Source of the DNA: Nitrospira sp. KM1
GTDB taxonomy: Bacteria > Nitrospirota > Nitrospiria > Nitrospirales > Nitrospiraceae
Assembly (NCBI RefSeq): GCF_011405515.1
Contig: NZ_AP022671.1
Location: 3,410,001 to 3,474,000 of the forward strand
Direction of reading: 5' to 3'
Length of the DNA: 64,000 nt
A model generated the notes under the pieces. It saw only the letters and a list, made by a program, of their open reading frames with translations. It was not told the DNA's origin and searched no databases. Position 1 is the first letter of the stretch, and each line of letters begins with the position of its first letter. A program made the position numbers and the translations under genes. Shown here one piece after another: positions 1-64,000 of this stretch.

Positions 1-537
1 TCCGTCTCGGGGACTGGAGCTGCCGCAATGGACGAACTCATGACGCAAACAAAGGATCTGTTGGCGTTCCGCGATGCGAAGACAGAGGTGTACCCGTACC
101 AGATCGCATTTAATCTGCTACCGCATATCGGATCATTTGGTGACAACGGAGATTGCTCCGAGGAAGTAAAGATCGCGCGAGAGACCAGAAAGATTCTCGA
201 TGCACCGGAGCTGCTGGTCACGGCGACCACTGTACGAGTTCCGGTGCTGCGGTGTCACTCTGAAGCGGTCAACGTCGAGTTGTACCGGCCGCTCAAGGCG
301 AATGATGCTCGAGCGGCGCTTGCGGCCATGCCTGGTGTCCTGGTCTACGATGATCCCAATAAAAAACTCTACCCTATGCCGCTGGACGCCACAGGTAAGG
401 ACGAGGTCTATATTGGTCGGGTGCGGGAGGATGCCTCGGTTGCGAACGGACTCAATCTTTGGCTCGTATCCGACAATCTCCGGAAGGGCGCCGCGTTGAA
501 TGCGGTGCAGATTGCGGAGTGTCTGGTGACCAGGTGA
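1..537 (+). CDS. asd: Aspartate-semialdehyde dehydrogenase, C-terminal part (5' truncated by window edge)
   Basis: The reading frame is open from base 1 and reads SVSGTGAAAMDEL before the first Met at 28, so the gene starts outside the window and only about 178 C-terminal residues are visible. The sequence shows the typical ASADH dimerisation-domain pattern: the SVSG-GA-MDEL stretch, RVPVLRCHSEAVNVEL near the middle and a closing GAALNAVQIAE helix. The enzyme reduces beta-aspartyl phosphate to aspartate semialdehyde in the cytoplasm, the branch point to lysine/diaminopimelate, threonine and methionine. The catalytic Cys region lies upstream and cannot be checked. The stop codon (535-537) overlaps the GTG start of the next gene. 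Confidence 0.93.
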   Translation, partial: SVSGTGAAAMDELMTQTKDLLAFRDAKTEVYPYQIAFNLLPHIGSFGDNGDCSEEVKIARETRKILDAPELLVTATTVRVPVLRCHSEAVNVELYRPLKANDARAALAAMPGVLVYDDPNKKLYPMPLDATGKDEVYIGRVREDASVANGLNLWLVSDNLRKGAALNAVQIAECLVTR

Positions 538-791
538 TCGCCGGCTGGGACCATCTCGGGAAGCTGCTCGTTGGAATCGGAGCCGTCATTCTCTTGGTGG
601 GGCTGGTCGTCATGATGGTGGACCGGGTTCCTGGAATGGGGAGCCTGCTCAGTTGGTTTGGCAGACTACCGGGCGATCTCTCTATCAAACGAGAAAATTT
701 CAGTTTCTATTTCCCTCTTGGAACGAGCCTCCTGCTGAGTCTGCTTCTAAGTCTGGTATTCTATTTCCTGTCATGGATGTTCCGTCGGTGA
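534..791 (+). CDS. DUF2905 family small membrane protein
   Basis: An 85-residue protein with two hydrophobic segments (about residues 8-27 and 56-80) separated by the family motif GRLPGDLSIKRENFSFYFPL. The family is widespread and uncharacterised; it is expected to sit in the inner membrane. I chose the GTG at 534 because it overlaps the asd stop as GTGA and starts just before the first membrane segment. An upstream ATG at 459 would add 25 residues lying inside asd and not resembling the family. No function is claimed. Confidence 0.85.
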   Translation: MIAGWDHLGKLLVGIGAVILLVGLVVMMVDRVPGMGSLLSWFGRLPGDLSIKRENFSFYFPLGTSLLLSLLLSLVFYFLSWMFRR

Positions 792-1996
792 ATGCCTTCC
801 TGAGGGTACTCAACATCGGAATATTGCTTGCCAGTTGGCTGCTGGGGGCGCCGACGGCCGAGGCAGCGCAATCGATTCGAGTGTTGCTGTCGGACGACGT
901 CCTCAAGCTCGATGCTCAGGTCAATGGAGCCATATGGATTACCGATCCGACCAAGCACGGCCGCGCCGTTCGATCGGCGGTACATATTGTTCCGGTAGGG
1001 AAAGGGTTTTCTGTAAACGGTGTTCGGACCACGTTTGATCAGCTCACGATGCGAGGCGGCGAAGGGGGGATGACCCTCACTTGGGTCAAGCAGATCGGAA
1101 AACCTCAACAGGCGGCCAAGGTTCATCAGCAACGGTTGTCCATTCCAGTCAGCGGGATTGTCCATCTCGTTCGTCGCCCAAATGGATTTGTGGTCATCAA
1201 CCAAGTCGATCTAGAAGAATACGTCAAGGGGGTGGTGCCGGCAGAGGTCAATTCGTCCTGGCATCCTGAAATGCTGAAAGCGCAAGCCGTTGCCGCGCGC
1301 ACCTATGCCTTGTATCAACAAATGCTGAGTGCTGCACGCGAGTACGATGTCGTTGCCAGCGTGCAGGATCAGGTCTACAAAGGCAGGCAGGGCATAGATG
1401 CCGCAGTCCTGCGTGCCGTCGAAGACACCAAAGGACAGGTCTTGACGTACGATGGAGCGCCGATTTATGCCGCATTTTCATCGACGACCGCCGGACTCAC
1501 AGAAGATGCCGTCAACGTCTGGTCCAAGGACTATCCGTATTTGAAAGGAGTCGAATGCCCCTTTGACTTGGCCTCGCCCTATTATCAGTGGACGGCGTCG
1601 TTCAAACGGGAGCTGCTTGAACACAATCTCCGCCAACAAGGATTCGCCGTGGGCACCATTTCGGCTCTTAACCCCACGACGCTTAGCCGCGGCGGCCGTG
1701 TGGCTACCTTGCGAGTCATCCATACAGAAGGCGAACTGCTGCTTCGCGGAGAAGAATTACGGAAAGCGGTCGGCTACATGGTGGTGCCCAGCACGCAGTT
1801 TACGGTCGATGCCGTCGGAAGCGATGTCATTATTTCCGGGTACGGCGCGGGGCATGCGGTAGGTATGTGTCAATGGGGCGCGAAGGAATTGGCGGAACTC
1901 GGCTATCCGTTCTCGACCATCCTCCATTACTATTACCCTGAAACTGAATTGCAGGATATGGCGCTCACCAGAGCTCCTGTTCCTCCTTCCTCTTAA
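773..1996 (+). CDS. SpoIID/LytB domain protein, exported
   Basis: About 407 residues. A hydrophobic segment near the N-terminus (GILLASWLLG...AEAA) looks like a signal peptide. The SpoIID/LytB core is clear: VDLEEYVKGVVPAEV, then MLKAQAVAARTYALYQ, and a C-terminal GAGHAVGMCQWGAKELAE block. SpoIID-type proteins are lytic transglycosylases acting on denuded glycan strands or enhancers of amidases; in a non-sporulating Gram-negative a periplasmic cell-wall role is likely. The ATG at 773 overlaps the preceding gene by 19 bases; a GTG at 788 is also possible and would give a more compact signal peptide. Its stop overlaps the queA ATG by one base (TAATG). Confidence 0.85.
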   Translation: MDVPSVNAFLRVLNIGILLASWLLGAPTAEAAQSIRVLLSDDVLKLDAQVNGAIWITDPTKHGRAVRSAVHIVPVGKGFSVNGVRTTFDQLTMRGGEGGMTLTWVKQIGKPQQAAKVHQQRLSIPVSGIVHLVRRPNGFVVINQVDLEEYVKGVVPAEVNSSWHPEMLKAQAVAARTYALYQQMLSAAREYDVVASVQDQVYKGRQGIDAAVLRAVEDTKGQVLTYDGAPIYAAFSSTTAGLTEDAVNVWSKDYPYLKGVECPFDLASPYYQWTASFKRELLEHNLRQQGFAVGTISALNPTTLSRGGRVATLRVIHTEGELLLRGEELRKAVGYMVVPSTQFTVDAVGSDVIISGYGAGHAVGMCQWGAKELAELGYPFSTILHYYYPETELQDMALTRAPVPPSS

Positions 1997-3030
1997 TGCA
2001 TCTGTCTGATTTCGATTTTCCTTTCGATTCTGAACTGATCGCATCACAACCGGTCTTACCTAGAGATGGGGCCCGACTGTTGGTCCTGCGTCCGCCAAGT
2101 CCGTCTTTCGATCATTTGTCGGTGAGAGACTTTCCCGATCTATTGGAACCGGGAGATCTCGTGGTTGTGAACGATACGAGGGTCCTGCCGGCGCGGGTCG
2201 TCGGGCGCAAACAGGTATCCGGCGGTTCTGTCGACATGCTATTTGTGCGGGAGCTTCCGGACGGATCGTGGGCCGTACTCTTGAAGGGGCACGTACGTTC
2301 CGGTCTTCGTCTCGACGTTGCTCCGTCAACGTGGGTCGTGGTGCAGTCGCGGGATGCCGGCCGGACGACGGTGAGGGTAGAGGGAGCATTGTCCGCACGT
2401 GAATTGTTTGAACATCACGGACGCATGCCGCTTCCGCCATATATCAAGCGTGATCCGACGGACGAAGACCGTATATGGTATCAGACGATTTTTGCTGGGA
2501 AAGAAGGCGCCATTGCCGCACCAACAGCCGCGCTGCATTTTACACCAGACCTCGTTACCCGGCTCAGGGATCGGGAAGTCGGGTTCGCCACAGTGACGCT
2601 CCATGTCGGACTCGGCACGTTCAAACCGGTGACAGCCGAACGCGTGGAAGACCATCGGATGGAACAGGAGTCGGTTGAAGTCAATGAAAAAACGGTCGCG
2701 GCCATTCATCAAACCCGCGCGGCCGGGAGAAGGGTGATCGCCATCGGCACAACGGTCGTACGGGCTCTTGAGTCAGCGGCCTGTGCGGAAAATGGTTTGG
2801 TTCCGTATCGGGGAGACACAAGTCTCTTTGTTACTCCGGGATTTCAGTTCCGTGCGGTGGATGCCCTTCTGACAAACTTTCATCTGCCAAAGTCCACGCT
2901 CCTGATGTTGGTTTCCGCATTTGGCGGACGAGAACTTGTCCGGAACGCCTATCAGGAGGCAGTAGCGGCCCGGTATCGCTTCTATAGTTATGGGGATGCG
3001 ATGTTCATCGTCAATCGCGACCGGCCATGA
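1996..3030 (+). CDS. queA: S-adenosylmethionine:tRNA ribosyltransferase-isomerase
   Basis: 344 residues, the normal QueA length. The N-terminal LSDFDFPFDSELIASQP, central GRMPLPPYIKR, the AAPTAALHFT stretch, HVGLGTFKPV and the C-terminal NFHLPKSTLLMLVSAFGG are family signatures. The enzyme transfers and isomerises the ribosyl moiety of SAM onto preQ1-tRNA to form epoxyqueuosine, the penultimate step of queuosine synthesis at tRNA position 34. Start ATG shares its A with the upstream TAA, so translation is probably coupled to the SpoIID gene. No other queuosine gene is in the window. Confidence 0.96.
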   Translation: MHLSDFDFPFDSELIASQPVLPRDGARLLVLRPPSPSFDHLSVRDFPDLLEPGDLVVVNDTRVLPARVVGRKQVSGGSVDMLFVRELPDGSWAVLLKGHVRSGLRLDVAPSTWVVVQSRDAGRTTVRVEGALSARELFEHHGRMPLPPYIKRDPTDEDRIWYQTIFAGKEGAIAAPTAALHFTPDLVTRLRDREVGFATVTLHVGLGTFKPVTAERVEDHRMEQESVEVNEKTVAAIHQTRAAGRRVIAIGTTVVRALESAACAENGLVPYRGDTSLFVTPGFQFRAVDALLTNFHLPKSTLLMLVSAFGGRELVRNAYQEAVAARYRFYSYGDAMFIVNRDRP

Positions 3031-3136
3031 GGAATTGTGATCGAAGAAATGGAAGAATCAGCCTGACGAATTGCCGTCGATCGCGCGTGCGCCGATTGTG
3101 TTCTTGCCCGCAACCAGACGGGAGAAGAGGGCACTT

Positions 3137-3835
3137 TCACAGCAATTCGCGATGAATCTTGATGGGAATGGATGCTTTGAGCGATTGGGTGTAGGCCATG
3201 AGAGCCCGTTGCTGTTTTTGAACCAGAACGTCTTGAACGGCTCGATCCTTTGCGAGGGCGACCTTGGCTGGATCGTTCTCGGGCTGACGAAGCGTCAGCG
3301 CCTGTGCTTCAGCCAGTTCCGACGGCGTCAGCGTAACGGCATCGGCGACCATCAACCGTGCCCGATTCGTCAGGAGTTCCTTCGTTTCGATCGCTTCGAA
3401 TAGTGCGGGTGTCAGGTGATTCGCAGCTAGAATCCGCTGATAGAGTTCGGGTTCGAAGGTGCCGTTCTTCTGGAATTCAGGAATTTGCATGATCGCGTCA
3501 CGAAGATCCTCATCCGAGATGCTCAGACCCATCGTTTTTGCCGCGATCAGCCACACGCGGTTTTCTACCAATTGGTCCACGACAAACTGCTTGATGGTCT
3601 CGTCCTTGAATTCTCCAGGAAGCTTGTCTTTGTAAAATCGGTACGAATTTTCATAGGCTCTCTTGAACTCGTCCTGCGACACTGTCATGTCGCCGACGGA
3701 TGCCACGACGGATCCTGGTTGTTCTCCAAATCCCCACCAACCCATCGTGATTACAAAGGCTGCAGCCAGGATGATCATGATGGATTTCAACAGCCAAGGA
3801 TAATCATGGGAGGCTTCTCGCATTAATTTGATCAT
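3137..3835 (-). CDS. SurA N-terminal-domain protein (PpiD/SurA-like chaperone without PPIase domain)
   Basis: About 232 residues beginning MIKLMREASHDYPWL, a membrane anchor (about residues 14-33), then VASVGDMTVSQDEFKRAYEN, the typical start of SurA_N/PpiD chaperone domains, followed by helical segments. The protein ends where a parvulin domain would normally begin, so only the chaperone part is present. Likely an inner-membrane-anchored periplasmic protein helping outer-membrane protein folding (inference). ATG at 3835 was chosen because an AGGA sits seven bases upstream; an upstream ATG at 3925 would add a leader without family likeness. Convergent with queA. Confidence 0.78.
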   Translation of the reverse strand: MIKLMREASHDYPWLLKSIMIILAAAFVITMGWWGFGEQPGSVVASVGDMTVSQDEFKRAYENSYRFYKDKLPGEFKDETIKQFVVDQLVENRVWLIAAKTMGLSISDEDLRDAIMQIPEFQKNGTFEPELYQRILAANHLTPALFEAIETKELLTNRARLMVADAVTLTPSELAEAQALTLRQPENDPAKVALAKDRAVQDVLVQKQQRALMAYTQSLKASIPIKIHRELL

Positions 3836-3981
3836 GAGCGGTTCCTGCAAAAATTTTAAAGGAACGATTGTACTGATCGGCTTCTCGATTGGCAAGCGGG
3901 AGGGCAGATAAGGACCGGCACCCATGCATCTCGTGCGGTATGAGCCACACGCATGGGGCTTCGGTGGAAGTTGGCTTTCGT

Positions 3982-4010
3982 TTGTGCGAGATAGTGGAAT
4001 TTGTTATACT
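3982..4010 (+). promoter_or_regulatory. Candidate sigma70 promoter for RDD-mreB operon
   Basis: TTGTGC (3982-3987), a 17-base spacer and TATACT (4005-4010). The -10 matches the consensus at five of six bases, the -35 at three. It lies in the divergent gap between the SurA_N-like gene and the RDD gene, 25 bases before the latter's start. Confidence 0.55.
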
Positions 4011-4035
4011 TTGCCACGAATTATGAGGAGAATCC

Positions 4036-4494
4036 TTGGCAGGTGACGAGACGACGACCCATTCGTTTAGCTCAGGGCTCTACCCGAAAGCACAGGTCCT
4101 CAATCGCTTCATTGCCAAGTTAATCGATTTATTCATCGTTGCGGCGGCGGCCCAGATGATTGACACCGTGGGATTTCTCGCGGGAATGGCCTATGTGCTT
4201 GTTGCAGACGGGTTTGCGGGCGGCCGTAGCATCGGGAAGCGATTGATCGGGCTTCAAACGATTTTACCCGATACTCGGGAGACTGCGGGATTTCGCGAAT
4301 CGATTATCCGGAACTCGCCGTTTGCGGCCGCGCAGATGGTTTTTGTCGTCCCGTACGTTGGTTGGCTCGCCTCGTCGGCGATTCTTGCCTTTGAGGCCGT
4401 TCTGATCATTGGGAATGAACGTGGGCGACGTTTGGGCGACGAATTGGCCGGCACGCAAGTGCTCGATGCTGGACGATTGGCCATCCCGGACTGA
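4036..4494 (+). CDS. RDD family membrane protein
   Basis: 152 residues starting at TTG, supported by GAGGAG ending seven bases upstream. The RDD signature NRFIAKLIDLFIV (residues about 20-32) is followed by a short hydrophobic hairpin, GRSIGKRLIGLQ and a last membrane stretch ending in ERGRRLGDELAGTQVL. RDD proteins are small polytopic inner-membrane proteins of mostly unknown function; some have been linked to ion transport. Placed 36 bases before mreB and after the only convincing promoter nearby, so it is probably the first gene of the rod-shape operon. Confidence 0.83.
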   Translation: MAGDETTTHSFSSGLYPKAQVLNRFIAKLIDLFIVAAAAQMIDTVGFLAGMAYVLVADGFAGGRSIGKRLIGLQTILPDTRETAGFRESIIRNSPFAAAQMVFVVPYVGWLASSAILAFEAVLIIGNERGRRLGDELAGTQVLDAGRLAIPD

Positions 4495-5580
<1,086 letters not shown>

Positions 5581-5597
5581 CGGTTCCATCCCGATCG

Positions 5598-6479
5598 ATG
5601 CGGATGGCCAACTTGCGTGCTCCCTACAGTGCTAGACGCCTGGCGCTCGGAGTGTTCGGGCTCCTTCTCGCCGCTCTCCTGCTCTTTCCTCGTCAGAGTC
5701 AGGGATTGTTCCAGTATCTGGACGGACCTGTCGGCCAAGTCGTGCGGATTCCGCTCGAAATCGTGGCTTCCGTGGATGAAGGTCTTGCGGGCATCTGGCA
5801 CCATTACATTGCCTTGCAGGACGTTCAAACTGTAAATGACAGACTTCGACAGGACATGGAATGGCTGCGGGGGCAGAACAGCCAACTTCGTGAAGCGGCA
5901 GCCGCGACGGAACGATTGACCAGTCTGCTGCAATTCAAAGCTCAGGCGCTTCCCATGATGATGGCGGCACAGGTTATTGGACGGGATGCGACGAATTGGT
6001 ACCGGTCCGTGATCCTCAACAAAGGGGACAGCGATGGTATCAAACCGGACATGGGAGTGATTACTCCAGCGGGAGTCGTGGGACGAGTGGTCAAAACGAC
6101 AGGAGGTACGTCAGTCGTGTTGCTCATGACCGATTCCAACAATGCCATTGCCGGATTGATTCAGCGAACGCGAGACGAGGGCATCGTCGAGGGAACGCAT
6201 CAAGGATATGCGAAACTGAAATATATTCCTTTGCTGTCGAATGTCAGAGAGGGCGACCGGGTCGTGACATCCGGACTCGTGGGAGGATTTCCAAGGGGGT
6301 TGGCGATCGGCACGATTACGCGTATCGACAAGGAAGAGGGAGCGCTCTTCCAGACAGCCGAGCTGACCCCTGAAGTGGATGTGAGCCGCTTGGAAGAAGT
6401 TCTTATTATTCAGGCTCCGTATGGGACATCCGGCGAGGCCGGCGGAGGCGTGGACTTCGCCGGAAAAAGCAGACCGTGA
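5598..6479 (+). CDS. mreC: Rod shape-determining protein MreC
   Basis: 293 residues: short cytoplasmic N-terminus, one membrane helix (residues about 15-32), a coiled coil around residues 75-105 and the periplasmic beta-domain with AQVIGRDATNWYRSVILNKG, MGVITPAGVVGRV and VREGDRVVTSGLVGGFPRGLAIG. MreC forms a periplasmic scaffold that activates PBP2-RodA. ATG at 5598 or 5604 (second Met). Its TGA overlaps the mreD GTG. Confidence 0.95.
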   Translation: MRMANLRAPYSARRLALGVFGLLLAALLLFPRQSQGLFQYLDGPVGQVVRIPLEIVASVDEGLAGIWHHYIALQDVQTVNDRLRQDMEWLRGQNSQLREAAAATERLTSLLQFKAQALPMMMAAQVIGRDATNWYRSVILNKGDSDGIKPDMGVITPAGVVGRVVKTTGGTSVVLLMTDSNNAIAGLIQRTRDEGIVEGTHQGYAKLKYIPLLSNVREGDRVVTSGLVGGFPRGLAIGTITRIDKEEGALFQTAELTPEVDVSRLEEVLIIQAPYGTSGEAGGGVDFAGKSRP

Positions 6480-6976
6480 AAATAGTGATCTATGCCGCCA
6501 TTCTTCTCCTGCTGGTCCCGATCCATACGACTATGTTGCCTCATGTCAGTGTTTTGGGAGTGGCACCCGATGTCGGTCTCGTGATTGCCGTTCTGATTGG
6601 CCTGATGGAGGGGGAACTCGAGGGGCTTCTCGTCGGCCTGGCAATCGGGTGGTTGCTCAGTATGTATTCAGCGGGAGATCTATGGCTGAGTCTCGTCACG
6701 AAAGGGGGAGCCGGCGTATTGGCTGGAATTCTCGGGCGGCAGGTTGCCCAGGTGACGCCCACTGTTTTGTGTATCGGGTTAGGAATCGTTTCACTTGCCG
6801 GAGGCATGGTCACTGCCCTCACCATGAAGGCCGGTGGATTGGAGGATGTGTGGTGGAATATGCGGACAATCGTTCTTCCTCAGGCCTGTTTGGATGCGGC
6901 GTTGGGCGCGGCATTATTTTGGTTGGCCAATCGGCGCACGGTTATGGATCGATTCCGCGTCGCCGAGCGCTTTTGA
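6476..6976 (+). CDS. mreD: Rod shape-determining protein MreD
   Basis: 166 residues, almost entirely hydrophobic with about five membrane segments; N-terminus KIVIYAAILLLLVPIHTT and the APDVGLVIAVLIGLMEGELEGLLVGLAIGW pattern (residues about 28-60, an MreD hallmark of alternating acid-glycine helices). Inner-membrane partner of MreC. GTG start within a GTGA overlap with mreC, so coupled translation is expected. Confidence 0.92.
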   Translation: MKIVIYAAILLLLVPIHTTMLPHVSVLGVAPDVGLVIAVLIGLMEGELEGLLVGLAIGWLLSMYSAGDLWLSLVTKGGAGVLAGILGRQVAQVTPTVLCIGLGIVSLAGGMVTALTMKAGGLEDVWWNMRTIVLPQACLDAALGAALFWLANRRTVMDRFRVAERF

Positions 6977-7006
6977 CGGCTCACAGGCCGAGTTTATCGA
7001 ACTGAT

Positions 7007-8857
7007 ATGGCATTAGTCAGCTCCTTAGAGTCCGATCTTGGCGAATTGCAACGCCGCTTGGTGATCCTTCGGGTCGGACTGCTTTTGGTCGTGGCCCTTC
7101 TCGGTCTTCGGCTCTGGCACCTACAGATCAGAGAGGGGCCCTATTACCGGGATCTGTCAGAGAATAATCGGACCCGGTCAGTCATCCTGGAACCTGCCAG
7201 AGGCCTGATCTACGACCGTCATGGGGTGCTTTTGGCCAATAATGTTCCAAGCTTCAGTTTGTATGTATCTCTCGAGGATGTGAAGGATCGGGATGCACTC
7301 GTTGATCAATTGACACAACTCATCGGGCTGGACCCCGCATTGGTCCGAAAGAAGCTCGCGGTACGCGGCGCGAAACAAATCCCCCGGAAAGTCAAAGATC
7401 GCTTGACACTGCGCGAAGCCACACTCATCGAATCCCATCGTCTGGATCTGCCGGGGGTCATGATTCAAGTCGAATCGCAACGGAATTATCCAAATGGTGC
7501 CACCGCCGGCCACGTCTTGGGCTATGTGGGCGAGGTGTCGGCCGAGCAGCTGGAAAAACCGGAATTCGCGGAACTGCATCAAGGCAGTATCGTCGGACAA
7601 TATGGGATCGAAAAATTCTATGATCGTGCCGTTCGAGGAAAGGCGGGTCAGAAAAGTGTGGAGGTCGATGCGCTGGGACACGAAAAACGAACGGTCGTCG
7701 TCGATCAACCGCAAGCGGGAGACGACCTGTATCTGACCATCGATGCGAGATTGCAAAAAGTCGCGGAGGATCTGTTGGGCCAGGAGTCCGGGGCGATCGT
7801 GGCAATGGATCCGACCTCGGGGGATATACTCGCGATGGCGAGCCGGCCGGGATTCGATCCTAACGTCTTGTCTCGGGAACTGACGGGAAAGCAATGGATT
7901 GAAATCGTTCAGGACGAAGGCCGCCCACTCAATAATCGGGCATCACAGGGACAGTATCCACCCGGATCGACGTTTAAGGTGATGATGGCCGCGGCTGCGT
8001 TGGAATCAAAGACGGTGTCTCCTTCTTCATCCGTGCATTGCAACGGAGGGTATCAGTTCGGACGGCGCCTCTATCGTGACTGGAAAGCCGGGGGACATGG
8101 GGCTGTCGATCTTCGTAAAGCGATTGTTCATTCTTGCGATGTGTATTTTTACACGGTCGGTCAACGCATGGGGATCGATACGATGGCGTTCTTCGGGCGC
8201 CAATTTGGGTTGGGAGAGGAAACCGGTGTGGAACTCCCGTCCGAACGTGTCGGTATCATGCCGTCAACGGAATGGAAGCAAAAAGCAAAGAATGAGCAGT
8301 GGCTGCCTGGAGAAACCATTTCCGCTTCGATCGGACAGGGATACGTGACGGTGACTCCGTTGCAGATGGCGAGTTTGATCGGCACGGTTGCGAACGATGG
8401 AGTGACCTTTCGCCCCCGCCTCGTCCGTTCGATCATGGATCGAGAGACGGGTCAGTTGCAGGAACTGCCCGCCGTGGAAAAACGGAAGCTGCACATCAAA
8501 CCGGAGTATCTCAAAGTGATTCAGGAGGCGCTCGCCGACGTCGTGACCGAAGGAACAGCGACAAAAGCCAAATCTACTCTCGTCACCATCGCGGGTAAGA
8601 CTGGCACGGCGCAGACGGCGGCATTACGGACCGGGCCCGAGAAAGATATTCCAAAGAAATTCCGCGATCATGCCTGGTTTGTTGCCTTCGCCCCTGTGGA
8701 CCATCCGAAGATTGCCGTGGCGGTCTTGGCCGAGCATATGGGGCATGGCGGGTCGGCTGCGGCTCCTCTGGCGAAGGATCTCATCGAAACGTACGTCAAA
8801 TTCAACACTCCCGGTGCATCCGTCGAGCAACATCCTGCGGCGAAGGCAGGGACATGA
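7007..8857 (+). CDS. mrdA: Penicillin-binding protein 2, elongation-specific transpeptidase
   Basis: 616 residues. One N-terminal membrane helix (about 18-38), a PBP dimerisation/pedestal domain, then the transpeptidase domain with the SxxK motif PPGSTFKV (Ser about 321), SCD as the second motif, and KTGTAQ (Lys about 531). It cross-links peptidoglycan as partner of the RodA glycosyltransferase, in the periplasm. Overlaps rodA by ATGA at 8854-8857. Confidence 0.96.
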   Translation: MALVSSLESDLGELQRRLVILRVGLLLVVALLGLRLWHLQIREGPYYRDLSENNRTRSVILEPARGLIYDRHGVLLANNVPSFSLYVSLEDVKDRDALVDQLTQLIGLDPALVRKKLAVRGAKQIPRKVKDRLTLREATLIESHRLDLPGVMIQVESQRNYPNGATAGHVLGYVGEVSAEQLEKPEFAELHQGSIVGQYGIEKFYDRAVRGKAGQKSVEVDALGHEKRTVVVDQPQAGDDLYLTIDARLQKVAEDLLGQESGAIVAMDPTSGDILAMASRPGFDPNVLSRELTGKQWIEIVQDEGRPLNNRASQGQYPPGSTFKVMMAAAALESKTVSPSSSVHCNGGYQFGRRLYRDWKAGGHGAVDLRKAIVHSCDVYFYTVGQRMGIDTMAFFGRQFGLGEETGVELPSERVGIMPSTEWKQKAKNEQWLPGETISASIGQGYVTVTPLQMASLIGTVANDGVTFRPRLVRSIMDRETGQLQELPAVEKRKLHIKPEYLKVIQEALADVVTEGTATKAKSTLVTIAGKTGTAQTAALRTGPEKDIPKKFRDHAWFVAFAPVDHPKIAVAVLAEHMGHGGSAAAPLAKDLIETYVKFNTPGASVEQHPAAKAGT

Positions 8858-9978
8858 TGATCGACCGGGTCATGGAAAGCCGGGAGTTCGACAACTTCGA
8901 TGTTCGATTCTTGGGCCTAGTATTTGCCATCCTCGCAATCGGGGTCTTATCGATTTACAGCGTGACGCATGACCAAGGTGGAAGCGGGTTGCCATTTTTT
9001 GCGAAGCAGTTGGTGTGGATCTTTCTAGGCACGATCGCATTCTTCGTGATGCTGATCTGGGATTACCACCGGATCGCGCGGCTGGCCTATCCCGCATACA
9101 TCCTCATCATTCTGTTGTTGGCATTTGTGTTGTTCGAAGGCAAGAGCAGTCGAGGGGCTCAACGATGGATTCCAATTGGTCCGTTTGCCTTCCAACCATC
9201 CGAATTCGCCAAGCTGGTCCTGATACTGGTGCTTGCCCATTATTACTCCAAGGCGCCGCGGGTGGGTTGGCTGCAGCGAGTCGTGGTGCCGGGGCTGCTT
9301 GTGCTTCCCGGACTCTTCTTGATTCTGAAGCAGCCCGATCTTGGGAGCGGACTCAGTTTCCTGGCTATTTATGCGGCGATGCTGCTTATGGTTGGAATGC
9401 GCTCGCAGGCGATCGGTGTCATTCTCTTGTTTTCCCTCATGCTCTTTCCATTCGCATGGGAAATGATGTGGGGGTCCTTGCATGATTACCAGCGTCAGCG
9501 CATTATGGCGTTCGTTGATCCCAATTACGATCCTGGTGGGAAGGGGTATCACGCTTTGCAATCCCGCATCGCGATCGGTGCCGGAGAATTGACGGGAAAG
9601 GGTTTATACGGCGGTACGCAAAGCCAGTTGAAGTTTCTTCCCGAGGGTCACACGGACTTTGTCTTTTCGGTGTTCGCAGAGGAATGGGGCTTCGTCGGCG
9701 TTCTCACGCTACTGGTCTTATTCGTCGCGCTGATCTGGCTTTCGCTCGAGATCGCCGCACGGGCCAAGGATGAACTGGGAGCGCTGTTGGCGGTGGGCGT
9801 CATCTGTATGTTGTGTTTTTGTGTTGTCGTCAACATCGGTATGACGGCTGGCATGTTTCCCATCGTGGGAATTCCTCTGCCACTCATGAGTTATGGAGGC
9901 AGTGCGACCATCATGACGATGGCGTCGCTCGGTCTTCTCTTGAATGTGAAACGTCGTCGATTGAGTTTGTTTTACTAA
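8854..9978 (+). CDS. rodA: Rod shape-determining protein RodA, SEDS glycosyltransferase
   Basis: 374 residues with about ten membrane helices. SEDS signatures present: GAQRWIPIGPFAFQPSEFAK, LKQPDLGSGLSF (with the essential Asp region) and GIPLPLMSYGGSATI at the C-terminus. Polymerises lipid II during elongation together with PBP2. Last gene of the elongasome block; about 165 bases of non-coding sequence follow before rng. Confidence 0.96.
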   Translation: MMIDRVMESREFDNFDVRFLGLVFAILAIGVLSIYSVTHDQGGSGLPFFAKQLVWIFLGTIAFFVMLIWDYHRIARLAYPAYILIILLLAFVLFEGKSSRGAQRWIPIGPFAFQPSEFAKLVLILVLAHYYSKAPRVGWLQRVVVPGLLVLPGLFLILKQPDLGSGLSFLAIYAAMLLMVGMRSQAIGVILLFSLMLFPFAWEMMWGSLHDYQRQRIMAFVDPNYDPGGKGYHALQSRIAIGAGELTGKGLYGGTQSQLKFLPEGHTDFVFSVFAEEWGFVGVLTLLVLFVALIWLSLEIAARAKDELGALLAVGVICMLCFCVVVNIGMTAGMFPIVGIPLPLMSYGGSATIMTMASLGLLLNVKRRRLSLFY

Positions 9979-10142
9979 CGAAGGTGATCGTGCCGCGCCT
10001 GTCGGTCGCGGCGACGATTGGTATGCTGGAACATATAGGTGCGGCCGAACGACGCAGGCATGACCGCATACAGCGGACCTGAGGAGTTCTCGCGTTCGCC
10101 CAAAATGCCGGTTCGGCGCATCGTTGAATGGAAGGAGTGTGT

Positions 10143-11651
10143 ATGGGAGTGGAAATTGCGATTACAGTGGCACGGGAAGAAACCCGAGTCGCGGTTCTGG
10201 ATAACGGGGTGGTGACAGATCTGTTTGGCGACCGTGCCAAGCACAAGGATTTCGTCGGAAATATTTACAAGGGTAGAGTGGCCAAAGTGCTTCCCGGCAT
10301 GCAGGCGGCATTTGTGGATATCGGGTTAGAAAAGGCTGCGTTCATTCATGTCTCGGACCTGTCCATGGACGCAGAGCCTGGGGACACCCTCGTGGATTCT
10401 GACGAAGACGACAAGGACAGCGACGACTTGCGTCCTCGTCGTGAGAGTTCGAAGCCGATTGAACAGCTCTTGAGCGAAGGGCAGGAACTCATGGTGCAGA
10501 TTTCAAAAGGCCCGATCGGAACCAAGGGGCCGCGTGTCACGAGTTACGTGTCACTGCCTGGGCGCTATCTCGTATTCATGCCCAACGTTGAGCACATCGG
10601 AGTGTCCCGACGCATCGCGCGCGATGAAGAGCGTTCTCGGCTCAAGGAAATCATGAAACGGGTCAGACATCCGGGATGCGGCTACATCGTTCGGACCGTC
10701 AGTGAAGGGGTCAAAGAGGATGAGCTACGATCGGACGTCGATTTTCTCCATGTGCTTTGGCAGGACATCCGGGAGAAGCGAGATCAGCAGCCTGCTCCGG
10801 CTCTGCTGCACACCGATCTCAGTCTGAGCTTCCGGGTGGTGCGGGATTTATTCGGGAAAAAAGTCGACCGTCTCTGGATCGATTCACGCGAGGAGTATGA
10901 AGCTGTTCGAGACTTCGTTCAGCGATTCTCACCTGAGCAAACCTCTCGCATTCACTTCTACGATAAGGATGAACCGTTGTTCGATCACCTGGGGGTGGAA
11001 CAGGAAATGGCGAGGGCGCTGAGCCGGAAAGTGTGGCTGAAGTCTGGCGGGCATCTTGTGATCGACCACACCGAAGCCATGACGGTCATCGATGTGAATA
11101 CCGGACGGTTCGTCGGCAAACGCGATCAAGAGGAGACCATCCTGCGCAATAATCTCGAGGCCGCCAAGGAAGTCGCCTATCAGGTGAAGCTGCGGGGCAT
11201 TGGCGGCATCATCATCGTCGATTTCATCGACATGGAGCGTGAAAAGAACCGAGACAAGGTGTACCACGCGCTGGTCGATGCGATGGCATCGGACAAGGCG
11301 AGAACGAGAATCTCCAGAATCTCTGATCTTGGTTTGGTCGAGATTTCACGTGAACGGGTGCGAGAGGACCTGCTCCGATCACTCTCAGAACCCTGTCGGT
11401 ATTGCGACGGACGTGGGTACACAAAATCGCCCACGACGGTGGCGTATGAAATTTTTCGTGAGATCCGTCGGATCGGAGGCGATACCGAACCGCAACGTAT
11501 CATCCTCGGCGCCCACCCGGCGGTGGCCGATCTGCTGCAGGATGAGGAACGACAAGGGCTCGAAGCCTTGGAACGGGAATGCAAAGCCAAGGTTATCGTG
11601 ATGTCGGACGATCAGTTACATTTGGAGCAGTACGATCTCGCCGTGGTCTGA
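10143..11651 (+). CDS. rng: Ribonuclease G/E family endoribonuclease
   Basis: About 502 residues, RNase G-sized, without the long RNase E C-terminal scaffold. S1 domain GNIYKGRVAKVLPGMQAAFVD near the N-terminus, catalytic metal-binding Asp motifs in TVIDVNTGRFVGK and IIIVDFIDM, and the zinc-link CRYCDGRGY near residue 420. Cleaves single-stranded AU-rich RNA, for 5S/16S rRNA maturation and mRNA decay. ATG at 10143 chosen because of the AAGGAG just upstream; the ATG at 10128 has no such site. An acidic insert (about residues 82-98) in the S1 domain is noticeable. Confidence 0.94.
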   Translation: MGVEIAITVAREETRVAVLDNGVVTDLFGDRAKHKDFVGNIYKGRVAKVLPGMQAAFVDIGLEKAAFIHVSDLSMDAEPGDTLVDSDEDDKDSDDLRPRRESSKPIEQLLSEGQELMVQISKGPIGTKGPRVTSYVSLPGRYLVFMPNVEHIGVSRRIARDEERSRLKEIMKRVRHPGCGYIVRTVSEGVKEDELRSDVDFLHVLWQDIREKRDQQPAPALLHTDLSLSFRVVRDLFGKKVDRLWIDSREEYEAVRDFVQRFSPEQTSRIHFYDKDEPLFDHLGVEQEMARALSRKVWLKSGGHLVIDHTEAMTVIDVNTGRFVGKRDQEETILRNNLEAAKEVAYQVKLRGIGGIIIVDFIDMEREKNRDKVYHALVDAMASDKARTRISRISDLGLVEISRERVREDLLRSLSEPCRYCDGRGYTKSPTTVAYEIFREIRRIGGDTEPQRIILGAHPAVADLLQDEERQGLEALERECKAKVIVMSDDQLHLEQYDLAVV

Positions 11652-11665
11652 GGACGTGGACGGTC

Positions 11666-12856
11666 GTGACGGGACAGGCCCAGTATTCCACTAACATCGT
11701 GAGCGGGAGATCGGCCGGGGACGCACGCCCATCGACCTCGCACGAGGAATCCCTGAGAGCCTGGTTTCTGCTGAGAGCGATCCCCGGGCTGGGCGATGTG
11801 ACCCTTCTCAGGCTGATAGATCTCTGGAAAACACCTGATGCGGTTTTTGATGCGTCGAAGGATGAATTAATCGCAAACGGGTGCAGTCCGCGGCTCGTGG
11901 AGGCGATTAAAAAGTCTCCGGACCCATCAATCCAGCGGGAGATCGACCGGGAGCTGTCGGAGCTTCGTCGAACCGGGATACAGGTTCTCACCATTCTCGA
12001 TGCCTCCTATCCGCAGCGTCTCAGGACCATCGCCGATCCACCTCCGATTCTGTATGCCTCAGGTCGAATGCAGAAACAGGATGAGTTATCTGTGGCCATT
12101 GTCGGGGCCAGACGCGGGACTCCCGGCGGGCGAGCCTTGACGGAAGAGTTCGCAAGGGAGTTGGCGACATATGGTGTGACGGTCGTCAGTGGATTGGCGC
12201 GAGGGATCGACGCAGCGGCTCATCGGGGTGCGCTCGACGGGGGAGGCCGAACGATCGCCGTTCTGGGCTGTGGAGTAGACCGTACCTATCCGCCCGAACA
12301 TGACCGCCTGCGCCGTGAAATCGAAGCCCGAGGCGCTGTGCTCTCAGAAGTCCCGCTCGGATCTCCACCCCACAGCGCGCACTTTCCGCGACGAAACCGG
12401 ATCATCAGCGGGTTGTCGATTGGCGTGGTCGTGACACAAGCCGCCATCAACAGCGGATCTTTGATCACGGCTCAGTCGGCGATCGATCAGGGGCGCGACG
12501 TCTTCGCGGTGCCAGGATTCGTCAAGGACGTCGCCAGCCGAGGGACGAATGCCTTGATCAGGAACGGGGCGACCTTGGTCGAGCAGGCGGCGGACATCGT
12601 CGAAGCCATCATGCCGCAGCTCGAACCATCCGTTCGCGCGATGGTGCGGCCTCTCCAGATCGAGCGTAAGAGAGCTCAAGATTTTGGTGTCCATGAACAG
12701 CTGGTGTATGATGTGCTTTCGTATGAGCCGAGAACCATCGATCAGATTGTCGTAGCCGCCCGCGCGTCCGTGTCGGCCGTCATGGCCGCACTCCTGACCC
12801 TGGAATTGCGCCAGCGTGTTCGTCAGCTCCCTGGACAATGCTATGTCCGGGCATGA
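11666..12856 (+). CDS. dprA: DNA processing protein DprA
   Basis: About 396 residues from the GTG at 11666 (GAGGA 11 bases upstream; GTG 11699 is an alternative). An N-terminal SAM/HhH-like helical region (LLRAIPGLGDVTLLRLID), the Rossmann-like DprA core (AIVGARRGTPGGRALT, VSGLARGIDAAAHRGAL, HFPRRNRIISGLS, SGSLITAQSAIDQGRDVFAVPG) and a C-terminal winged-helix segment (VYDVLSYEPRTIDQI). DprA loads RecA on incoming single-stranded DNA in natural transformation. No competence genes lie beside it. It follows rng by 14 bases, so co-transcription is likely. Confidence 0.93.
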   Translation: MTGQAQYSTNIVSGRSAGDARPSTSHEESLRAWFLLRAIPGLGDVTLLRLIDLWKTPDAVFDASKDELIANGCSPRLVEAIKKSPDPSIQREIDRELSELRRTGIQVLTILDASYPQRLRTIADPPPILYASGRMQKQDELSVAIVGARRGTPGGRALTEEFARELATYGVTVVSGLARGIDAAAHRGALDGGGRTIAVLGCGVDRTYPPEHDRLRREIEARGAVLSEVPLGSPPHSAHFPRRNRIISGLSIGVVVTQAAINSGSLITAQSAIDQGRDVFAVPGFVKDVASRGTNALIRNGATLVEQAADIVEAIMPQLEPSVRAMVRPLQIERKRAQDFGVHEQLVYDVLSYEPRTIDQIVVAARASVSAVMAALLTLELRQRVRQLPGQCYVRA

Positions 12857-12944
12857 ACCGTCGGTCTTTTCCGTTCATGAGTTGCGTTGGCCGAAAAAGT
12901 TTGGTACGGATGGTAAAGTAAACCGGTAACGTAGCTGAGTCTGC

Positions 12945-15284
12945 ATGGCAAAATCTCTTATCATTGTCGAGTCACCGACCAAGGCCAAGACCATTACCAA
13001 GTATTTGGGACGTGGGTACACGGTCATGGCCTCAGTCGGTCATGTGAAAGATCTGCCAACCAGCAAACTTGGGGTTGATCTGGACGACGATTTCAAACCG
13101 CAGTATGTCACGATCAAGGGCAAGTCCAAGGTGCTGGCTGAAATCAAGAAAAAGGCCGAAGAGGCCGACAAGGTATTTCTGGCTCCGGACCCGGATAGGG
13201 AAGGGGAGGCGATCGCCTGGCACTTGGCCGAGGAGTTGCGGGGGAAATCAAAAAAGAAATCGGACGGAAAAGTGTTTCGGGTTCTCTTTAACGAAATCAC
13301 GGAATCCGCCATCAAGCGCGCGCTGCAGTCTCCTGGCCAAATTGATATGAAACTGGTCAATGCGCAGCAGGCGCGCCGGGTATTGGATAGAATCGTCGGT
13401 TATCAGGGCAGTCAGCTCTTGTGGAAGAAAGTTCGCCGCGGGCTGTCCATGGGACGCGTTCAGTCGGTCGCCGTCCGTCTGATGTGCGAACGCGAGCAGG
13501 AGCGCGAGGCATTCCGCACGGAAGAGTATTGGTCCATCACCGCCCTGCTTGCCGGAGCGATTCCCCCGCCGTTCGAAGCCAGATTGCATAGTATCAATGG
13601 TGAAGAAGCCTCGATTGCTAACGCCGATCAAGCGCAAGCGATCGTCTTTGCCATTCAGGGAAAAACCTTCACCGTCACCTCCGTCGAGCGAAAGGAAAAG
13701 AAGCGGAATCCGGTCGCACCATTTATCACCAGCCGCCTGCAGCAGGAGGCGGCACGGAAGCTCCATTTTACGCCGAAAAAGACGATGACTCTTGCTCAGC
13801 AACTCTATGAAGGTATAGAAATTGGCGCAGAAGGGGCCACCGGCCTCATTACCTACATGCGTACCGATTCTCCGAGGATCTCGCAGGAGGCGATGGCAGA
13901 TGCCCGCCAACTGATCCAGGATCGCTTCGGCGCGGAATATCTCCCCGCCGTGCCGAACGTCTATAAAACGCAGAAGGCCGCGCAGGAGGCGCACGAAGCG
14001 ATTCGGCCCACGTCCGCGTCGCGGGATCCGGAATCGATCAGGCAATATCTCGAACAAGATCAATATAACCTCTATAAACTCATCTGGAATCGGTTCATCG
14101 CGTCTCAGATGGTGCCGGCAATTCTCGACGTGACGCGGATTGAATCGACGCCGCTCGAGACGCAAGAGCGGTATGTGTTCCGATCCAGCGGGACCGTCGT
14201 CAAGTTTCCAGGCCATACCATCGTCTACCGCGAAGGAGTCGACAAAGAGTTGCTTGCACAGAAGACGAAGCCGGATGAAGAGGCCGACGAAGGCTCTGAG
14301 CGGCAATTGCCCGAATTGAACGAAGGGGAGCGGCTCAGGCTGATCGAACAGCCGGAACAGACCGTTCCAGGCGTGCTGTCAAAACAACATTTCACTCAGC
14401 CGCCGCCTCGCTACAACGAAGCGCTGCTGATCAAGGAGCTTGAAGAAAAGGGAATTGGAAGACCATCTACGTATGCCGCCATTATTTCGACGATCCAAGA
14501 CCGTAAGTATGTCGAGAAGGTGGAAGGACGCTTCATTCCTACGGAAACGGGGCGCACCGTCAACGATTTTTTGATCAAGGGGTTTCCGGCGATTGTGAAC
14601 GTCGATTTCACGTCTCATCTCGAGGAAGAGCTCGACGAGGTCGAGGAGGGTAACAAGCCGTGGGTCGATGCGGTGCGCGATTTCTACGATCCGTTCACAT
14701 CGGATTTGGAAAGAGCCAAAACCATCCCCGGCCCTAAAGACACCGTTGAACCTCCCACCGACATTCCCTGTGAGAAATGCGGCAGAATGATGGAAATCAA
14801 GTGGGGAAGAAACGGAAAATTTCTCGCCTGCCCAGGGTACAAGGACGATCCGCCGTGCAAGAATACTCAGAACTTTGAGAAATTGCCTGATGGAACGATC
14901 AAGATCGTTCCGAAGCAAGAATTGACGACAGACCAAGTGTGTGACAAATGTGGAAGTCCGATGGTCGTCAAGACCGGACGATTCGGAAAATTCATTGCTT
15001 GCTCCGCATATCCGGAATGCAAAACGACCAAGCCATTGGCACTCGGAGTGAAATGTCCCCAGCCCGGATGCGATGGCGATCTGGTTCAGAAAAGAACCCG
15101 CAAAGGTCGTTCGTTTTTCGCGTGTAGTAAGTATCCGCAATGTGAGTTTGCTTTGTGGGATCGTCCTGTCAACAAAGTCTGCCCGACCTGCAGCGCGCCA
15201 TTTCTGATTGAAAAAGTCAGCAAACAGACCGGACGCAGTGTGCAATGCCGGAATGAAGAGTGCGGATATCGAGAAGCCGGCTAG
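12945..15284 (+). CDS. topA: DNA topoisomerase I (type IA)
   Basis: 779 residues. Toprim domain at the N-terminus with SLIIVESPTKAKTI and the DPDREGEAIAWH acidic triad; active-site Tyr about 304 in GLITYMRTDSPRIS; and four C-terminal zinc-ribbon-like modules starting CEKCGRMMEI, CDKCGSPMVV, CPQPGCDGDL and CPTCSAPFLI. Relaxes negative supercoils by transient cleavage of one strand. ATG at 12945. The dprA-topA order is common in bacteria. Confidence 0.97.
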   Translation: MAKSLIIVESPTKAKTITKYLGRGYTVMASVGHVKDLPTSKLGVDLDDDFKPQYVTIKGKSKVLAEIKKKAEEADKVFLAPDPDREGEAIAWHLAEELRGKSKKKSDGKVFRVLFNEITESAIKRALQSPGQIDMKLVNAQQARRVLDRIVGYQGSQLLWKKVRRGLSMGRVQSVAVRLMCEREQEREAFRTEEYWSITALLAGAIPPPFEARLHSINGEEASIANADQAQAIVFAIQGKTFTVTSVERKEKKRNPVAPFITSRLQQEAARKLHFTPKKTMTLAQQLYEGIEIGAEGATGLITYMRTDSPRISQEAMADARQLIQDRFGAEYLPAVPNVYKTQKAAQEAHEAIRPTSASRDPESIRQYLEQDQYNLYKLIWNRFIASQMVPAILDVTRIESTPLETQERYVFRSSGTVVKFPGHTIVYREGVDKELLAQKTKPDEEADEGSERQLPELNEGERLRLIEQPEQTVPGVLSKQHFTQPPPRYNEALLIKELEEKGIGRPSTYAAIISTIQDRKYVEKVEGRFIPTETGRTVNDFLIKGFPAIVNVDFTSHLEEELDEVEEGNKPWVDAVRDFYDPFTSDLERAKTIPGPKDTVEPPTDIPCEKCGRMMEIKWGRNGKFLACPGYKDDPPCKNTQNFEKLPDGTIKIVPKQELTTDQVCDKCGSPMVVKTGRFGKFIACSAYPECKTTKPLALGVKCPQPGCDGDLVQKRTRKGRSFFACSKYPQCEFALWDRPVNKVCPTCSAPFLIEKVSKQTGRSVQCRNEECGYREAG

Positions 15285-15444
15285 CCCATCATTTTTTCTT
15301 TTTTCCTCCATCATTCATCTTCCTCCATTGATGCGAGAGTACAATCTTCGCTCTCCATGCGTTCACGCATCATATGCGCTCGCGAGATTGATAACTCGTG
15401 TCACCGAAACTGAGAGATGGAATCAAGACGCGTCCCGCAGCGAG

Positions 15445-15485
15445 TTGACGAATGACAAAACCGTGATGATAATGAGCATGTCATC
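15445..15485 (+). promoter_or_regulatory. Candidate bfr promoter with overlapping Fur-box-like dyad
   Basis: TTGACG (15445-15450), 17-base spacer, GATAAT (15468-15473): both hexamers match the sigma70 consensus at five of six. The -10 lies inside an imperfect 21-base dyad at 15465-15485 with arms GATGA and TCATC. Its left half reads TGATAAT, identical to a Fur half-site; the right half matches at four of seven. This geometry suggests iron-responsive control of the bacterioferritin gene 50 bases downstream (inference). The remaining sequence from 15285 holds no recognisable gene. Confidence 0.6.
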
Positions 15486-15535
15486 GTCATGTATGCGGTC
15501 GAGCATACGAATGTTTATCGAAAGGGGGAACGATC

Positions 15536-16012
15536 ATGAAAGCAAAGGAAGGTGTTATCAACCTGCTGAACAAGATCCTGACGGCCGACCTCACAGCGAT
15601 CAATCAATATTTTGTTCATGCAAAAATGTGCGAGAATTGGGGCTATGAACGCCTCCACCACAAGGTACGTGAGCGAAGCATCGATGAAATGAAGGACGCT
15701 GACGAATTGATCGGCCACATCCTGTATCTCGAAGGTGTGCCGAATGTCCAGCGGATGAATACCGTTCATGTAGGCGAAACAGTTCCGGAACAACTCAAAT
15801 TGGACTTGAAAGCCGAGCAAGAGATGCTCAGCGTGCTCAGCGAAGGAGTGGTTCATTGCACCAAAGTGTCGGATTTCACGACTCGCCATATGTTGGAAGA
15901 TATGGCGAAAGACGTGGATGCGCACATCGATTGGATCGAAACACAAATGGAGACGATCAAACAGATCGGATTGGAGAATTATCTCGCTGAGCAGATCAAG
16001 AAAGAGTCTTGA
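15536..16012 (+). CDS. bfr: Bacterioferritin with altered ferroxidase centre
   Basis: 158 residues, aligning without gaps to E. coli Bfr by eye (INQYF at 22-26, SIDEMK at 48-53, HIDWIET at 130-136, QNYL-like LENYLAEQI end). The haem ligand Met52 is present. Of the six ferroxidase ligands, Glu51, Glu94 and His130 remain, but Glu18 is Asp, His54 is Asp and Glu127 is Val. The protein should still build a haem-binding 24-mer; di-iron oxidation is doubtful unless a second subunit supplies it. Ribosome site AAAGGGGGA six bases before the ATG. Single gene with its own promoter; convergent with the CbiX-like gene. Confidence 0.93.
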   Translation: MKAKEGVINLLNKILTADLTAINQYFVHAKMCENWGYERLHHKVRERSIDEMKDADELIGHILYLEGVPNVQRMNTVHVGETVPEQLKLDLKAEQEMLSVLSEGVVHCTKVSDFTTRHMLEDMAKDVDAHIDWIETQMETIKQIGLENYLAEQIKKES

Positions 16013-16052
16013 TAGACATCTCTCCATCGCCCGCCTCACAATATGACTCAAG

Positions 16053-16085
16053 GAGGGGGGCTTGCATACAGCATAAGTCCCCCTC
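16053..16085. terminator. Strong hairpin between convergent bfr and CbiX-like genes
   Basis: GAGGGGGGCTT pairs with AAGTCCCCCTC (11 bp, one G-U) around an 11-base loop. It lies 40 bases after bfr and 74 bases beyond the end of the convergent gene. There is no U-tract on either side, so it is a stable hairpin of terminator-like position rather than a textbook intrinsic terminator. Confidence 0.45.
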
Positions 16086-16158
16086 GTGAAGAGCAGAAGT
16101 GATACGCCGACAATAGAGTCACATGGACTTGAGATGGCCGGGCCAGTATGAAATCGAG

Positions 16159-17841
16159 TTATTTGGTATTAGGTGAGCGGCCGCTGGCAGACTTTAATAT
16201 GTCTGCACTGATACGCGCTACCTCCCGCTCCAACCATTCAGTCAACAGAGGGTCAAGGAGCCCCTTGTCGTTCATCTCGTACGCTAGTCCCTCGAACATG
16301 CGCCTGTACGGTCCCGCCCCATACAAGCGGTTGGCAATGACGATGACCCTTCCTTGTTTCCCAGCTTCCTCGATGGCGGTCCGTGCTTCGGCAACGGCCT
16401 TGTCGCGCTTCTCGGGCCAATCTTCACGCACAGTCAGTGCCTTGATGGATTTGAGCTGTGCGCAGTGAGGATCCTGACGGAGTCGGGCAATGTGCTGGTC
16501 CATCAGGTCTAGCCACTTGGTATTTCCCTCGTCCGTCGATTCTCCATGTGCCACCAAGAAGACGGATTCGTTCGCGGGTTGTCGACTCAACTCCAAGATG
16601 CGTTTGTGGTGGATGCTTGCCATGGCCGGGTCATGCTCATATCCGCCAACTGATGAGAACAACGCACTAGTACGAATCTGGATCGGTGCGGGAGCATGGG
16701 TGCCGTGATCGCCGTCATGTCTCATGGCGGGAGGTTGATCGATCAATCCGATGACATAGTCCGTGACCGGTTTGACCTGATGATCTAGCGCGTACATCCG
16801 AACAAAGATGATGCGTCGGATCCCACGTTCCTCCAGCCGGGAAACCGCACTTTGGATAATCAGTGGATCGCCCATGCCATAAGCCATTTCGACCGGATAG
16901 GATGCCGTCAAAGGACGAATGACGTTCTCGACGGCATCGTTATATGGTTGGCTCGCTCCATGAGGCATGACGATCACCCCGATATCGGATGCAGTGACCG
17001 GTGTATACCGATTCGCGGTCTTCCGGAGCCAGAGAAGCACGTTCGGGTGGGGCAGAAGCTCATCCGGCTGATAGACAATTTGCGTCTGTTTGAATTGCCT
17101 GGTGAACCAAGCCGTGAGCGACATGGTGTGGTCGTATTTCGAACCGATGAACGCGGGGACGAGTAGCGTACGTCCGTCCTTGGGGGCCTGGTTCAGCAAA
17201 CGGGCCTTGGCAGCCTGATTCTTTTGTTCGGCATGCTCAGCGGCGCGATCGTAGTACACCACGGCCTCGGTTTCTCGGAAGGGCTTGTATCGTTCGATAT
17301 AGCGGAGCAATCGATCGATATCTCCTTTTAGGTTTGACTCGCTCTGCTCGTCGGTCGCACCAACGCCCACGAGTATCAAGCGTTCGGATTCGGGGTGTTG
17401 ACTGAGTGTCTCGACCCGGTCCAGCACGATCTGCCGGATCAGGTGGTCATGGGCCATCGTACTGGCCCATTGCACAGGAAGGTCTCCCGTGTATCGGCCG
17501 AGGTCCGGAACAACACGTCGGAGTAGCGGATCAGCATCCGATAGGAATAGAGGGATGGCCACAATCTCTGCCACATGGAACTTTCGAAGCGCATCGATCG
17601 CGCGCGTCAGATAGACACCATATTCATCTAGCCCCCCTGCAGCGTCTCGTCCGACGAAAGCGAGTGCGGCAGGATACGACTTCCTGAAATCGTCGACAAG
17701 ACGCGTTACTTCCTGATTCCCCAGATAGCCTCGATCGGGTGCGACTACGAGAAATCCAATTCTCGGCTGGTCCGCCAATGTAAGCTGAACACTGCAAAGG
17801 AGAAAAACCGCCACCATGCTCACCATAATTCGCGCCAGCAT
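16159..17841 (-). CDS. Exported protein with CbiX-like (sirohydrochlorin chelatase-type) modules
   Basis: About 560 residues. The ATG at 17841 follows AAAGGAACAAC and opens a signal peptide (MLARIMVSMVAVFLLCS...LAD). Three chelatase-like modules can be seen: residues about 26-215 (IGFLVVAPDRG, LRKFHVAEIVAIPLFLSD), about 285-370 (VIVMPHGASQPYNDA, then RLEERGIRRIIFVRMYAL) and about 425-525 (VFLVAHGES). The catalytic HG pair is kept in modules two and three but not in the first. A His-rich linker (HDGDHGTH) lies near residue 378. Chelatases of this fold are normally cytoplasmic; an exported triple version is unusual. Metal or tetrapyrrole handling is an inference. Downstream of an AraC gene, same strand. 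Confidence 0.7.
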   Translation of the reverse strand: MLARIMVSMVAVFLLCSVQLTLADQPRIGFLVVAPDRGYLGNQEVTRLVDDFRKSYPAALAFVGRDAAGGLDEYGVYLTRAIDALRKFHVAEIVAIPLFLSDADPLLRRVVPDLGRYTGDLPVQWASTMAHDHLIRQIVLDRVETLSQHPESERLILVGVGATDEQSESNLKGDIDRLLRYIERYKPFRETEAVVYYDRAAEHAEQKNQAAKARLLNQAPKDGRTLLVPAFIGSKYDHTMSLTAWFTRQFKQTQIVYQPDELLPHPNVLLWLRKTANRYTPVTASDIGVIVMPHGASQPYNDAVENVIRPLTASYPVEMAYGMGDPLIIQSAVSRLEERGIRRIIFVRMYALDHQVKPVTDYVIGLIDQPPAMRHDGDHGTHAPAPIQIRTSALFSSVGGYEHDPAMASIHHKRILELSRQPANESVFLVAHGESTDEGNTKWLDLMDQHIARLRQDPHCAQLKSIKALTVREDWPEKRDKAVAEARTAIEEAGKQGRVIVIANRLYGAGPYRRMFEGLAYEMNDKGLLDPLLTEWLEREVARISADILKSASGRSPNTK

Positions 17842-17904
17842 GTTGTTCCTTTCGGCATAGAGCCCTGTATCTCCTGACTTTCCCAAAATCGAATCGAGTG
17901 CTTG

Positions 17905-18444
17905 TCAAAGTTGGCCGGGTGTTTGAGCATAATGAATGCGCCGGTACATGCCGGGAGATTGACCGGTCAGCCGCTTAAAAAACCTGCTGAAGGCGAACTG
18001 ATCGCTATATCCGATGGCTTCGGCAATTTCCTCCAGGCCGTTCTGTGTTGTGGCCAACAGCGTGCGCGCCTTTTCCAGCCTACAAAGGGTGAGATATTCG
18101 GAGAACGGTCGCCCCATCGTGGCGCGAAACAATTCCGAGCAATATTTCTCCGAGTACCCGAGAAAGTACGCCATCGCTTTCAACGTCAGTCCTTTGTGGA
18201 GATTATCAGCCACGAACAAGCGGATTTCAGCAGTAAGAGTCCGATGATTCGTGGTGGCGATTCGGTTGGAAGAGACTGCATAGCGTAAATTACACAGGTC
18301 CTTAACGACTTCCAAGAGTTCCCGCTCGGATTGAGCACGCAGCAAGCGGTCCCCCCATTGCGGAGCCTGCCTACGTAGGTCCTTGGCAAGGTTGAATAAG
18401 CGGGGTGATGCAAACATCGGCGAGCGTTTGTGCTTCAGGGGCAT
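17905..18444 (-). CDS. AraC family transcriptional regulator
   Basis: About 179 residues. The C-terminal ~95 residues form the double helix-turn-helix: LTLKAMAYFLGYSEKYCSELF, GRPFSEYLTLCRLEKARTLL, then IAEAIGYSDQFAFSRFFKRLTGQSPGMYRR. The N-terminal ~80 residues are short and charged, with no cupin sensor domain. ATG at 18444 has GGAAGGAG upstream. It lies 63 bases before the CbiX-like gene on the same strand and may control it (inference). A hairpin-plus-T-tract sits directly in its leader. Confidence 0.88.
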   Translation of the reverse strand: MPLKHKRSPMFASPRLFNLAKDLRRQAPQWGDRLLRAQSERELLEVVKDLCNLRYAVSSNRIATTNHRTLTAEIRLFVADNLHKGLTLKAMAYFLGYSEKYCSELFRATMGRPFSEYLTLCRLEKARTLLATTQNGLEEIAEAIGYSDQFAFSRFFKRLTGQSPGMYRRIHYAQTPGQL

Positions 18445-18468
18445 GAGAATCTCCTTCCTCTTGCAATC

Positions 18469-18506
18469 AAAAAAAGAGCCCATGGTTCAGTTGCACCATG
18501 GGCTCT
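18469..18506 (-). terminator. Intrinsic terminator upstream of araC-like gene
   Basis: On the minus strand, AGAGCCCATGGT and ACCATGGGCTCT form a perfect 12-bp stem with an 8-base loop, followed at once by seven Ts (A-run at 18469-18475 on the plus strand). It ends the transcript of the decayed gene at 18646-19160, or acts as an attenuator in the AraC gene's leader, whose start codon lies 25 bases further. No known riboswitch consensus was recognised in 18507-18645. Confidence 0.85.
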
Positions 18507-18645
18507 GGACGAAGTGTCCGTTGGCCTCTCCTTCCTTACCTGGGAGGAGGATGACGATCAGGGTAATGCTCAGGTGTCGGCGTCACCCGGGATCAGGTCT
18601 TGTTGTATGGCTCCAGTGAGCATACGAAGCCGCTGTTGTAGACCG

Positions 18646-19160
18646 TTACTGATAGTCCTCGTTCAATGAATTAACAAACGCGACCATTGCAGCAGTATCT
18701 GCCGGAAGCAGAGCGATATCTTGGAGTTGGATTGCGCCATGGGCAGTGCACCCGCTCTGGCTTGGTTGGACGTTCCGCGATAAAAGCCGAGAATATCTTC
18801 TATGGTATCGAACTGCCCCGTATGCATGTACGGAGCGGAATGCCCGAGGTCCCGAAGGCCGGGGGTCTTGAATCGGGCAATTGCGCGATCGAGCAGCACG
18901 ACATCAGATAACGGACAAGGGACGACGTCATCACACAGAATGGCTTGAATCTTTGTTTGAGGCGCCGGCATGTCAGGGTTTTCAAATATGTTTCACACGC
19001 CAAATCGGTCAACTGGGTCCCCGCAGTGGGAATGGACCGGAAGCGATCACTGACTCCGGGATGTGCTTCGGTTGGCGGCAGATCGTTGGGTGTTCGAATG
19101 TCAATGTGCCCCACTACGACCGGATATTGCGTCCCACCGGGCCATAGTGGATGAGTGCGT
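18646..19160 (-). pseudogene. Di-heme cytochrome c peroxidase/MauG-like remnant
   Basis: The middle frame reads FKTPGLRDLGHSAPYMHTGQ and FDTIEDILGFYRG, the conserved C-terminal haem-ligand region of the di-haem peroxidase family. The preceding sequence (IPTAGTQLTDLACETYLKTL) is in a different frame, and the expected C-terminus (LQDIALLPADTAAMVAFVNS, ending at the TAA 18646-18648) is in a third. At least two single-base frameshifts, near 18972 and near 18740, are needed to join them. The N-terminal haem domain is absent. This is decay rather than a working gene, unless the assembly is wrong. Confidence 0.75.
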
Positions 19161-19163
19161 ACA

Positions 19164-19367
19164 TCACGCCTCCTTTCCTAACCCATTTCGAAGCACTTGT
19201 TCCGACCATCCTTCGATGGCAGAAAAGGGTATGATGACGATTCGCTTGCAGCGTTTACACTTTAACTCGATGCTGCATCCTTGAACTTTTGCAATGAGCT
19301 GGCCACACTCGCATCGAGTCTCATGACCGGAGGAACTGGCTGGAGACCGTGGTTTCGAAATCAGCAT
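19164..19367 (-). CDS. Com-like small zinc-finger protein
   Basis: 67 residues with two Cys pairs, CECGQLIAKV and LKCKRCKRIVIIPF, a spacing resembling the phage Mu Com family of mRNA/DNA-binding zinc fingers. Com activates translation of the Mom DNA modification gene in phage Mu; chromosomal Com-like proteins are mostly uncharacterised. No mom-like gene is adjacent. Possible phage relic or independent regulator. ATG at 19367 has only a weak ribosome site. Confidence 0.6.
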   Translation of the reverse strand: MLISKPRSPASSSGHETRCECGQLIAKVQGCSIELKCKRCKRIVIIPFSAIEGWSEQVLRNGLGKEA

Positions 19368-19487
19368 GGCCTATGAAATCCTTATCGATGAAATTGAGAA
19401 CGATTATTACTATGATGTTCGGCTCTGCAATGTCAAGCGGCCAGAGACAGAATTCAATTGGTGACGATGACAGGACTATAATGAGGT

Positions 19488-19811
19488 ATGAGACTGTGGG
19501 TCGGACTACTTCCCAAGCGTTTGGTCGCATTAGTCATAATTTCAGCGAGTTATGCGGGGTGCTCCAAAATTGGCAGACCCACAGGCGGTAGCTCTTGCGG
19601 GCTCTCGGAATGGTCGTCGAGTTATAGCTGTGCTGACGGGGTGAGAGGGGCCGCATCGATCCCAAGGGTCAGGAAGGGCATATCCACCTCTCACCTGGGC
19701 TGCACCATTATCTTTACAAAAATAGCTCCCGAACTCGCAGGCATCTGTAAGGGGACAACATCAGCCAGATACAACCTCTTCGAGATTCGCCAATTGGGCG
19801 GGGACGGATAG
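19488..19811 (+). CDS. Possible small lipoprotein, unknown function
   Basis: 107 residues: MRLWVGLLPKRLVALVIIS hydrophobic start, then SYAGC, a borderline lipobox with a candidate lipidated Cys. The rest is Ser/Gly/Cys-rich and not recognised. GAGG lies immediately before the ATG, closer than usual. Convergent with the Fur-family gene eight bases away. It could be spurious. Confidence 0.4.
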   Translation: MRLWVGLLPKRLVALVIISASYAGCSKIGRPTGGSSCGLSEWSSSYSCADGVRGAASIPRVRKGISTSHLGCTIIFTKIAPELAGICKGTTSARYNLFEIRQLGGDG

Positions 19812-19818
19812 CGTTGTC

Positions 19819-20256
19819 TCAGCTGCGGCAGCGGGAGCAGAGCCCGTAGAGTTCCAACCGGTGAGTTTGTATTGTGAAGCCGTTCCGAGTGGCAACTTCC
19901 TCTTGGAGCTTTTCAATTTCGCAGTTCTCGAACTCGACAATCTTACCGCAGTTGGTGCAGATCAAATGGTCATGGTGTCCCTTGTGCGAAATATTGTCAT
20001 ACTGAGTTTGTGACCCAAAATGGCGCGCTTGCGCCAGGCCGGCATCGCAAAACAAATTGAGGGTGCGATAAATGGTGGCAAGTCCTAAATGAGGATCCGC
20101 TTTGGCCAAATGATGATAGAGCGCTTCAGCGCTGACATGTTCCTGCCGCAGAAAGGCGCTGAGAATCAACTCCCGTTGCCGGGTGAACTTCAATTGGTTC
20201 TTGGTCAGATGTTCCTTGAGAACATCCATTTCTTTTGCGTACTTCAGCGATGACAT
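19819..20256 (-). CDS. Fur family metalloregulator
   Basis: 145 residues. Winged-helix half with FTRQRELILSAFLRQ-HVSAEALYHHL and LGLATIYRTLNLFCDAGL, then the metal/dimerisation half with HKGHHDHLICTNCGKIVEF and a closing CSRC. Both structural-zinc Cys pairs and the His cluster are present. Fur, PerR or Zur specificity cannot be told from sequence alone; the Fur-box-like dyad before bfr makes iron control plausible. Divergent from the Panacea-like gene over a 127-base gap. Confidence 0.92.
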   Translation of the reverse strand: MSSLKYAKEMDVLKEHLTKNQLKFTRQRELILSAFLRQEHVSAEALYHHLAKADPHLGLATIYRTLNLFCDAGLAQARHFGSQTQYDNISHKGHHDHLICTNCGKIVEFENCEIEKLQEEVATRNGFTIQTHRLELYGLCSRCRS

Positions 20257-20322
20257 AGCCGGTCCTCCAGGGGAGATTATTAGAAACCAAAGCTTCGGCC
20301 GCGGTCAAGAGGGATGATGTGA

Positions 20323-20352
20323 TTGACTGAGTCCTGCTAGGCTGTCTATATT
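20323..20352 (+). promoter_or_regulatory. Sigma70-type promoter of the Panacea-like gene
   Basis: TTGACT (20323-20328), 18-base spacer, TATATT (20347-20352); each hexamer matches the consensus at five of six. The start codon is 31 bases downstream with AAGGAA between. Confidence 0.7.
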
Positions 20353-20383
20353 GCCTGATTTTTACTGCAAGGAATGATATTCA

Positions 20384-20947
20384 ATGCGAAAGCCTGTACA
20401 AATCACCGTCGACCGGGCCCTGCTGCTGTATGTCCTGCAATGTGCTGAACCTCACGGACTTCTCAGTGATGTCAAATTGCAGCAGCTATGCTTTCTGTGC
20501 GAACTTCAGATGTTCGGGAAAGGCCTTAAAGGATTTCATTTCGAATATTTTCGATTTGCCTATGGCGCGTTCAGTAAAGACTTGGACAATGATCTGACAT
20601 CTCTCCGCCGCAAGGAACGTGTGGAAAACTTCACGCTTTCGGACCAAGCCCGGGAGGAGGTCCTTCCCTTACTTGAACAAGGGGTTGCAGGCGTCGAGCA
20701 GAATGAGAAAATGATTGAGATCATGAAGGCCGTGATCGCGGCCTACGGACCTCAGGACAGCGGCGTGATCACCAATTCCGTAGAGGCCGTCGAGCTCAGT
20801 ACGCCACAGGATCCCGAATTCAAAATTCCCATCCGCGATATCGTGTTCCACACGACATTGCTCGTGCCCAGTCGCATTGAAGTCCAGCATGAGTTCGCGG
20901 TTGTTCCCGCCATCTTGGCGAAGATCAATCAGGCCATGGGGTATTGA
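20384..20947 (+). CDS. Panacea/SocA-like (DUF4065-type) domain protein
   Basis: 187 residues. The N-terminal half reads LLYVLQCAEPHGLLSDVKLQ, then QLCFLCELQMFGKGLKGFHF, FAYGAFSKDLDNDLTSLRRK, matching the pattern of the Panacea/SocA fold (KLQKLLYLA... YGP-l-DL). Such domains serve as proteolysis-adaptor or universal antitoxin modules in toxin-antitoxin pairs. No toxin-sized partner is adjacent: the gene stands alone between a divergent Fur gene and a convergent carboxypeptidase. Assignment is from pattern only. Confidence 0.6.
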   Translation: MRKPVQITVDRALLLYVLQCAEPHGLLSDVKLQQLCFLCELQMFGKGLKGFHFEYFRFAYGAFSKDLDNDLTSLRRKERVENFTLSDQAREEVLPLLEQGVAGVEQNEKMIEIMKAVIAAYGPQDSGVITNSVEAVELSTPQDPEFKIPIRDIVFHTTLLVPSRIEVQHEFAVVPAILAKINQAMGY

Positions 20948-20972
20948 ACTGAGTTGTGAAGGAGGCGGTTGC

Positions 20973-22511
20973 TCAGTCGCGAAGTTGATATAATTCGCCG
21001 TACTTTCGCTCCAGATAATGCAGAAACGGTTCGGGGCTGATGCTGGTGCCTGTGACGCGCTGAGCGAGGCGCTCCGGAGTGTACATGCGTCCCCAACGAT
21101 GGATCTTCTGTTCTAGCCAGCGCCGAAGGATCATGAGTTGACCTGCCGCGATCTCTTCTTCCAGGTGAGGAATCTCTTGCCGGGCTTGGTCGTAAAACTG
21201 AACGGCGTAGAGGTTCCCCAGCGTATAGGTGGGGAAATAGCCGAATGCGCCGAATGACCAATGCACATCCTGCAGCACCCCTTCGGCGTCGGTCGGAGGA
21301 GTAATTCCCAGATAAGACTCCATCTTCTGATTCCATAACGCGGGAAGTTCTTCCGGCTTGGCCCTGCCCTCGATGAGTTCCTGTTCGATTTCCACTCGAA
21401 GCATGATGTGTAAGTTATATGTCAGTTCATCGGCTTCCACCCGGATGTACGAGGGTTTGACTCGGTTGATAGCCGCATAGAAGGATTCCAAATCGACCGC
21501 GCGTAGCTGATGGTGAAAGGTCTGCTGCAGAATGGGATAGAAAAATCTCCAGAACGCCCGAGACCGTCCGACACAATTCTCCCACATTCTGGATTGGCTC
21601 TCGTGAATGCCGAGGGACACCGAGTCTCCAAGCGGCGTCCCATAGTAGCGAGGATCGAGGCCTTGATCGTATAGGCCATGCCCTCCCTCATGGATGCAAC
21701 TGAACAGACAGGAAGGTAAATCGTGCTCATGAACGCGTGTCGTGACTCGGACATCGGTCGGATGAAATGAGGTGGTGAACGGATGAGCGGACAAATCCAG
21801 GCGTCCACGCTCGAAATCATATCCCATGGCGATGAGGATGAGCCGGCCAAACTCCAGTTGCCGCGCGGTGTCATACGCATGGAACAGAATGCCGTCATCG
21901 ATGCGAACGGAGCTGTTTTGGACGCGTCGAAGAAGGGGGACGAGCCGCTCCTTGAGCGAACCGAAGAGTGGGCGCAGCCCGGCGATAGTCGATCCGGGTT
22001 CGTACACGTCGAGCAGCGCGTCATAAGGCGAGTCTTCAAATCCCAGATACTGGGTTTCTTCGCGCTTGAGTTCCAGAATGGTTTTCAGATTGGGGAGAAA
22101 CTTGGAAAAGGCATTCTCTTCCTTGGCTTCAGTCCAGACCTGTTGGGCGAGAGAGGATTCCCGGCTCAGGCGGATGACGAATGAAGACGGCAGTTTTTGA
22201 GCCCGCGTGAAGTCTCTCCACACTTCGCGAAGCAGAGATTGTGAAGATTCATCCCACAATTCTCCATCGCGATCTAACGGGATACCTGTCTCAAGATCGA
22301 CCGACTCTCTCAGAAGCCGTTCCATTTCGGGAGAAATCAATTTCTGATGGGCAAGGCCCTGCAGGGTAGCGATCTGCTCGGCCCGCGCCATCCCTCCGCC
22401 GGCGGGCATATACGTTTCCTGGTCCCAGGACAGGACGGAGGCCGCGCTGTTGATGCGTTGGATATCGAGAAGCTGAGTGGTCAGGGATTCGAGCACTTTG
22501 AGGGTCTTCAC
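20973..22511 (-). CDS. M32 family metallocarboxypeptidase (carboxypeptidase Taq-like)
   Basis: About 512 residues. Zinc site HEGGHGLYDQG (HEXXH), with the family motifs HPF-TSFHPTDVRVTTR before it and HESQSRMWEN after it; C-terminal TYNLHIMLRVEIEQELIEG and GYFPTYTLGNLYAVQFYDQA. Removes C-terminal residues from peptides in the cytoplasm. The GTG at 22511 was preferred because AGAGG sits eight bases upstream and the protein then has normal family length; ATGs further upstream lie in sequence unlike the family. Divergent from the O-methyltransferase. Confidence 0.93.
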   Translation of the reverse strand: MKTLKVLESLTTQLLDIQRINSAASVLSWDQETYMPAGGGMARAEQIATLQGLAHQKLISPEMERLLRESVDLETGIPLDRDGELWDESSQSLLREVWRDFTRAQKLPSSFVIRLSRESSLAQQVWTEAKEENAFSKFLPNLKTILELKREETQYLGFEDSPYDALLDVYEPGSTIAGLRPLFGSLKERLVPLLRRVQNSSVRIDDGILFHAYDTARQLEFGRLILIAMGYDFERGRLDLSAHPFTTSFHPTDVRVTTRVHEHDLPSCLFSCIHEGGHGLYDQGLDPRYYGTPLGDSVSLGIHESQSRMWENCVGRSRAFWRFFYPILQQTFHHQLRAVDLESFYAAINRVKPSYIRVEADELTYNLHIMLRVEIEQELIEGRAKPEELPALWNQKMESYLGITPPTDAEGVLQDVHWSFGAFGYFPTYTLGNLYAVQFYDQARQEIPHLEEEIAAGQLMILRRWLEQKIHRWGRMYTPERLAQRVTGTSISPEPFLHYLERKYGELYQLRD

Positions 22512-22613
22512 CGTGCATTTCCTCTCTCTGACGGCCGTGGTACCATGCCGACTCAGCGTGACGCATGCAGTGTACCCATGCCTTGATGAGTTTTTCAAAC
22601 GGGAGGCCCTCTG

Positions 22614-23255
22614 ATGGGCAACATCGTTTCCGCAGACATTGAAGCCTATGCCCAAGCGCATTCGATTCCGGAATCCGCAGTCTGCGCCGACTTGCGGCGG
22701 GAGACGGAGCGAACGATGAAGGATTCTCGGATGCTGGTCGGACCGTTGGAGGGTGCGTTTCTAAAAATGATGGCTGGGCTGGTCGGGGCCAAAGAGGTTC
22801 TGGAGATCGGTATGTTTACCGGGTACAGTGCGCTCTGTTTTGCGGAAGCAATCCCGTCGGACGGACATGTCGTTACATGCGAGATCGACGAGCGGTCAGC
22901 TGCCCTTGGCAGAGGGTTTATCGACCGGTCCCCGCACGGACAGAAGATTCAGATTCGTATGGGGCCGGCATTGGATACGATGCGAGAGCTGAGCGGTCCC
23001 TTTGATGTTATTTTCATCGATGCGGACAAGACGAACTATGCCAATTACTATCGTCGCGCATTGGAACTGATATCGCCCAGGGGTGTGATCTTGATCGACA
23101 ACGTGCTGTGGGATGGAGAAGTTCTGAAGCAACCGTCCCTTGACGAGAGGACCGCCGCCATTCAGGAACTGAACCGTCTAGTTGCTGACGATCAGAAGGT
23201 GTACGCCGTTCTCGTAACGGTCAGAGACGGCTTGCTTGTGGTACGCCCGGCCTGA
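22614..23255 (+). CDS. Class I SAM-dependent O-methyltransferase
   Basis: 213 residues of the caffeoyl-CoA/catechol O-methyltransferase type. SAM motif EVLEIGMFTGYSALCFAEAI, acidic ribose-binding CEIDE, metal-binding FDVIFIDADKTNYANYY and GVILIDNVLWDGEV. Probably a soluble divalent-cation-dependent enzyme; the substrate is unknown. Strong start context (GGGAGG upstream). Confidence 0.92.
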   Translation: MGNIVSADIEAYAQAHSIPESAVCADLRRETERTMKDSRMLVGPLEGAFLKMMAGLVGAKEVLEIGMFTGYSALCFAEAIPSDGHVVTCEIDERSAALGRGFIDRSPHGQKIQIRMGPALDTMRELSGPFDVIFIDADKTNYANYYRRALELISPRGVILIDNVLWDGEVLKQPSLDERTAAIQELNRLVADDQKVYAVLVTVRDGLLVVRPA

Positions 23256-23361
23256 GAGATGTCGGGCCTCTCGCTTGTCGTGGCCCGTTCTCGAAATGCC
23301 TAGGACGGGTCCTCCCGCACGACAGACTTGTCGAAGTCAGACGGGAGAGCGATTGAAGTGG

Positions 23362-23679
23362 TCAGGAAGAAAGCTTCAGCCCGATGATGCCGGAAATAAT
23401 AACGGCGATGCTCAGGATTCTGAATCCGTCTTGTGATTCATCGAAAAGCATGATGCCGAGGATGGCTGTTCCCGCCGCGCCAATCCCCGTCCATATGGCA
23501 TAGCCCGTCCCGACGGGACTCGTCTTCAAGGCCATGGCCAGGCACCACAGGCTCAACATCATCGCGATGGCGGTCCATACGCTGGGCCATGGGCGAGAGA
23601 ATCCTTCCGTGTACTTAGTCCTACGGCCCAACCGATCTCAAACAAACCCCCAATGATCAGAATTATGTCCAAGCCATAC
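23362..23679 (-). pseudogene. SMR (SugE/QacE-type) multidrug transporter, frameshifted
   Basis: The N-terminal part, in one frame from a TTG at 23679, reads [18 protein letters not shown]; the rest, in another frame, reads [20 protein letters not shown] through [20 protein letters not shown] and ends [12 protein letters not shown]. Together they make a complete four-helix SMR protein with the essential membrane Glu in GGLFEIGW. A single missing base near 23613-23618 separates the halves. Either a recent inactivation or a sequencing error. Confidence 0.8.
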
Positions 23680-23778
23680 AATCCCCACGGCAGAAAACAG
23701 AAATCGGCTTTGTTAGTATCTAGAAACGTGTTGACGTCAAGGGTGAATTGACGGGCTCGGTTTCCGGACTCTCACCGT

Positions 23779-24327
23779 TCATTTCCCCGCGGGGACTTTC
23801 TGAACGGCGCCGATGCTGTCCAGACCGGCCTGCGCGCAAGCGGCGTCCAAGTGACCACCCGGTGCTCCGCCGACGCCGATGCCTCCCAAGACTTCGCCGC
23901 CGAAGTCGATTGGCAGCCCGCCGCCCAGGATCAAGATTTTATCGCTCATATCCCTTAGACCCTGCGCTACTGGCATCTTCGATACCATTTCAGCCATGTC
24001 CCCCGTTGGCGTTCGCAGGCTGGCCGCCGTATAGGCCTTTTTTACGCTGCTTTCGACGGTGTGGGGTCCGGCGCCGTCGCCCCGGATCAGTGACCGCAAC
24101 ACGCCGGCGCGGTCGACAACCGCGACGCTCACTCGGTATCCGTCTTTTGTGCACTTGTCGAGGGCGGATTGAACCGCTTTCATGGCAAGAGCGGCGGGCA
24201 GCACCGTCTCTTTTGGCAAATCCTCGGCGGAAACAGGCACCGGTCCCAAGCCAAACGTGAGAATTCCGCATATCAGCCCGTTCCTCAGCCACATTGTGCG
24301 AGTGTGATCGGTCAAATGGCCATCCAT
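23779..24327 (-). CDS. Exported GlcG/HbpS-like haem-degrading family protein
   Basis: About 182 residues. N-terminal signal sequence (NGLICGILTFGLGPVPVSA), then the GlcG/HbpS domain: LAMKAVQSALDKC, VSVAVVDRAGVLRSLIRGDGA, KKAYTAASLRTPTG, ILILGGGLPID and IGVGGAPGGHLDAACAQAGL. Family members bind haem or corrinoids or act as sensors; the periplasmic location here is an inference from the signal peptide. ATG at 24327 has AAGGAGG five bases upstream. Confidence 0.88.
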   Translation of the reverse strand: MDGHLTDHTRTMWLRNGLICGILTFGLGPVPVSAEDLPKETVLPAALAMKAVQSALDKCTKDGYRVSVAVVDRAGVLRSLIRGDGAGPHTVESSVKKAYTAASLRTPTGDMAEMVSKMPVAQGLRDMSDKILILGGGLPIDFGGEVLGGIGVGGAPGGHLDAACAQAGLDSIGAVQKVPAGK

Positions 24328-24539
24328 CGGTTCCTCCTTGTGATGATAGTGAACTGGCACGCTCCAAAGCGGAATCCGGCAACAAAACCCGGAGTGACTC
24401 TTCAGAAATGTATTCGATCACTCAGATACCCGATCCCTGGTCGTCACGCCATGGAGCTATCACCGTGGCCGGGTCTGCATCAAGGGCATGGGACGAGGAC
24501 GAGATGACCGTCGCATTTGCCACGGGGAGGATTCGGCAC

Positions 24540-27500
24540 TTATCCGGGATGAGTCTGCGGACGATGAGGGACCAGCGGAGGTGCATCCTGAGAACGTTCC
24601 TCGCCGTTCCTTCTCTCGTCAGTCAGCGCACCGGAACCCTTCCTGACCATACCCGGCGGTTCAACCTGTCCCTCCACCCATCGATACAGAACTGGAAGGA
24701 CGACCAGTGTCAGCAACGTTGAACTGACCAAGCCGCCGATGACCACAACAGCAAGCGGACGTTGGACTTCGGATCCTATCCCATGAGCGAATGCCAGCGG
24801 AACCAATCCAAGCAGGGCGACCAAAGCGGTCATGAGGACGGGCCGCAAGCGCAGCAGACAGCCTTTCATAATCACATCGTCGCCGCTCAGCCCTTCGTCA
24901 CGGAGCTTGTTGAGATAGGAGACGAGGACGATACCGTTTAGTACCGCTACTCCGAACAAATTGATGAACCCTACGGAAGCCGGCACGCTGAGATATTCCC
25001 CGGTCAGCCAGAGCGCCACGATGCCTCCGATCATGGCAAAGGGGAGGTTCATGATGATGAGCGCGGCATGCCGGACGGTATTGAATGAGGCGAACAACAG
25101 CAGGAAGATGAGCCCGATCGTAATCGGCACGATGACTCGCAAACGAGCCATCGCGCGCTGCATGTTTTCAAATGACCCCCCCCAGGCAAAATGGTAGCCG
25201 GCGGGCAACTTGATCTCTTGCGCGATTTTGGCTTGCGCTTCCGCCACGATGCTTTCGATGTCGCGGTCCTGAGTGTTGAAGCCGACGTAAATTCTTCTTT
25301 GCAGACCTTCCCGGCTGATCAAAGAAGGGCCTTCGCGCAACTCGACCGTGGCGAGATCTCCAAGTGGAATCAGCGCCCCGGTGGCCGAAGTGAGTAATAT
25401 GTCGCTGATGGTCTGGACACTGTCGCGATATTTCTCGGGATAACGAAAGGTCAAATCGAACCGTTTTTGTCCTTCGTAGACCCGCGTCGCAGCCTCCTGG
25501 CCGATCGCCGTCGTAATGATCTCCTGCACATGGGCGACATTAATGCCGTGTCTGGCGATCTTCGCGCGATCGATATCAATCGTGAGGTACGTCTGTCCGA
25601 ACAGTTGTTCGACGCGTACGTCCCCGACCCCTCGTATCGACTTCATGATGGTCTGCACTTTTTCGGCGGTATTTCTCAGGACATTCAAATCCTCGCCGAT
25701 GATCTTGACCGTCGCCTCCGACCGGACCCCTGAGAGCAATTCATCGACTCGCTGCTGGATGGGTTGGCTCAGGAGAAAGTTCGCCCCCGCGACCTTTTCA
25801 ATCCGTTTTCTGATGGCATCGTCCAATTTTGATTTGGTAGCGGCCGTTTTCCATTGGTCCATCGGGTACAAGGTGACGACCGGATCGCTGGCGTTAGGCT
25901 CCTGCGGATCATTCCCCAATTCTGACCGTCCGATTTTCGAAACCACCATACGGACTTCGGGAAATTCGAGCACCGCTCTCTGCATTTCTTTTTCGATCTC
26001 GATGGACTTGTCCAGCGCGATGCTCGGGTAGCGGATGGTCTGCGGCGTGATGGCCGCCTCATTCAGGACAGGAATGAATTCTCCCCCGAGAAAAGGAAAG
26101 AGACACAGGCTGCCGCCCATCAGAATGACCGCGATAAGGAGCACGGCGACGCGATGCTGGAGCGCCCAGCGCAAGGTCGGAATATAGATGCGCTTGGCGC
26201 CTCTGAGCAGGAACGTATCGTCTTCGCTGCCTCCCTTCATCGCCAGCGAGCAGAGGACGGGCGACAGGGTCAGCGAAAACACCAGGGAAACCACGAGAGC
26301 GATGATGATCGTGTAGGCCAGCGGCTGGAACATTTTGCCTTCCATGCCTTGCAACGTCAGGATCGGCATGAAGACCAGAATGATGATGAGAATGCCGAAC
26401 ACGACCGGCTGGCCGACCTCAGTGACCGCTTCGATAATGACGTCGGTCTTGCTGTGTTGGGAATCCCTTTTTTCGGAGAGATGACGGTACGCATTCTCGA
26501 CCACCACCACCGATCCGTCCACCATCATGCCGATCGCGATCACCAAACCCCCAAGCGACATCAGGTTCGCCGTGAGCCCGACTTGGTCCATGATGATGAA
26601 GGTCACCAACGGGGTGACAATCAGCGTGGCGGTCACGATCAGCGCACTCCGAACATTTCCCAGGAAGAGAAAGAGGATGACCATGACCAATACGATGCCT
26701 TCGAGCAGAGCCTTGTAGACCGTGCCGAGCGCCGCCGTGATGAGTTCGATTCGGTCGTAGAACGGGACGATACGCAATCCTCCCGGCAGGATATTCTTCT
26801 GATGAATTTCGTCGACCTTGTCCTTGATCGACTGCACCACGTCTCTGGCGTTGCCGCCTCGAAGCATCAGTACGATTCCCGTGACCACTTCCCGTTGTCC
26901 GTTCAGCACCGACGCTCCGTGCCGAACGGCGTGCCCGATACGCACCTCGGCGACATCGCGAACGTAGACCGGGGTCCCGCGCACTTGTTTCACAACGATG
27001 TTTTCGATGTCACTCAACGTTTTGATGAGGCCCACGCCCCGCACGACGTACTTTTCGGCGTTCTTTTCGAGGATATTCCCGCCGGCATTCGCGTTGTTTT
27101 TTGCGACGGCATCGAACACGTCATGCAGCGCGAGATCGTATTTTCTGAGAAGCCCCGGCTCGACCAACACCTGATATTGTTTGACGAAGCCTCCCATGGA
27201 ATTGACATCGACCACGTCCGACAGTCCTTTCAGGATGGGTCTGACCACCCAGTCCTCCAGGGTTCTCCGTTCCATCAAGTCCTCGTCCGTCAGGACGAAA
27301 CCCGGATCGTTGTCGCGAGGTCCTTCCAGGTAGAACTGGTAGACCTCTCCCAACCCTGTCGTGTTCGGGACTAACTGGGACGAGGAGCCGGGGGGGAGGA
27401 GTTCCTGAACTTCGAGGACCCGTTCAAGCACGACCTGCCGCGCAAGATAAATGTCGATATCGTCGCGAAACACCACGGTGATCATGGAGAGGCCGACTTT

Positions 27501-27758
27501 AGAGAACGATCGGATATCCGTCAGGCCGGGAGCCCCCATCAGTTGGAGCTCCAGAGGAAAGGTCACGAAACGCTCGACCTCGGCGGGGGACAGACCCGGT
27601 ACTTTGGTGACGATTTGAACGAGAACCGTGGTGACGTCGGGAAAGGCGTCGATGGCGATCGTACGGAATGCGTAGATACCGCCGACGGCGAGGATGCACG
27701 ACAAGGCGACGACTAAGACCCGTTGACGAAGGGAGAGGGCCAGAATAGACGAGAGCAT
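24540..27758 (-). CDS. Heavy-metal efflux RND pump (CzcA/CusA family)
   Basis: 1072 residues, full length. N-terminal helix followed by AIDAFPDVTTVLVQIVTKVPGL, a signature of heavy-metal RND pumps; helix-4 motif GMMVDGSVVVVEN carrying the proton-relay acid; two large periplasmic loops and a second hexahelical bundle (PFAMIGGIVALWLTGEYLSV; GIVLVSYLNKLRDEG). Exports divalent or monovalent metal ions from periplasm/cytoplasm through an outer-membrane channel. The single Asp-Gly in helix 4 separates it from AcrB-like drug pumps. Last gene of a four-gene operon; ion specificity cannot be assigned. Confidence 0.93.
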   Translation of the reverse strand: MLSSILALSLRQRVLVVALSCILAVGGIYAFRTIAIDAFPDVTTVLVQIVTKVPGLSPAEVERFVTFPLELQLMGAPGLTDIRSFSKVGLSMITVVFRDDIDIYLARQVVLERVLEVQELLPPGSSSQLVPNTTGLGEVYQFYLEGPRDNDPGFVLTDEDLMERRTLEDWVVRPILKGLSDVVDVNSMGGFVKQYQVLVEPGLLRKYDLALHDVFDAVAKNNANAGGNILEKNAEKYVVRGVGLIKTLSDIENIVVKQVRGTPVYVRDVAEVRIGHAVRHGASVLNGQREVVTGIVLMLRGGNARDVVQSIKDKVDEIHQKNILPGGLRIVPFYDRIELITAALGTVYKALLEGIVLVMVILFLFLGNVRSALIVTATLIVTPLVTFIIMDQVGLTANLMSLGGLVIAIGMMVDGSVVVVENAYRHLSEKRDSQHSKTDVIIEAVTEVGQPVVFGILIIILVFMPILTLQGMEGKMFQPLAYTIIIALVVSLVFSLTLSPVLCSLAMKGGSEDDTFLLRGAKRIYIPTLRWALQHRVAVLLIAVILMGGSLCLFPFLGGEFIPVLNEAAITPQTIRYPSIALDKSIEIEKEMQRAVLEFPEVRMVVSKIGRSELGNDPQEPNASDPVVTLYPMDQWKTAATKSKLDDAIRKRIEKVAGANFLLSQPIQQRVDELLSGVRSEATVKIIGEDLNVLRNTAEKVQTIMKSIRGVGDVRVEQLFGQTYLTIDIDRAKIARHGINVAHVQEIITTAIGQEAATRVYEGQKRFDLTFRYPEKYRDSVQTISDILLTSATGALIPLGDLATVELREGPSLISREGLQRRIYVGFNTQDRDIESIVAEAQAKIAQEIKLPAGYHFAWGGSFENMQRAMARLRVIVPITIGLIFLLLFASFNTVRHAALIIMNLPFAMIGGIVALWLTGEYLSVPASVGFINLFGVAVLNGIVLVSYLNKLRDEGLSGDDVIMKGCLLRLRPVLMTALVALLGLVPLAFAHGIGSEVQRPLAVVVIGGLVSSTLLTLVVLPVLYRWVEGQVEPPGMVRKGSGALTDERRNGEERSQDAPPLVPHRPQTHPG

Positions 27759-27762
27759 GTGG

Positions 27763-28929
27763 TCAGATTTGTTCGCCGAGGAGTTCGGATTTCAAGACGA
27801 ACGCGCCCTTGACCACGATCTGCTCTCCTTCGCGCAACCCATCAGTGATTTTGACATCCCGTCCGTTCGATTCGCCCAGGCTGACGTCCCGCGCTTCGAA
27901 GGACTGGGCGTCACGTTGTACAAAGACGAACCGCCGGTCCCGGTCGCGCTGCACGGCTGCTTCCGGTACAGCCAGAGCATTGGGTTCCGGGTCAGAATAG
28001 ACGCGAATGGTGGCAAACATTTCCGGCTTGAGTTTTTTGTCTTGATTGGCCAATTCCAGTCGCAGGTTCATGGTGCGGGTGGCGACGTCCAGCACGTCTC
28101 CCACGTAGGTGATGGTCCCATGGAAGATCCGATTCGGATAGGCATTGACAAGTACTTCGACCGATTGTTTCACCGGAGAATTATCCTGATGAATATACGG
28201 GATGTCCTTTTCAGGGATATTGGCCAAGACCCACACTTCGGAGAGATCGGCGACCGTGAACAGCTTTTCGGTGGTTTCCACCACTTCGCCTTTGGTCAGA
28301 TTCCGGAGGATGATCCGGCCGTCGAACGGCGCCATGATCGGCACGTAGGACCGGATCGTATTGTCCCGTTCCAGACGCCGGATTTGCTCCTCGGACATGC
28401 CGTACAACTCCAATCGGTCGCGTGCCTCACGTTTTTCCGCGCGCAAACTGAGCATCTCGCCCTTCCGCTTTTGCGCTTCCGCCAATCCGATGACTTTTTC
28501 GGCAAGCAGCATTTTGGCCCGCTCGTAGGACTGCTCCGCCACATAGAGTCTCGCGTTCGCTTTCAAGTATGCCGACTGCGCAATCCCTAGGTCTCCGCTA
28601 TACAACATGGCCAACAGATCGCCGGCCTTGACCTGCTGTCCCAAGTCAGCGTAGACGTCCACGACTCGTCCCCGAACCAATGTGGTGATCTCAGCCAGCG
28701 CATGCTGATTCGGCACAACGGTTCCAGGAAAGTCCCGGTGTGTCCGGAACTCTCCTCTCGCCACCGTGTGAATTTCCAAGCCGGCGCTGGCCACCTCCTC
28801 AGGCGTCAGGCGAGCAATGTATTGAGACGACTCGGGGCTTGCTGGTTTCGTGGATGCATCACCAGTGGGCGGAGCATCGCAGCCAGCCGTCAGGAGGAGG
28901 AAGAAGACACCAATGATGCCTCGATTCAC
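27763..28929 (-). CDS. RND efflux periplasmic adaptor, lipoprotein (CzcB/CusB type)
   Basis: 388 residues. A lipobox (FLLLTAGC, Cys17) anchors it. Barrel-sandwich halves flank a long helical hairpin (about residues 115-175): VVDVYADLGQQVKAGDLLAM before, SYVPIMAPFDGRIILRNLTKGE after; then beta-barrel and membrane-proximal domains (VALLV-like GREGEQIVVKGAFVLKSE end replaced by LREGEQIVVKGAFVL). Links pump and channel. No obvious Met/His-rich metal-binding N-terminus. Overlaps the upstream outer-membrane factor by ATGA and lies four bases before the pump. Confidence 0.92.
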   Translation of the reverse strand: MNRGIIGVFFLLLTAGCDAPPTGDASTKPASPESSQYIARLTPEEVASAGLEIHTVARGEFRTHRDFPGTVVPNQHALAEITTLVRGRVVDVYADLGQQVKAGDLLAMLYSGDLGIAQSAYLKANARLYVAEQSYERAKMLLAEKVIGLAEAQKRKGEMLSLRAEKREARDRLELYGMSEEQIRRLERDNTIRSYVPIMAPFDGRIILRNLTKGEVVETTEKLFTVADLSEVWVLANIPEKDIPYIHQDNSPVKQSVEVLVNAYPNRIFHGTITYVGDVLDVATRTMNLRLELANQDKKLKPEMFATIRVYSDPEPNALAVPEAAVQRDRDRRFVFVQRDAQSFEARDVSLGESNGRDVKITDGLREGEQIVVKGAFVLKSELLGEQI

Positions 28930-30293
28930 AATAATCCTCCTACCGAACGTTCCAAGCGGGCCAGTGAAACGGACAAGTCATACCGTGCCTGCGCGTAATC
29001 CAATTGGATATCTCGTTGTACCCGTTGAGCGTCGAGCACTTCCAGCAGGCTGGACGCTCCCTGCTGAAAACTGAATTGCGCCAGCCGCAGCGCTTCCTGA
29101 GCTTGTTTCAGCAGGCCCTTCTCGAAGACACCGATCATGGTGGCGGTCGTTTGAGCCTCTTGATAATGCTGGTTCACTTCTTTGAGCAGCCCGTTACGCG
29201 CCCGCAGCCATTCCGCTTCCTCCCGTCGTTTCGCTCCGAGTGCCGTCGCGATCTCTCCCTGCTGCTGGTACCAGATTGGTGTTGGAACCGTGATCCCGCC
29301 TTGAATGGCTTCGCGGCCTATTTCACGCCAGTATGAGCCGTTCACCGTAATATTCGGAACTCGCGCCTGGCGCTCAAATTCAAGGAGCCGCTCAGCTTGT
29401 TGGATCAGGTTTGTCAGACGCTGCAGCGTCGGATGTTGGTCACCCGCCCGAACCACAAGCGTATCGAGAGTCATATTCGACGGAAAGGTTTCAAAATCTC
29501 CGGCAATGCTGAACGTTTGTCCCAACGCACCACCTGTAAGCGTGTCCAAGACCACTCGGTTGACGCGAACGATATTCTCCATCCTAGTAATCAACTGATT
29601 GGCCTTTAAGACCTCGACTTCTGCCTTGATCGCGTCAAACTGGGGAGCTTCCCCCAGTCGCACCCGTGCCTTCACGATCCGCTTGACGTCTTCGATGGTC
29701 TGGCCATTCAAACGGGCTAGATCCAGATCGCGCTGTGCCAGCAGGAGATCATAGAAGGCGATCTTGACCGTTGCGGACAGGTTTAGTTTCGTTTCGGCTA
29801 ATCCTGCTGTCGCACCTGCGAGTCCGGCCTCAGCCGCCTTCTTTCTGGCCGTCCTTTTGCCGGGCCACTCCAAGGGCTGTCCGATCGTCGCGTTGTACTC
29901 TGTGAGGGAGGTTCTGGAAAGATCATCCCGAATATCCGCTCGGCCGGTATCTCGAATCTCTCCACGTCCGCTGTTCCCACTGAAATATGGATTGGGATAT
30001 GCGCCCGCTGTGACGCGCTGGCCAGCGCTCTGATCGATGCTGGCATTTGCGCCTGCGACGACTGGATTGTGCTCAAGAGCCAGTTTGACGATGTCATCCA
30101 GCCTGTACGCGGATGAATTCTCCGCAGTTGCGATGGCATACGGCGGTAGGGCCAGCAAGATCATCGCAAACAGACTGATGCCCGCGCGCATCTTCCAATC
30201 CTGAGACAGCGCTGGATTCCGAGAGGGAGAGGCGCAAAGGGGTTTGCCAGCGGCCCTGGACGAAATGCCCGGTACAGTCATTGTTCGTGTCAT
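28926..30293 (-). CDS. Outer-membrane efflux protein (CzcC/TolC family)
   Basis: 455 residues with two OEP repeats: YRLDDIVKLALEHNPVVAGA and later RAGDQHPTLQRLTNLIQQAE; paired long coiled-coil helices and a closing LLEVLDAQRVQRDIQLDYAQ. Forms the outer-membrane channel of the operon. ATG at 30293 has AAGGA nine bases upstream, but it puts a charged 35-residue leader before the signal peptide; a Met at about 30191 (MRAGISLFAMILLALPPYA) gives a standard signal sequence and may be the true start. Confidence 0.9.
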   Translation of the reverse strand: MTRTMTVPGISSRAAGKPLCASPSRNPALSQDWKMRAGISLFAMILLALPPYAIATAENSSAYRLDDIVKLALEHNPVVAGANASIDQSAGQRVTAGAYPNPYFSGNSGRGEIRDTGRADIRDDLSRTSLTEYNATIGQPLEWPGKRTARKKAAEAGLAGATAGLAETKLNLSATVKIAFYDLLLAQRDLDLARLNGQTIEDVKRIVKARVRLGEAPQFDAIKAEVEVLKANQLITRMENIVRVNRVVLDTLTGGALGQTFSIAGDFETFPSNMTLDTLVVRAGDQHPTLQRLTNLIQQAERLLEFERQARVPNITVNGSYWREIGREAIQGGITVPTPIWYQQQGEIATALGAKRREEAEWLRARNGLLKEVNQHYQEAQTTATMIGVFEKGLLKQAQEALRLAQFSFQQGASSLLEVLDAQRVQRDIQLDYAQARYDLSVSLARLERSVGGLL

Positions 30294-30454
30294 GGCGTAT
30301 CGTTCCTTTTGCTATAAGAGGCACACATCTGCGTGTTGGAGAACAGAGAAATTGTGCATCTTCTGTTAACGGTATTCAACTCCGTGAAAAACGGGGATAC
30401 CGCAGCGCGTGTGGCGAAAAGAGCGGCAAGTCAGTGAGTGGGGGGGTGACGACA

Positions 30455-30895
30455 TCAATCAACCCGAATCGTAGCGGTTGGGCTCATGGAGCCTTTGATA
30501 TTTTCCAGATCCAACCATACGTTGTATTGGACGGTCGTGGCTTTCGAGAAGCACAAGCTCGCATAATCTTGCGGTGGAATCGTCACCACGTCTTCCATGG
30601 CTCCAAAGCTCCCAAAGCCCGTTTCACAGCTCACAACATCACGCCACGCGACATTCAAAATGCCGACGCGTATGGGACTGGATGATGCATTGTGCCACCG
30701 CACTTCCTCTCCGATCCGTGCGAACAACACCCTCGGAGTGACCTCTTTATTGATTTCGACGTAACGGACAGCGGTTCCGGCGCCCGGCTTGCCGACGCCG
30801 CATCCCTGAAGTAGCGCGAGCATGAGCGCGATCTCGAGGAGGCCCCTGCCTGTTGGACGACCCACATTGTCTCGTCGATATCGTAAGACCGTCAC
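30455..30895 (-). CDS. Cupredoxin-like lipoprotein
   Basis: 146 residues with lipobox LALLQGC (Cys32). The mature part is beta-rich and cupredoxin-like: VTPRVLFARIGEEVRWHNAS, a later SCETGFG and a C-terminal DYASLCFSKATTVQYNVW. One His and one Cys sit where type-1 copper ligands could lie, but the usual Cys-x-x-x-x-His-Met loop is not evident, so metal binding is not sure. 162 bases upstream of the metal-efflux channel gene on the same strand; a periplasmic metal-sensing or delivery role would fit. Confidence 0.65.
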   Translation of the reverse strand: MTVLRYRRDNVGRPTGRGLLEIALMLALLQGCGVGKPGAGTAVRYVEINKEVTPRVLFARIGEEVRWHNASSSPIRVGILNVAWRDVVSCETGFGSFGAMEDVVTIPPQDYASLCFSKATTVQYNVWLDLENIKGSMSPTATIRVD

Positions 30896-30989
30896 AAATC
30901 GCTCTCCCTCTCTTGTTAGGACGTGGCCCGGGGCTCATTCCGCACCTCCGTCACGAAGCTGGATGTTCCTGATATTACCACGACAGCGT

Positions 30990-31466
30990 TTATTCATTCG
31001 TCCGGGTCATGTCGTGGTGACGGCCCTGAAACACGTTGAGACACTTCCTGCGCAATAACTCAAAATCGAATGGTTTGACGAGATATTCTTTTGCCCCCGC
31101 GTTCATAGCAACGCGGAGTTTCCCGACATGAGCCGAGTCGGACATGACGATCACCGGTACATGCGGAAACCGCTCGCACATCTCCTGCAGCACGGCCAGT
31201 CCACCAAGAGTCGGCATCTGCAGCTCGACGAGCACGCCGTGGAACGGTGTACTGGCTTGCTCGTGTCCCAGTCGTAGCAAGCCGGATAGACCGCTATCTT
31301 CGGCAACCGCGTCGAAGCCGATCGCCTCCAAGCGATCACACAAGAGCCGGCTGATGTCAACATGGTGATCGATAACTAGAATACGGCGTCGTGAGGAGGC
31401 GGAGTCTGCCGGTACATTGTCATTCCGGCCCAACAGAGCGTCATTGGTATGCAAAGGTGTATTCAT
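30990..31466 (-). CDS. Stand-alone receiver-domain protein lacking the phospho-Asp
   Basis: 158 residues: ~27-residue N-terminal tail, then one receiver domain. The usual Asp pair reads Asp33-His34 (RILVIDHHVD) and the phospho-acceptor is Glu81 (GVLVELQMPTLGG); Thr/Ser switch and Lys131 (EYLVKPF) are kept. Glu at the acceptor position often mimics the phosphorylated state, so the protein may be constitutively active or act by binding. It sits between a kinase-regulator block and the metal-efflux operon. Its ATG overlaps an upstream small open frame as ATGA. Confidence 0.87.
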   Translation of the reverse strand: MNTPLHTNDALLGRNDNVPADSASSRRRILVIDHHVDISRLLCDRLEAIGFDAVAEDSGLSGLLRLGHEQASTPFHGVLVELQMPTLGGLAVLQEMCERFPHVPVIVMSDSAHVGKLRVAMNAGAKEYLVKPFDFELLRRKCLNVFQGRHHDMTRTNE

Positions 31467-31693
31467 AGGCGGCCATTTGTTCGCCCATGGCTAGGTTCCG
31501 TGAGGACGCTGATTCCGTTCCGACAGAACCGTTGATACAGGCGGGTCAACCGTATCCCCTGCTTCCTCCAGGCTTCCCACTGGCCTGCCACCGTGAAGTC
31601 AAAGCGGCGGGGTCCTCCGATGGAGCCCACCCATTCCATATTCTCCGCCTGCCTGTGGCTGCACATCCGATTTCGGCTCCCAGAACTCGTCAT
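31463..31693 (-). CDS. Possible small protein upstream of the degenerate receiver
   Basis: 76 residues, not recognised. It is supported only by the ATGA overlap with the next gene and by a fairly ordinary composition (WVGSIGGPRRFDFTVAGQWE). No membrane segment or motif. It could be spurious. Confidence 0.3.
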   Translation of the reverse strand: MTSSGSRNRMCSHRQAENMEWVGSIGGPRRFDFTVAGQWEAWRKQGIRLTRLYQRFCRNGISVLTEPSHGRTNGRL

Positions 31694-31814
31694 GAACGTC
31701 TCGCATCCACCCGCTTTGTGTGTTTCTCAGCCGTCTTCAATGCCAGGTGAATTTGAATCATCAGGATGTTCCGGAATCAACCGGGTCACTACGTCTGGCC
31801 AGGGAATGTGTCCG

Positions 31815-32243
31815 TCAGGCCATCGAGGTGTCCAAAGCCGTCCGATCAATCGGACATGATTGATGGTCCTGGTTACACCAGACATGCTGGACGACGGCAC
31901 GTATCGAGGAGAGCAAGGAATGCGAGGATCCTTTGATTAAATATCCAGATGCTCCCGCTGCGAAGGCCTTGGACATGATCTCAGGTTCGCTATAGGAGCT
32001 ATAGAAAATGAGCCGGCATTCAGGCAGGGAGCGGTGAATCTCTCTTGCGGCTTCGATGCCATTGACGACAGGTATGTCGATATCCGTCAGGACGATATCA
32101 GGGCGCAGGGCTTGGGCAGCTTCGATGGCGGCCCGCCCATTCGCCGCGCTGGCCACGACATCGTATTCGGGTTCCAGTAGGGACTGAAGCATCATGCGAA
32201 TTGATGAATGGTCGTCGGCCAATAATACGCGGAGTCTGGACAT
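31815..32243 (-). CDS. Single-domain response regulator
   Basis: 142 residues. Complete receiver: VLLADDH (Asp10, Asp11), phospho-acceptor Asp54 in IVLTDIDIPVVNG, and Lys in GYLIKGSS. No DNA-binding domain; a short unrelated tail of about 20 residues follows. Receiver type resembles NarL/LuxR regulators. Lies 182 bases beyond the NarL-type regulator on the same strand, so the kinase there may phosphorylate it. Confidence 0.9.
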   Translation of the reverse strand: MSRLRVLLADDHSSIRMMLQSLLEPEYDVVASAANGRAAIEAAQALRPDIVLTDIDIPVVNGIEAAREIHRSLPECRLIFYSSYSEPEIMSKAFAAGASGYLIKGSSHSLLSSIRAVVQHVWCNQDHQSCPIDRTALDTSMA

Positions 32244-32424
32244 GACCGGTATACCTTACTGAGCAGGTGAAACCCACGAACCAATATTATGAAATGTTTA
32301 TGAGATGAGAGTAGCTGGATGCCGGAGAATAGGCCAGCGGGTTCGTACTGGAGAGCCCTGGTGAAACTACTGGGTGTCAGATAAATGTCTACGTAGGGTT
32401 AGAATGCCATCACAGACCCTTTCG

Positions 32425-33066
32425 TCAAGTCGTAATGAGGCCGTTCGCGATCGCATATTTGACGAGATCGGCCGTCGTGTGGAGGTCGAGGAGCTCCATG
32501 ATTTTGGCTTTATGAAACTCCACGGTCCGATGTGACACTTTGAGTTGGCTGGCGATTTCTTTAGCCGAGAATCCCTCGGCCACCAATTGAAGAATTTCAC
32601 GCTGCCGGGCGGTCAGATCATCGGCCGCATGTACCTGAGGCCGTCCGGGCGACAGCAGCGAGGCGATGACGTCTTTTGTGATCAAGGGGGTGACGTAATA
32701 GTTGCCGCTCACCACTGATTGAATCGCCTGAACGAGCTCTTTGGCTGCCGAACGCTTGAGCAGATACCCATTGGCCCCGGCTTTGAAGGCTTCGTTGATA
32801 TAGGCGGCGTCGGCATGCATGGTGACGAAAATGATTTTGACATCCGGAAGGAGCTTCTTGAGCCGTCTGGCAGCATCGATACCGTTGAGTTTGGGCATCG
32901 AGATATCCAGAAGAATCAAGTCCGGCTGGGTGCGGCCGGCCATCTCGACCAGGCTACGGCCGTCTTCCGCCGTGCCGACCAATTCGGCATGGTCCTCCAG
33001 CAACTTCTGAAATCCCTCTAGAACGAGGGTGTGGTCATCGGCTAAGAGAATTTTCGGTTTCTTCAT
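32425..33066 (-). CDS. NarL/FixJ-type response regulator (LuxR HTH)
   Basis: 213 residues. Receiver with Asp10/Asp11 and acceptor Asp54 (LILLDISMPKLNG), Lys in GYLLKRS; C-terminal LuxR-type HTH DDLTARQREILQLVAEGFSA-KEIASQLKVSHRTVEFHK. Its start overlaps the end of the sensor kinase gene by 32 bases, so the two form a cognate pair expressed together. Target genes may include the flanking receiver and efflux genes (inference). Confidence 0.95.
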   Translation of the reverse strand: MKKPKILLADDHTLVLEGFQKLLEDHAELVGTAEDGRSLVEMAGRTQPDLILLDISMPKLNGIDAARRLKKLLPDVKIIFVTMHADAAYINEAFKAGANGYLLKRSAAKELVQAIQSVVSGNYYVTPLITKDVIASLLSPGRPQVHAADDLTARQREILQLVAEGFSAKEIASQLKVSHRTVEFHKAKIMELLDLHTTADLVKYAIANGLITT

Positions 33067-34531
33067 GTCGTGTATTCGGAAGCGGGATCAGGACAGACAC
33101 ATGTGTTCCCCGCTTCGGTATAGAGTGGATATCCAGGCGTCCGTGGACCGAACGCACCCGTTCTCTCATGTTGACCAGACCCAGACCGGCCTCCACTTGT
33201 TCCATATCGAACCCGACACCGCTGTCCCTGATGAACAGGGTAACCTCGCGTGAGTCACAGGTCAATTCAACCTCGACGCGTGATGCGCGGGCGTGTTTGG
33301 CGATGTTCGCCAAACTCTCTTGTGCGATACGGTAGAGGCACGAGGCGATATGCAGGGGAAAGGACGATGGCAAGTCCTCCTGCACGACGATCGTCTTGAT
33401 TCCCGTTCTTGACGAGAACTGATCCGTCAATTGACGCAATGCCGCGCTCAAACCCAGGTCGTCAAGAATGGACGGGTGGAACTGATAGGCAATGCGTCGC
33501 ACATCATCTGAAATGACGGCGATCCGCTGGGCGAGCGATTGAAACGCTTTTTGGACCTCGGCAGCCGGCAGAGGAATTTGATTGTCCAGATTGCCGATTT
33601 CAATGGCCAGGAGAGCCAGCCGTTGGTTGATATCGTCATGCAGATCGCGCGAAATGCGGCGTCGTTCTTCCTCCTGGGCCGAGATCAGTTGACTCGTAAA
33701 CGACTTCAATTGTTGTTCGGTCCTCAGCCGTTCCGTGATATCGCGAAGAATAATCGTGCAAGTCGTTTGTGCATCGATGCACAAACGCGAGATGCTGGCC
33801 TCTGCTGGAAATTCGCTCCCGTCCTTGTGACGTCCAGATACCTTGAACGGTTCGGCCGCCCGTCGTGCCGCCGGTAATCCTTGACTTCGGTCGACGGAGT
33901 CGAGGCGCGCGTAAGCCGGCAATAGGATATCGATCCGATGTCCGAGAATCTCGTGAGCCTCATAGCCAAACAATCTGGCGGCTCCCTGATTGAAAAGCGA
34001 GATGGACCGGTCTTCCGCCATGACGATAATCGCATCTTCGGCGATATCCAGGATGCCGGCAAGACGGCCTTGAGACACCCGGTACGCCTGTTCCGTGTGC
34101 ATCCGTTCTGTGACTTCTGAGACCAGAGCCTCGTTTACCTTTGCCAGTTGGTGGGTTCGTTCGGCAATCTTTTCCTCCAACCCCTCATTGACCTTCTGCA
34201 GGGCCAGTTCCGCCTGACGCCGTTTGTATGCAAACCAGGCGAGGATCCACAGAACGATGATCGTGAAGGCGCGATTTCCCAATGGGATCCAGATAGGCGT
34301 TCCGGGAATGAGATGGCCGTAGAAGGTTGCTGTAATGGTGAGGACTGTGCCGATGGCTGCCGTCGCGGAGGGCATCCAGAGGAAACGCGACCCAGTCGCG
34401 ATCAGGATGACGCCTGTGTAGAGAAAATGGTTGGCGAACCCAAGAGGCGTATGTGTATCCAGGGCGAACAATGCCCCGAACAGCAGCACCATCAGGCCGC
34501 CGCGCAGCCATTCTTTGTCCGACAGGAGCAT
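33035..34531 (-). CDS. PAS-domain sensor histidine kinase (NarX/HisKA_3 type)
   Basis: 498 residues. About four hydrophobic helices in the first 105 residues, a coiled coil (about 105-155), a PAS domain (about 155-270; DIAEDAIIVMAEDRSISLFN), HisKA_3 phospho-acceptor His298 (RRRISRDLHDDINQRLA) and HATPase with DSGVGFDMEQ and GLGLVNMRERV. Inner-membrane kinase with almost no periplasmic loop, so it likely senses a membrane or cytoplasmic PAS signal. Pairs with the overlapping LuxR-type regulator. Confidence 0.94.
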   Translation of the reverse strand: MLLSDKEWLRGGLMVLLFGALFALDTHTPLGFANHFLYTGVILIATGSRFLWMPSATAAIGTVLTITATFYGHLIPGTPIWIPLGNRAFTIIVLWILAWFAYKRRQAELALQKVNEGLEEKIAERTHQLAKVNEALVSEVTERMHTEQAYRVSQGRLAGILDIAEDAIIVMAEDRSISLFNQGAARLFGYEAHEILGHRIDILLPAYARLDSVDRSQGLPAARRAAEPFKVSGRHKDGSEFPAEASISRLCIDAQTTCTIILRDITERLRTEQQLKSFTSQLISAQEEERRRISRDLHDDINQRLALLAIEIGNLDNQIPLPAAEVQKAFQSLAQRIAVISDDVRRIAYQFHPSILDDLGLSAALRQLTDQFSSRTGIKTIVVQEDLPSSFPLHIASCLYRIAQESLANIAKHARASRVEVELTCDSREVTLFIRDSGVGFDMEQVEAGLGLVNMRERVRSVHGRLDIHSIPKRGTHVSVLIPLPNTRHEETENSLSR

Positions 34532-35080
34532 AGTCTGTGGAGGCGAAATTATGATCCTTCGATGTGCGGAGGTTCAAGATCCCGGGCATCGACGGGTACG
34601 ACATCGATTGTATGCGGACATCAAGAAGAAGTCAGTGAATCTGACGACTTTGTTCTAGAATAGAGGCCGCACTTGTTTGAACTCGCGAGGGTGAAGAATG
34701 ACCGGATCGTTCAGAAACGATGGGTGAGGGAATGAAATTCGAAAGCCGTTCAAACGATTGGGAACGTATTCAATCCGATGACGAGCAAGCCGATGAGGGC
34801 CATCATCATCCAGAACAGCTCACGGTCGCCGCATTTATCCAAAAAGCGTCGCATGGTCCGGGAAACAGCAAGGCATATGCCTGCAGAGCGGGATACAGAT
34901 TTCCAACTGCTTATGGGGCCGCCGCGTTAAAAAACGAGCGATCTCGCACACTCCGCACAGTGCGAGCGTGTCTGGTACTAAGAGTGGTTTGGGCAAGGTC
35001 AAGGTGTGATGGCCTTGGGGTTGCCATCGATCTCGATTGTGCATGACCCTAGTACAGAAGGTTTTAGATAGCGATGATTA
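34532..35080 (-). other. Gene-poor stretch with hairpin and a possible 34-residue membrane peptide
   Basis: No normal gene is seen. At 34943-34966 CTCGCAC and GTGCGAG form a 7-bp stem; on the minus strand six Ts follow eight bases later (34929-34934), a loose terminator for the small-protein operon ending at 35081. At 34750-34854 (minus) a 34-residue frame, MRRFLDKCGDRELFWMMMAL and so on, has one plausible membrane helix but no clear ribosome site. A short dyad ATCGTT-CAGA-AACGAT lies near 34710. Confidence 0.35.
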
Positions 35081-35287
35081 TCAGCGGATTGTTCCATCTC
35101 GTATCAGGACCTCCGCTTTCAACCAGTCCTCGACATCGTGGCCGTCTTCACAGCCTCGTGTAAGGTACAGTTCGTACGCTCGAATTGCCACTTGTTGCGA
35201 GGTGTCTGCGTCATTCTCATTGCGTGGAAGGTCATTACTGGGCTTGCTGCGGTCGGCTCGTTTTCGAGCCTGCCCCTGCTTCTTCAT
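35081..35287 (-). CDS. DUF2934 family small protein
   Basis: 68 residues. C-terminal DUF2934 signature: VAIRAYELYLTRGCEDGHDV followed by EDWLKAE. Basic N-terminus (MKKQGQARKRADRSK). I chose the ATG at 35287, preceded by GGAGG at five bases; upstream in-frame Mets at 35299 and 35365 are weaker. The family is abundant in some soil and nitrifying bacteria, with no known function. Confidence 0.75.
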   Translation of the reverse strand: MKKQGQARKRADRSKPSNDLPRNENDADTSQQVAIRAYELYLTRGCEDGHDVEDWLKAEVLIRDGTIR

Positions 35288-35652
35288 CAGTGCCTCCATG
35301 TTGTCACCCGGAAATACCATTCTTTGAAGATGCGACGAACCGCTGCGAAACACGCTCTTGAACATGCTCTTGGTGGTCGTTCGACAAGCACATGGTTGTG
35401 TCAACTGGATATCAATGGTCATGCAACAGACATGCGTTACCTGTCTCGCGCAGTCCCTCTTACAAGTATCTGGCGAACGAGCGCGGTGTAGAAATACTGC
35501 CGGCTTGGTTCGTGCGAGTTCCGCGATAACAGAGTGCTCATTCCCCCGAGATCCGTCGGATCCCGCGTATTCCATTGCGAAAGCGGCCCCCACAGGAGGG
35601 CAGGGACCTGTCGTGGGACACACGCGAGTTCCTTCCGCTTATGAAAGCCGCA
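35288..35652. other. Intergenic stretch, nothing recognised
   Basis: 365 bases between the DUF2934 and zinc-ribbon genes. The minus-strand frame of DUF2934 stays open further upstream, but its sequence is Cys/Arg/Thr-rich and unlike the family. No hairpin with a T-tract or promoter pair stood out. Confidence 0.3.
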
Positions 35653-35877
35653 TCATAGAAACCCGATTTCCGTCATCCTCACAGCTCTGGCGTGCCTCGG
35701 GTGCGAATCCACCGATGTCCGGGAGCGACAGGACATCCGATTTGCACGAATTGTGGCGTCCTCGATATTTCCACAGTTCAAGCATCTCATTGACGTGACC
35801 ATGTGATGCAAGCGCTCTTCCGCGCTCTCCGAAAACGATTCGGCCACCATAAATCCCTCACACCGTATGCAATGCAT
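35653..35877 (-). CDS. Small zinc-ribbon protein
   Basis: 74 residues with CIRC at residues 3-6 and CLNC in the middle (RCLNCGNIED), the layout of a treble-clef or rubredoxin-like zinc ribbon. ATG at 35877 has GGGAGG eight bases upstream. Function unknown. Part of a same-strand run with the SPFH lipoprotein upstream (79 bases). Confidence 0.65.
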   Translation of the reverse strand: MHCIRCEGFMVAESFSESAEERLHHMVTSMRCLNCGNIEDATIRANRMSCRSRTSVDSHPRHARAVRMTEIGFL

Positions 35878-35955
35878 GGAATGACCTCCCTCGTTGATCC
35901 ATTGGTCTCCGCAGCCGAGCAAGTGTCATGCGCGATGTGCGCACGGAGGATCTCG

Positions 35956-36843
35956 TTATCGGCCTCCAGACTCTGTTGTCATCGGTCGTTGTGATATCTC
36001 CGACCCGGGATTGATGAGAATCGGCACGTTCAATTTGTCCGGCAGCAGGACGAATTTGGCATTCTGACTGTCGTACAACTTGAACCGCAGATAGTTCTCC
36101 GTCAGCGTTTGGGCAATAGTTTCCTGGGCTTTTGCTTGGCCGCTGGCGCGAATGCGCAGGCCCTCCGCCTCTCCTTCCGAGCGAATGTGAATCGCATCGC
36201 CTTCTCCTCGCGCTCGACGTCTCGCGATCTCGGCGTCTTTCTCTGCAATGACCAGCTCAAATTCCTTCTGCTCTTTCTCCTGCTCCTTCGCCTGCTTCCG
36301 TTCGACTGCCTCCAGTACGACTTTCGCAAGCTCGATATCAGCCAATGCCACGCTGGCGATTTCGAGATGGCGCCCTTTGAGTTTTTCCACGACGACCGCC
36401 TGAACTTTGCTTGCAATCTCGGCACTTTTTTCCGGGACGTGCACCATCGGATAGCCGGATACGACGCTCCGGACGGCCGCCAGCAATTCGGGTTTGACGA
36501 CCCGCGGATAAAAGTCTTGGCCGACCTCCTGCGCAAGAAAATAGATTTCTGCGGGGGCCGGCCGCATGATGATGGCGGTTCTGAGTTGCACGAGCAGATC
36601 ATCGGAGCTCAAAGCATCGACGGTCTCCGTATAGCTCTGCCATCGGATGTCGTACAGATAGATCGAGTTCCAGGGTGCTCTCCAATAGAACCCGTCCTTC
36701 AACGGCTGCGCGGAAAGTCCGTCACCGAAGGGATGCCAGAACAGTCCACGCTGTCCGGGTTGGACGCTGGTTCCTGCACAACCCGTGATAAGCAAGATAG
36801 AAACGGCGGCGACGGCAAGAAGAAAGCGGTCGGTGCGTTCCAT
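35956..36843 (-). CDS. SPFH/prohibitin-family lipoprotein
   Basis: About 295 residues. Lipobox ILLITGC puts a lipid on Cys22. The SPFH domain follows (VQPGQRGLFWHPFG, then DALSSDDLLVQLRTAIIMR), then a long charged coiled coil (about residues 165-235: VLEAVERKQAKEQEKEQKEF) and a C-terminal tail. SPFH proteins form large ring cages; bacterial ones usually have a membrane helix, so lipid anchoring with periplasmic exposure is unusual. ATG at 36843 follows GGAGGGAACC. Downstream of two small genes on the same strand. Confidence 0.82.
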   Translation of the reverse strand: MERTDRFLLAVAAVSILLITGCAGTSVQPGQRGLFWHPFGDGLSAQPLKDGFYWRAPWNSIYLYDIRWQSYTETVDALSSDDLLVQLRTAIIMRPAPAEIYFLAQEVGQDFYPRVVKPELLAAVRSVVSGYPMVHVPEKSAEIASKVQAVVVEKLKGRHLEIASVALADIELAKVVLEAVERKQAKEQEKEQKEFELVIAEKDAEIARRRARGEGDAIHIRSEGEAEGLRIRASGQAKAQETIAQTLTENYLRFKLYDSQNAKFVLLPDKLNVPILINPGSEISQRPMTTESGGR

Positions 36844-36884
36844 GGTTCCCTCCAGGGCCTGCCGAGCGTCTCCCCGCATCCGGC

Positions 36885-37253
36885 CTATCGGGGGGTGCTT
36901 GCGCCCGATAGCGTCATGTCCGTCATCCCGTTGAGATGCTCCCAGGCCATGCGTTCCCGTTTTTGTGCTTCCGCTTCATAGAACTGGGCCAGCAATCTGG
37001 CTCCCGACACCCATTCCGAATCAGGGCCGAACACCTGCTCATACGCAGCGGCCTGCTCGACGGCTTCGCGGGACTTGTGACGAAGCACGGAAGCCTCACG
37101 GGAATAGTACGAGGCGATACGATGCTGGTCACTTGCAGGATCAAACGACTGGAGATCCAGAGGCGCTCCGGAACGCATGCAAGCAACGGCACTCGTCAGG
37201 AGCATCCCGCTCAACCCCGCCACGAAGGCAGATTGGTTCACCCTGCGATTCAT
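36885..37253 (-). CDS. Putative small lipoprotein, helical
   Basis: 122 residues. Signal-like N-terminus ending TSAVAC (possible lipidated Cys25). The mature part is helical and charged (ASYYSREASVLRHKSREAVE, LLAQFYEAEAQKRERMAWEH). Not recognised. Overlaps the upstream gene by ATGA and precedes the SPFH gene by 41 bases; co-expression and a shared envelope role are likely. Confidence 0.65.
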   Translation of the reverse strand: MNRRVNQSAFVAGLSGMLLTSAVACMRSGAPLDLQSFDPASDQHRIASYYSREASVLRHKSREAVEQAAAYEQVFGPDSEWVSGARLLAQFYEAEAQKRERMAWEHLNGMTDMTLSGASTPR

Positions 37254-37519
37254 GACTCTTCCGCTGTGGATGAGTCTGTGCCGGTGTCACGTATGGTGAT
37301 GCGTGCATCAATACGCAGGAATCGAATCTCATAGTCCGTACGGCAGGCGATCAGTTCGACCGCACGATCCTGTTGCAGCCGGTTCAAGGCGGCAAACAAT
37401 CGATGCCAGGTACAATCATGCATCTCCAGGGCTAGGTCTGTGAACATCATCCGTGGACGCTGCCGCCCCAGTGTGAGAATTCGCTTTTCAAGTGTGTGAG
37501 AAACGGATTGAGCCGTCAT
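37250..37519 (-). CDS. Small winged-helix-like protein, unknown
   Basis: About 89 residues from ATG 37519 (a GTG at 37534 is possible). The pattern KRILTLGRQRPRMMFTDLAL, then WHRLFAALNRLQQDRAVELI, DYEIRFLRI suggests a small winged helix. Not assigned to a family. First clear gene of the operon with the helical lipoprotein and SPFH genes. Confidence 0.6.
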   Translation of the reverse strand: MTAQSVSHTLEKRILTLGRQRPRMMFTDLALEMHDCTWHRLFAALNRLQQDRAVELIACRTDYEIRFLRIDARITIRDTGTDSSTAEES

Positions 37520-38141
37520 CGTGGATTCTTCCACATGGGTTCGTTATCCGTTTGGAGGAGCAATTTTTGATCCGCAGGTGGTTTGGCTCCGTGGGTGATA
37601 TATGGCAGCAGCAGATCCGCCATGCATGGACGAACGACCCGATGATCCTCGCGCCGGATAGTAAGGCCAAGATCACGCATCACAAACGGGAATGTTTCTT
37701 TCGCACAGTGCGTCTCGTGCGAATCCGCTCGATGAAGGCACGGGATCGTCGCATTGTGATCAGCTGGCACAGCATGCAATGGGTCGCATGAGGCATTACT
37801 ATTGCTGGATGATGTGCGCTTGGGGCACAATCACAATGATGTGGAGTGTGGGCAGTTGGCATTGCGGACGATATGCTGCTGCTCAGACGCATGAAGCCGT
37901 TGCATGATCATTCGACGTACAACATGAATTGTGGTCGACGTCTATCCATCCATCGTGTCGCCTCAAGAGACTTCGGAGGCTTGAGAACTGCCGCGTGTCT
38001 TACGGAGCCGGCTTTCCAAAACGCTCTCGGGATTATTGGCATCGTCTGGTAGACTCTCGGCACGCGAGGCCATCCCCACATCACCGGCGTGATGATGTCG
38101 CCTCCTGGCGCGGAGGCGATGTTGAAAGGTTTCTCTAACTG
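37520..38141. other. Gene-poor divergent region
   Basis: About 620 bases between minus-strand small genes and the plus-strand RND operon; promoters for both must lie here but none was convincing. A minus-strand frame ending at 37516 (54 residues from ATG 37680: MRDLGLTIRREDHRVVRPCM and so on) overlaps the next ATG as ATGA and might be a small gene. Nothing else was recognised. Confidence 0.3.
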
Positions 38142-41100
38142 ATGGTTCGCGCGTCGCTGAAGAATCCCTATGCGGTGATCGCGATCAGCCTGATCGTCAT
38201 CATCGTCGGGATCGTGTCCTACCAGAAGATGGTCGTGGACATCTTCCCGGAAATCAACATGCCCGTCGTGGCTGTAGCCACGTTTTACAAAGGCATGGGC
38301 CCGTCGGAGGTCGAAGGCGCGATCACCCTGCGACTGGAACAGGCCTTTCTCCAGGCCTCGTACATCGATCACATCGAGTCGCGGTCCCTGCCCGGTGTCA
38401 GCCTGATCAAGATCTATTTCCACTCTTCTTACGATGTGAATGCCGGGTTGGCCGAGATCACCAGTTTGACCTATGCCAATCTTCGTTATCTGCCGCAGGG
38501 CATCTTCCCGCCAATCATCATCAAGTTCGGCGCCGCCAGCCTGCCGATCGCCGTCCAAACCACGAGCAGCGAGTCGATGACGGAAAAAGAAGTGCGGGAT
38601 CTCGCCTACTTCAACGTGCGGCCTCAACTCGGCAATGTGCCGGGGGTGGCATTTCCGACCACCTTCGGCGGAACCGTCCGGCAGGTGACGGTCTTTCTCG
38701 ATCCCCAGCGCATGCTGGCCCGCGGTGTGTCTACCCATGAAATCGTCCAGTCGGTCAACCTGCAGAGCGTGCTGCTTCCGGCCGGTGATGTGAAGATCGG
38801 TGACTTTGATTACAACGTCTACACGAACAGCATGATCAAGGTCGTCGATCAGATGAACGACATCCCCATTAGAGTCGTGAATGGCGTGCCGGTGTTCCTG
38901 CGGGACGTGGGCAAGGCCGTCGACTCGACGATGATTCAAACGAACGTCGTACGGATCAATGGCAACCGCGCGGTCTATCTTCCGATCATGAAGCAGGCCG
39001 GCGCCAACACGATCGCGGTGATCGATGGTATCAAGGATGTACTTCCCAAGTTGATCGGCATCCCCAAGGATCTGACCGTCAAACTATTGTTCGATCAATC
39101 GCTCTATATACGCCAATCGATTCATACGCTGGAGCACGAAGGGTTGCTCGGCGGAGGATTGGCCTGCCTGATGGTGTTGTTATTCCTGGGTAGCTTACGT
39201 TCGACGTTGATCGTGGCAATGGCCATACCATTGTCCGTCACGGCGGCATTCATCGGCCTGTATTTCACCGGCCATTCGATCAATATCATGACCCTGGGAG
39301 GGCTGGCCTTGGCGGTCGGACGGCTCGTCGATGACGCCATCGTCGTCGTTGAAAACTTCCATCGTCATCTGGACATGGGAAAATCTGCTGGACAGGCTGC
39401 GGGGGATGCCGTCAGCGAAGTGGCGCTGCCCATGCTCATCATTACCGTCACCGTGTTTTTGGTGTTCCTGCCGATCGCCTTTTTCACCGGCGTGATCAAA
39501 TTCCTGTTTGTTCCGCTGGCCCTCGCCGTCGCCTATGCCATGATGGCCTCGTACGTCGTCGCGCTCACGGTCGCGCCGGTCTCGATGGCCGCGCTCATTC
39601 AAGGGCATGCGCATCCTCAACGTGATGTGAGGTTCCGGCGGGGAGGCCTGAGCGGCTGGTGGGATCGTCTCAACCTCTTCGATCCGTTTGTGGAGCGGTA
39701 CGTTCGACTTCTTCGATGGTGCCTGATGCACAAAGCCGCCGTCATTCTCGGTGTGGCCCTTATTTTCGTCGGATCGCTGTTCATGGCGCCCCTGATGGCG
39801 ACAGAGTTTTTCCCCAAAGTCGATGCCGGATCGTTCATTCTCAACGTCTCGGCTCCGGAAGGCACGCGCATTGAAAAGACCGAGGCGATCGTTGCACAAG
39901 TCGAAGAGATCATTCGCCAAGAGATTCCCGCTTCGGATCTGGATCAGATCGTCTCGAACGTCGGACTTCCCCAGGGGTGGATGGTGCTCTATACGCCGGT
40001 CAACGGCCCCCATCAGGCGTTCATTCTCGTCAACATGACCCGCGATCATGCCGTGCATACGGAACATGTGGTGCTGAAGGTCCGCGAGCGGCTGCGCCGG
40101 GATCTGCCAGGGCTCAAATATTCGTTCCAGACCGGAGGAATAGTCAGCGACGTCATCAACTTCGGCTTGCCGGCTCCGGTGGATATCAAGGTGAGCGGTC
40201 CCAGGATGTCGGAATTGTCCGCGACGGCTGGGAAAATCCGCGACATCGTGGCGGAGATACCCGGCACGGCCGACGCGCAGGTTCGTCAAGGCATGGACTA
40301 TCCTGAAATCCATCTGGATGTGAATCGAGCCAAGGCCTCCTACCTCGGGCTCAACGAGCACCAGATCGTGACCGATCTGGTGACAGGCCTGTCTTCGAAC
40401 GTCACGCTGAACCCGGGATATTGGATCGACCCGCGGACCAACAACGCCTATTTCGTCGTCACGCAGTTTCCCGAGCAGATCCTCATGACTTTCGAGGATT
40501 TTCTCAACATGCCGCTTGTCGGCAGCCATGTGGAGCAGCCAATGGCCGTCAGTATTGGAGGCGCGGGATTGAGAGGAAGTTCGCTGGTGATGTCGCAGAC
40601 ACCTTTCCCGGTTCAGGCCAGGTTGCCGGGCGTTCAGCCGAATGGTGGCAGCCCGGTCATCTTGCGGGATCTGGTCGACGTGACGAGAAAATCGGGACCT
40701 GAAACCGTAGACCATTTCAATCTGCAACGGACCATGGACGTGCTCGTCAGCATTCCGGGAAACGATCTGGGCCGGGTCGCCTCGCAGATCGAAGCGGCGG
40801 TCGCCAAGCTGGAGCTTCCCAAGGATGTCATCTTGACCTTCAAGGGAGAGGTGGACAGCATGAGGGCGGCACTGTCAGGATTTGCGGGGACCCTCCCGCT
40901 GGCCATGCTATTGATCTATCTGATCATGGTCGGCCTGTTCCGGTCATGGCTCGATCCGTTCGTCGTGATGTTTGCGGTCCCCCTGGGATTCATCGGAGTG
41001 ATCTGGATGCTGTTGCTGACGCATACTTCCGTCAACGTCGAATCGTTGATCGGGACGCTGATGATGATCGGCATCGTGGTGTCCAACAGCATTTTGCTGG

Positions 41101-41399
41101 TTGATTTTGCGAATGGAAAGCTCAGGGAAGGCATGCCGCTTGAAGATGCCGTGGTGGAAGCGGGACGGTTACGCATCAGGCCGATATTGATGACGTCGCT
41201 CGCCACCGTCATCGGTCTGGCGCCGATGGCACTAGGGATTGGTGAGGGGAGTGAAAGCAACATGCCATTGGCACGAGCCGTGATCGGAGGGTTGACCGTC
41301 TCGACGTGTATGACGCTGTTTTTCGTTCCTGTGTTACATGCCCTCGCACGCAGGAGATCGGTCGCTGCAATTGCCGGACATCGCCCTGATGAGCGGTGA
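38142..41399 (+). CDS. RND efflux pump, HAE1 type
   Basis: 1085 residues. VDIFPEINMPVVAVATFYKG near the N-terminus, helix-4 motif GRLVDDAIVVVEN with the Asp-Asp proton relay of hydrophobe/amphiphile pumps, two periplasmic porter/docking loops and a second bundle with GFIGVIWMLLLTHTSVNVES and GIVVSNSILLVDFANGKLRE. It differs from the metal pump at 24.5-27.8 kb, which has Asp-Gly there. Substrate unknown. First gene of an operon with one adaptor and three outer-membrane factors. Confidence 0.93.
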   Translation: MVRASLKNPYAVIAISLIVIIVGIVSYQKMVVDIFPEINMPVVAVATFYKGMGPSEVEGAITLRLEQAFLQASYIDHIESRSLPGVSLIKIYFHSSYDVNAGLAEITSLTYANLRYLPQGIFPPIIIKFGAASLPIAVQTTSSESMTEKEVRDLAYFNVRPQLGNVPGVAFPTTFGGTVRQVTVFLDPQRMLARGVSTHEIVQSVNLQSVLLPAGDVKIGDFDYNVYTNSMIKVVDQMNDIPIRVVNGVPVFLRDVGKAVDSTMIQTNVVRINGNRAVYLPIMKQAGANTIAVIDGIKDVLPKLIGIPKDLTVKLLFDQSLYIRQSIHTLEHEGLLGGGLACLMVLLFLGSLRSTLIVAMAIPLSVTAAFIGLYFTGHSINIMTLGGLALAVGRLVDDAIVVVENFHRHLDMGKSAGQAAGDAVSEVALPMLIITVTVFLVFLPIAFFTGVIKFLFVPLALAVAYAMMASYVVALTVAPVSMAALIQGHAHPQRDVRFRRGGLSGWWDRLNLFDPFVERYVRLLRWCLMHKAAVILGVALIFVGSLFMAPLMATEFFPKVDAGSFILNVSAPEGTRIEKTEAIVAQVEEIIRQEIPASDLDQIVSNVGLPQGWMVLYTPVNGPHQAFILVNMTRDHAVHTEHVVLKVRERLRRDLPGLKYSFQTGGIVSDVINFGLPAPVDIKVSGPRMSELSATAGKIRDIVAEIPGTADAQVRQGMDYPEIHLDVNRAKASYLGLNEHQIVTDLVTGLSSNVTLNPGYWIDPRTNNAYFVVTQFPEQILMTFEDFLNMPLVGSHVEQPMAVSIGGAGLRGSSLVMSQTPFPVQARLPGVQPNGGSPVILRDLVDVTRKSGPETVDHFNLQRTMDVLVSIPGNDLGRVASQIEAAVAKLELPKDVILTFKGEVDSMRAALSGFAGTLPLAMLLIYLIMVGLFRSWLDPFVVMFAVPLGFIGVIWMLLLTHTSVNVESLIGTLMMIGIVVSNSILLVDFANGKLREGMPLEDAVVEAGRLRIRPILMTSLATVIGLAPMALGIGEGSESNMPLARAVIGGLTVSTCMTLFFVPVLHALARRRSVAAIAGHRPDER

Positions 41400-41450
41400 A
41401 GCAGGTATTCGAGGGAAGCCGATGAGGCTGGGTAGGCTGCCCAGAAGATC

Positions 41451-42584
41451 ATGACGCTTTCGTCCAGACTCAAAGTGCTCCTGTCCGTGGCCGCAGGATT
41501 ATTCGTCCTAGCCGTGGTGTTCATGCTCCTCCAGGGCCAGGAGCAAAGTGGATCCACCCCCGGCGCAAAGTCGGATCTCCATCAAGTCCAGACCATGAAA
41601 GTTCAGGTGCGGGACATCGATCAAACCTTGACGCTGCCGGCCAACATTTCGCCGTGGTATCAAGCCACGCTATACGGAAAGGTTTCAGGATATGTGAAAT
41701 GGATCGGTGTAGATAAAGGAGACGTGGTCAAGCAGGGCCAGTTGCTCGCGACCATGGATGCGCCGGAAATCGAGGATCAGTTCGAACAGGCGGAAGCGGA
41801 CTATACGATCAAAAAAGTGACCTATGAGCGGTATCTCGGAGTCTGGCAGGAAAATCACGACATTATCGCCAAACAGGACGTGGACGTCGCCAAGGCCGCG
41901 GCCGAGTCGGCCAAGCACTTGCGGGACAGTCGGCGGACGTTGCTGGGGTACACGAAAGTCTATGCGCCGTTCAGCGGTGTCATCACTGCACGATTTGCCG
42001 ATCCGGGCGCGTTGATTCAGGCCGCGACCGGTTCATCGACCGGAGCCGTACCACTATTCACCATCATGGACATGGAAAAAGTGCGGATCTATGTGAACGT
42101 TCCCCAGGAGGCTGCGTATTTTGCAAAACCGGGACTCGCAGTGACGCTGGTGTCCAGGGAACTTCCCGGCAGGGAAGTGGCTGCGTCCATTACCCGCACC
42201 ACCGAAGCCCTGGATCCGGCGACCAGGACCTTGCTCGTCGAGATCGATGTTCCGAACACAGACCGACGCTTTCAGCCCGGCATGTTCATCAATGCCTCGC
42301 TCCATCTCCAACGCCATCCGCAGACGCTGGCTGTTTCTCCGGGCGCCATTGTCCCGGATAAAACCGGCCAGCGGAAATCGGTGTTTGTGGTCGAAGGCGG
42401 GACGGCCAAGCTGCGACAGATCAAGACCGGGATTGATGACGGGATATGGATGGAAGTCTTGGAAGGTCTGTCCGGAGATGAAGAGGTCGTTGTCGTTGGA
42501 AAAGGCGATCTTGCGGATGGACGGGCGGTGCATGCATCTCCGTACAATCTTCCGGCCGGGACACCGGCCAAACAGAAACTCTAA
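41451..42584 (+). CDS. RND efflux periplasmic adaptor
   Basis: 377 residues. N-terminal membrane helix (LKVLLSVAAGLFVLAVVFML), lipoyl halves (VSGYVKWIGVDKGDVVKQGQ and VYAPFSGVITARFADPGALI), a short helical hairpin (about 110-160), beta-barrel (YVNVPQEAAYF) and membrane-proximal domain. Unlike the metal-system adaptor it has no lipobox. 51 bases after the pump and 28 before the first channel gene. Confidence 0.92.
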   Translation: MTLSSRLKVLLSVAAGLFVLAVVFMLLQGQEQSGSTPGAKSDLHQVQTMKVQVRDIDQTLTLPANISPWYQATLYGKVSGYVKWIGVDKGDVVKQGQLLATMDAPEIEDQFEQAEADYTIKKVTYERYLGVWQENHDIIAKQDVDVAKAAAESAKHLRDSRRTLLGYTKVYAPFSGVITARFADPGALIQAATGSSTGAVPLFTIMDMEKVRIYVNVPQEAAYFAKPGLAVTLVSRELPGREVAASITRTTEALDPATRTLLVEIDVPNTDRRFQPGMFINASLHLQRHPQTLAVSPGAIVPDKTGQRKSVFVVEGGTAKLRQIKTGIDDGIWMEVLEGLSGDEEVVVVGKGDLADGRAVHASPYNLPAGTPAKQKL

Positions 42585-42612
42585 TGCGCATCTGGACATC
42601 GGACATTTGTGT

Positions 42613-44055
42613 ATGCCGCCCGCTTCGCGCTTGATTCGCCGTTTCTTTTGCTCCCTCCCTGTCGTCATGCTCACGCTCTGCGCGGGTTCGTACGTCTACG
42701 CAGAGTCCGGGCCGGTGGCCCCTTCGGTTGAGCGCAAGCCGTCCGCCATCGCGAATGCACAGACCGGACCATCGATGACGATGGATGAAGCGATTCGGAT
42801 CGGGATCCGGAATCATCCGCTCATCGAACGTGCCCGGCAGAGCCTGTTGATCGCCAAGGCGCTGACACGCCTGCGGGAGGGAGAGCGCTATCCCTGGTTG
42901 GATGCGTCAGTGGCCGGCGCCGCCGGTGCCATGCGTATCGTCGGTTCCGACGGACAAATCCTACATGACGCGGGCGGCCATGGATTCAATCCGGGCGGAG
43001 GGTTGCCGCATCACAATCAAAATATGGTGAGCGGCGGGCTGCTGCTCAACCAATTGATCACCAATTTCGGCTATACCGCGCACAGAATCCTTGCAGCCGA
43101 AGCGACCGAGGCGGCAGGGGAAAAGGAGATCCAGACCCACAAAGCCTTCGTCATCCTGAACGTGCAAAAAGCGTATTTGGATTGTCTGCTTCAGCACAAT
43201 CTGGTGTCGATTGCCGCCGAGACGCTCAAACGCCGATTGGTGGTTCGAGACCAGATCGAGGCGCTGTACCGGCGCCAACTGAAGTCCAAGCTCGACTTGG
43301 ATCTCTTGCTGGTGGAGGTCTCAAGTGCCGAATTGTCACTGATCAGGGCACGCAATGAATATCAACGAGCGTTTGCATCGTTGCTGAATGCCATGGGAAC
43401 GGATCGTACCGACCGATTCGAATTGAAACCTGTTGCCATCGTCGTGACGCCGCCTCCTCCGATCGAGGCATTAGTGGTTCTGGGCCTCAATGACCGGCCG
43501 GAATTGCTGGGTAACCGGGATCGGATTTCCGCAAGTCGGGAACTGTTACAGGCGGTCAAGTCTCAGCATTTCGGGTCGCTGTCGGCCGTGGGATCCATCG
43601 GGATGACCCAGTACGGAACCGTGCACGACGATGGAATCCCTCCTGACGGAGGTGCTCCATTTTGGGGTTTCGGCGCGACGATGCAACTTCCTCTCTTCAC
43701 TGGATTCCGAATCCAAAGTCAGGCCAAGGAAGCCGATCATCGGAAAGGTGAAACGGAAGAAGAATTGAACATGCTGGCGAACGATATCGTGCTTCAGATC
43801 GTCCGTGCGTCACTCACGAATACCACGAATGCCGAACAAATTGCGCTTGAAGAGGAGCGCGTCGCACTGGCCAGCAGCGCGTTGCAGCTGGCCCAGGAAC
43901 GATACCGGCTCGGGTTGAGCCCCATCGTCGAGGTGGTGAGGGCGACCGAGATGCTGTTTGAATCGGAGTCCAGATTGGCCGAAGCGCGGTACATCTATAA
44001 AACCAGCGAATCACTGATCGCGTATGCTACAGGGCAAGATTACAAGCGGTATTAG
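42613..44055 (+). CDS. TolC-like outer-membrane factor, first of three
   Basis: About 480 residues from ATG 42613. Signal peptide (FFCSLPVVMLTLCAGSYVYA); OEP repeats start MTMDEAIRIGIRNHPLIERA; coiled-coil section LNVQKAYLDCLLQHNLVSIA and ALYRRQLKSKLDLDLLLVEV; end YKTSESLIAYATGQDYKRY. Outer-membrane channel for the adjacent pump. Its last 32 bases overlap the start of the next paralog. Confidence 0.92.
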   Translation: MPPASRLIRRFFCSLPVVMLTLCAGSYVYAESGPVAPSVERKPSAIANAQTGPSMTMDEAIRIGIRNHPLIERARQSLLIAKALTRLREGERYPWLDASVAGAAGAMRIVGSDGQILHDAGGHGFNPGGGLPHHNQNMVSGGLLLNQLITNFGYTAHRILAAEATEAAGEKEIQTHKAFVILNVQKAYLDCLLQHNLVSIAAETLKRRLVVRDQIEALYRRQLKSKLDLDLLLVEVSSAELSLIRARNEYQRAFASLLNAMGTDRTDRFELKPVAIVVTPPPPIEALVVLGLNDRPELLGNRDRISASRELLQAVKSQHFGSLSAVGSIGMTQYGTVHDDGIPPDGGAPFWGFGATMQLPLFTGFRIQSQAKEADHRKGETEEELNMLANDIVLQIVRASLTNTTNAEQIALEEERVALASSALQLAQERYRLGLSPIVEVVRATEMLFESESRLAEARYIYKTSESLIAYATGQDYKRY

Positions 44056-45406
44056 ATTTTTCCTGATCGGCCTCATGGTGCTTGGGGTGACCGTACAGGC
44101 AACGGCCGGCTCTTCCCAGGTCGCTCCCTCGGTGACCGGGCCGCTGACCTGGGAGCAGGCGATCCGGACGGCGGTCGAGAGGCATCCGCTCATCAAGGCG
44201 GCGGACTATGAGGCGCTCGCATCCCAGGCCGTCGTCAAACAAATCGAATCTGCCAACTATCCCCAGCTGACCGGAGTGTATGCCAACTCCGGCGGCAACA
44301 CGCGCGTCGTGGCCAACCTCAGTATCGGTGGATCACTACCGAAACCGACCAATTATCTGACGTCTCCCGGACTGCGCGCGGATTTTTTGATTACCGACTT
44401 CGGACACACGGCCCACCGGATTCTCTCCCAGCAGTCGATGGCTGCTGCCACGCAGAAAGCCGCGCTGGCGATGAAAGCGTTGACCATTCTGAACGTCGAA
44501 CAGGCCTATCTGAATTGTTTGAAGCAGCAGCGCCTGGTCGAAATTGCCCAGGAGGTTCTTCGAGAGCGCAACCTCATCAGACAGCAGACGGAAGCATTGT
44601 ATCGGCGCCAGCTACGGTCGAAACTCGACCTGGATTTTGCCTCGGTGGAGGTGAATCGGGCCGAAACCGTTCTAATCAAGTCACAGAATGATCTGTCGCT
44701 TGCCTACGCAGCACTGCACACTGCAATGGGAATTCCAGTTTCAGCCGCACGGGTTCTGCAGTTGGAACAAATCGAATCTGCCGTCTCGGCCGACACAGAG
44801 GAGTCGGTTCTGATCCGTCTCGCGATGACGCAGCGGCCGGAACTGCAGGGAAGCCGGGAACATATTCAAGCGGCCGAGGAGGCGGTGAAGGCCGCTAAAG
44901 CCATGCGGTTCGGTTCAGTATCCGCTATCGGCACGCTCTCCTACACATGGTGGGGGCACGAAGAACGAACCGACGGACGGAAGGTCAATAATCCTGGTGC
45001 ACAACTGGGGTGGTACGGTGTCGGCGTGACTGCCGACGTGCCGCTCTACGCGGGCGGTCGAATCGAAGCGCAGATCGATGAGGCCGACGCGCGCAGGGGG
45101 GAAACAGAAGCCGGAACACGCTCGCTGGCCAATGATATCGTCCTGCAGGTGATGCGGGCCTATTTCAGCCGTCTGACCGCTGCGCAGCACATTGAAGTCG
45201 CAAAGGAAAAGGTCGCTCATGCGCGGGAGGCCTTGACACTCGCCCGTGAGCGATACAAGGCGGGGCTGAGTTCCATCATCGAAGTGACGACGGCAACGGC
45301 CGGTCTCCTCAGCGCCGAAGTTGAACTGACGGAATCGCAATATGAGTATCGTGCCAGCGATGCCGCATTGGCCTATTCGACGGGATCCGAATATGGCCGA
45401 TACTAG
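44024..45406 (+). CDS. TolC-like outer-membrane factor, second of three
   Basis: 460 residues. Signal peptide (IRFFLIGLMVLGVTVQATA). Clear paralog of the previous gene: LTWEQAIRTAVERHPLIKAA, ALYRRQLRSKLDLDFASVEV, ASDAALAYSTGSEYGRY. Translation is probably coupled through the 32-base overlap. The inserted hairpin-rich element begins right after its stop codon. Confidence 0.92.
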   Translation: MLQGKITSGIRFFLIGLMVLGVTVQATAGSSQVAPSVTGPLTWEQAIRTAVERHPLIKAADYEALASQAVVKQIESANYPQLTGVYANSGGNTRVVANLSIGGSLPKPTNYLTSPGLRADFLITDFGHTAHRILSQQSMAAATQKAALAMKALTILNVEQAYLNCLKQQRLVEIAQEVLRERNLIRQQTEALYRRQLRSKLDLDFASVEVNRAETVLIKSQNDLSLAYAALHTAMGIPVSAARVLQLEQIESAVSADTEESVLIRLAMTQRPELQGSREHIQAAEEAVKAAKAMRFGSVSAIGTLSYTWWGHEERTDGRKVNNPGAQLGWYGVGVTADVPLYAGGRIEAQIDEADARRGETEAGTRSLANDIVLQVMRAYFSRLTAAQHIEVAKEKVAHAREALTLARERYKAGLSSIIEVTTATAGLLSAEVELTESQYEYRASDAALAYSTGSEYGRY

Positions 45407-45407
45407 C

Positions 45408-46017
45408 AGGCTGTCGAGAAAGTCGCTCATGTCACCCGCCCGCCCGGACGTGCCAAGACACGTCTTCACCAGGCTGCGTTCTCGCGGGACACTGCCGCCT
45501 CACTATCTCGGCGGCGTTCACAGGCGTGCCGTGCCTTATTCGGCACGGCGTGAACCTCAGAGGCTCAGCGTACGGCGAGTAAGAGCGGCTTGGGCCGCTC
45601 AGGGCGGCGGGTGAGACCCGGAAAGACGACTGTTCCCACAGTCGGTGGGCGGGCGGGTGAGACCTGGGAAAACGACTGTCCCCGCAGTCGGTGGGTGGGC
45701 GGGTGAGACCTGGGAAAACGACTGTCCCCGCAGTCGGTGGGTGGGCGGGTGAGACCTGGGAAAACGACTGTCCCCGCAGTCGGTGGGCGGGCGGGTGAGA
45801 ACGGATACGCTTCGCCTCAAGACACTGGGCGCTCACCGACTCGCGCCCGTCCGCAACCGTGGCGCTCATTATTCTTCGCGCCGCGGACCTCGCTGCGGCC
45901 TTGCCCGCGGAGCGGCGCGTTGCGGGATGACGATTGCAAAGCAATCGGTGGGTGGGAGGGTGGAAATGGAATCGCCGGGGTTGGGCGGGTGAGAACCGAG
46001 GCCTTTCTGAACAGCCT
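45408..46017. mobile_element. MITE-like hairpin-rich element with terminal inverted repeats
   Basis: Left end AGGCTGTCGAGAAAG (45408-45422) and right end CTTTCTGAACAGCCT (46003-46017) are inverted copies matching at 13 of 15 bases. A second shared block, TCACCCGCCC, sits about 12-15 bases further inside each end. The inside is a string of stems: 45516-45555 (arms GTTCAC and GCCGTGCC), 45583-45600 (GAGCGGC), four copies of CGACTG/CAGTCG, and 45931-45947 (CGATTGC/GCAATCG). No transposase or convincing gene is inside. It looks like a non-autonomous element or compound REP-type repeat. It begins one base after the second TolC-like stop codon and ends eight bases before the third start. Confidence 0.7.
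45611..45794. repeat. Four 46-bp tandem repeats, each a hairpin plus G-rich tract
   Basis: Period exactly 46 (GTGAGA at 45611, 45657, 45703, 45749, 45795). Each unit holds a dyad such as CGACTGTCCCCGCAGTCG followed by GGTGGGTGGGCGGG or GGTGGGCGGGCGGG, which could form a G-quadruplex. The first unit differs at several places, including TTCCCA in the loop, yet the stem is kept. Since 46 is not a multiple of three, a repeated coding role is unlikely. Confidence 0.9.
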
Positions 46018-46024
46018 ACGGGAC

Positions 46025-47515
46025 ATGCTGATGGCAGCCGTGTCTCAGACACGACGCCATTTCCGAGGTCATCACAGTGTTTATCAGCACACGGCTAGGT
46101 ACGCGTCGTGCTGCGAGCGAACGTTCATCATTATCGCCGGGCTCGTCCTGACGCTGCACGGCTCCGGTGACATCGGTTGGCCCCAGGAATCGTTCATCGA
46201 CAGTGCGTCGCAAGAATCCCCCTTCTCATCAACGGACCTGCCCAACAGGAAAGGTGCATTTCTCGGCTATGAAAATGCCATTCGGATCGGGGTTGAACAT
46301 CATCCTCGGATACGGCGATCCAAGGAGACGGCGCTTGCCGCCGGAGCCGTGTCGGATCAGGCCGTCTCTCGCTTCTATCCCGAGTTGAATGCGTATGCCA
46401 TTCAGACTGGAGGGGCAGTCCGTCCTGGGAGTGTGTTCAATGTCGCCGGAACGCAGAACAAGCCGACTTCCTATGTGGGGAACGCAGGAGTACGCGCCGA
46501 TCAGCTGATCTATGATTTCGGACAGACCTGGCACAAGGTCCAGGCCGAACAAGCCGGTCAGGAGGCGGCGGAGACCGACATCCGCACCCATAAGGCCTTG
46601 ATCATTCTTCGCGTGCAACAGGCGTACATCCATGCCCTTCGGCAGAAGCGGCTGGTCACGATCGCGGAGGAGACCGTCCGGGAACGTGGGGTTCTCCGTG
46701 ACCAAATCGCGACGCTGTTCAAGAAAGAACTGAAGTCTCGGCTCGACCTGGACTTCATCTCCGTCGAACTCAGAAACGCGGAAGTACAGTTGATTCAGGC
46801 CAGGAACGAGCTTCGGGCGGCCTTCGCGGGACTCAACAATGCCATGGGGATTCGAGGCCCCGAGGAGTATACGCTCGAAAACGTCCCTGACGTGACCGCC
46901 TCGTCCGAGACGCTCGAGGCATTGATCGCCACGGCGATGGAAGATCGTCCCGAATTGATCGGGGCCGGCCTGCTGGTGACCGAAGCCGAGGAGCGATCGA
47001 GTTCGGCGCAGGCGTTACATCTTCCTACGATTGCGGCCCAGGGCATGTACGGGGTGGTCCATTTCAGCGACGCTCCCGTCAATCAATATGCCGGTTCCCA
47101 TCCGGGCCAGACCAATCTGTGGTGGGGCGTGGGCGCCACGGTCTCGGTGCCGATCTTCACCGGTTTTCTGATCGAGAATCGTGTGGCGGAGGCCCGGCAG
47201 AGCAAGTATAAGGTTGAACAAAGGAAGATCGATCTGTCGAACCGGATCATGCTCGAGGTGACGGATGCCCACCTGTCTCTCCAGACCGCGAGGCAGCAGA
47301 TTACGGTGGCCGAGAAGGAAGTCGAGTCGTCCCGCAGCGCGTTGACGCTGTCCAAGGAGCGATATCGCCTCGGACTGGGCTCCATCGTGGACGTGACAAC
47401 GTCTACCGTGGCGTTGCTGACCGCGGAAGTGCGTTTGGCCGAAGCGCGGTATGCGGTCCAAGCCGGGACGGCGGCCGTGAGTTATGCCACGGGGCAAACG
47501 TATCAGAACTTCTAA
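46025..47515 (+). CDS. TolC-like outer-membrane factor, third of three
   Basis: About 496 residues from ATG 46025 (46031 also possible). A 33-residue basic leader precedes a hydrophobic stretch (TFIIIAGLVLTLHGSG), long for a signal peptide. OEP body: LGYENAIRIGVEHHPRIRRS, TLFKKELKSRLDLDFISVEL, AGTAAVSYATGQTYQNF, paralogous to the two genes upstream. The start codon lies eight bases after the inserted element, so native promoter, ribosome site or true N-terminus may have been changed by the insertion. Confidence 0.9.
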   Translation: MLMAAVSQTRRHFRGHHSVYQHTARYASCCERTFIIIAGLVLTLHGSGDIGWPQESFIDSASQESPFSSTDLPNRKGAFLGYENAIRIGVEHHPRIRRSKETALAAGAVSDQAVSRFYPELNAYAIQTGGAVRPGSVFNVAGTQNKPTSYVGNAGVRADQLIYDFGQTWHKVQAEQAGQEAAETDIRTHKALIILRVQQAYIHALRQKRLVTIAEETVRERGVLRDQIATLFKKELKSRLDLDFISVELRNAEVQLIQARNELRAAFAGLNNAMGIRGPEEYTLENVPDVTASSETLEALIATAMEDRPELIGAGLLVTEAEERSSSAQALHLPTIAAQGMYGVVHFSDAPVNQYAGSHPGQTNLWWGVGATVSVPIFTGFLIENRVAEARQSKYKVEQRKIDLSNRIMLEVTDAHLSLQTARQQITVAEKEVESSRSALTLSKERYRLGLGSIVDVTTSTVALLTAEVRLAEARYAVQAGTAAVSYATGQTYQNF

Positions 47516-47578
47516 CACGCCGTGCAGCCGGTTTGACTCCGAACGGCCACCTGATTACGATGTTTCAGCGAGGCTTTG

Positions 47579-49507
47579 ATGCGCCGCCTCCTCCGAGTCT
47601 TCAGTGACCTTCCGATCGCCCGCAAGCTCTTCCTTGCATCGTTCATCCCTGTCCTGACCGTGATTCTCCTCAGTATCGTGACGTATCGCAGTGTCGAAAC
47701 GTTTTCCGAGGACGAAGGCGAACTCAACAACATCTATCTCTCCCAGCGCCTGGCGGCCGAATATTTGCGTCTCATCGTGGACCTGGAAACCGGGTTTCGC
47801 GGATTCGTGATTACCAGACAGGACAAGTACCTCTATCCCTATCGTACCGCCCAGGATCATGTCCAAGCGGTCGGCCTGTCGCTGGAGGAAAAGGTCCGTG
47901 AATACGGGGAGCAGCGCTTGATCATCGCCAAGGTCCAGTCCCTGGCGGCACAGTTCGTTATGGAAAAAGAGGACCTGATCGAGGCGGTGAAGTCGGGTCG
48001 TCCCGAGGATGCGAGACGATATATCGAGGATGGCCGCGGGCGCACGATCATGCTCCTCATACGAGAAGAGATGTCCCGGTTCGACCACACGGGCCAAACC
48101 ATCTTGAATGCCAGGCTGGCACGATTGTCTCAAGATCGAAACACAATGCTGTTCGTGATTCTGGGCGGCGGCTTTGTCGCGCTGGGGTTGATGCTGTTTA
48201 CGCTCAATCTGATCGCCCGGTCGATCACCGGTCCTCTCGTGTCGTTGGCAAAAGCCGTCGGCTCTTCCCCGGCCGCCTTGATCCCGACGATTCCTGTCAC
48301 GATGCGGAAGGACGAGATTGGAAATCTGACGCAGGTGATCCATACCATGAGCACGCAGTTACGCGAGCATTTGGCGGCGGTCGAAAAATCGGAGGCGGAA
48401 CAGCGGATCTTGAACCAGGATCTCTCCGTTTCGGAATTGAAATACCGCAGTCTGGTGGATCACGCGCCGTTCGGGATATTTTCCACCACCGGCTTCAAGA
48501 TCACGTTCAGCAACCGGTACAACCGTACGTTGGCCGGTTTGAGTCCCGATGATGAAAGCGATCCCGAGTCATTCCGTCAATGGATCCACCCCGATGACCG
48601 CGACCGGGTGTTGACGGCGTTTGCCAAGGCCGTGGAGGAGCGCCGGCCGTACGAGACCGTCTTCCGATTTCTGCACCATGACGGGACCGTTCGAAAGGTG
48701 CTGAGCCGGAGGATTCCGATTCAACAGGAAGACGGCCAGCCGGTCGTCTACCAGGGATTCAACATCGATATCACCGCGCTCGATCAAATGCAGGCCAGGT
48801 TGAGCCGTGCCGAACGGCTGGCCACGCTGGGGCAGGTCGCGGCCGGGATCGCGCATGAGATTCGGAATCCGTTGGTGGGCATCGGGTCGAACGCCTCGTT
48901 GCTGTTGGACGAGTTCGATGCGAACGATCCGCGCCGTTCCGATCTGGAACTTATTCTGAAAGAGACGAGACGACTGGATCGCATCGTCAATCAAATCATC
49001 GACTATGCGCGCCCGCGTGAGGTGGCGCCGGCCCTGTTCAATCTTGCGGAGTTGATTCAGGAGTCCCTCAAACTGCTGGAAGGATCGATCGTGGCCAAAC
49101 GCATTGCCGTACACTCCGGCATGGTTGCCGACCCGGCACTCATGCACGCCGACCGCGATCAACTGAAACAAGTGTTGCTGAATTTGATCCAGAATGCAGT
49201 GGATGCGCTGGACCATGACGGGACGATCACGATGACCGTGGGAGAGTCGATCCGCAACACCGAGACCGGTATCGGCGTCACCGTGACGGATTCCGGGCAT
49301 GGCATCAGACCCGAAGAGTTGCCGCACGTCTTCGAACCGTTTTTCACCAGCGGGAAACACAAGGGCACGGGGCTGGGACTGGCGATCTGCCGCAACATCA
49401 TCGAGGCCCATGGCGGCGATATCCGATTGGTAAGCGAAGTCGGCCGAGGGACATCCGCCAGCATCTGGATCCCGTCGATTCAACAACCGAGAATGAGGGA
49501 GCACTGA
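47579..49507 (+). CDS. CHASE3-HAMP-PAS sensor histidine kinase
   Basis: About 642 residues. Two membrane helices (about 15-36 and 189-211) enclose a CHASE3 sensor domain (DLETGFRGFVITRQDKYLYP at about 68-87); HAMP; PAS/PAC (about 285-400, ending YQGFNIDITALDQ); HisKA with His426 (AAGIAHEIRNPLVGIG); HATPase with DSGHGIRPEELPHVFEPFF and KGTGLGLAICRNII. ATG at 47579 follows GAGG at five bases. Three bases before an NtrC-type regulator: a clear cognate pair. Confidence 0.94.
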   Translation: MRRLLRVFSDLPIARKLFLASFIPVLTVILLSIVTYRSVETFSEDEGELNNIYLSQRLAAEYLRLIVDLETGFRGFVITRQDKYLYPYRTAQDHVQAVGLSLEEKVREYGEQRLIIAKVQSLAAQFVMEKEDLIEAVKSGRPEDARRYIEDGRGRTIMLLIREEMSRFDHTGQTILNARLARLSQDRNTMLFVILGGGFVALGLMLFTLNLIARSITGPLVSLAKAVGSSPAALIPTIPVTMRKDEIGNLTQVIHTMSTQLREHLAAVEKSEAEQRILNQDLSVSELKYRSLVDHAPFGIFSTTGFKITFSNRYNRTLAGLSPDDESDPESFRQWIHPDDRDRVLTAFAKAVEERRPYETVFRFLHHDGTVRKVLSRRIPIQQEDGQPVVYQGFNIDITALDQMQARLSRAERLATLGQVAAGIAHEIRNPLVGIGSNASLLLDEFDANDPRRSDLELILKETRRLDRIVNQIIDYARPREVAPALFNLAELIQESLKLLEGSIVAKRIAVHSGMVADPALMHADRDQLKQVLLNLIQNAVDALDHDGTITMTVGESIRNTETGIGVTVTDSGHGIRPEELPHVFEPFFTSGKHKGTGLGLAICRNIIEAHGGDIRLVSEVGRGTSASIWIPSIQQPRMREH

Positions 49508-49510
49508 ACC

Positions 49511-50899
49511 ATGCAAGCCACGATTTTTGTCACGGACGACGAACATGCGATCCGTTCCGCATTGGTCAAGCGACTGACACGCAAGGGCCACCGGGCGAGT
49601 GGTTATGAATCAGGTGACGCGCTGCTCGCGGCCGTGGACCGCGAACAGCCGGATCTGGTCCTCCTGGATCTGAAGATGCCCGGCCTCAACGGATTGGACA
49701 CGCTGAAAAAGGTTCGGCCTCTGTCCCCTCATTCCTTGTTCATCATGCTGACCGCATATGGAACCGTCCAGGATGCTGTAGAGGCCATCAAGCTGGGCGC
49801 CTATGATTTTCTGATCAAGACCGTGGAATTGGACGGCGTCGATCCGGTGGTCGATCGGGCGCTGGATCTCTTGACTCTCCGGCGACGGGTGGAATTCGAG
49901 GCGGAGCATCACGAAAGTCAATTCTCATTCAGTACGGTCGAGGCGCACAGTCAGTCTATGCAACGACTCATGGGACAGGTCAAAGATGTCGCGGAGAATC
50001 CGAAGTCGACTGTCCTGCTGCAGGGAGAAACCGGAACGGGCAAGGAATTTCTTGCCCGAGTCATCCATCACAACGGCCCGCGGGCCAACGGGGCCTTCGT
50101 CGGCGTGAACTGCACGGCGATTCCGAAGGAGCTGTTTGAAAGCGAACTGTTCGGTTACGAGCGGGGAGCGTTCACGGGTGCCCATCAGCGAAAAATCGGG
50201 CTATTGGAAAAAGCGGAAGGCGGGACGCTGTTTCTCGATGAAATCGGAGACTTGGATTTGTCCATGCAGGCGAAGTTGCTCCGCGTACTGCAGGAACGGT
50301 CATTCCGCCGGTTGGGGGGCACGGAAGACATCGCCGTTGATTTCAGGCTGATCGCGGCAACGAATCGTGATCTCAAGCGAGCCGTGACCTCGGGGACGTT
50401 CCGCGAAGACCTGTTCTTCCGGCTCAACGTCATCACATTCGAACTGCCGCCCCTTAGAAACCGTGTGGAGGATATTTTGCCGCTCTGCCGCCAGTCTCTC
50501 ATCCGGTATGCCAAAGAATTCGGGCGCGACGTCTTGGATTTCGATCCTGCGGCTCAGACCATGCTCGAACGGTACAATTATCCGGGGAACATTCGTGAAC
50601 TTCAGAACATTATCGAACGCGGCATGATCTTCTGTAGGGAAAAAATGATGACCGTCGACTGCCTGCCGATCGAACTGCGTGTGGCGAGCAAACCGATGGC
50701 TCAGGCTGTCACACAAGGACAGGATCGTCTCATCAGATTGGAAATGCAGCTTGGGAAACAAACGCTGGCGGAGATGGAGCAGGCCATTATTGACGAAGTC
50801 ATGCGCGTCTCCGATCAGAATAAGAGTCTGGCCGCCAAACATCTAGGGTTGACACGCTTTGCGCTGGACCGCCGGCTCAAGAAAGTGATGGAGCCGTGA
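49511..50899 (+). CDS. NtrC-family sigma54 response regulator
   Basis: 462 residues. Receiver (Asp9, Asp10, acceptor Asp53 in LVLLDLKMPGLNG), AAA+ domain with Walker A GETGTGKE, sigma54-contact GAFTGA, Walker B GGTLFLDEIGD, and C-terminal Fis-type HTH (NKSLAAKHLGLTRFALDRRL). Activates sigma54 promoters when phosphorylated by the adjoining kinase. Between receiver and AAA+ the usual KP motif reads IKTVELDG, a small deviation. Position after the efflux operon suggests but does not prove control of it. Confidence 0.95.
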   Translation: MQATIFVTDDEHAIRSALVKRLTRKGHRASGYESGDALLAAVDREQPDLVLLDLKMPGLNGLDTLKKVRPLSPHSLFIMLTAYGTVQDAVEAIKLGAYDFLIKTVELDGVDPVVDRALDLLTLRRRVEFEAEHHESQFSFSTVEAHSQSMQRLMGQVKDVAENPKSTVLLQGETGTGKEFLARVIHHNGPRANGAFVGVNCTAIPKELFESELFGYERGAFTGAHQRKIGLLEKAEGGTLFLDEIGDLDLSMQAKLLRVLQERSFRRLGGTEDIAVDFRLIAATNRDLKRAVTSGTFREDLFFRLNVITFELPPLRNRVEDILPLCRQSLIRYAKEFGRDVLDFDPAAQTMLERYNYPGNIRELQNIIERGMIFCREKMMTVDCLPIELRVASKPMAQAVTQGQDRLIRLEMQLGKQTLAEMEQAIIDEVMRVSDQNKSLAAKHLGLTRFALDRRLKKVMEP

Positions 50900-50910
50900 G
50901 CGCACGGCTC

Positions 50911-51165
50911 TCAGGCTGGATCGGGCACCGTGGAAAGTCGCTGATCCTTCCGGCATCCGGCCGGATCGTTCCCACAAACCGGACCTTGCTGCGGAACATT
51001 CTCGGTATCGAGGAGTTCCAGGCCTTTCCGCGCTTGAGCGGAATACAACTCGTAGCGAGTGCGTGGAAATTCTACGAGGACCGTCCAATACATTTCCTCT
51101 GCTACGTGCGGGAGACAGGCTTCTTGTGCGACTTGCCCAACCCGCAGTGTGCATGCCGCAGCCAT
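50911..51165 (-). CDS. Possible small protein, unknown
   Basis: 84 residues in a 440-base gap. The central part (VAEEMYWTVLVEFPRTRYEL) is helical-looking. No family recognised, and no strong ribosome site. The rest of the gap (51166-51339) holds nothing recognisable. Confidence 0.3.
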   Translation of the reverse strand: MAAACTLRVGQVAQEACLPHVAEEMYWTVLVEFPRTRYELYSAQARKGLELLDTENVPQQGPVCGNDPAGCRKDQRLSTVPDPA

Positions 51166-51339
51166 CGCAGAGTGGATCGACCGAAACTCTGATGGGCGGT
51201 AAAAGCTCTTTGTTTCGTTTCGGTTCGGATATCGGACTCACGGTGAGTTCGTGGCCCGGCCTCGCGAAGAGAAACTCGAAGCGATCCCTCAACACAGGGC
51301 ATTTCATGCTGAGGCGTTCGAACATTGGGCCTGCTTCCA

Positions 51340-51717
51340 TCACGCCGCAACGGAATCACGAACCGCGACCGCGAGCATTTCGGACAAGATGGTCACATGA
51401 CCGTCCTTGCGCACCCAGGCATACGCTCCGTGCTCGATGGCGTCGAGCTCCATGCCGTGTTCTGACTCGGACAGAACAATGATCGGTATCCAAGGCCATT
51501 GTGATCTGCTGATCGCGAGGAAATCCCACCCACCCAGCTTGGGAATGCGAAGATTGGTCACGATGACGTCGATCGGATGCTTTTCCAACTGCTCAAGCGC
51601 TTGCATGCCGTCGGTCGCGCCGTATGGACTATACCCTTCGCTGATCAGCTTGACGGAAAGAGCAAACATACACTCGTCTTCGTCATCGATGATCAGTACA
51701 CGCTTCTGTCTGTCCAT
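51340..51717 (-). CDS. Stand-alone receiver-domain protein with Asn at the phospho-site
   Basis: 125 residues, a single receiver. The acidic pair Asp11/Asp12 is intact (VLIIDDEDE) and the Lys is kept (AWVRKDG), but the acceptor position is Asn55 (DVIVTNLRIPKLGG). It cannot be phosphorylated in the normal way, so it probably works as a binding or competitor module. Related in layout to the Glu-bearing receiver at 31.0-31.5 kb, though different in sequence. Confidence 0.88.
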   Translation of the reverse strand: MDRQKRVLIIDDEDECMFALSVKLISEGYSPYGATDGMQALEQLEKHPIDVIVTNLRIPKLGGWDFLAISRSQWPWIPIIVLSESEHGMELDAIEHGAYAWVRKDGHVTILSEMLAVAVRDSVAA

Positions 51718-51943
51718 CTGAGGTCCCCCCTTTTCGGATGCACGCCGAACCTGTCTTGTTCAGTTGATGGGCGTGTGAGTCGATCATTGCGGGCTTGAGT
51801 TGAGATGCGGCACGGTTCGTGTTCACTTTCAGATTTAAGCGCAGAAAGGAGCCGTCGGTCGGTTGAGGCCCTGTAAAGGACACGGGTGCCGTCAATAGAC
51901 CGAGAAGCACGAGGATAATTCCCAGTTTGGTCATTGCCGGCAT
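51683..51943 (-). CDS. Possible small secreted protein
   Basis: 86 residues beginning MPAMTKLGIILVLLGLLTAPVSF-like, a convincing signal sequence, then an unrecognised polar tail whose last 35 bases overlap the receiver gene. It may be real upstream partner of the receiver or a chance frame. The 295 bases beyond it (51944-52237) show no recognised gene. Confidence 0.4.
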   Translation of the reverse strand: MPAMTKLGIILVLLGLLTAPVSFTGPQPTDGSFLRLNLKVNTNRAASQLKPAMIDSHAHQLNKTGSACIRKGGTSDGQTEACTDHR

Positions 51944-52237
51944 GAGGCCGAAAAGTCCTTGAAAGTCCCTTGTTAGTGGAGTTCTGGTATCGCAGATACA
52001 GCGGAATGGTGAGCAAACAGGAGGCCAGACAGGCGTGACAGAGGGACAGACAAATAGTGCTTATAAATCAGGTTGATAGAGCAGCGTATGGGGATAAAGG
52101 AACAGATGTGCTTCAGCTTATGCCCTGCGGAGAGGAACAACTTGTCGTCGGTGATGATGGAGAAAAAGAAAAGCTCGCGCCAACCGCGGGCTTCAGCCGT
52201 TGAGACATCCTGTCACCCTTGGGGGCAGAATGGTCGC

Positions 52238-53590
52238 TCAGGCCTGGCCGTACTGCCGAAGCTTCCGCAGCAGCGTTTTTCGGTGAATTCCCAAAATCGC
52301 CGAGGCTTGCCCGTGGTCATGCTGGTGCGCCTCAAGCACGCGCTGGATGTAATCCTTTTCGAGCTCTTCCAATGTCGACCAGCCGCGCGCCCTGGCTGTT
52401 TCCTGCACCGTGGCTACGCGTATGGCATCAGGCAAATCCTCCGGCACGATCACCGGATGCGGCGTCAGGGCGATGGCTCGCTCGATCACGTGTTCGAGTT
52501 CGCGTACGTTGCCGGGCCAGGAATATTGGGTGAGCAGCGTGAGCGCCTCGGCCGAAATGCCTGTGACGACCGGTTCCTTCGTCCGGCCGAATTTATCGAC
52601 AAAGTACTGACCGAGGAACGGAATGTCTTCGGTGCGTTCCCGCAGCGGAGGCAAGACAATGGTCACGACCTCCAAGCGGTAATAGAGGTCCTCGCGAAAC
52701 GAACCCGACTCCACCAGCGGTTTGAGATCCTTCTTCGTCGCGGCAATGATTCTGACATCGAGGGTGCGGGTGGTATTACTGCCGACACGGCGGACTTCTC
52801 GCTCTTGCAGCGTGCGCAGTAATTTGCTTTGGATCACCGGCGACAAATCTGCGATTTCATCCAGAAAACAGGTTCCTTGATGGGCCTGTTCGAGCAACCC
52901 TTTTTTCGTGGCGACCGCTCCGGTGAACGCGCCTCGCTCATGACCGAACAATTCCGACTCCAACAGGGTTTCCGCCAGCGAGCCGGTATCGATCGGGATG
53001 AACGGTCCGCTGTTGCGGGAACTATTGGCGTGAATCGCGCGGGCGATCAATTCCTTGCCGGTACCGCTTTCCCCTTGTATCAATACCGTACTGTCCGTTT
53101 CAGCGACGCGGGCGACCATCTTATACACCGCCACCATGCCGGGACTGCTGCCTACCAGATTGTCGAATGAATACCGTTCCCTCAACTGGTCTCGCAGAGA
53201 CCGGTTCTCTTTCAAGAGCTTTTTGTGCTCGAGCGCTCTTCGGACCACCAAGCGAATGTCTTCGACGATAAACGGTTTACTGAGATAGTCGAATGCCCCG
53301 GCTTTGATCGCATCAACTGCGGTCTTCAACGATCCATATGCCGTCAGGAGGATGACGAGCATATCGGGGGTTTTTTCGCGCACGGCGGCCAGAAGGGCGA
53401 GGCCGTCCATGCCTGGCATATGTATGTCGGTGATCAGAAGGTCGGGTTGCCACTCCGCAAGACGCCGGAGCGCCGATTCGCCATCTTCCGCCGTTTCGAC
53501 CTCATATCCCTCTTTGGCGACCACTTCGCGTAGCAATGCCAGCGTTTCAGAATCATCATCCACGACCATGACGCGAGATTGTCGGAGCAT
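52238..53590 (-). CDS. NtrC-family sigma54 response regulator
   Basis: 450 residues. Receiver with Asp11-13, acceptor Asp55 (LLITDIHMPGMDG) and Lys in YLSKPF; AAA+ domain with GESGTGKE, GAFTGA and GTCFLDEIADL; Fis-type HTH GQASAILGIHRKTLLRKLRQ. Starts within a one-base TGATG overlap with the upstream kinase, so they are a translationally coupled pair. The Walker B differs slightly from the other NtrC copy; the two are not recent duplicates. Confidence 0.95.
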   Translation of the reverse strand: MLRQSRVMVVDDDSETLALLREVVAKEGYEVETAEDGESALRRLAEWQPDLLITDIHMPGMDGLALLAAVREKTPDMLVILLTAYGSLKTAVDAIKAGAFDYLSKPFIVEDIRLVVRRALEHKKLLKENRSLRDQLRERYSFDNLVGSSPGMVAVYKMVARVAETDSTVLIQGESGTGKELIARAIHANSSRNSGPFIPIDTGSLAETLLESELFGHERGAFTGAVATKKGLLEQAHQGTCFLDEIADLSPVIQSKLLRTLQEREVRRVGSNTTRTLDVRIIAATKKDLKPLVESGSFREDLYYRLEVVTIVLPPLRERTEDIPFLGQYFVDKFGRTKEPVVTGISAEALTLLTQYSWPGNVRELEHVIERAIALTPHPVIVPEDLPDAIRVATVQETARARGWSTLEELEKDYIQRVLEAHQHDHGQASAILGIHRKTLLRKLRQYGQA

Positions 53591-55203
53591 CAGCGAGCAC
53601 CTCCATCCACCGGAAGCACGATCATGAACCGGGATCCTTTCCCGGGTTCGCTTTCAACGTCGATCTGACCGCCGTGGGCACGCACGGTTTCCAAGGCGAT
53701 AGCCAGACCCAAGCCCGTGCCTCGACCGGCTTTCTTCGTGGTAAAAAACGGCTGGAAGATCTGACTGAGCTGTTCGGCGTCCATTCCAAAACCGGTGTCT
53801 GCAAATTCGACCGATACCCAGGACCGCTGATCCGCGAGCAGGTGGGGCGTGTGAGGCGAGACAGAGATCATCAAGGTGCCGCCGGCGGGCATGGCGTCAA
53901 GGGCGTTTTCAATCAGATTGATGAATACTTCCTGCAGCTGCTGGGAATCGGCTTGGATTTTATCCAGATGATGATTCCATTTGGTCATGACGGATACGTT
54001 ACGGCGCTCGAATTCGAGCCGGAATAGAACGATGCATTCCCTGATGCATGTATTGAGATCGAGAGGCGCTCGTACAGGTTCCGGGCGTCTCGCATACAGC
54101 AGCATGTCTTGAATGATTTTTGAGGTGCGTTCGATTTGTGACTCCACGGTCTGCAATCGCTGGCGAGATTCCGCCCCTAAATTTCGATCCTCAGCCATCA
54201 ATTGGATGTGGCCTGACAACGCCGTCAGCGGCGTCCCGATCTTGTGGGCGACCGTCGCGGCCATCTGCCCGATGGCCGACAGTCGCTGAGATCGTGCGAG
54301 ATCCCTCTGCGCGGCGGATAGCAGCTGGTTGGCCTGCGCCAGCTCCCGATTGGTCTGCATGACTTCGGCCGTGGCGTCGAAGACTTTCGATTGCAGGCTA
54401 TCATTCATGGTGCGCAGAGATTCCGTCAGGCGGGCATTGTCTTCAGTTGCTTTTCCAATTGTTTTCACCATCAAATTGAATCTGTTGGAGAGTTCTCCCA
54501 ATTCGTCCTGCCTCTCGACCGGAACTTCCGCCGTCAGGGTTCCTCCAGAGACGTCCTCGATTGCGGAAAGGACTCGGTGCAGCGGTCGGTGGACGTTGAT
54601 GTACAAAAACAGGTTGATGGCAAAAACGACGGCAAGCCCAGTGATGATCCGCCTATTGCGGTTGGTGCGTTGCATGGCATCGAGGGCGTCATCCATTTGC
54701 AAGGTTGAAAACTCCGCATAGGTGGATCCGACCACGGCATGTCTTAAAAAAATCGGAGCTGCGAGGTAGACTCGGTGCGTGGTCTTCCTACTGGAGTAAT
54801 CTATCAGCGGTTTTTGTTCGGTTCGAACGCGACGCACGAGGTCCGGCGCGCCGTTCTGTCGAGGCATCTCAGTCGGTCCGGAGCTGGTGATGATGGTCGT
54901 GTCGTCTCCGGTCTCGTTGGGGAAGGCATACAGCACGATATCAACGAGATCCGGTTGATTTGCCACGATTTTGTCGAGTTCTTTGGTTCGGGCCTCGCGG
55001 TCGGTCAGATAGGCTGTGCTGGTGACCGTCCGGTCTATTGATTTCCCGACTGCCAGAGCCACGTCCCGGACGTTTTCCTCCACGAGATGTTGAATATAGC
55101 GGGACTCAAGCCATTCGGTGATGACGGCTGAAACTGTCACGATGATCACGACGATCATCGTAATTTTGGTCTGGAGGTTTAACGGCTGCCATCGCGGGAT
55201 CAT
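53590..55203 (-). CDS. Sensor histidine kinase with periplasmic sensor and HAMP
   Basis: About 537 residues from ATG 55203; a TTG at 55254 would add 17. Membrane helices at about 12-30 and 186-204 with a ~155-residue periplasmic domain between; HAMP; coiled coil; HisKA with His320 in ATVAHKIGTPLTAL; HATPase with DTGFGMDAEQLSQIFQPFF and GRGTGLGLAIA. The H-box reads HKIGTPL instead of HEIRNPL, a known variant. Signals to the NtrC-type regulator just downstream. Confidence 0.92.
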   Translation of the reverse strand: MIPRWQPLNLQTKITMIVVIIVTVSAVITEWLESRYIQHLVEENVRDVALAVGKSIDRTVTSTAYLTDREARTKELDKIVANQPDLVDIVLYAFPNETGDDTTIITSSGPTEMPRQNGAPDLVRRVRTEQKPLIDYSSRKTTHRVYLAAPIFLRHAVVGSTYAEFSTLQMDDALDAMQRTNRNRRIITGLAVVFAINLFLYINVHRPLHRVLSAIEDVSGGTLTAEVPVERQDELGELSNRFNLMVKTIGKATEDNARLTESLRTMNDSLQSKVFDATAEVMQTNRELAQANQLLSAAQRDLARSQRLSAIGQMAATVAHKIGTPLTALSGHIQLMAEDRNLGAESRQRLQTVESQIERTSKIIQDMLLYARRPEPVRAPLDLNTCIRECIVLFRLEFERRNVSVMTKWNHHLDKIQADSQQLQEVFINLIENALDAMPAGGTLMISVSPHTPHLLADQRSWVSVEFADTGFGMDAEQLSQIFQPFFTTKKAGRGTGLGLAIALETVRAHGGQIDVESEPGKGSRFMIVLPVDGGAR

Positions 55204-55430
55204 GCTGCCATGGTAGTCTCTGGCCACTTCCTTGTTCAATTGGAATCGAGACAAGATGTCTGTTTCGGCATAAGTTGTCTCCGAGTTTTCTATTTCTCCA
55301 GCGCCAATTCCGAGAGGCCTGGTGCCAAAGACCGCATCTTCCGCACGCTTACGACATAAGCCGACGAACGGAGGACGTGCATCGATCAGGCATCCGGCTT
55401 GCTCACTCTCTCCGTCCGAACGGTAATCAT

Positions 55431-55844
55431 ATGGCTGGACTCATCCTTCTCGTCGAAGCGGATTTCGTGTTGGGCGCTGTCCTGGGAGAAGTTCTGCGTC
55501 ATAGCGGGTATGAGGTGACCTTCATGAGGTCGCTGAAAGGTGAAGTTGAACGCAAGCACCCGATCAGTGCGGTCGTGCTTGATGTCGATACGCTCTCGGC
55601 TGATAAAGAAATCACCTTACTTGAATTGCTTGAACAGTATGGCGAGGACCTTCCGCTCATCCTGATCGGATTACTCGTACCCGGCACGGTTCACCATCAT
55701 CTCCGAGCGCACCTTCAAAAATTGGAGTCTAACCACCCTAAGCATGTGGCGTGGGTACGAAAGCCTTTTCGCAATGAAGAGCTTATAGCGGCAGTGCGAA
55801 GGGTTCACGACCATCATCCTATGGTCTGTTCGGAGCATAAGTGA
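55431..55844 (+). CDS. Receiver-like single-domain protein
   Basis: About 137 residues. ILLVEADFVLG at the start places Glu9 and Asp11 in the acidic pocket; likely acceptor Asp51 in AVVLDVDTLS; Lys in AWVRKPFRNEEL. The loop after the acceptor lacks the usual MPxxxG. It is a divergent receiver and may still be phosphorylated. The frame is open from 55275 but the added residues look unlike a protein domain. Divergent from the kinase. Confidence 0.7.
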   Translation: MAGLILLVEADFVLGAVLGEVLRHSGYEVTFMRSLKGEVERKHPISAVVLDVDTLSADKEITLLELLEQYGEDLPLILIGLLVPGTVHHHLRAHLQKLESNHPKHVAWVRKPFRNEELIAAVRRVHDHHPMVCSEHK

Positions 55845-55931
55845 TTCAAATGTACGTATTAATAACCGGTGGTGCTTTTATTGCACCTTTACAACTGCGG
55901 TAAGCTGTGTCTGCATTGGAGGGAAGCGTCG

Positions 55932-56213
55932 ATGAAACAGCAAGGATCGACAGGAGTCAGCGAGATTCAAGAGGACTCCGGTCACTTTCAGCTCGACTGG
56001 CTTGGAGCTGAAGCCAGTGTTCACATCCTGCCCCACAGACAAAGTGCATTCCAATACATACAGTCAAATTGGATTTCAAAAGGGAAATTTCTGACTGTAT
56101 TCATCTCTGGTCTGGCAATGGGAGGCTGGCTGGCATTGTTTTCAGCCAAGCCAGTTGCTACGCTATGGGCTTCCGGCGTAATAACCGCCGAAAATAACGT
56201 CGGTAGCGAATGA
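55932..56213 (+). CDS. Small membrane protein, unknown
   Basis: About 93 residues: hydrophilic N-terminal half (VSEIQEDSGHFQLDWLGAEA) and one membrane helix near the C-terminus (FLTVFISGLAMGGWLALFSA). GGAGG lies 10 bases before the ATG. Not recognised. Confidence 0.5.
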   Translation: MKQQGSTGVSEIQEDSGHFQLDWLGAEASVHILPHRQSAFQYIQSNWISKGKFLTVFISGLAMGGWLALFSAKPVATLWASGVITAENNVGSE

Positions 56214-56421
56214 ACTCTCTCATAGGGGTTTTATCGGTGTATGGTTTTGAGGTTACCGGTGTATGATTTTAAGTGCACAGGTAGGTTGCAATGCATCTGA
56301 AGTAGTATCTGGAAAGATACATGAATATACTGCTTGATGGGTTTAAACGTAGAACAGGAGCATGGGCGAGTGATATGGAAAGGTTGGAAACAACTTCATT
56401 TCGAGAGGAAAGGACATACAG
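56214..56421 (+). promoter_or_regulatory. AT-rich leader of the glycosyltransferase cluster with direct repeats
   Basis: Two similar ~20-base copies of CGGTGTATG followed by TTTT (about 56234-56276), then a short perfect dyad GTATCT-GGAA-AGATAC near 56305-56320, and TATACT at 56326-56331 without a good -35. The layout suggests an activator-dependent promoter. Ribosome site GAGAGGAAAGG before the next ATG. Confidence 0.4.
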
Positions 56422-57519
56422 ATGAAAATCGCTCAGGTTTCCCCATTGTGGGAGAGTGTTCCTCCTAAACTATATGGAGGAACGGAACGCATCGTATCGT
56501 ATTTGACTGAAGAGCTGGTTCGCTTGGGCCATGATGTGACTCTATTCGCCAGTGGAGATTCCATCACATCGGCTCGCCTTGAACCGATTTGTTCAAGCGC
56601 ATTGCGGTTGAACACGGGAATATTCAATCGCGACGCCCCCTTGACGATGTTGATGGAACGAGCCCTCGGTAGATCGGGTGACTTCGATATTATCCATTCC
56701 CACTTGGACTTTTTAGGTTTTCCTCTGGCGCGGCGAAATCCGACTCCTACGGTTGCCACGTTTCACGGACGGCTCGACCTTCCGGAGTTACAACCAATAT
56801 TTCGCGAATATGCAGAGCTTCCCATGGTCTCGATCTCGGATGCACAACGGAAGCCGGTCTCTTGGGCCAATTGGAAGAAAACGGTCTATCATGGGGTGCC
56901 TGAAAATCTATACAGCTACCATGAGAAGCCTCAAGGGTATCTCGCGTTTTTGGGTCGCATTGCCCCCGAAAAGCGTCCGGACCATGCCATCGAGGTTGCG
57001 AAGCGGTCGGGAATACCTTTGCGGATTGCGGCCAAAGTAGATCCGATGGACCGAGACTATTTTCAACGTGAAATTGAACCGTTGTTGTCGCATCCGCTGA
57101 TCGAATACATTGGGGAAATCACAGACAAGGAAAAAGATCAATTTCTGGGAGAGGCCTTGGCGCTGGTGTGTCCGTATGACTGGCCTGAGCCTTTCGGGCT
57201 GGTGCTGATCGAAGCGTTGGCCTGCGGAACTCCCGTGTTGGCGTATCGTCGAGGGTCCATTCCCGAAGTGATCGAGGACAAAGTCACCGGCTTCGTCTGC
57301 GACGGGTTGGATGACATGGCGTCCGCCGTCCACCGCGTTGCAGAACTCGACCGTCAGGGTTGTCGAAAGAATTTTGAAAAGCGATTCAGTGCCAGACGGA
57401 TGGCTCAGGATTATGTCCGGGTTTATGAGGAACTCCTGCAGGCGGCTGCGAAGCCGAACGATGTCGAGAGGGGGCTTCCGAACTATAGCCTCTGGCCCAG
57501 TCTCGCAACCAACGTATAG
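56422..57519 (+). CDS. GT4-family glycosyltransferase (GT-B fold)
   Basis: 365 residues. N-terminal MKIAQVSPLWESVPPKLYGG with the GGTERIV glycine motif; C-terminal nucleotide-sugar domain with FLGRIAPEKRPDHAIEVA, PYDWPEPFGLVLIEALACGT (EX7E region) and PVLAYRRGSIPEV. Transfers a sugar from a nucleotide donor to an unknown acceptor in the cytoplasm. Clustered with an amylo-alpha-1,6-glucosidase family enzyme, suggesting glucan or compatible-solute metabolism. Confidence 0.92.
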   Translation: MKIAQVSPLWESVPPKLYGGTERIVSYLTEELVRLGHDVTLFASGDSITSARLEPICSSALRLNTGIFNRDAPLTMLMERALGRSGDFDIIHSHLDFLGFPLARRNPTPTVATFHGRLDLPELQPIFREYAELPMVSISDAQRKPVSWANWKKTVYHGVPENLYSYHEKPQGYLAFLGRIAPEKRPDHAIEVAKRSGIPLRIAAKVDPMDRDYFQREIEPLLSHPLIEYIGEITDKEKDQFLGEALALVCPYDWPEPFGLVLIEALACGTPVLAYRRGSIPEVIEDKVTGFVCDGLDDMASAVHRVAELDRQGCRKNFEKRFSARRMAQDYVRVYEELLQAAAKPNDVERGLPNYSLWPSLATNV

Positions 57520-57681
57520 CATCCCGATTTCTGACGATGCAGGGGCCGAATGTGGGCTCCCCTGCATCCCGATCGGAGAGTCCGGTACGTTCTCCATTCC
57601 ACAGGAAGGCAGAGCTCATGAAATGGAGGATGGAGCAGTGTATAGTGTCCCAAAACAATTCAAAAGGTGGGCAAGAAGAAG

Positions 57682-59037
57682 ATGGAAGTCAAGGAACCGA
57701 TAGCCGTATCCGAAGAACAGCATCCCGCTGACGAAATCGTCGCACCTGCGAGTCTTGATTCGGAAGTGAAGGAACTTCCGGCGTCTGGATGGGGTTTGCT
57801 GAAAACCCGAAACTTTGGTCTTCTCTTCGCAGGTCAAGCCATATCGCAAATCGGCGACAGCATGAATAAGGTCGCACTGCTGTGGTTCGTGTACGAGCTG
57901 ACCGGGTCGGCATTCAAGATGACGGTCATCGGCTTGTTGCAAACGATTCCGCCCCTGGTGTTCGGTCCCCTTATCGGTGTGTATTTGGACCGTCTGCGGA
58001 AGAAACCGGTCATGATCTGGGTCGATTGCATCCGTGCGGTGCTGGTGCTTTTAATTCCCCTGCTCTACTCACTCGATGCGCTGTCGTTAGAACGGTTGTA
58101 CCTGCTCGTCTTTGCCACCTCAATTGTTTCCACCATTTTTGGACCTGCATTGGCGTCCTCCGTCCCTCTGATCGTGTCGCGCAATCAATTGATGGGTGCC
58201 AACGCACTTGTTCAGAGCACGACGAACATCGGATTGCTGATCGGTCCAGCTGTCAGCGGTGCCGGCATCGCGATGGTAGGAGCACAGAATGTCCTGTACA
58301 TCGACGCGGCGACGTTCTTTATTTCGGCTCTTTGCCTGATGCCGATCATGGTGCGGGAAGTTCCTCAAGCAGCGACACGGCCGCTGGACAGGGCGGGACT
58401 GATACAGGACCTGCTCGTGGGTTTCCGGTTCGTGTTCGTCCAGCACCGTACGGTGCTGCTGCTCATGCTGACGGCCACGCTGTACAGTCTTGGGGCCAGC
58501 GCGTTCGTATTCCTCCTTCCGGTATTCGCCACGCAATTGTTGGATGCTAGCCCCGTCGAGCTCGGATGGTTATGGTCATCGCTCGGAATCGGCATGCTGA
58601 TTACTTCCGCGTGGCTTGCGAAACGCAATCAGGGAGACATACGAAGCCGGCTCCAACTCGTTGCCATTGCTCTGGCGGTAGGGGCGGTTGCCGTGTGTAC
58701 GCTTGGCATGCTGCAGGCCCCCATCATGGCCGCAGTCTTGATCGTCGTCTTCGGTGGCAGCACCGCAATATTTACCCCGGTCGTATGGGCCATGCTTCAG
58801 GAGTTGACCCCGGAAAATCTTCTCGGACGCGTGTTCACCACGTTCAGCACCGGCGCGATGGCTTCGGCCATGGCCGGGATGGCTGCCTTCGGCTGGGCAG
58901 CGGATGCCATAGGACCTGCCGAAAGCCTCCTGGGTATTGGGCTGGTCCTGCTGGGAACAGCTATCGTCACGGCCGCATTCAGCCGCCGATATCTGCATCC
59001 CACCCAGTCAAAGCTTCCTGGACTGATGACGGTGTGA
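57682..59037 (+). CDS. MFS transporter, DHA3-like
   Basis: About 451 residues; a GTG at 57667 would add five. A ~40-residue acidic N-terminal tail precedes LLKTRNFGLLFAGQAISQIG-DSMNKVALLWFVYEL, the DHA3 family opening. About twelve helices; loop motif GPLIGVYLDRLRKKPVMIWVD; later LVQSTTNIGLLIGPAVSG. Exporter of drugs or metabolites by proton antiport (family knowledge). A paralog lies at 60.2-61.5 kb. Confidence 0.9.
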   Translation: MEVKEPIAVSEEQHPADEIVAPASLDSEVKELPASGWGLLKTRNFGLLFAGQAISQIGDSMNKVALLWFVYELTGSAFKMTVIGLLQTIPPLVFGPLIGVYLDRLRKKPVMIWVDCIRAVLVLLIPLLYSLDALSLERLYLLVFATSIVSTIFGPALASSVPLIVSRNQLMGANALVQSTTNIGLLIGPAVSGAGIAMVGAQNVLYIDAATFFISALCLMPIMVREVPQAATRPLDRAGLIQDLLVGFRFVFVQHRTVLLLMLTATLYSLGASAFVFLLPVFATQLLDASPVELGWLWSSLGIGMLITSAWLAKRNQGDIRSRLQLVAIALAVGAVAVCTLGMLQAPIMAAVLIVVFGGSTAIFTPVVWAMLQELTPENLLGRVFTTFSTGAMASAMAGMAAFGWAADAIGPAESLLGIGLVLLGTAIVTAAFSRRYLHPTQSKLPGLMTV

Positions 59038-59059
59038 GACTGTTCCTGTAAACAGTAGC

Positions 59060-60178
59060 ATGGTTCTACAGGCCTCACGAGGTGGAAAGGGGACGCGACT
59101 CACGTTGCGACTCATGAACGTTAGGCATACGTTCCGGGCGCTTGGCATTGGCGCGCTTCTTATAGGAATTCAGGTGACCGGCCCGGCTACGGGTCGTGGC
59201 GACCAGACCCCGCCACCGGCATCTTCCAGCTCGTCTGATCCAGGCAAAAATACCAGTCAGTCTCCTGCCGTAAAGACTCAGAGCACTCCTGCTACGCCTT
59301 CCCAGGACTCAAAACCTGCGACTCCGAAAAGTCAGTCCACAAACGGGAACGGTGATGAGACGAAGCCCAAGGACGACCGGAAACCTGAAGAGAAGAAATC
59401 CGAAGAGAAGAAATCTGAGGAGAGGAAGTCCGAAGAAAAGAAGCCGGAAGACAAGAAGCCGGAAGAGAAAAAAACGGAAGACAAAAGAGTTGATGATAAA
59501 CGGTCTGAGGACAGGAAATCCGATGAGAAAAAGGTAGAAGAGAAGAAGGTTGAGGAGAAGAAGACGGAAGAAAAGAAGTCCGAAGACAAGAAGTCGGACG
59601 AAAAAAAGGCCGAGGACAAGAAGGCTGAAGATAGGAAAGCTGAAGACAAGAAATCCGAGGAGAAAAAGGCCGAAGAATCAACTGAAAAGGAGAAAGGCAA
59701 GGAAAAGGAAAGCTCTGGGAAGCGAACCGTCTCCTCAATGATTCTGACGGTGAAACTCGCTTTGATTGCAGATCCTCGAATATTCCCGTATGAAATAGAA
59801 GTAGAAGGTGGGGCCGAAGAAATCGCGCTGTCTGGAAAAGTGGGGAACGAGGGTGAGAAGTCGATTGCCGGATCGGTCGCTCGTACTGTGCCGGGTGTCA
59901 AAAACGTGGTGAATAAGATCGATATCGTAAAAGACCTGCCCGACGTACTTGGCCGCAAACAGGACGATATCCTTACACATCAAGTCAAAGAACGGTTCGC
60001 GAGAAGTGCGACGCTGAAAGCCGCGAACTTCGAAGTGAAGACGGAAGGCGGAGTCGTTTCGCTTGCCGGGACCGTCCGTTTTCAGGTCTTTATCTGGGAG
60101 GCGGCGGAGGCGGCAAGGGAAGTTCCAGGTGTGAGAGCTGTGCGCACAGATAAGGTGAAGATCGAGAGTGAGGGATGA
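59060..60178 (+). CDS. BON-domain protein with Lys/Glu repeat region
   Basis: 372 residues. Signal peptide (RALGIGALLIGIQVTGPA), Ser/Pro/Thr-rich linker, about 115 residues of KKSEE/KKPED-type repeats (about 108-222), then two BON domains (LIADPRIFPYEIEVEGGAEE, RSATLKAANFEVKTEGGVVS each with AL-GKV/AGTV strands). BON domains bind membranes or polysaccharides in the periplasm. No ribosome site fits well; Met at 59114 or TTG 59105 are alternative starts. Overlaps the next gene by ATGA. Confidence 0.85.
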   Translation: MVLQASRGGKGTRLTLRLMNVRHTFRALGIGALLIGIQVTGPATGRGDQTPPPASSSSSDPGKNTSQSPAVKTQSTPATPSQDSKPATPKSQSTNGNGDETKPKDDRKPEEKKSEEKKSEERKSEEKKPEDKKPEEKKTEDKRVDDKRSEDRKSDEKKVEEKKVEEKKTEEKKSEDKKSDEKKAEDKKAEDRKAEDKKSEEKKAEESTEKEKGKEKESSGKRTVSSMILTVKLALIADPRIFPYEIEVEGGAEEIALSGKVGNEGEKSIAGSVARTVPGVKNVVNKIDIVKDLPDVLGRKQDDILTHQVKERFARSATLKAANFEVKTEGGVVSLAGTVRFQVFIWEAAEAAREVPGVRAVRTDKVKIESEG

Positions 60179-61473
60179 GGTCTTGGCAGGCGGTATCGAT
60201 GGGCCGATCGGTAAGTGGACAAGAGAACGTCCTCAGAGAGGCGTCTCGTGCTGCACCTCGCAATTTGCTGTTCACCAGAGATTTTGGGCTTGTATGGCTC
60301 AGTCAGCTCATTTCTCAAGTCGGGGACGGGATCTCCAATCTTGCGTTGCTGTGGTTCGTCTATTCGATCACCGGCTCTCCGGTGAAGACAACCATCATCG
60401 GACTTCTGCATACGATTCCTCCCATCGTCCTGGGGCCCTTGATCGGGGTGTACGTGGACCGGCTTCCCAAGAAATTCTTTCTCGTCGGCTCCAATACACT
60501 CAGGGCATTGCTCATTGGCATCATTCCCTGCGCGATTCCGACGGATTTGTTCACGGTAGACATGCTGTATGGGCTCGTCTTGCTGGATGCCGTGGCGATG
60601 GCGGTGTTCAGTCCGGCACTGACCTCCTCTATCCCCTTGATCGTCCCCCGCTCCCAATTTACCGCGGCGAATGCCTTGATCCAAAGCACGACCAGCCTGG
60701 GAATTATCTTCGGTCCGGCCGTGAGCGGCGTCGGCATTTCCATGTTCGGATCACAGGAAGTCCTCTGCCTCAATGCGCTGACCTATTTCTTGGCCGCCGT
60801 CTGCCTCGGGTTTATCCGGTTGCGGAGCCTGCATGCCTCATCCGCCACGGAACAGGCACCAGGGTCGGCATGGCAGGACTTCGTCGACGGCGTAATGTTT
60901 CTCGTCAAGAAGCAGCGGGTCATTCTATTGCTCATCATGGCGGCAGCCTGCTACGGATTCGGGGCGAGTGCGCTGACGACGCTATTTCCAGTGTTCGCAA
61001 AAAAACTGCTTGGTTTGGGGCCCGTCGAAGTCGGATTCTTGTGGTCTGTGCTTGGCATTGGTCTTCTCCTCATGTCGATCGTGCTGCTCCGGTTCACCGA
61101 ATGGAATTTGTCGGAGCGCACCAGAATCATCGCCGCGGCGGGCGTGACGAACGCCGTGGCCATCTCGGCCCTCGTCTGGACGAAGGACCTGTACTTCGTC
61201 AGCTTCCTCATGGTGGTCATTGGGGCAGGGATGGGCGTGTTCACACCGATCGCCTGGGGCGTGGTCCAGGAACTCACTCCGGCTCCAATGGTCGGACGAA
61301 TTCTCGGCCTGTATAGTACTGGGGCCATGGTTGCCGCCATCAGCGGGATCAGTACGTTTGGATGGGTCACCGAGCACTTCGGGGAAACGACCGGAGTATC
61401 CAGCATCGGCGCGACCTTTTTGCTGACGGCCACGTTCGGCGCATTGTTGAGCCGCTCGATTCGAAGCAGATGA
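60175..61473 (+). CDS. MFS transporter, DHA3-like, second copy
   Basis: 432 residues, starting inside an ATGA overlap with the BON gene. FTRDFGLVWLSQLISQVGDG, then SNLALLWFVYSITGSPVKTT, GPLIGVYVDRLPKKFFLVGS, ALIQSTTSLGIIFGPAVSG: strongly paralogous to the transporter on the other side of the BON gene, but without its acidic N-terminal tail. Ten bases before the glucosidase gene. Confidence 0.9.
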   Translation: MRSWQAVSMGRSVSGQENVLREASRAAPRNLLFTRDFGLVWLSQLISQVGDGISNLALLWFVYSITGSPVKTTIIGLLHTIPPIVLGPLIGVYVDRLPKKFFLVGSNTLRALLIGIIPCAIPTDLFTVDMLYGLVLLDAVAMAVFSPALTSSIPLIVPRSQFTAANALIQSTTSLGIIFGPAVSGVGISMFGSQEVLCLNALTYFLAAVCLGFIRLRSLHASSATEQAPGSAWQDFVDGVMFLVKKQRVILLLIMAAACYGFGASALTTLFPVFAKKLLGLGPVEVGFLWSVLGIGLLLMSIVLLRFTEWNLSERTRIIAAAGVTNAVAISALVWTKDLYFVSFLMVVIGAGMGVFTPIAWGVVQELTPAPMVGRILGLYSTGAMVAAISGISTFGWVTEHFGETTGVSSIGATFLLTATFGALLSRSIRSR

Positions 61474-61482
61474 GGTGGAACC

Positions 61483-63651
61483 GTGGAACACCTTGATGAT
61501 CCTCGTGAAGAACCTTTCGAAATTCTGGCTTCATCTTCTCTGGCGGACTCCCATATCAAGGTTCTGAAACAGGGCGACACGTTCGGAGTTTTCGATCGGG
61601 ACGGTGATGTCCGCTCCGTCAAGCAGGCGGCCGAAGGCCTCTATCATGAAGGGACGAGATTTGTCTCGAGACTTGAGCTCACGCTGAACGGTGTACGTCC
61701 GCTGTTGTTGAGCTCGAACATCAAAGAAGACAACGTTCAGCTCAGCGTGGATCTCACGAACCCCGACATGATGCATAAGGGTCAAATGGTCATGCCGAGA
61801 GGTTCACTCCACTTGGCCCGCGTGCGGTTGTTGTGGCAGGGCCGTTGCTTTGAACGTCTTCGCATCCACAACTATAGCCTCCGGCCTATGCCCGTGCGCC
61901 TTTCGTTTCGAATCGATGCGGACTTTGCCGACCTTTTTGAAGTGCGAGGGCGAAAGCGCGAGCGCCGCGGGGAACGGTACGATCCTGTTCTGACCAAAGA
62001 GGGTGTCATCCTGGGGTACCGGGGATTGGATGGGGTGCGGCGTCGGCTGCATTTCCGATGCAGCCCTGCCCCGACGACTATCCAGGAGGGAGAGCTCATC
62101 TGTGAGACGCTTCTGCCGGCTGGCGATGCCGTGCAATGGGATCTCACGATGATCTGCGAAACCGGGGGCTCTTCGTTCGGGGAATTATCCTACGACGGCG
62201 CTCTGACAGAAGTGGATCGGTCGATCAAATCCGCCGAGGCAGATGAATGTCTCATTGTCACTTCGAATGAACAGTTCAATGCCTGGCTGAACAGTTCCTT
62301 GGCTGACCTGCACATGATGGTCTCTGATACCCCGGAAGGACCGTATCCCTATGCCGGGGTGCCCTGGTTCAGTACGCCGTTTGGACGGGATGGTCTCATC
62401 ACCGCCTTCGAACTTTTGTGGGTCAATCCCGCGATTGCACGGGGCGTCCTGGCCTATCTTGCCGCCACTCAGGCACGAGAAGTGTCGCCTGAACGCGACG
62501 CCGAAATCGGGAAGATCCTGCATGAAACCCGCAAAGGGGAAATGGCTGCGCTCAATGAAATTCCCTTCGGGCGTTATTACGGGAGCATTGACTCGACTCC
62601 ACTGTTTATCATGCTCGCTGGAGCCTACTACGAGCGCACGGGTGACTTGCCGTTCATCGAACATCTCTGGCCCCATATCGAATTGGCGCTCAAATGGATC
62701 GACGAGTCAGGAGACCGGGACGGCGACGGCTTTGTGGAATATTTCCGACAGTCCAGCGACGGCCTCGTCCAGCAGGGCTGGAAGGATTCGTATGATGCGG
62801 TCTTTCATGCCGATGGACGGGCTGCTGAAGGTTCCATCGCTCTCTGCGAAGTCCAGGGATACGTGTATGCCGCAAAACGCCGCGCCGCCAGGCTCGCGCT
62901 CGTACTGGGTCATGCTGAGAAAGCGAGGGGTCTCCTAAGAGACGCTGAGAGATTACGCGCGAAGTTCGAGAAGAGCTTCTGGTGCCAGGATTTATCTACT
63001 TATGCGTTGGCGCTCGACGGATCCAAGCAGCCGTGCCGGGTCAAGACTTCCAATGCCGGGCACTGTCTCTGGACGGGGATTGCGGATCCGAAACATGGCA
63101 TGCGAACGGCCAAGACGTTAGCGGGAGAGGCCTTTTTTACCGGGTGGGGAGTGCGGACGGTCGCGACATCCGAGGCGAGATACAATCCTATGTCGTATCA
63201 CAACGGATCGGTTTGGCCTCATGACACGGCTATCGTGGCAGCCGGGATGGCTTCCTATGGATATAAGCAGGGCGCAGTAAGAATGCTGAGCGGCCTCTAC
63301 GATGCCAGTTTGTTCCTTGAACTCAAACGTCTACCGGAACTGATATGCGGCTTTACCAGGAGACCGGGCGAAGGGCCGACGCTCTATCCCGTCGCGTGCA
63401 GCCCGCAAACCTGGTCTTCCGTTGCCGTGTTCCTGCTTCTGCAGGCCTGTCTCGGTCTGCGTATCGAAGCTCCCCGTGCCCGAGTATCGTTCTCCAAGCC
63501 CACTCTCCCTTCATTTCTCGAACACGTCGAAATAAAGAATCTTCGTGTCGGGAATGCGTCCGTCGATCTGTCGCTTGAATTGCATGCGAATGACGTCGGC
63601 ATCAATGTACTCCATCGAGATGGCCGCGTAGGCATCGTCGTGACGAAGTAG
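61483..63651 (+). CDS. Amylo-alpha-1,6-glucosidase family protein (glycogen debranching-like)
   Basis: 722 residues from a GTG with GAGGTGG upstream. N-terminal beta domain (GDTFGVFDRDGDVR, AAEGLYHEGTRFVSRLELTL) of the bacterial debranching-enzyme type, then an (alpha/alpha)6 barrel: GVPWFSTPFGRDGLITAFEL, DSTPLFIMLAGAYYERTGD, GWKDSYDAVFHADGR, NPMSYHNGSVWPHDTAIVA. Hydrolyses alpha-glucosidic links in a glycogen-like or smaller glucan; the true substrate may differ, as this bacterial subgroup is little studied. Last gene of the cluster. Confidence 0.92.
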   Translation: MEHLDDPREEPFEILASSSLADSHIKVLKQGDTFGVFDRDGDVRSVKQAAEGLYHEGTRFVSRLELTLNGVRPLLLSSNIKEDNVQLSVDLTNPDMMHKGQMVMPRGSLHLARVRLLWQGRCFERLRIHNYSLRPMPVRLSFRIDADFADLFEVRGRKRERRGERYDPVLTKEGVILGYRGLDGVRRRLHFRCSPAPTTIQEGELICETLLPAGDAVQWDLTMICETGGSSFGELSYDGALTEVDRSIKSAEADECLIVTSNEQFNAWLNSSLADLHMMVSDTPEGPYPYAGVPWFSTPFGRDGLITAFELLWVNPAIARGVLAYLAATQAREVSPERDAEIGKILHETRKGEMAALNEIPFGRYYGSIDSTPLFIMLAGAYYERTGDLPFIEHLWPHIELALKWIDESGDRDGDGFVEYFRQSSDGLVQQGWKDSYDAVFHADGRAAEGSIALCEVQGYVYAAKRRAARLALVLGHAEKARGLLRDAERLRAKFEKSFWCQDLSTYALALDGSKQPCRVKTSNAGHCLWTGIADPKHGMRTAKTLAGEAFFTGWGVRTVATSEARYNPMSYHNGSVWPHDTAIVAAGMASYGYKQGAVRMLSGLYDASLFLELKRLPELICGFTRRPGEGPTLYPVACSPQTWSSVAVFLLLQACLGLRIEAPRARVSFSKPTLPSFLEHVEIKNLRVGNASVDLSLELHANDVGINVLHRDGRVGIVVTK

Positions 63652-64000
63652 ATTACACTCGGCATCCGAGAGATCCCCCTTACTCAGCACCTCGTTTCCA
63701 AGCTGTCCGCAATTTAGACATTCTGTCCGTCGCGGACAAAATGTTTCTAATCAGATATTTTTTATAATTAATCAATAGCTTATAGAGTGGAGGCTACGCG
63801 TGTTTGCCCAATAGTTCCCCGTCAGAAGTATTTCCTGCACATGATAGGCAGATGCCTACACTCATCTAACTGCACATAAATAAAATGAAATTCAGAATGT
63901 AGCCGTATCGAATCTAGGGAATTTTGAAGGTCTATCTTTTGCAAAATTATCAGGCAAGTTCGCGAATGTTTTGAGATCAGTTCGAGATCCACATCGTGGG
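63652..64000. other. AT-rich non-coding end of window
   Basis: No gene seen. A short dyad CTCGG-CAT-CCGAG follows the last stop (63658-63670) without a T-tract. At about 63720-63741 TGTCCG-TCG-CGGACA is a perfect dyad, with TGTCCG...TAGACA as an imperfect copy just before it, then an AT-rich tract (ATTTTTTATAATTAAT). This looks like a regulated promoter for a gene outside the window. Confidence 0.45.

Follow-up and report, generated by a model that had tools for sequence, protein, structure and literature searches.

CbiX4, an exported double class II chelatase-like protein with a candidate role in TonB-dependent haem iron acquisition in Nitrospirota

A gene within a 64,000-nucleotide stretch of the Nitrospira sp. 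KM1 genome (contig NZ_AP022671.1, positions 3,410,001 to 3,474,000; the window) encodes a protein, named CbiX4 here, that is almost certainly an exported class II chelatase-like double protein. The reading favoured here, at a probability of roughly one half, is that CbiX4 acts in the periplasm as part of a TonB-dependent system by which Nitrospirota acquire iron from haem (metallo-tetrapyrroles). The two parts of this reading differ in strength: participation in TonB-dependent iron acquisition is highly probable, while haem or a tetrapyrrole as the ligand, which we infer, stands at about even odds. The combination of an exported chelatase fold and, in relatives, an operon that also encodes a haem-receptor-like outer-membrane protein suggests that CbiX4 probably helps the cell, outside its cytoplasm, to obtain iron from haem or related compounds. 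To our knowledge, few proteins are known for releasing iron from haem-like compounds in that location, and no published description of CbiX4 or its operon was found in the literature searched.

The CbiX4 gene is an intact open reading frame of 560 codons, with an AAAGGA ribosome-binding sequence just upstream of its ATG at 17841. The N terminus, MLARIMVSMVAVFLLCSVQLTLA followed by D, was judged by eye to be a type I-like cleavable signal peptide; comparable leaders were seen in all 22 aligned family members, also by eye, and no lipobox was present in CbiX4 or in the aligned leaders inspected. At the level of sequence, CbiX4 missed the gathering cut-off of the Pfam CbiX family PF01903 (18.9 bits, cut-off 22), although residues 288–348 matched the CfbA model NF033198 (E = 2e-4) and a relationship was detected with CbiX2, a second exported CbiX protein of the operon described below (E = 2e-12). 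A search of the PDB with the single CbiX4 sequence as query returned no match. The chelatase link is thus weak from the CbiX4 sequence alone, and becomes solid because of the kinship to CbiX2 and the predicted fold.

An AlphaFold2 model of CbiX4 was built with 22 natural sequences (pLDDT 87.7, pTM 0.86) and compared with solved structures. The top match was SirB (Z = 20.6 over residues 27–283), and further matches were found to ferrochelatases (Z 17–18), to the periplasmic CbiK of Desulfovibrio (PDB 2xvz; Z = 16.4 over residues 283–549) and to Porphyromonas FetB (Z 16.2). The SirB, ferrochelatase and CbiK matches identify the bilobal class II chelatase fold, which CbiX4, like periplasmic CbiK, combines with a signal peptide. 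Ordinarily this fold serves to load metals into haem-like rings. The two halves of the protein align to each other by profile with a probability of 99.0, and residues 26–284 and 285–550 each form a complete bilobal unit, giving four lobes in two units (A and B; Table 1). A reading of this DNA made from the sequence alone had described an exported protein with three CbiX-like modules and had pointed to structural comparison with CbiX and CbiK. A conserved predicted signal sequence and a predicted class II chelatase fold bear out that description, but three modules are replaced by two bilobal units. Neither result that had been named as refuting the description, an unlike fold or a non-functional signal, was encountered.

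Table 1. Positions in the window of CbiX4, its parts and its immediate neighbours.
Feature	Position	Strand	Evidence
CbiX4 (560 aa), exported, with class II chelatase-like units in tandem	16159..17841	-	ORF, translation, AlphaFold2, fold matches, conservation
Predicted signal peptide (~ residues 1–23)	17773..17841	-	Hydrophobic leader, T-L-A before mature part; in 22/22 aligned members
Unit A, bilobal, without His-Gly (residues 26–284; invariant D36-R37-G38 and H265)	16990..17766	-	SirB match, conservation
Unit B, bilobal, His-Gly in both lobes (residues 285–550)	16192..16989	-	CbiK match, profile match to unit A
Codon of H294, in the first His-Gly of unit B; aligns with catalytic H9 of CfbA	16960..16962	-	Alignment; invariant in 32 rows
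Codon of H432, in the second His-Gly of unit B	16546..16548	-	Invariant in 32 rows
His-rich linker (~ residues 368–387)	16681..16740	-	Sequence; not conserved outside Nitrospiraceae-type members
AraC-family regulator, ~ 63 bp upstream of the CbiX4 gene, same strand	17905..18483	-	PF12833, 79.4 bits; heads operon in relatives
Bacterioferritin/ferritin-like gene, convergent neighbour	15536..16012	+	PF00210, 113.6 bits

Conservation was assessed over 32 rows, comprising the window CbiX4 and 31 relatives. The two unit B histidines, whose conservation had been named as a check on the second and third modules, proved invariant in every row, as did H265 of unit A. The His-Gly absent from the supposed first module is indeed absent, and from both lobes of unit A, where an invariant DRGxxGN loop stands in place. 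Neither member of the catalytic pair of CfbA (H9 and H75) is present in unit A, which is on these residues predicted to be catalytically dead. Unit B retains the first (H294) and lacks the second; at the second position there is no conserved histidine, and a mostly conserved lysine, K357, lies at or beside it in the profile alignment. With respect to the His/Glu/His metal triad of CbiK, H432 falls at the second-lobe His-Gly, the partner residues being placeable only with coordinates. The His-rich linker of the sequence-only reading is real but not general: it is found mainly in Nitrospiraceae members and is weak or absent in deep members, which points to an accessory feature.

At many Nitrospira loci the family is encoded in an operon in the order AraC regulator, membrane-fusion protein, ABC ATPase, two FtsX permeases, TonB, CbiX4, TonB-dependent receptor, exported CbiX2 and PepSY membrane protein, often with bacterioferritin and topA genes facing it. 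An AraC regulator belonging to the window gene had been proposed from the sequence, and the neighbouring AraC gene proved real. A ferritin-type gene also adjoins the family at L019, L020, L027, L029, L034, L037, L039, L094 and L101 and on a plasmid. Nearly all contexts share TonB-dependent import, often together with PepSY proteins and ferritins. The operon permeases matched LolE, YtrF and MacB among solved structures; the haem exporter HrtB was not among the matches listed for them, and haem efflux is therefore not supported by sequence. Fur regulation was considered and rejected: scanned with a simple consensus, the regions preceding the operons yielded no matches beyond those in shuffled sequences; there was a single match at L087, and marginal matches lay close to the L021 and L022 receptors. 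Between the AraC and Fur genes of the window (18663–19114, minus strand), short overlapping open reading frames (SAPYMHTGQFDTIEDILGFYR) resemble by eye the C terminus of a di-haem cytochrome c peroxidase; they match no Pfam family and may represent a decayed gene.

The operon partner CbiX2 passes the PF01903 threshold (52.6 bits), and both catalytic histidines of CfbA are invariant in all 10 CbiX2 sequences (H40 and H110). Its AlphaFold2 model was poor (pLDDT 62.6). Retention of both histidines makes CbiX2 the better candidate for catalysis, judged by sequence, and the doubled CbiX4 may bind, present or scaffold. Beyond CbiX2, the KM1 genome holds one other PF01903 match, a 178-residue open frame that is presumably a cytoplasmic enzyme. 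No match to haem oxygenase, HemS, CobN-type chelatase/HmuS (PF02514) or ferrochelatase HemH was found in this genome. A genome of the same genus encodes a CbiX-like protein of one unit (L084:9363–10331, minus strand), which has a His-rich stretch of its own and a lipobox-like leader (VAGCAQ) and passed PF01903 at 25.1 bits; its gene lies beside a Cus-like metal efflux system.

Receptor type was assigned by scanning 24 loci against NCBIfam. The TonB-hemin model or its sister haemoglobin model was the best match at 18 of them (L014, L016, L018, L019, L021, L022, L023, L025, L026, L028, L029, L031, L034, L036, L037, L094, L101 and the operon of the KM1 genome itself), the best match being nearly tied with another model at L031, and L026 having a second, siderophore/FecA-like receptor upstream. 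Siderophore-type receptors were found at five loci (L039, L082, L086, L087 and the plasmid locus L102), while the L038 receptor had no match at the threshold used. The curated TonB-hemin cut-off of 316.85 bits was exceeded at L021, L022 and L023, and several operon receptors scored far below it (137–155 bits). Within the KM1 genome the operon receptor ranked first for TonB-hemin, at 305.7 bits, followed by 152 and then 77 bits among 65 match pieces. Most of these pieces fall in a dense run of TonB-dependent receptors outside the window, mostly on one strand (G000:C1:3818000–3953500). The L021 and L022 receptors contain FRQP, SGTH and NPDL, which we take to resemble the FRAP/His/NPNL pattern of haem receptors.

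The association with strong haem-type receptors was itself strong only within the same family and order. Among genomes of the same family or order with a strong TonB-hemin match, 10 of 12 carried CbiX4, within 5 kb of the receptor in nine of the ten and on a different contig in the tenth. Across the phylum the association was moderate (10 shared genomes against ~ 3 expected), and haem receptors occur elsewhere in the phylum without CbiX4. The suggestion of a periplasmic metal or tetrapyrrole system, made from the letters of the window, is well supported by the predicted fold, the conserved signal and, in relatives, a TonB-dependent uptake operon with mostly haem-type receptors.

Under the favoured haem acquisition reading, a TonB-hemin-type outer-membrane receptor, powered by the operon's own TonB, would import haem, and a cleft between lobes of CbiX4 would receive the tetrapyrrole. 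Unit A might bind or scaffold, and the one histidine per lobe of unit B could ligate metal. The periplasm would be the place of iron removal, for which CbiX2 with its two catalytic histidines is the most plausible site, the PepSY membrane protein possibly giving reductant, before passing to inner-membrane uptake and bacterioferritin. The MacB/Lol-like exporter could clear porphyrin or another product, and the window copy would work in trans, alongside the ~ 3.98 Mb operon. A more specific form of this scheme is put forward tentatively, as the less probable side of the argument: a class II chelatase-based, oxygenase-independent periplasmic haem de-chelation in Nitrospirota, evolved independently of HmuS, in which a doubled, partly dead chelatase would hand haem to the intact CbiX2, with electrons from PepSY and removal of porphyrin by the MacB/Lol-like exporter.

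The main evidence against a role in haem use only is a subclade (L082, L086, L087 and L039) whose members, like the plasmid copy, lie near siderophore-type receptors. Sigma/FecR genes and genes for PepSY and ZIP-like proteins are also found close to the copies at L082, L086 and L087. This subclade makes a general iron-chaperone role a real rival, in which CbiX4 would take metal from varied TonB-imported complexes, including siderophores, without acting on tetrapyrroles and with its fold used like a periplasmic binding protein. The siderophore-leaning receptor on a Manganitrophus plasmid, the degenerate CbiX4 active sites, the His-rich linker and the repeated ferritin neighbours are all in keeping with such a chaperone. 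However, haem-type receptors accompany both the largest clade and the deep L021–L023 clade, the co-operonic CbiX2 has the intact His pair of a tetrapyrrole chelatase, and the subclade receptors, 1.4–8 kb distant, may be chance neighbours, given how many TonB-dependent receptors these genomes encode. On balance a chaperone of this kind is considered a serious but rather unlikely alternative.

It is less likely still that CbiX4 is a periplasmic metal-inserting chelatase, loading a tetrapyrrole with Co, Ni, Fe or Mn in the manner of periplasmic CbiK or of the metal exchange proposed for FetB. The fold match to periplasmic CbiK and the CfbA and CbiX sequence matches would suit this role, and FetB has been reported to put manganese into protoporphyrin (PMC13402209); CbiX4, however, is without the second catalytic histidine. 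A cobalamin link was rejected, since no cobalamin riboswitch was found in the loci tested and the receptors scored lower with the B12-receptor model than with TonB-hemin.

The CbiX4 family or fragments of it were detected by profile search in 30 of 396 Nitrospirota genomes, some weak rows being CbiX2 or decayed copies, and its distribution across the phylum is patchy. Eighteen CbiX4 loci were taken from GTDB contigs, several of them from the same genomes. Copies annotated as hypothetical protein are also present on three plasmid records of the manganese oxidiser Candidatus Manganitrophus; on plasmids CP114554.1 and CP114559.1 (L102 and L103) the copy is accompanied by a TonB-dependent receptor, a PepSY protein and a ferritin. 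Decayed remnants were seen in four genomes (G155, G065, G303 and G357), the operon is partly duplicated at L025 and G139 has three CbiX4 copies, which together suggest repeated gain and loss.

Beyond the reach of the sequence-only reading was the fact that the window copy is solitary, with a full operon elsewhere in the genome. This second operon (G000:C1, ~ 3.971–3.988 Mb) has the gene order of the Nitrospira relatives and encodes a CbiX4 paralogue 61 percent identical to the window copy. Its PepSY gene is followed by a tRNA and then by integrase-like and phage-like genes (L033:4244–16000; G000:C1, ~ 3.988–4.000 Mb), and an element may thus have integrated beside the operon. In the window, the AraC–CbiX4 pair faces bacterioferritin and topA, in the site and orientation that operons of relatives often have, without the transporter genes and with no receptor gene beside it. 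The branch of the window copy is long (0.49; the median is 0.11), but this copy retains 59 of the 60 residues that are invariant across the 31 other rows, so it is constrained and not decaying: a solitary, faster-evolving but constrained paralogue. That it is instead an operon leftover heading for loss, with no role of its own, is improbable: the long branch, a topA–bacterioferritin site and orientation identical to those of the full operons at L034, L037, L094 and L101, and the remnants in other genomes would fit, but the reading frame is intact with signal peptide and ribosome-binding site, 59 of the 60 invariant residues are kept, and at this site L039, too, is without exporter genes. Because of this similar short form at L039, which may be of long standing, the window was not taken to be just a remnant left by deletion.

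Only recently has an enzyme been shown directly to free haem iron while keeping the ring intact: HmuS of gut Bacteroidota, described in 2025 (PMC12583661). Should the CbiX4 operon do likewise with ferrochelatase-type proteins, nitrifiers and manganese oxidisers would have a second solution, unrelated to HmuS, and environmental nitrite oxidisers might be drawing iron from haem or another metallo-tetrapyrrole. CbiX4, doubled and in part inactivated, also raises the testable question of how a chelatase fold turns into a binding protein.

Among known systems, FetB/IhtB of the Porphyromonas gingivalis Iht system (PDB 9b86) is exported, is encoded with a TonB-dependent receptor and is thought to strip iron from haem (PMC10913741). 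CbiX4 resembles it as an exported class II chelatase-like protein, with the fold match given above and a receptor co-encoded in the operon-type relatives and with the KM1 paralogue, though not with the window copy. FetB/IhtB, however, has one unit, is a lipoprotein of the cell surface and is accompanied by genes for an ABC importer, whereas CbiX4 has two tandem units and a type I signal peptide, no lipoprotein signal, and belongs, in a different phylum, to an operon with a MacB/Lol-like exporter, a PepSY partner and a second exported CbiX. CbiK, a periplasmic cobaltochelatase from Desulfovibrio vulgaris (PDB 2xvx, 2xvz), is likewise an exported class II chelatase and matches unit B, but is a single-unit cobalt enzyme, in contrast to a doubled protein with degenerate active sites and a TonB operon. 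The sirohydrochlorin chelatases SirB and CbiX (PDB 5zt7, 6jv6) share the fold and weak sequence matches, yet are cytoplasmic with an intact His pair, whereas CbiX4 is exported, doubled and degenerate in its active site. HmuS, which is encoded in a haem operon with a TonB receptor and takes iron from intact haem without an oxygenase (PMC12583661), belongs to class I (CobN-type), is large and bound to the membrane, and has no sequence kinship to CbiX4; the haem-type TonB receptor in the operon of CbiX4 relatives recalls it, and any likeness of mechanism would be by convergence.
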